Shown: in pieces, positions 1 to 15,030 of the stretch | How the letters are laid out: each line of letters opens with the position of its first letter | How positions within the stretch are numbered: position 1 is the first letter of the stretch | NCBI GenBank assembly: GCA_017430945.1 | Contig: JAFRMB010000011.1 | Location: forward strand, 1-15,030 | Source of the DNA: Clostridia bacterium | Lineage (GTDB): Bacteria > Bacillota_A > Clostridia > Christensenellales > Aristaeellaceae | DNA length: 15,030 bases | Direction: 5' to 3' | Position numbers and translations under genes: made by a program | The notes under the pieces: model-generated | The model's database searches: none | Seen by the model: the letters and a program-made list of their open reading frames with translations, nothing else | What the model was told of the DNA's origin: nothing

Positions 1-37
1 GGCGTCCGCGTTCCTTTCAGACGCCGTGTATCAAAAG

Positions 38-85
38 GTGCAAGCGCATGGTTTACAAATCGTGCAAGCACATCGTTTACGCTTC
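38..85. repeat. 24-bp imperfect tandem repeat
   Basis: Two adjacent 24-bp units, 38-61 and 62-85, both beginning GTGCAAGC and sharing CAT-N-GTTTAC; they agree at 19 of 24 positions. No coding or regulatory role is evident. Confidence 0.5.
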
Positions 86-152
86 CGGATAGCGGATGGG
101 ATCAGCCGCCTACGCTGGTGCGGACATCAAATGTGGCGTCCGTGTGAGATCA

Positions 153-214
153 TGCGGACGCCAATTATGGCGTCCCTACGGGGGCGAAGTGCGTTCAACT
201 GCGTCGTATGGGCG
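153..214. repeat. 62-bp direct repeat, copy 1
   Basis: This copy matches 281-342 at 61 of 62 positions (G at 182 versus A at 310); the copies start 128 bp apart. Each begins with a perfect palindrome, GGACGCC-AATTAT-GGCGTCC, a 7-bp stem with a 6-nt loop, followed by CCTACGG and then a non-palindromic tail. The design resembles short palindromic intergenic repeats of Clostridia, but no family assignment is possible from one window. Confidence 0.85.
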
Positions 215-280
215 CCTTTCATGACGCCTGTGCTCCGATCCACATGGTCCGGACGCCCGTCATGACGACCGTATGGTTTT

Positions 281-342
281 TGCGGACGCCAATTATGGCG
301 TCCCTACGGAGGCGAAGTGCGTTCAACTGCGTCGTATGGGCG
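281..342. repeat. 62-bp direct repeat, copy 2
   Basis: Second copy of the repeat at 153-214, with a single substitution (A310). The near identity, although the intervening 66 bp are unique, suggests recent duplication or selection. The palindromic head could form a hairpin in RNA from either strand. Confidence 0.85.
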
Positions 343-466
343 AGGGCATGGCCTCTCGGCACCCGCCCAGAGAGAGCCGGCCGCGATACAGAGTGAGGGC
401 GCACGATCCTGACACCGAGCAAAACTGTTCAACGATTCCAAAGGAAAACGCAGGGGGGACGACGGC

Positions 467-1141
467 ATGGATCTGACGGGGATCGATCTTCTCGGCATCG
501 AACGCGTTTTGAAGCGAGGCACCGGAGAGGTCATAGAGCGACATGACGACGCGCTGCTGGTCCGCGACAGCGTGAGCGGCGCTTACATGCTGGGTTGCGA
601 GGATCCCGCTCTGGGCGCCGCCATCCTGCAGCGCAATGCGAGCGGCGACTGCCGGCTGCTTATGGTGTCGGACCACGACCTGGGCCGGGCTACCTTCGCG
701 CGATATGGCTTTGACGCTTTGCTGGAATGCCGTCAGACGGCGTATTACGGCGCCGCGCCTGAGCCGGTGGGCTGCCTTGCGCTGCGAAGCGCGTCGGAGG
801 CCGACCTTCCGATCCTGACGGCCACCTATGACCTGTTGAGCGCCGAAGAGCTCAGGCTCATCGTGGCGCGCGGGAAGCTGACGCTCGGCTATGCGGGCGG
901 CCGGCTGGCGGGCTTTGCGGGCGAGCATCTGGAGGGGAGCATGGGGCTTTTGTACGTGTTTCCGGAATTCCGGCGCAAGGGATACGCGATGGAGCTGGAA
1001 AAGGCCGTCATATCGCAGACGCTCAAAGAGGGCTATACACCCTTCGGCCAGGTCGAGAAGAGCAACCGCGCCTCGCTGGCGCTGCAAAGAAAGCTCGGCA
1101 TGACGATATCCGACCGGCTGATCTGCTGGATGTGGAGATGA
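467..1141 (+). CDS. GNAT-family N-acetyltransferase
   Basis: A 224-aa cytosolic protein whose C-terminal half has the GNAT acetyl-CoA-binding fold. The core is GLLYVFPEFRRKGYA (residues 160-174), matching motif A (V-x-P-x-x-R-x-x-G-x-A), where RRKGYA forms the pyrophosphate-binding turn. It is followed by the typical late segment EKSNRASLALQRKLGM (197-212). The N-terminal ~100 residues are not a recognisable catalytic motif and may be a substrate-side or degenerate GNAT half, as in FR47-like proteins. The start is set by an AGGGGGG ribosome binding site at 452-458, 8 nt before the ATG. The gene stands alone, 170 bp before the histidine kinase. The substrate cannot be inferred. Family call is firm; function beyond acetyl transfer is unknown. 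Confidence 0.85.
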   Translation: MDLTGIDLLGIERVLKRGTGEVIERHDDALLVRDSVSGAYMLGCEDPALGAAILQRNASGDCRLLMVSDHDLGRATFARYGFDALLECRQTAYYGAAPEPVGCLALRSASEADLPILTATYDLLSAEELRLIVARGKLTLGYAGGRLAGFAGEHLEGSMGLLYVFPEFRRKGYAMELEKAVISQTLKEGYTPFGQVEKSNRASLALQRKLGMTISDRLICWMWR

Positions 1142-1171
1142 CGATCGCCGCCGCATTTTTGCCGTTCCCAC

Positions 1172-1201
1172 TTGATTTTTGATGCCTGTATGATGTATCA
1201 T
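1172..1201 (+). promoter_or_regulatory. Possible promoter for the histidine kinase
   Basis: TTGATT (1172-1177) and TATCAT (1196-1201) are spaced by 18 bp, just after the GNAT stop. The -10 lies in a small dyad, ATGAT-GT-ATCAT (1190-1201). Matches to consensus are moderate, so this is a candidate only. Confidence 0.35.
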
Positions 1202-1311
1202 AATGTTAAGGAAAGTAGAATGATCGTGCGCAAAACGTTTGAAGCGACTTCCTGAAAGCAGGACAGGGAGAGTGGCCGGGGCCAAATGACTGGCGTGGAA
1301 CGGGAGGCATT

Positions 1312-2787
1312 ATGAAGGACGTCGTGCCCTATCTGATGATATATGCTGGCAGCGTGCTGATGGCTTACAACATATACCGCTATATGTGTTTCTCCAGGGA
1401 TGTTCGGAAACACGGGAACTGGGATCGTGAACAGAGGCTCTTTTATCTGCCCATCACGCTGCTGATCCTGTTTTTCATCGGATATCTGATCGTCGGATTT
1501 TTCGGGAAGCCGGATCTCGTCATGGCGGGCATCCTCTTTGGCGGGAGCATTTTCGTATTCGTCATGCTCCTTCTGATCCGCCGCACATTTGACAGGATCC
1601 GCGAAAACGAGCAGCTGGAGGTGCGGCTGGCTGCCGCTGAAGAGGCCAGCAAAGCGAAGACCTTTTTCCTGTCCAACATGTCCCATGACATTCGAACGCC
1701 GCTCAATGCCATCATCGGATACACTACGCTGGCCAATCGGGACGGCGTCTCATTTGAGGATAAAAGCGGGTATATCGACAAGATCGAAACGGCGAGCCGT
1801 CAGCTGCTGGATATCGTGAACGATGTGCTGGACATGAGCCGGATCGAGAGCGGGAAGTTCACGCTCGAACCGACCTGCGTGGACCTGGAAAGATGCGTAC
1901 GAGAAGTGTGCGATCTGGTCAGGATACCGCTGGAAGCGAAGAAGATCGAACTGTCCGTATCCTGCAAGGTCTCGCATAGATGGGTGCTGTGCGACAAGGT
2001 CATGCTGGATCGCGCCCTGATGAATCTTCTGTGCAATGCCGGGAAGTTTACGGAGGAAAACGGCAGCGTGTCCCTTAAGCTGGTCGAGCTTTCAGGAGTC
2101 GACGGGACCGGAAGCTATGAGATCCGCATAAAGGATACCGGCATCGGTATGAGCCGGGAATTTGCGGAGCGCCTGTTCATGCCCTTTGAACGCGAGCGTA
2201 CCTCGACGGTCAGCAGGATCCAGGGAACGGGACTTGGCCTGGCGATCACAAAGGGCATCGTCGACATGATGGGCGGCAAAATCGCGGTCCGGACCGAGAA
2301 GGGCGAGGGCACGGAGTTTACCGTTACGCTCGACTTCCCCCTGACGGAGCCGGAGGAGGAGGCCTGTTCCGGCGAGGGGGATGAGATCTCATTTGAAGGG
2401 ATGCGCGCCCTGCTGGTCGAGGACAATATGGTCAACATGGAGATCGCGCAGATGCTGCTCGTTCAGGCGGGATTCCTGATCGAAACGGCCGAGAACGGAA
2501 AGATAGCCCTGGAGATGACGGCGGCGTCCGAGCCCGGATATTATGATGTGATCCTGATGGATATACAAATGCCGGTCATGGATGGATACGCGGCGACGCA
2601 GGCGATCCGCGCGCTTCCCGACGCCAGGCTCGCCGGCATCCCGATCATCGCCATGACGGCCAATGCGTTCCAGGAGGATATCAGGAAAGCCGAGGCGGTC
2701 GGCATGAACGGACACATCGCAAAGCCGTTGGATGTACCGGGCATGAAAGCCACGCTTCAGCATGTGCTGAAGGGGACATCCAGGTGA
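1312..2787 (+). CDS. Membrane hybrid sensor histidine kinase with C-terminal receiver
   Basis: A 491-aa protein. Three hydrophobic segments (about residues 5-22, 44-64 and 68-89) anchor it; there is no large extracellular domain, so the signal is probably intramembrane or cytosolic. The kinase core has the H-box SHDIRTP with phosphoacceptor H125, an N-box (LLCNAGKFT, N242), G1 DTGIGM (275-280), an F-box-like FMPFER (289-294) and G2 GTGLGL (305-310). The receiver (about 363-488) has acidic E370/D371, phosphoacceptor D417 in LMDIQMP, T449 and K471. No Hpt or DNA-binding output domain is present, so the next step must be a separate protein not in this window, or the receiver autoregulates the kinase. 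The start follows GGGAGG at 1302-1307. The ligand and target cannot be deduced. Confidence 0.93.
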   Translation: MKDVVPYLMIYAGSVLMAYNIYRYMCFSRDVRKHGNWDREQRLFYLPITLLILFFIGYLIVGFFGKPDLVMAGILFGGSIFVFVMLLLIRRTFDRIRENEQLEVRLAAAEEASKAKTFFLSNMSHDIRTPLNAIIGYTTLANRDGVSFEDKSGYIDKIETASRQLLDIVNDVLDMSRIESGKFTLEPTCVDLERCVREVCDLVRIPLEAKKIELSVSCKVSHRWVLCDKVMLDRALMNLLCNAGKFTEENGSVSLKLVELSGVDGTGSYEIRIKDTGIGMSREFAERLFMPFERERTSTVSRIQGTGLGLAITKGIVDMMGGKIAVRTEKGEGTEFTVTLDFPLTEPEEEACSGEGDEISFEGMRALLVEDNMVNMEIAQMLLVQAGFLIETAENGKIALEMTAASEPGYYDVILMDIQMPVMDGYAATQAIRALPDARLAGIPIIAMTANAFQEDIRKAEAVGMNGHIAKPLDVPGMKATLQHVLKGTSR

Positions 2788-2810
2788 ACCGCAGCCCGCA
2801 TCGATGCAAC

Positions 2811-2848
2811 AGTGATGTCACGGGGACTTGCGTCTCCGTGACATCACT
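2811..2848 (+). terminator. Strong hairpin terminator after the histidine kinase
   Basis: A 13-bp perfect stem (AGTGATGTCACGG 2811-2823 with 2836-2848) continues through a G-T wobble and three more pairs to a TTGC tetraloop, giving about 17 bp in all. It is followed by TTT (2848-2850) and lies 23 nt after the kinase stop, between convergent genes. The short T run makes it imperfect as an intrinsic terminator on the plus strand and weaker on the minus strand. Confidence 0.7.
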
Positions 2849-2979
2849 TTGATATCAAAACAACTGGCTTTACGGTTTGAAGCGCTTGCTCACGATCGTT
2901 TCCACAGTGCCGCCGCGGCGGGGCGGGGTCCTTCGATTTGTTTTCACGCAGGACCGTACGCGATGTCATGTCAGCGTCG

Positions 2980-5850
2980 TTATTTGCCAAACAACGCTGC
3001 CTGGGTATCGCTGTCGGCAACGCCTGTCTGCTCAAGACCCGCGTCCGCTTGAAATGCCTTGACAGCGTTCAGCGTTTTATTGCCGTAATCACCGTCAGCT
3101 TTTCCGTCGAGATAGCCCAGATCGATCAGCTTTTGCTGTACGGCCTTGACCGCATCCCCATTGGAACCCTTTGAGAGCGGCGAATACGTCGGCGCTTCGA
3201 TCGACGCTGTATCGTCAGCCAAGAGTTCAGAATTTGGGTCGGGAATGGGGATCGCATCGATCCTCACCCAGATCGTCGGTCTGATGCCACACGGCGCATC
3301 TACATCATAATAGAATTCTTCAATATTGGCGCCGTTGACCTTTTTGTGATTGTTCATGCAGAAGACGGCATCGAGTCCTGAACCGAGCCTGCCCTCTGCA
3401 GCCTGCTCTCTGGTCAGCCATGGGTTTTCACCGCTGCCATCGGTGCGCGAGAGGACGGGCGTATAGCTTGAACCGCTGGGTCCGCCATACCTCGCCGTAT
3501 ACCAGCCAGACACGCCCTCAAACACATTATAGGTCGTATCCATGGCAAGGTAATCCTTGATCTCGGGCTTGAGCAGGAAAAACACCCTGTCCTTCGTACC
3601 CTTCCATTTTGCGGCTTTCTTCTCCCCTTGATAGGCGTTCTTGTAGGTGAGCTCCGTCTCAAGTATAGCGGCCTTCTCCGTGTCGGTGAACGCCTGCTGA
3701 TAGAAGTCTCCGTTCAACCATTTCCGAATGGTAGAATTCTCCCAGCCTTTTGCCTTGCCTTTGTCGTTGAACGGCATCACTTCCAGCAAAAACCGGGAGA
3801 TGAGAAGCGCTTTGCCGTCCTGCACATCCAGGACTGCCCATTGAATGCGCTCCTGTCCGTTGCTGAGATCGCCATCCTGTTCATATCGGCCAAACAATAC
3901 GATATTGCCTGCACCATTAAAACGCGCCAGATTGATCTGCTCGTAAGTGGGCCGCAATTCGGGATCGTCACTGAACAGGCAGTGAGCGCTTCTATAGCCG
4001 TTGAGCCGGTTCAAAGCGTCGCAACTCCTTTGGACATCCCCCTCGCGGATATAGTTAAGGGCCTTGCTATAGAGGAATTCCGATTCCAACATACTTTTGT
4101 TTTTTCCACTGGGCGTTACGGTCAGCCTGTCAATGATGCCGGTTTTGTATTCATCTATCAACCTGTCCAGCGAGGAGAAGCTCACCGGAATAGCAGATTC
4201 CCACAACTGGCTGTCCATCATCTCGTCAAAGGCTTGGTCTGCGAGCGCTTCATCCTCAGGAATGAGCGACAGAGCATACTGCCACTGCTTTTCAAGGCAT
4301 TCTGAGGCGCGTGCATAGCTGTCGCTATAGTCCTTGATCTCAAGAAAGGCTTTCTTGGCCTTCAGATACTCGCCGCTTTCCTCGAGGGCCTTCGCTGATC
4401 CATAGGCGACCCGCAGGATGCTGTCTTCGCAGGCTGTGATCCTGTTCGCGCTATCACGATAGCCGTTGCATTCCCGGTATTTCTCAATGGCGGCGTCATA
4501 GTCCTCTGCATCTTCCAGTGCCTTGGCGGCAGTGTAGATGCCCTCAAGCCGAGTGCTTACAGCCAGATCCGCGCTGTCCCGATAGCCCAGGACCGCCAGC
4601 TTTTCAAACAGCTCGACGGCAGCGTCATACTCTCCGCTTTCCAAATGCGATGTTGCCTGGTCATACAGGGAAGCACGGAGGGCCTCAGCGCGCTCAGCGC
4701 TGTCGTTGTAGCCTGTCTTTGCGAGTACATCCAATGCAGCGATCGCGCCAAAGTAATCCGCTTCATCGATCAGGCGCATCGCGTCCTGATATGCCTCTTC
4801 GATGAGTTCATCCTTTTCCGACTGGAGCGCGGCAGTATAACGCGAGCGGGCGTTGACCGCCTGCTCCTCGCTGTCCAAATACTCTATTTCAGCAAGCCCG
4901 TCGAATGCAGAGACCGCCTTCTGTAATTCTGCGGAACTTGGATCTCCTTCCAAGATAGCTTTGGCCTTTTGATAGAGCTTTTCATTCGCGGATCTCGCTT
5001 CAACAGCACTCATACGCACAAAACCGCTGCATTCCTGAACGACAGGTGCCCTCGATGTGTACGATTCCGCCGCGCTGATGCCATCTATCACGGCATGATA
5101 ATGGTTTGAAATGCCTGCCAGAGCCTCCTCTGGATCGGCATATGCGTAGATCTCATCCGGCTTGAGGGAAAGGCGGCTCGATGCTTCGCCGTTTGCAGGA
5201 ATGATGATGATCCCGTAGCGATCGAGAAGAAACCGCACGTTGATAAGATCATAGCTGGTCGTAGCGCTGGCCGTTGCCGTCAAAATGATCCGGTAATCCC
5301 TGTCCTTATAGTTGTCCGGCGCATAATAGCTGTGCGCGATGTGGAAATAGTCTTCATAGTTCAGCAGGGTGACCGGCACGTTGCCATACGATTCCACAGC
5401 GACAGACGCGTCCGCCTGAGGGTCGCTCTTTTGCTTCGCGGCATTGCCACGCGTCAGCATGTAGCTGTCCCCATCCATAGTCAAGGAAATGCCCGCGCTA
5501 CCGGTAAAAGCGACCAGCGGAACATAGAGGGTGCCGTCAACATTCACTGGCTCCATATACGCTCCATCATCGCTGAAGAAGGCTGTGCGCACCCCGTTGA
5601 TCGTCACTGCAAGGGCCCGGGCATCTGCGGATACATCCAGTCCAAGGCTTTCCGCCAAAGACAGCACCGGCACATAGACGATGCCGTCCTCCGTTTTCAT
5701 CGGTGAGAGATAATCGCCGTTTTCCGCAAAGAAAGCTGTCCGCACGCCATCTATGGTGATGACGACAGTCGCAGGCTTCAGATCAGCCAGCGCTGATACA
5801 CCAGATAAGAGCAACGATAGGAAAAGCAGGAACACCAGATATCGCTTCAT
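2980..5850 (-). CDS. Large secreted multidomain protein: copper-amine-oxidase-N-like repeats, TPR-like repeats, DUF6273-like domain, peptidoglycan-binding domain
   Basis: 956 aa. The start is the ATG at 5850, preceded 7 nt upstream by AGGGGG; a longer frame to 5889 lacks a ribosome binding site and would bury the signal peptide. Residues 1-22 are a Sec signal ending SALA|D. Two copper-amine-oxidase-N-like 'stalk' repeats follow (about 29-72 and 81-123; both contain INGVRTAFF- or IDGVRTAFF-like cores and YVP). Next are about six TPR-like units (about 293-627) with the motif Y-A-L-x-x-G-Y-x-A-x-x-x-F-x-x-L-GYRDS. A DUF6273-like module (about 648-865; WAVLDV, NSTIRKWLN, CGIRPTIWV) and a C-terminal PG_binding_1 domain (about 889-953; GDAVKAVQQKLIDLGYLDG) follow. 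It is probably anchored at the cell wall and built for binding or scaffolding; no catalytic residues were recognised. It is a single-gene unit convergent with the kinase. Exact function unknown. Confidence 0.88.
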   Translation of the reverse strand: MKRYLVFLLFLSLLLSGVSALADLKPATVVITIDGVRTAFFAENGDYLSPMKTEDGIVYVPVLSLAESLGLDVSADARALAVTINGVRTAFFSDDGAYMEPVNVDGTLYVPLVAFTGSAGISLTMDGDSYMLTRGNAAKQKSDPQADASVAVESYGNVPVTLLNYEDYFHIAHSYYAPDNYKDRDYRIILTATASATTSYDLINVRFLLDRYGIIIIPANGEASSRLSLKPDEIYAYADPEEALAGISNHYHAVIDGISAAESYTSRAPVVQECSGFVRMSAVEARSANEKLYQKAKAILEGDPSSAELQKAVSAFDGLAEIEYLDSEEQAVNARSRYTAALQSEKDELIEEAYQDAMRLIDEADYFGAIAALDVLAKTGYNDSAERAEALRASLYDQATSHLESGEYDAAVELFEKLAVLGYRDSADLAVSTRLEGIYTAAKALEDAEDYDAAIEKYRECNGYRDSANRITACEDSILRVAYGSAKALEESGEYLKAKKAFLEIKDYSDSYARASECLEKQWQYALSLIPEDEALADQAFDEMMDSQLWESAIPVSFSSLDRLIDEYKTGIIDRLTVTPSGKNKSMLESEFLYSKALNYIREGDVQRSCDALNRLNGYRSAHCLFSDDPELRPTYEQINLARFNGAGNIVLFGRYEQDGDLSNGQERIQWAVLDVQDGKALLISRFLLEVMPFNDKGKAKGWENSTIRKWLNGDFYQQAFTDTEKAAILETELTYKNAYQGEKKAAKWKGTKDRVFFLLKPEIKDYLAMDTTYNVFEGVSGWYTARYGGPSGSSYTPVLSRTDGSGENPWLTREQAAEGRLGSGLDAVFCMNNHKKVNGANIEEFYYDVDAPCGIRPTIWVRIDAIPIPDPNSELLADDTASIEAPTYSPLSKGSNGDAVKAVQQKLIDLGYLDGKADGDYGNKTLNAVKAFQADAGLEQTGVADSDTQAALFGK

Positions 5851-6139
5851 TGAGTGTACCCCCTGATTTCTTCCGGGATCTGTTTGCACCTTGTGTATTC
5901 TTTCCCGGTCGATCCTCTAGCCACCTTACGCGGGTCGGCGACCAGTTTGACCGGCAGAATGCGGCACGCTGTCTGTCCATCGGCATATCATATCGTGCGG
6001 CTGGCCCGGCACGCTTCTCATCCCGGGCAGTTATTGGATCATTTGAACGGGCAGCCGAACAGACCGGGATCTCCCTTTTCGTCCGACAGGCACTTTGTCG
6101 TTCGGCAGCATGGATCGACTGCCGGTGACGTAAGGCCTG
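5851..6139. other. Gap between the secreted-protein gene and rrf2
   Basis: This 289-bp stretch is the upstream region of the minus-strand gene at 5850 and the downstream region of rrf2. It holds the AGGGGG ribosome binding site near 5857-5862, a weak hairpin (CGACA at 6084-6088 with TGTCG at 6096-6100), and a short GTGAC/GTCAC dyad spanning the rrf2 stop. I found no convincing promoter, and the open plus-strand frames lack ribosome binding sites. Confidence 0.45.
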
Positions 6140-6577
6140 TCACGGCGATCCGGCATCCTTTTCCGGTCGGTCCGCCTGTTTCTCCATCAGGTCCAGGATG
6201 GTCATGCCGAAGAAGAAATCATGGACCATGCCGTCAAACCGCTTCCACATCGGGAGCGTCCTGCATCGTTCCTTTCGGGGGCATTCCTCCGCGCACGGAG
6301 CCAGACAGGCCACGGGAGACATCGTGCCCTCGGTGAGCTCCAGGATCTCTCCCACGGGATAATCCTGAGGCGGCCGTGTGAGTTTGTATCCGCCGCCCTT
6401 GCCCCGGTGTCCCTTCAACAAGCCGTTCTGCACCAGGGCCTTCAGGATGATCTCAAGGTACTTGATGGATATTCCCTGGCGTTCAGCGATCTCGTTCAGC
6501 GGGACATAATCGTCCGTGCCCTGCTCGGCCAGGTCTACCAACACGCGAAGCGCATAGCGGCCCCTTGTTGATATCAT
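6140..6577 (-). CDS. Rrf2-family transcriptional regulator with a four-Cys cluster
   Basis: 145 aa. MISTRGRYALRVLVDLA at the N-terminus, the winged helix (VPLNEIAERQGISIKYLEIILKAL, about 25-48) and the wing LLKGHRGKGGGYKLTRPP (53-70) are diagnostic of Rrf2/IscR/CymR proteins. The effector loop carries C91, C95, C99 and C105 followed by TLPMW. C99-x5-C105 matches the spacing of two IscR cluster ligands, while the IscR His position appears to be Leu, so an Fe-S cluster is possible but unproven. The start at 6577 has GGGAG 8 nt upstream; the open frame extends to 6820 but that extension is not Rrf2-like. It is transcribed divergently from the Cys-rich operon. The 17-bp dyads at 6841, 9208 and 14582 are its likely operators (inference), which would make it a cysteine/sulfur-type regulator like CymR or an Fe-S sensor like IscR. 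Confidence 0.92.
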   Translation of the reverse strand: MISTRGRYALRVLVDLAEQGTDDYVPLNEIAERQGISIKYLEIILKALVQNGLLKGHRGKGGGYKLTRPPQDYPVGEILELTEGTMSPVACLAPCAEECPRKERCRTLPMWKRFDGMVHDFFFGMTILDLMEKQADRPEKDAGSP

Positions 6578-6775
6578 AAGTGTTTCTCCCTTCGGATGCT
6601 GATCTCGATCCGGAGCGCGACCAACTGATGGGATCCTTTTCCGCCCTGACGGCGCCGCGACGCGGTCACGATGCGCCGCAGCGCCTTCCCGCGCGCAGCT
6701 GGGGCAGGACGAAAGACATGCGCTACGTCTGTCTGCTTCCGGATCGATCCCGGTATGACATCTGCCACTATCCCA

Positions 6776-6804
6776 ATTATAGCGAAAGGACACCGCGATT
6801 ACAA
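6776..6804 (-). promoter_or_regulatory. Promoter of the rrf2 gene
   Basis: Read on the minus strand, TTGTAA (6799-6804) and a perfect TATAAT (6776-6781) are separated by 17 bp. Transcription would start near 6769, leaving a leader of about 190 nt before the rrf2 ATG. No copy of the CCTATTGA dyad overlaps this promoter; the nearest is 36 bp upstream of its -35. Confidence 0.65.
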
Positions 6805-6829
6805 GCAGATCAAAAAACATTCTGTAAAT

Positions 6830-6841
6830 GTTTGCACAAAC
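6830..6841. promoter_or_regulatory. GTTTG-CA-CAAAC dyad next to the Rrf2-type operator
   Basis: A 12-bp inverted repeat with 5-bp perfect arms lies between the divergent promoters and abuts the 6841-6857 dyad by one base. It may be a second regulator site or part of an extended operator. Confidence 0.3.
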
Positions 6842-6857
6842 CTATTGACTAAATAGG
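6841..6857. promoter_or_regulatory. Putative Rrf2 operator, site 1 (Cys-rich operon promoter)
   Basis: CCTATTGACTAAATAGG has perfect 6-bp arms CCTATT/AATAGG around 5 bp. It covers the -35 element of the plus-strand promoter at 6845-6874. It shares CCTATTGA-N4-ATAGG exactly with the dyad at 9208-9224. Such a position suggests repression by blocking RNA polymerase. Confidence 0.65.
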
Positions 6858-6874
6858 ATAATAATAACTATCAT
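6845..6874 (+). promoter_or_regulatory. Promoter of the 7076-9026 operon
   Basis: TTGACT (6845-6850) and TATCAT (6869-6874) are spaced by 18 bp in an AT-rich island within GC-rich DNA. The -35 is inside the operator at 6841-6857. The 5' leader would be about 195 nt; it contains GC-rich self-complementary stretches but no recognisable riboswitch. Confidence 0.6.
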
Positions 6875-6879
6875 AATGG

Positions 6880-7075
6880 GTGTTGAAGGTGATATCGGAT
6901 AGCGCGACGAAACCGCTGCCGGCCGGCTGCCGGGTTCGGCATCGGCGGTATCGCTTTGGAGAACGCGGGTCTTCCGGAAGAAGCGTTTGGAGTCCGGGCG
7001 TTCCGCTCGGCTTCCGGGCCGGGCAGGTCGGCGAACGGGCAGCATGGTCCGGGCATTGGATGAAGGAGTGAGCAC
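6880..7075 (+). other. Leader of the Cys-rich operon
   Basis: This is a GC-rich untranslated stretch after the promoter. It includes GCCGGCCGGC near 6917 and CTTCCGGAAG at 6971-6980, both self-complementary. An open frame of 63 codons starting at 6880 has no ribosome binding site and low-complexity Gly/Arg content, so I treat it as non-coding. Confidence 0.4.
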
Positions 7076-7294
7076 ATGAGATCCATACTCATCAAGGATA
7101 CGACGCGGGAAGAGCGCATGCGCATCGTCCATCAGGCTTTGTGGGGCGCTTGCGGCATCGACTGCGAGTTCTGCTCCGGCTGCGATAACCGCGGGGGCGG
7201 GCGCGTCGACAGCATCTACCAGCCCTACATCGACGGGGAGAAGGAGATACGGGAGATCAACGAGGAATATCGCGCGCCGTTTGTTAGGGGGTAA
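7076..7294 (+). CDS. Small four-cysteine protein, function unknown
   Basis: 72 aa with an AAGGAG ribosome binding site 7 nt upstream. A compact cluster C26-x3-C30-x2-C33-x2-C36 (CGIDCEFCSGC) is followed by a Gly run and then YQPYIDGEKEIREINEEYRA (48-67). The conserved-looking tail and dense Cys spacing suggest a metal- or Fe-S-binding small protein, but I cannot place it in a named family. It is the first gene of the operon and is separated from the DUF2318 gene by 3 nt, so it is surely co-expressed with it. The role is inferred only from context: metal handling or redox sensing alongside an HMA/cupredoxin exporter-like protein. Confidence 0.75.
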   Translation: MRSILIKDTTREERMRIVHQALWGACGIDCEFCSGCDNRGGGRVDSIYQPYIDGEKEIREINEEYRAPFVRG

Positions 7295-7297
7295 AGG

Positions 7298-7753
7298 ATG
7301 AACAGAAAGCTTTTTTCCGCTTTGTCGGCAGTTGCCATACTGGCGCTGACGATCTGCGGGGCCTTCGCGGATGATACATCCGGAGCACTGACGATAGATG
7401 CTTCATCGTTGACCGACGAGCCGGCCTTTATCGACTGGATACAGGGAGACACGCCTATGCAGCTGATCGCGTTGAAAGGCGCGGACGGCGGCGTGCGTCT
7501 GGCATTCAACACCTGGCGGTCCTGCAAAGGTTCGCCCTGGGCATGGTTCGAATACCTGGGCGGCGGCAATCTGCAATGCCAGAACTGCATGCAGCTGTTC
7601 CCCGTCGGGATCGTCGGCACGGAGGAAGCATTTGGATGCAGTCCGATCACGATCCCGGCGTTCTCCGGGATCGACGGAACGGTCGTCGTCCCTGAAGCCA
7701 TACTCGCCGAAGCCGAGCCGTGGTTCAAAAACTGGAAGAGGACCGGAGAATGA
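7298..7753 (+). CDS. Exported DUF2318-type Cys protein
   Basis: 151 aa. A signal peptide covers residues 1-24, ending AFA|DD. The mature part has RLAFNTWRSCKGS (C76), CQNC (C94, C97) and FGCSPI (C114). This is the arrangement of DUF2318 domains, which occur with metal-transport membrane proteins; the usual first CxxC is here reduced to WRSC, with Trp-Arg-Ser before the single Cys. It probably binds a metal or cofactor outside the membrane. AGGGGG lies 6 nt before the ATG, overlapping the end of the upstream gene. Its stop overlaps the next start (ATGA at 7750-7753), which indicates translational coupling to the HMA/TauE-like gene. The substrate metal (copper or iron) is not settled by sequence. 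Confidence 0.78.
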   Translation: MNRKLFSALSAVAILALTICGAFADDTSGALTIDASSLTDEPAFIDWIQGDTPMQLIALKGADGGVRLAFNTWRSCKGSPWAWFEYLGGGNLQCQNCMQLFPVGIVGTEEAFGCSPITIPAFSGIDGTVVVPEAILAEAEPWFKNWKRTGE

Positions 7754-8340
7754 GCGCGAAAAAGATCACCTGGCAGGTCAGCGGTATGCACTGTCCGAAG
7801 TGCGGATCGACGGTCGTGAAGACGGTATCCGCGCTTCCGGGGATCCGCGAGGCCCGGGTCGACTGGCAGAAGGGCACTTTGACCGCGCTCTGGGACAGCC
7901 GCCTCACGTCGAAGGATGTGCTTGCCGCGCGTATCGCCGAGGCGGGCTACACGCTGGAAACGGGCGGCCATGAACGCGCATTCAGGTCGCTTGCGGTCCT
8001 GCTGGCTGCGGCCTTGTTATTCGTGATCCTTGAGCTGACCCCTTTGCGGTCCATGCTCAGCGCGTTCCCGACGGCGCAGGCAGGCATGGGCTTTACGGCG
8101 CTGTTCGCGCTGGGTCTGACGACTTCGCTGCACTGCGTGGGCATGTGCGGCGGCATCAACCTGGCGCAGAGCGCGGGCGCGGCGCAGGCGGGCCGGCGGA
8201 TAGGGCTGTCGAATCTCCGGTATAACCTGGGCAGGGTGGCCTCCTATACCGTCATCGGCGGCATCGTCGGTGTGCTGGGTCCGGTCATTCGCCTGAGTTC
8301 GGCCGTACAGCCGGTGTACAGATCGTTGCCGCAGCGTTGA
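7750..8340 (+). CDS. HMA domain plus TauE/SafE-like membrane domain, N-terminal half of a frameshifted gene
   Basis: As read, 196 aa. Residues 1-70 are a heavy-metal-associated domain with GMHCPKC (C15, C18). Then come membrane segments at about 79-96, 111-134 with the signature SLHCVGMCGGI (126-136), and 157-180. This is the sulfite-exporter TauE/SafE-like (DsbD-type, PF13386-like) family. After Q187 the reading frame degenerates (PVYRSLPQR, stop) whereas the expected continuation, GVQIVAAALMLLM, is encoded one frame away. Restoring one G at about 8310 (CAG-GCC-GGT) joins both halves into a protein of about 425 aa. The start at 7750 overlaps the DUF2318 stop. Likely role: membrane transfer of copper or another soft metal, inferred from HMA plus cupredoxin. 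Read as is, the gene is broken; a sequencing error is the main alternative. Confidence 0.8.
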   Translation: MSAKKITWQVSGMHCPKCGSTVVKTVSALPGIREARVDWQKGTLTALWDSRLTSKDVLAARIAEAGYTLETGGHERAFRSLAVLLAAALLFVILELTPLRSMLSAFPTAQAGMGFTALFALGLTTSLHCVGMCGGINLAQSAGAAQAGRRIGLSNLRYNLGRVASYTVIGGIVGVLGPVIRLSSAVQPVYRSLPQR

Positions 8341-9026
8341 TGCTGCTGATGGCGCTTCGGCTGTTGGGCGCGGGCGGGCTTTCCCTTGCCCTAACAGGGG
8401 GACTGAGGACACGGCTGATGCGCGCCGGAAGGAATTCCTCGTTGTGGATCGGCCTCATCAACGGGCTGATGCCGTGCGGTCCGCTGCAGGCGATGCAGTT
8501 GTACGCGCTGGCCACAGGCAGCTGGTGGAAGGGCGCTCTCTCCATGCTTGCGTTCAGCCTGGGCACGGTGCCGTTGATGCTGGGCTTCGGCCTCGTCAGC
8601 GGACGGCTGAACCGTCGCTTTGCCGGACCCATGCGCAAGGCATCGGGCGCGCTCGTGCTGATCATGGCGGTGGCCATGCTGACCAACGGGCTGGCGCTGG
8701 CCGGCGTGCAGCTTCGGGCGGGCGGCAGGCGATCGGCAGACGACGCAGTGATCTCCCCGGAGGTGCAGATCGTAAATTCGGAATTGGATTATCGAAGCTA
8801 CCCGGACATCACGGTGCGGGCGGGGATCCCAGTGCGCTGGACGATCCACGCGGATGCGGAACGCATCACCGGCTGCAACAACGAAATGGTCATTCCGAAA
8901 TTGGATATGCGCGTGCCGCTTTCCGAGGGGGATAACGTGGTGGAGTTCACGGCGGATGTGCCCGGCATTATCGATTACACCTGCTGGATGGGCATGCTGC
9001 ACGGTTCGATCACCGTTCATGAATGA
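8340..9026 (+). CDS. TauE/SafE-like membrane domain plus cupredoxin domain, C-terminal half of the frameshifted gene
   Basis: 228 aa from the ATG at 8340, or from a TTG at 8337; no ribosome binding site precedes either. Coding similarity continues upstream in frame to 8313, which argues against an independent start. Membrane segments lie at about 34-58 with the signature GLINGLMPCGPLQAMQLYAL (38-57), 65-88 and 101-122. A periplasm-type cupredoxin-like domain follows (about 142-228), with candidate copper ligands C179 (GCNNEMVIP), C215 and M217 (TCWMGML), M219 and H221. With the N-terminal half it forms an HMA-membrane-cupredoxin architecture: a cytosolic metal-binding head, a 6-7-helix channel, and an external copper-binding tail. 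It is the last gene of the operon. Confidence 0.8.
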   Translation: MLLMALRLLGAGGLSLALTGGLRTRLMRAGRNSSLWIGLINGLMPCGPLQAMQLYALATGSWWKGALSMLAFSLGTVPLMLGFGLVSGRLNRRFAGPMRKASGALVLIMAVAMLTNGLALAGVQLRAGGRRSADDAVISPEVQIVNSELDYRSYPDITVRAGIPVRWTIHADAERITGCNNEMVIPKLDMRVPLSEGDNVVEFTADVPGIIDYTCWMGMLHGSITVHE

Positions 9027-9170
9027 AGGTGTGGCGGGGAAGCGTTCAAGCTGACGGTGCGGGAGAGACGGATCGGCATATGAGCCGTACGGAGATGTCA
9101 GCGCGGAACATATAGCCTGTTCCTATTGCCCGGAAAAGGAAAATGTGATGCCCCGAAGTCGTTTAAATGC

Positions 9171-9199
9171 TTGATTATTAACGGAGGCACATTTATAAT
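9171..9199 (+). promoter_or_regulatory. Promoter of the amino-acid ABC importer operon
   Basis: TTGATT (9171-9176) and a perfect TATAAT (9194-9199) are spaced by 17 bp, in an AT-rich island. Transcription should start near 9206, inside or at the edge of the 9208-9224 dyad. Confidence 0.75.
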
Positions 9200-9207
9200 G
9201 ATTACAA

Positions 9208-9224
9208 CCTATTGAAATGATAGG
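9208..9224. promoter_or_regulatory. Putative Rrf2 operator, site 2 (ABC importer)
   Basis: CCTATTGAAATGATAGG; including flanks it is ACCTAT-N7-ATAGGT (9207-9225), a perfect dyad. It lies directly downstream of the -10, over the expected transcription start, a typical repressor position. It equals site 1 at all 13 conserved positions of CCTATTGA-N4-ATAGG. Confidence 0.65.
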
Positions 9225-9247
9225 TATAAGAAACGGAGGGATCCATC

Positions 9248-10003
9248 ATGAAGAAGCTCATTACAGTGATACTCGCCATCGCCATCCTCTCGGCGCTGGG
9301 CGTTTGCGCGTTTGCCGATGAAAACGTTTTGAAGGTCGGCATGGAGGGCACCTACGCGCCCTATACCTATCACGATGACAGCGGCGCGCTGACCGGCTTT
9401 GAAGTGGATGTCGCCAACGCCATCGGCGAAAAGATCGGCTATCAGGTGGAATTCGTGGAAGGTGCGTGGGATTCCCTGTTCCCGGCGCTGGATGCGGGCA
9501 CGATCGATGTGATCATGAACCAGGTGACGATCACCGATGCGCGGTTGGAGACCTATGATTTTTCAACGCCCTATGTCTTCACGCGCCCGGTGGTGATCGT
9601 CGCGGCGGACAACGAGGAGATCGGCAGCTTTGAGGATCTGAACGGAAAGAAGGCGGCCGAGGGGCTGACCTCCAACTACAACGCCATCGCCCAGAGCTAT
9701 GGCGCTGAGATCATCGGCCAGGACGTGTTCGCGCTGGCGGTGGAGCTTGTCAAGGGCGGTGAGGCCGACGCCGTGGTCAATGATGAGTTGACTTACGCCT
9801 ACTGGCAGGTGACGACCGGCGACTTCGATTCGACCAAGATCGTCGCCAGGTCGGAGGACGCCACCAGCAGCGCCGTGGTCATCCAGAAGGGACGCGACGA
9901 GCTGCGCGATGCCATCAGCGGCGCGATCGACGGGCTCCTGGCGGATGGGACCGTTTCGGCGATCTCCGAGAAGTACTTCAACATCGACGTCTCCCGGAAG
10001 TAA
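9248..10003 (+). CDS. Amino-acid ABC transporter substrate-binding protein, cystine/cysteine type
   Basis: 251 aa, family-3 solute-binding protein. Signal peptide 1-23 (CAFA|DE); the Cys at 20 is a poor lipobox (LGVC), so it is either a soluble/secreted protein or an atypical lipoprotein. Mature motifs: VGMEGTYAPYTYHDDSGALTGFEVDVANAIGEK (29-62), NQVTIT (91-96), YDFSTPYV (103-110), and GLTSNYNAIAQSYGAEI (139-155), the last being typical of the cystine-binding TcyJ/FliY branch. It captures a polar amino acid, most likely cystine, outside the membrane and hands it to the permease at 10080. GGAGGG lies 7 nt before the ATG. Context (a nearby cysteine-biosynthesis operon with a similar operator dyad) supports cystine, but specificity remains inferred. 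Confidence 0.88.
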   Translation: MKKLITVILAIAILSALGVCAFADENVLKVGMEGTYAPYTYHDDSGALTGFEVDVANAIGEKIGYQVEFVEGAWDSLFPALDAGTIDVIMNQVTITDARLETYDFSTPYVFTRPVVIVAADNEEIGSFEDLNGKKAAEGLTSNYNAIAQSYGAEIIGQDVFALAVELVKGGEADAVVNDELTYAYWQVTTGDFDSTKIVARSEDATSSAVVIQKGRDELRDAISGAIDGLLADGTVSAISEKYFNIDVSRK

Positions 10004-10023
10004 GCCGTTTGCCGAGCCGATGC

Positions 10024-10051
10024 GGGCTGCCGGAGCTGATCCCGGCAGCCC
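10024..10051 (+). terminator. Intercistronic hairpin between binding protein and permease
   Basis: GGGCTGCCGG (10024-10033) pairs perfectly with CCGGCAGCCC (10042-10051) around an 8-nt loop, followed by TTT. Placed after the first gene of an importer operon, it probably protects the binding-protein mRNA end or partly terminates, giving excess binding protein over permease. Full termination is unlikely because the T run is short. Confidence 0.6.
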
Positions 10052-10079
10052 TTTCGCGATATAGAGACGGAGTGATACT

Positions 10080-10751
10080 ATGGCTGCACTGTTGGAAACG
10101 AGAGAGGTCCAGATCGCGATCAAGGCCTTTTGGCCGATGCTGAAACAGGGGCTTATCTATTCCATACCGCTGACGTTGGTGTCCTTCACCATAGGAATGG
10201 TGATCGCGATACTGAGCGCGCTGCTGATCATCAACAGGGTCCCAATTCTCTCACAGATCATGCGCTTCTATGTGTGGGTGTTCCGCGGCACGCCCCTGCT
10301 GGTCCAGCTGTTCATCGTCTATTGGGGCATATGCAACCCGATGAAGATCAGCAACCTGGTCGCCTGTGTGATCGCCCTGTCGCTGAACGTGGGCGCTTAT
10401 GCCTCCGAGACCATCCGCGCCGCCATACTCTCCATAGACAAGGGGCAGTGGGAGGCTGGCTATTCCATCGGCATGACCTACCAGCAGGCTTTCTGGCGCA
10501 TCATCGTGCCGCAGGCCGCGAAGGTCTCCGTGCCGCCGCTATTCAACACATTCATCAGTCTGGTCAAGGATACCTCCCTCGCCTCCAACATTATGATCGC
10601 CGAGATGTTCCGCAAGGCGCAGGAGTTTGCGGCCAGCTCGCTCAGATACCTGCTCATCTACTCGGAGGCTGCGCTGATCTATCTGATGTTCTGCACGCTG
10701 TTGAACGGCCTGCAAAAGCTGTGCGAAAAGCGCCTGCGCGTGGGAAAGTGA
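10080..10751 (+). CDS. Amino-acid ABC transporter permease (HisM/TcyL type)
   Basis: 223 aa with about five membrane helices (around 22-50, 61-82, 92-115, 150-172, 188-210). The conserved FRGTPLLVQL (68-77) and the EAA loop EAGYSIGMTYQQAFWRIIVPQA (125-146), which docks on the ATPase, define a polar amino-acid permease. GGAG at 10069-10072 sets the start. It probably works as a homodimer because no second permease gene is present. It forms the membrane channel of the importer with the genes at 9248 and 10762, and is separated from the ATPase gene by 10 bp. Confidence 0.9.
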   Translation: MAALLETREVQIAIKAFWPMLKQGLIYSIPLTLVSFTIGMVIAILSALLIINRVPILSQIMRFYVWVFRGTPLLVQLFIVYWGICNPMKISNLVACVIALSLNVGAYASETIRAAILSIDKGQWEAGYSIGMTYQQAFWRIIVPQAAKVSVPPLFNTFISLVKDTSLASNIMIAEMFRKAQEFAASSLRYLLIYSEAALIYLMFCTLLNGLQKLCEKRLRVGK

Positions 10752-10761
10752 GGCGAGCGCG

Positions 10762-11505
10762 ATGTATTATGTCAAGGACATCCAAAAATCCTTCGATGGC
10801 AATCATGTGCTGAAGGGCGTCTCCCTGGACATCGAAGCGAACAAAACGACGGTCCTGGTGGGCCCATCGGGCTCCGGAAAGACCACCCTGCTGCGCTGCA
10901 TCAACCTGCTGGAAATGCCGGACAGCGGCGTCGTCCATTTGAACGGGGATGAGATCATCTTCGGAAAGGGCGCGCCGCCCAAATTCGCAGGTAGCGCGGC
11001 AAGGACGCTGCGCAGGAAGACGGGCATGGTATTCCAGAATTTCCAGCTGTTCCCTCATAAGACGGTGATCGGGAATATCATCGAAGGCCCTGTCTCTGTT
11101 CTGAAGCAGGACCGGGCGCAGGCCATTGAGGAAGCGGAAGCCGTGCTGAGAAAGGTCGGGCTCCTGGAAAAGCGGGACGCATGGCCGCGGGATCTCTCCG
11201 GGGGACAGCAGCAGCGCGTCGCCATTGCGCGGGCACTGGCCATGAAGCCCGAGCTGCTGCTGTTTGACGAGCCCACCAGCGCGCTGGATCCCGAACTGGA
11301 ATATGAGGTGCTGAGCATTATAAGGCAGCTCTGCGCTGAAAAACAGACCATCGTCATCATCACACATAAGCTTTCCTTCGCGCAGGAGGTGGCGGACAGG
11401 ATCGTCTTTTTTGATGGCGGGAGGATCTTGCGCCAGGGCACATGGGAAGAAATGAATGATGGCAGCGTGCCGCGCATCGCTCAATTCCTGAACATGCTAA
11501 GATAG
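10762..11505 (+). CDS. Amino-acid ABC transporter ATP-binding protein
   Basis: 247 aa. Walker A GPSGSGKTT (34-42), Q-loop Q92, signature LSGGQ (145-149) followed by QQRVAIARAL, Walker B LLLFDEP (165-171, catalytic E170) and H-loop H202 are all intact. Sequence type is GlnQ/HisP/TcyN. It energises the permease at 10080 in uptake of a polar amino acid, most likely cystine. GAGG at 10750-10753, overlapping the permease stop, serves as ribosome binding site. It closes the operon, which ends at the terminator at 11604. Confidence 0.92.
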   Translation: MYYVKDIQKSFDGNHVLKGVSLDIEANKTTVLVGPSGSGKTTLLRCINLLEMPDSGVVHLNGDEIIFGKGAPPKFAGSAARTLRRKTGMVFQNFQLFPHKTVIGNIIEGPVSVLKQDRAQAIEEAEAVLRKVGLLEKRDAWPRDLSGGQQQRVAIARALAMKPELLLFDEPTSALDPELEYEVLSIIRQLCAEKQTIVIITHKLSFAQEVADRIVFFDGGRILRQGTWEEMNDGSVPRIAQFLNMLR

Positions 11506-11603
11506 ATCCGTTGGAAGCAATAAATGGCCCTGCGCCGGCGGTAAAAGGAGCTTCGTCAGATCATCGAAGCGCGCCGCATCGATTTGGTACGGGGAAAATG
11601 GCA

Positions 11604-11646
11604 AAAAGACAGGCGGCCCGGACACCGAACAGGCCGCCTGTCTTTT
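11604..11646. terminator. Bidirectional intrinsic terminator between convergent operons
   Basis: AAAAGACAGGCGGCC (11604-11618) pairs perfectly over 15 bp with 11632-11646, with a 13-nt loop. TTTT closes the plus-strand stem and TTTTT the minus-strand stem, so it ends both the ABC operon (+) and the ECF S gene (-). A smaller hairpin GCTTCG/CGAAGC at 11550-11570 precedes it. Confidence 0.9.
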
Positions 11647-11703
11647 ATCTGCGATCGCTCCGGGCAACGCCCATGCGCATCGCCGTTCTTCTTTAAGATC
11701 CCC

Positions 11704-12231
11704 TCAGGGACGGACCACCTTGAAGTAGAGTTCCTTCAGCCGCAAAGGGTAGCACACGACCATGGCAAATACCGCCCCAAAGCCCGCCTGTACGATCTCA
11801 AAGGGCAGCTTGATGAGGGAGTACTCCGGTGTGGAGTAGATATAAGCCCTTCCCAGCGTATAGCCAATGACCATGATGATCGCACCGATGGTGACGCCGA
11901 TGCCGGAAGCCACCGCCTGACGCTTTTGAACGATCCGGTGACTGATGAGACATACGACCACGGCCTGCAGGCCGTGCGTCACCAGGGAGACGAACATCGG
12001 CGCCGGATAGAAGAAGAGATCTCCCAGGAAGGATCCGATGCCGCCCACCACGAAGGCGGACAGGGGATCCAGCAGGATCGCCGCGACGTTGATGACCGTG
12101 TCGCAGAAGTACAGGTGTCCGCCGGGAACAGGTATGGAAAAGATGCTCAAACTCAGTATGACGGTCATGGCCGTAAACATACTCGTCAGCGTCAGGCGAA
12201 GCGTTTGATTGTGTATCACTCTATTGTTCAT
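11704..12231 (-). CDS. ECF transporter S component (substrate unknown)
   Basis: 175 aa from the ATG at 12231, which follows AAGGGGGG at a suitable distance; a longer frame to 12261 lacks a start signal. It is a small polytopic protein of about six helices with the pattern PVPGGHLYFCDTVINVAAIL (34-53), GGIGSFLGDLFF (63-74) and MFVSLVTHGLQA (79-90), typical of ECF S components (PF07155-like). Such proteins bind a vitamin or small metabolite and use a shared EcfA/A'/T module, absent here. The gene lies 88 bp after mccA on the same strand. Candidate substrates suggested only by context are a sulfur compound (methionine, homocysteine) or a B6 vitamer for the two PLP enzymes upstream; neither is shown by sequence. 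Confidence 0.8.
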   Translation of the reverse strand: MNNRVIHNQTLRLTLTSMFTAMTVILSLSIFSIPVPGGHLYFCDTVINVAAILLDPLSAFVVGGIGSFLGDLFFYPAPMFVSLVTHGLQAVVVCLISHRIVQKRQAVASGIGVTIGAIIMVIGYTLGRAYIYSTPEYSLIKLPFEIVQAGFGAVFAMVVCYPLRLKELYFKVVRP

Positions 12232-12256
12232 AACGGCCCCCCTTGCGAGCAAAGAA

Positions 12257-12286
12257 AGCATACCTTAAATTGCCCCCATCGTCCAA
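12257..12286 (-). promoter_or_regulatory. Possible secondary promoter for the ECF S gene
   Basis: On the minus strand TTGGAC (12281-12286) and TATGCT (12257-12262) are spaced by 18 bp, in the 88-bp gap after mccA. The fit is moderate. The gene may instead be read only from the mccB promoter, since no terminator is seen in the gap. Confidence 0.35.
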
Positions 12287-12319
12287 TACGGGATTTCTAT
12301 GTGTGCCTATCGAGCGGTC

Positions 12320-13243
12320 CTATACGCGCCCGTCTTCATACAGGCCTTTGCTGAAATACCGGTCTCCGCGATCCGGAAAGACGACGACGATATGGCCCCT
12401 CGCGCCGGCTTCCACCAGTTTCAGCGCAGCGGCCAGCGCGCCGCCGGAGGAAGAACCGGCGAAGATGCCCTCCCGTCTGGCGAGCAGGCGCGCACTCGCA
12501 AAGGCTTCGGTATCCGTGATCTTTATCACCCGGTCGACCAGGGAAATATCCATGGTCTCCGGAATAAAGTCGTTGCCGATGCCCTCGATGTCGTAGTCGC
12601 TGTGTTCACCGCCGCCCATGGTGGAGCCCACCGGGTCTGCCAGGATACCCTGCACGGTAGGGTCCTGTTCCTTAAGGTACTTCACGATGCCGCTGTAGGT
12701 GCCGCCACTGCCGGCGCCGGCTACGAGGAAGTCGATCTCTCCGTTGAGGTCGCGCCAGATCTCCGGGCCCGTGGTTTCGTAGTGGGCCAGCGGGTTCGCG
12801 GGGTTGTGGAACTGCCCGAGCGAGATCGCGCCGGGGATGGCCTTGCGCAGCAGATTTGCTTTCTCTTCAGCGCCCAGCATGCCGTCCTCTCTGGGCGTGT
12901 TGACGATCTCCGCGCCCAGCGCGCGCATGAGCGTCTGCTTCTCCTGACTGAACTTGGTGGGCACCACGAAGACCACACGGTAGCCCCGGTTCAGCGCTGC
13001 GAAGGCGATGCCCAGGCCGGTGTTGCCTGCGGTGGCTTCCACGATGGTCCCGCCGGGCTTGATGAGACTATCCCGCTCCGCCCAGTCGATCATGTATTTG
13101 CCGATGCGATCCTTCACGCTGCCGGACGGGTTCATCAGCTCCAGCTTGGCGTACAGGTCTGCGCCCTCGGGCAGGTCGAAGTGGTTCAGCTTTACCAGCG
13201 GCGTGTTGCCGATCATTTCCTGCGTGGATCGATAGAGTGCCAT
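12320..13243 (-). CDS. mccA: Cysteine-synthase/cystathionine-beta-synthase family PLP enzyme, MccA-like
   Basis: 307 aa, fold-type II PLP enzyme. PLP lysine K44 in NPSGSVKDR, the substrate-binding loop TAGNTG (71-76), the phosphate-binding GAGSGGT (176-182), EGIGNDF (220-226) and GSSSGG (263-268) are present. The late motif PDRGDRYFSKGLY (290-302) and the segment QFHNPANPLAHYETTGPE resemble B. subtilis MccA more than a housekeeping CysK. MccA joins homocysteine and activated serine (O-acetylserine) to make cystathionine. There are no CBS (Bateman) domains. The start is the ATG at 13243, 7 nt after AAGGAGG; an ATG at 13249 is only 1 nt from it. It begins 2 nt after the mccB stop, so translation is coupled. 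An alternative is a true O-acetylserine sulfhydrylase. Confidence 0.85.
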   Translation of the reverse strand: MALYRSTQEMIGNTPLVKLNHFDLPEGADLYAKLELMNPSGSVKDRIGKYMIDWAERDSLIKPGGTIVEATAGNTGLGIAFAALNRGYRVVFVVPTKFSQEKQTLMRALGAEIVNTPREDGMLGAEEKANLLRKAIPGAISLGQFHNPANPLAHYETTGPEIWRDLNGEIDFLVAGAGSGGTYSGIVKYLKEQDPTVQGILADPVGSTMGGGEHSDYDIEGIGNDFIPETMDISLVDRVIKITDTEAFASARLLARREGIFAGSSSGGALAAALKLVEAGARGHIVVVFPDRGDRYFSKGLYEDGRV

Positions 13244-13245
13244 GA

Positions 13246-14406
13246 TCATGCCTCCTTGCTGGCCGCAATGGCCTGGTCCAGATCTGCAATAAGGTCTTCA
13301 GCCGCCTCGATGCCGGGGGACAGGCGGATCAGGTTGTCCGATATGCCCACCTTCAAACGCAGCTCCCGCGGGATCGAAGCATGGGTCATGGTAGAGGGAT
13401 GACAGATGAGCGACTCCACGCCGCCCAGGCTCTCGGCCAGCAATATGAGCTTCAGGGATTTGAAGAATACCCTGAAGTCATGATCGTCCTTCAGGGTGAA
13501 TGCGATCATCGCGCCGCCGTTTTTGGCCTGCCTGCGGTTGACGGTGTAGCCGGGGTCACCATCCAGTCCGGGATAATGGACCCGCGCCACGGCATCGCTG
13601 GACGCGAGCCATGCCGCGATCCGCTCCGTGTTCTCCACGTGCCGATCCATGCGCACGGCCAGCGTCTTGATGCCGCGGATCAGCAGGAAGGAATCGAAGG
13701 GACCCAACACGCCGCCGGTGGCGTTCTGGATGAATGCCAGCCGCTGGGCCAGCGCTTCGGATCTCACCACCGCCAATCCGGCGACAAGGTCGCTGTGCCC
13801 ACCCAGATATTTCGTCGCGCTGTGGATGACGATGTCCGCGCCCAACTCCAGCGGCCTTTGCAGATAGGGTGTCATGAAGGTGTTGTCCACGATGTGCCAG
13901 ATACCGCGCGCCTTCGCGATGGAGGACACCATGCGCAGGTCGGTGACGGTCATCAGCGGGTTGGCAGGCGTCTCGACCAGTATCGCCCGCACGTCATCCG
14001 TGATGGCTGCCTCGATGGAAGCGATGTCAGAGGTGTCCACGTAGTCATAGGTCAGCCCGAATTGCTTGAATACCTTGTCCAGCACGCGATAGGTGCCTCC
14101 GTAGACATTGCTGGAGATCAGTATCCTGTCACCGGACTTGAACAGCTGGAGCACTGCCGTGATGGCCGCCATGCCGGAGGCGAAGGCGAACCCCGCTGTG
14201 CCGCCCTCCAGTTCCGCGATCAGCGACTCCAACGCGGCGCGGGTGGGATTGCCGGTGCGCGAATATTCCCACTTTGGATAGCCCTCCAGCTCAAACTGCC
14301 GGTAGGTCGAGGTCTGATAGATGGGTACATTGACCGAATGGGTCAGCTCATCTCCAAAGATGCCGCCGTGGATGAGCATGGATTCGATCCTGTTGTAGTT
14401 GGGCAT
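13246..14406 (-). CDS. mccB: Cystathionine gamma-lyase/synthase family PLP enzyme, MccB-like
   Basis: 386 aa, fold-type I Cys/Met metabolism PLP enzyme. Landmarks are YSRTGNPT (48-55), SGMAA (78-82 region), D174 in VDNTF (pyridine nitrogen), the PLP lysine K199 in SATKYLGGHSD, and LGGVESLICHP (328-338). With an MccA-like partner directly downstream the likely reaction is cystathionine to cysteine, 2-oxobutyrate and ammonia, the second step of reverse transsulfuration; gamma-synthase or homocysteine lyase activity is not excluded by motifs. The start is the ATG at 14406 with AAGGAG 8 nt upstream. A longer frame begins with GTG at 14442, inside the leader hairpin, and is rejected. Expression is probably set by the promoter at 14600-14628, the operator at 14582 and the cysteine attenuator at 14436-14566. 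Confidence 0.9.
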   Translation of the reverse strand: MPNYNRIESMLIHGGIFGDELTHSVNVPIYQTSTYRQFELEGYPKWEYSRTGNPTRAALESLIAELEGGTAGFAFASGMAAITAVLQLFKSGDRILISSNVYGGTYRVLDKVFKQFGLTYDYVDTSDIASIEAAITDDVRAILVETPANPLMTVTDLRMVSSIAKARGIWHIVDNTFMTPYLQRPLELGADIVIHSATKYLGGHSDLVAGLAVVRSEALAQRLAFIQNATGGVLGPFDSFLLIRGIKTLAVRMDRHVENTERIAAWLASSDAVARVHYPGLDGDPGYTVNRRQAKNGGAMIAFTLKDDHDFRVFFKSLKLILLAESLGGVESLICHPSTMTHASIPRELRLKVGISDNLIRLSPGIEAAEDLIADLDQAIAASKEA

Positions 14407-14435
14407 TGGATTGACTCCTTTCGATCTGGATACAG

Positions 14436-14482
14436 AAAACACCCGCCGCTTGTTCCGATAGGATCCAGGCAGCGGGTGTTTT
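14436..14482 (-). terminator. Attenuator terminator hairpin in the mccB leader
   Basis: On the minus strand AAAACACCCGC (14472-14482) pairs perfectly with GCGGGTGTTTT (14436-14446). In RNA the stem continues through a G-U wobble and two G-C pairs to 14 bp around a 19-nt loop. The wobble would be a C-A mismatch on the other strand, so the hairpin is optimal in mccB-sense RNA. The 3' arm ends in TTTTCTGT. It lies 30 nt before the mccB ATG, within the transcript, so it can act only as an attenuator or processing signal. Confidence 0.75.
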
Positions 14483-14527
14483 GACGATCTGTTTCCGTCG
14501 TCATTGCATGTAAAGCGACCCTCTGCC
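14468..14527 (-). promoter_or_regulatory. Antiterminator pairing of the cysteine attenuator
   Basis: Leader segment GGCAGAGGGT (minus strand, 14527 to 14518) can pair with ACCCGCTGCC (14477 to 14468) at 9 of 10 positions; the single mismatch is A14522 with G14473 (plus-strand numbering). The second segment is the left arm and inner stem of the terminator, so the two structures exclude each other. The first segment is codons 14-17 of the leader peptide, just after the Cys run, so a ribosome stalled on Cys codons would leave it free and favour antitermination. A weak 5-bp competitor (TCTGC at codons 2-3 with GCAGA) could serve as segment 1. Confidence 0.7.
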
Positions 14528-14566
14528 AGGGCATTTACAACAACAGTCGACGGGATTGCAGATCAT
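14501..14566 (-). CDS. Cysteine-rich attenuator leader peptide (21 aa)
   Basis: ATG at 14566, stop TGA at 14501-14503. The peptide begins MICNPVDCCCKCPG and ends LYMQ. It has 5 Cys in 21 residues, at positions 3, 8, 9, 10 and 12, including three consecutive TGT codons (14537-14545). GAGGTG (14572-14577) is 5 nt before the ATG, better than many real genes have. It starts about 27 nt after the predicted transcription start of the mccBA operon, whose product is cysteine. Polycysteine upstream ORFs act as cysteine-responsive attenuators in mycobacteria (established), where they are leaderless; this one has a Shine-Dalgarno and a classic alternative hairpin. Function is inferred from architecture; the peptide itself probably has none. 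Confidence 0.8.
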   Translation of the reverse strand: MICNPVDCCCKCPGRGSLYMQ

Positions 14567-14581
14567 GTTCGCACCTCATTA

Positions 14582-14598
14582 CCAATTCAATTAGTAGG
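14582..14598. promoter_or_regulatory. Putative Rrf2 operator, site 3 (mccBA)
   Basis: Read on the minus strand, CCTACTAATTGAATTGG is the same 17-bp length as sites 1 and 2 and agrees at 10 of the 13 positions shared by them. With flanks TACC and GGTA it is a partial dyad. It starts 1 bp after the -10, over the expected transcription start, the same geometry as site 2. Confidence 0.55.
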
Positions 14599-14599
14599 T

Positions 14600-14628
14600 A
14601 TTATAACCGATGGGATATCGTTTGTCAA
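14600..14628 (-). promoter_or_regulatory. Consensus promoter of the mccB-mccA operon
   Basis: On the minus strand, perfect TTGACA (14623-14628) and perfect TATAAT (14600-14605) are separated by 17 bp. Such a strong promoter suggests that output is limited afterwards, by the operator at 14582 and the attenuator at 14436-14566. Expected transcription start is near 14593. Confidence 0.9.
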
Positions 14629-14704
14629 CCCCTGAAGCTATAGCAAATGATTATGCCTGTCTATTGTCAAAGACTATTGGAAGATACGATGCAGCGCATG
14701 GTAT

Positions 14705-14812
14705 CTACTTCCTTGAACCGTTCAGCGTTTCGTTCATGCTGCCGGTACGATAGCCGAGTATATCGAGCGTGACATAGGCAAAGCCGATCGCCTTGAACCC
14801 TTCCGCTAGCAT
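14705..14812 (-). pseudogene. larE: C-terminal remnant of LarE (ATP-dependent sacrificial sulfur transferase)
   Basis: On the minus strand the frame from 14812 to the TAG at 14705 reads ...GFKAIGFAYVTLDILG then YRTGSMNETLN. This closely follows the end of LarE proteins (GFKYVTLDLEGYRxGSMNEVL, from memory). LarE donates a cysteine sulfur to the nickel-pincer cofactor of lactate racemase. Only about 30 residues are recognisable; upstream sequence in the same frame stays open for a short way but is not LarE-like, and the catalytic N-terminal PP-loop domain is absent from the window. There is no start signal. It is therefore a decayed or rearranged fragment, ending 77 bp upstream of the mccBA promoter. 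Confidence 0.55.
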
Positions 14813-14944
14813 AAAAACAGTTGCTTGCCAATGAGCCTTTTTTTCTCGACAACTGGAAAAAATGTCCGTAAATGGGTGAACAATGACAAATATATCAGCT
14901 TTTCAAGAAAATGATATACCTAAGGTAATGAGGATAAGACAAGA
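14813..14944. other. AT-rich intergenic stretch at the right edge
   Basis: Base composition drops well below that of the rest of the window. I see runs of T and A but no convincing promoter, repeat or terminator. GAGGA (14930-14934) may be the ribosome binding site of the ORF at 14945. Confidence 0.4.
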
Positions 14945-15030
14945 ATGCTGAAAACAGAAGCGTTTTACTTGGAATTTCTGATAGCGGTTCTGGAGGATAG
15001 CAGAGAAGAATGCGAAAGAGGCAACACCCC
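14945..15030 (+). CDS. Start of an unidentified ORF, cut by the window edge
   Basis: An ATG at 14945 follows GAGGA by 10 nt and opens 28 codons with no stop to the end of the window: MLKTEAFYLEFLIAVLED and then SREECERGNT. The composition is Glu-rich and helical-looking. The family is not recognisable from so short a piece. AT-rich upstream DNA and the adjacent larE remnant suggest a rearranged or acquired segment. Confidence 0.35.
   Translation, partial: MLKTEAFYLEFLIAVLEDSREECERGNT

Follow-up and report, generated by a model that had tools for sequence, protein, structure and literature searches.

A predicted cysteine-codon attenuator upstream of an mccB-like operon, and Cys-codon leaders at related loci

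The DNA upstream of an mccB-like operon in the 15,030-nucleotide stretch analyzed here (the window) very probably acts as a ribosome-mediated transcription attenuator that senses the charging of Cys-tRNA, as judged from sequence comparison and RNA folding. An earlier note on this DNA had proposed a 2:3 / 3:4 cysteine attenuator at this place, and the proposal has survived the checks that could be run, i.e. conservation of the pairings and of the Cys codons, and folding of the nascent RNA. Computation establishes the anatomy of the leader, its comparative conservation, and its mutually exclusive folds. The window has a leader ORF that should be translatable and contains a run of the regulatory codon (Shine-Dalgarno motif, ATG, and Cys run), an intrinsic terminator after this ORF (a 14-bp stem with TTTT), and an antiterminator that is exclusive with the terminator and is predicted to form when the A-site is at the tested codons up to 10.

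Leader anatomy and downstream genes

All elements of the leader lie on the minus strand (Table 1). The perfect promoter, the Cys-rich leader with its Shine-Dalgarno motif, the complementarity of codons 14-17 to the left arm of a hairpin, the 14-bp hairpin ending in TTTT, and the mccB ribosome binding site were all found where the earlier note had placed them. Similarly placed promoters also occur in L001, L002, L004, L005, and L107 (L-numbers designate loci). The leader ORF comprises 21 codons, with ATG at 14566, TGA at 14503-14501, and Cys at codons 3, 8, 9, 10, and 12. Segment 2 (14527-14518) is complementary at 9/10 positions to ACCCGCTGCC (14477-14468). The terminator arms (14482-14469 / 14449-14436) form 14 bp when basal A-U pairs are counted, and the U-tract is short, with TTTT lying in part within the stem. 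This hairpin is absent from the listing of a simple terminator scan of the window, because the scan takes only loops of 3-8 nt and needs five T. The leader region (14590-14424) is more stable than 200/200 dinucleotide shuffles (z -5.17).

Table 1. Features of the leader and operon in the window.
Feature	Coordinates	Strand	Basis
Sigma-70 type promoter TTGACA-17-TATAAT	14600..14628	-	12/12 consensus positions
Imperfect inverted repeat ACCTACTAATTGAATTGGTA, candidate operator	14580..14599	-	directly after -10 box
Leader-ORF Shine-Dalgarno GAGG	14574..14577	-	sequence
Leader ORF MICNPVDCCCKCPGRGSLYMQ, including stop	14501..14566	-	sequence; Cys leaders in relatives
Cys codons 8-10 (TGT TGT TGT), predicted stall site	14537..14545	-	nascent-RNA folding, codon usage
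1:2 leader hairpin, Cys codons paired with region around leader stop codon	14495..14554	-	MFE
Segment 2, antiterminator 5' strand GGCAGAGGGT, codons 14-17	14518..14527	-	9 pairs with segment 3
Segment 3, terminator left arm	14469..14482	-	pairing with segment 2 extends to 14468
Segment 4, terminator right arm, continuing into TTTT	14436..14449	-	folding, alignment
mccB ribosome binding site AAGGAG	14415..14420	-	ahead of ATG 14406
mccB-like gene, Cys/Met metabolism PLP enzyme	13246..14406	-	PF01053, 482 bits
mccA/cysK-like gene, cysteine synthase / cystathionine beta-synthase type	12320..13243	-	TIGR01136, PF00291

The best NCBIfam model for the mccB-like protein is PRK07671, a bifunctional cystathionine gamma-lyase/homocysteine desulfhydrase (532 bits; cut-off 594). 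The mccA/cysK-like protein, which also matches PF00291, scores 333.8 bits against TIGR01136 (cut-off 344.15). Because both best family matches fall below their cut-offs, the operon identity mccB-mccA, read from sequence, is likely, not certain. The nearest mccB to that of the window is L001 (84% identity), in a Clostridia MAG.

Conserved pairings and the predicted switch

The window was aligned with its close relatives L001, L002, L003, L005, and L107 (alignment A1), the more distant L004 and L091 being excluded. For the 2:3 pairing, nine pairs were counted, leaving out a constant central mismatch (A in segment 2 versus G in the arm), and 54/54 cells are paired, versus 25.9-68.5% in slid versions. 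Seven of the nine pairs are invariant and the covariation score was reached by 353/500 shuffles; because the pairs are nearly invariant and shuffles match the score, this is conservation, not covariation. In the terminator (3:4), 86.8% of the cells are paired (slid versions 36.5-49.0%) and 5/19 pairs are altered on both sides; among 500 shuffles, covariation was reached by 4, the count of changed pairs by 43, and the number of further pair types by 187. In column 117, for instance, A is found in two sequences and G in four, the terminator partner being U or C accordingly, and this column also remains paired with segment 2. The leader hairpin with its outer helix is paired in 74.4% of cells (slid versions 35.0-49.7%), and 8/30 pairs have changes in both partners, a result attained by 1 and 2 of the 500 shuffles; a slide of +3 also gives 8 changed pairs, and one of +2 gives more pair types. 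The relatives likewise have a GC-rich stem with a T-tract behind it, and the weakest leader of the six close sequences is that of L002, with two Cys codons. Of the features that the earlier note had suggested looking for in relatives, the close sequences retain the Cys codons, the hairpin, and the two pairings. Terminator and leader hairpin show compensatory changes, but the 2:3 pairing shows little covariation.

The nascent window RNA was folded up to the end of the left arm, with a ribosome covering it to 12 nt past the first base of the A-site codon, taken as its footprint. Eleven A-site codons were folded (3, 8, 9, 10, 11, 12, 14, 16, 18, 20, and 22). The 2:3 pairing reached 7.0 bp with the A-site at codon 3, ~7.9 at codons 8-10, 3.7 at codon 11, and 1.9 at codon 12, and it was absent (0 bp) at codons 14, 16, 18, 20, and 22 and without a ribosome. 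The predicted antiterminator and terminator states were thus both obtained in the nascent RNA, as the earlier note had anticipated. It had placed the stall at codons 8-12: codons 8-10 stand, with ~7.9 bp of 2:3 pairing, but codon 12 does not (1.9 bp). Because a ribosome at codon 12 masks most of segment 2, codons 8-10 are the likely stall site. When the right arm was present, the terminator had 13.2-13.6 bp in every folded state. Since it prevails in all states in which the right arm is complete, the switch has to be kinetic, and kinetic decisions are typical of classical attenuators.

In the proposed mechanism, stalling, premature termination, and the response to cysteine are predicted steps. 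Transcription would start ~27 nt ahead of the leader ORF, judging from the promoter position. When Cys-tRNA(Cys) is short, the ribosome would wait at Cys codons 8-10, its leading edge stopping just ahead of segment 2 and hairpin 1:2 being held open; segment 2 would then pair with segment 3, 3:4 would come too late, and mccB-mccA would be transcribed. With enough Cys-tRNA, the ribosome would advance over segment 2, 3:4 would form, and transcription would end at ~14432.

Cys leaders at other loci

An mccB protein search of species genomes yielded 218 confirmed loci, the best 80 of which were used. A Cys leader was defined as an ORF of 8-60 codons that is preceded by a Shine-Dalgarno motif, has three or more Cys within a stretch of five codons, and lies at most 1700 nt upstream; this criterion and the 1700-nt limit were fixed after the first listings, and the identical rule was applied to the reverse strand and to shuffles. 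Cys leaders were found in 30/81 loci (the window plus the 80) on the forward strand and in 1/81 on the reverse strand, and shuffles of the 81 upstream stretches gave a mean of 1.55 and a maximum of 4 such loci in 20 rounds. No residue besides Cys has a comparable forward bias in these 81 loci (forward/reverse loci: Ser 30/42, Leu 25/21, Arg 24/34, Ala 15/14, Ile 13/2, Val 7/2, Asp 4/0, and Tyr 4/0). The presence of Cys leaders before mccB or the operon head is not chance.

Position relative to the operon was assessed in 89 loci (the window, L001-L080, and L091-L098), classed as 40 with mccB first and 49 with mccB behind another gene; some are repeats (L014/L094, L020/L095, and L036/L096 are alike upstream), which inflate the 49 more than the 40. 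A leader lies directly upstream in 13/40 mccB-first loci (300 shuffles: mean 0.18, maximum 2), among which leaders of other residues number at most 7 (Ala), and in 0/49 of the others. Many of the 49 have a leader ~1.1 kb upstream, ahead of the operon head gene. The four head genes tested (L014, L030, L034, and L049) encode LCM-type methyltransferases (PF04072), and in L040 luxS (PF02664) lies between the head gene and mccB.

By label, the 30 loci comprise Clostridia and relatives (Ruminococcus, Ruminiclostridium, and MAGs), six Treponema/Spirochaetes loci, four Succinivibrio/Succinatimonas loci, and one MAG labelled Alphaproteobacteria. Because several are closely related (L049/L056/L057/L065, L039/L050/L054, and L017/L021), the count of 30 overstates the number of independent cases. 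It leaves out L002 (two Cys codons), L008, L015, L011, L027, L028, and L046, judged by eye or by looser rules, as well as L014 and other leaders more than 1700 nt away; L091, L098, and L107 came from genome searches. Among the 28 genomes of the nearest genus, 6 have a close mccB, with a leader in L081, L082, L083, and L107 (L081-L083 are L001-L003 again, and L082/L002 has two Cys codons). The mccB of L106 lies behind a cystine-transporter-type ATPase gene and that of L108 behind a luxS-looking gene (by eye), neither with a leader directly upstream. Candidate leaders in isolates are found in Ruminococcus flavefaciens 007c (L064, arm complementarity p 0.040), Ruminiclostridium sufflavum DSM 19573 (L034, p 0.092), and Succinivibrio dextrinosolvens DSM 3072 (L065, without a clear U-tract). 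In L049, L056, L057, and L065, the leader lies at about -1100 from mccB and ends in six or five Cys codons directly before the stop.

By the strict criterion, leaders lie ahead of cysK in 2/30 loci of one genus (L113 and L115), and ahead of cysS in 0/30 loci of the nearest genus (27 genomes over the cut-off, three of the 30 loci being weak matches). The pattern TGYTGYTGY-N9-GGCRGAGG matched 7 of 250 genomes from the family of G001, versus 9 matches when read backwards; of the 7, three have it in mccB leaders (G001, G005, and G029) and four inside longer reading frames. The reading of the motif as a scattered repeat was rejected, the motif being tied to mccB by this DNA pattern. From their sequences, Cys-codon attenuators of this kind are probably unusually widespread, in unrelated anaerobes that include Treponema and Succinivibrio candidates.

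Complementarity beyond composition was tested in 32 hand-picked leaders, with the sequence that follows the first run Cys codon shuffled by dinucleotides as the control. In L107, L098, and L026, the automatic terminator finder had settled on an incorrect frame or, where two hairpins were present, on the second, and it missed L002, L003, L005, and L091; the left arms were hand-chosen from the terminators. The own terminator arm was bound at p<0.05 in 19/32 leaders (1.6 expected), Treponema included, and clearly so in L113, L030, L011, L019, and L008. The other 13 (p>=0.05) are the window (0.085), L010, L020, L022, L024, L026, L034, L048, L050, L059, L072, L091, and L098; when the arm is extended by one base and the stretch shortened, the window gives p 0.018. 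Foreign arms binding at least as well as the own arm numbered 0-18 of 26-31. An earlier version of the test covered 28 of 32 rows (4 skipped), with 18 at p<0.05; L039 was left out of the 32-leader test (p 0.432 earlier) and L027 was only in the earlier one (p 0.044). In 23/32 leaders, the complementary strand begins 10-19 nt past the first base of the final Cys codon of the run, and in the window the offset is +7, counted from codon 12. In genome G261, mccB and cysK operons are divergent, each with its own Cys leader, and their segment-2 sequences differ. The second of these, before cysK (L113:1272-1368, plus strand), has its own segment 2 and terminator, GAAATCTCCTG being 11/11 complementary to CAGGAGATTTC.

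In a folding test on 33 hand-picked leaders, run without a shuffle control and counting any upstream partner of the arm, 28/33 had at least 5 bp at some Cys codon and fewer than 5 at the stop, the exceptions being L030, L048, L050, L072, and L098. The left arm gained at least 5 upstream bp even without a ribosome in 23/33; in L001, L002, L005, and L107, at least 5 bp persisted with the ribosome well past the Cys run, and L091 had fewer than 4 bp at its CCCC run. By this looser measure, the window has 8.7 bp without a ribosome and 5.8 at codon 12. Because arm partners form without a ribosome or past the run, a 1:2 protector is not a general feature of these leaders, nor is a sharp release.

Leaders also prefer TGT, the codon that their genes avoid. 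Eight leaders (the close set plus L004 and L091) contain 24 TGT and 12 TGC, versus TGT/TGC of 7/37 in the window genes (Fisher p 6.7e-6) and 26/91 in the long ORFs of seven loci (p 1.6e-6). Part of this bias may reflect pairing with the sequence around the stop codon.

Translational attenuation, in which the leader would govern how accessible the mccB ribosome binding site is or would act through coupled translation, is an unlikely alternative to the transcriptional switch. It could accommodate L049, L056, and L065, the three Succinivibrio/Succinatimonas leaders read, in which Cys runs are accompanied by a hairpin without a clear U-tract terminator. Mycobacterial cysteine genes are under translation attenuation according to the accessible part of one report (PMC13236596). 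In the window, however, the hairpin ends ~15 nt (by position) before the AAGGAG at 14420-14415, and the recurrence in relatives of the GC-rich stem with T-tract likewise argues for termination.

We consider it less likely still that the leader works not by counting codons but through a functional Cys-rich peptide that binds metal, acts in redox, or arrests the ribosome to sense free cysteine or sulfide. Dense CCC/CxC motifs, and a PGRG after the run in 5/6 close sequences, are what such a peptide might look like, but the PGRG codons are segment 2 and are preserved at the nucleotide level, and hardly anything but the Cys run is common to leaders of different groups. Control by a T-box, SAM, or other ligand riboswitch, with the Cys ORF incidental, is highly improbable: although Firmicutes usually control cysteine genes through T-boxes and CymR, the window has no Rfam match at E<=1, T-box covariance model included, and 40 loci scanned whole at the gathering score gave no T-box or SAM match, the only three matches being to a tRNA (L027) and to AdoCbl-II riboswitches (L016 and L037, minus strand).

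A candidate operator, and comparison with known attenuators

The cysteine attenuator may be combined with control of initiation. The ACCTA..TAGGT inverted repeat behind the -10 box (14580-14599, minus strand) has counterparts on the plus strand at 9207-9226, preceding cystine-transporter-type (tcy-like) genes, and at 6840-6858, ~260 nt upstream of a gene for an Rrf2-family regulator (TIGR00738 over the cut-off, IscR and CymR models below theirs). A search with a pattern derived from the 9207 site itself, allowing up to 3 mismatches on both strands, gave 7 matches, comprising the three repeats, each counted twice, and a further site. Shuffles averaged 0.71 matches, and none of 200 reached 7. 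This sequence pattern suggests an additional repressor at the mccB leader promoter, the repeats being a candidate operator of the Rrf2-family regulator. The cystine-type ABC transporter genes near the mccB operon (binding protein, permease, and ATPase; 9248-11505, plus strand) have cystine transporters as best NCBIfam models, all below cut-off. At 7298-9026 (plus strand), an FtrD-like frame, a middle frame, and a DsbD-like frame lie in a row; the start of the middle frame presumably resembles a heavy-metal-binding domain, and around 8337-8340 the second and third, read in different frames, share a few bases.

Classical attenuators are those of the trp, his, and leu operons of enterobacteria, and T-boxes are usual in Clostridia. 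The present leader resembles the former in having an ORF rich in the codon for the pathway product and alternative 2:3 antiterminator and 3:4 terminator folds, and differs in its Cys codon and in a host close to Clostridia MAGs. The Cys ORFs of mycobacteria are reportedly termed leaderless in the title of a 2020 paper by Canestrari. Runs of Cys codons upstream of cysteine genes are shared with the mycobacterial and actinobacterial leaders, whereas the window, unlike the mycobacterial poly-Cys attenuator, has a Shine-Dalgarno motif, a -10 box 34 nt before the ATG, and an intrinsic terminator. In the accessible part of Seliverstov 2005 (PMC1262725), cys operons of actinobacteria, mycobacteria included, have leader ORFs with Cys runs and no conserved terminator. 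A closer counterpart is uORFC-8-2, a uORF with tandem Cys codons and an intrinsic terminator before cysS in Rhodobacterales, for which ribosome-mediated attenuation has been proposed; as far as the available text of that paper goes, it has two conserved Cys codons and is reported only ahead of cysS in Rhodobacterales (PMC8632094). The leaders described here share the Cys-codon uORF with intrinsic terminator, and differ in preceding mccB-type/cysK operons and in occurring in other groups, the loci nearest to the window being in Clostridia MAGs. Bacilli have histidine leader peptides at hisS and hisZ genes, according to the portion of PMC2965389 that is available; these too are leader-peptide attenuators in Firmicutes that stand in for a T-box, but for histidine and at hisS/hisZ.

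The earlier note had called a cysteine attenuator of this type in a Clostridia-like genome undescribed. This holds in part: a Cys uORF with terminator was already published before cysS (PMC8632094, as far as its text is available), whereas a search of the literature, largely outside subscription papers, found no Cys attenuators described for Clostridia, Treponema, or Succinivibrio. The Clostridia-like scope was too narrow, as Treponema, Succinivibrio, and other loci also have such leaders. The mechanism is already known in kind; what is new is a Cys leader with a terminator before these operons and in these groups.

More broadly, the chances seem evenly balanced that control by Cys-codon attenuators is widespread among homocysteine-to-cysteine operons (LCM-type methyltransferase, luxS, mccB, and mccA) in gut anaerobes of several phyla and arose in part independently, and that in the window it is layered on an Rrf2-family operator so that initiation and termination would both read cysteine status. 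The spacing between segment 2 and the final Cys codon of the run resembles a ribosome footprint, which would offer a simple rule for finding leader attenuators. If the attenuator reading is true, charged tRNA-Cys, via the translating ribosome, would be the sensor of a main cysteine operon in rumen and gut anaerobes.
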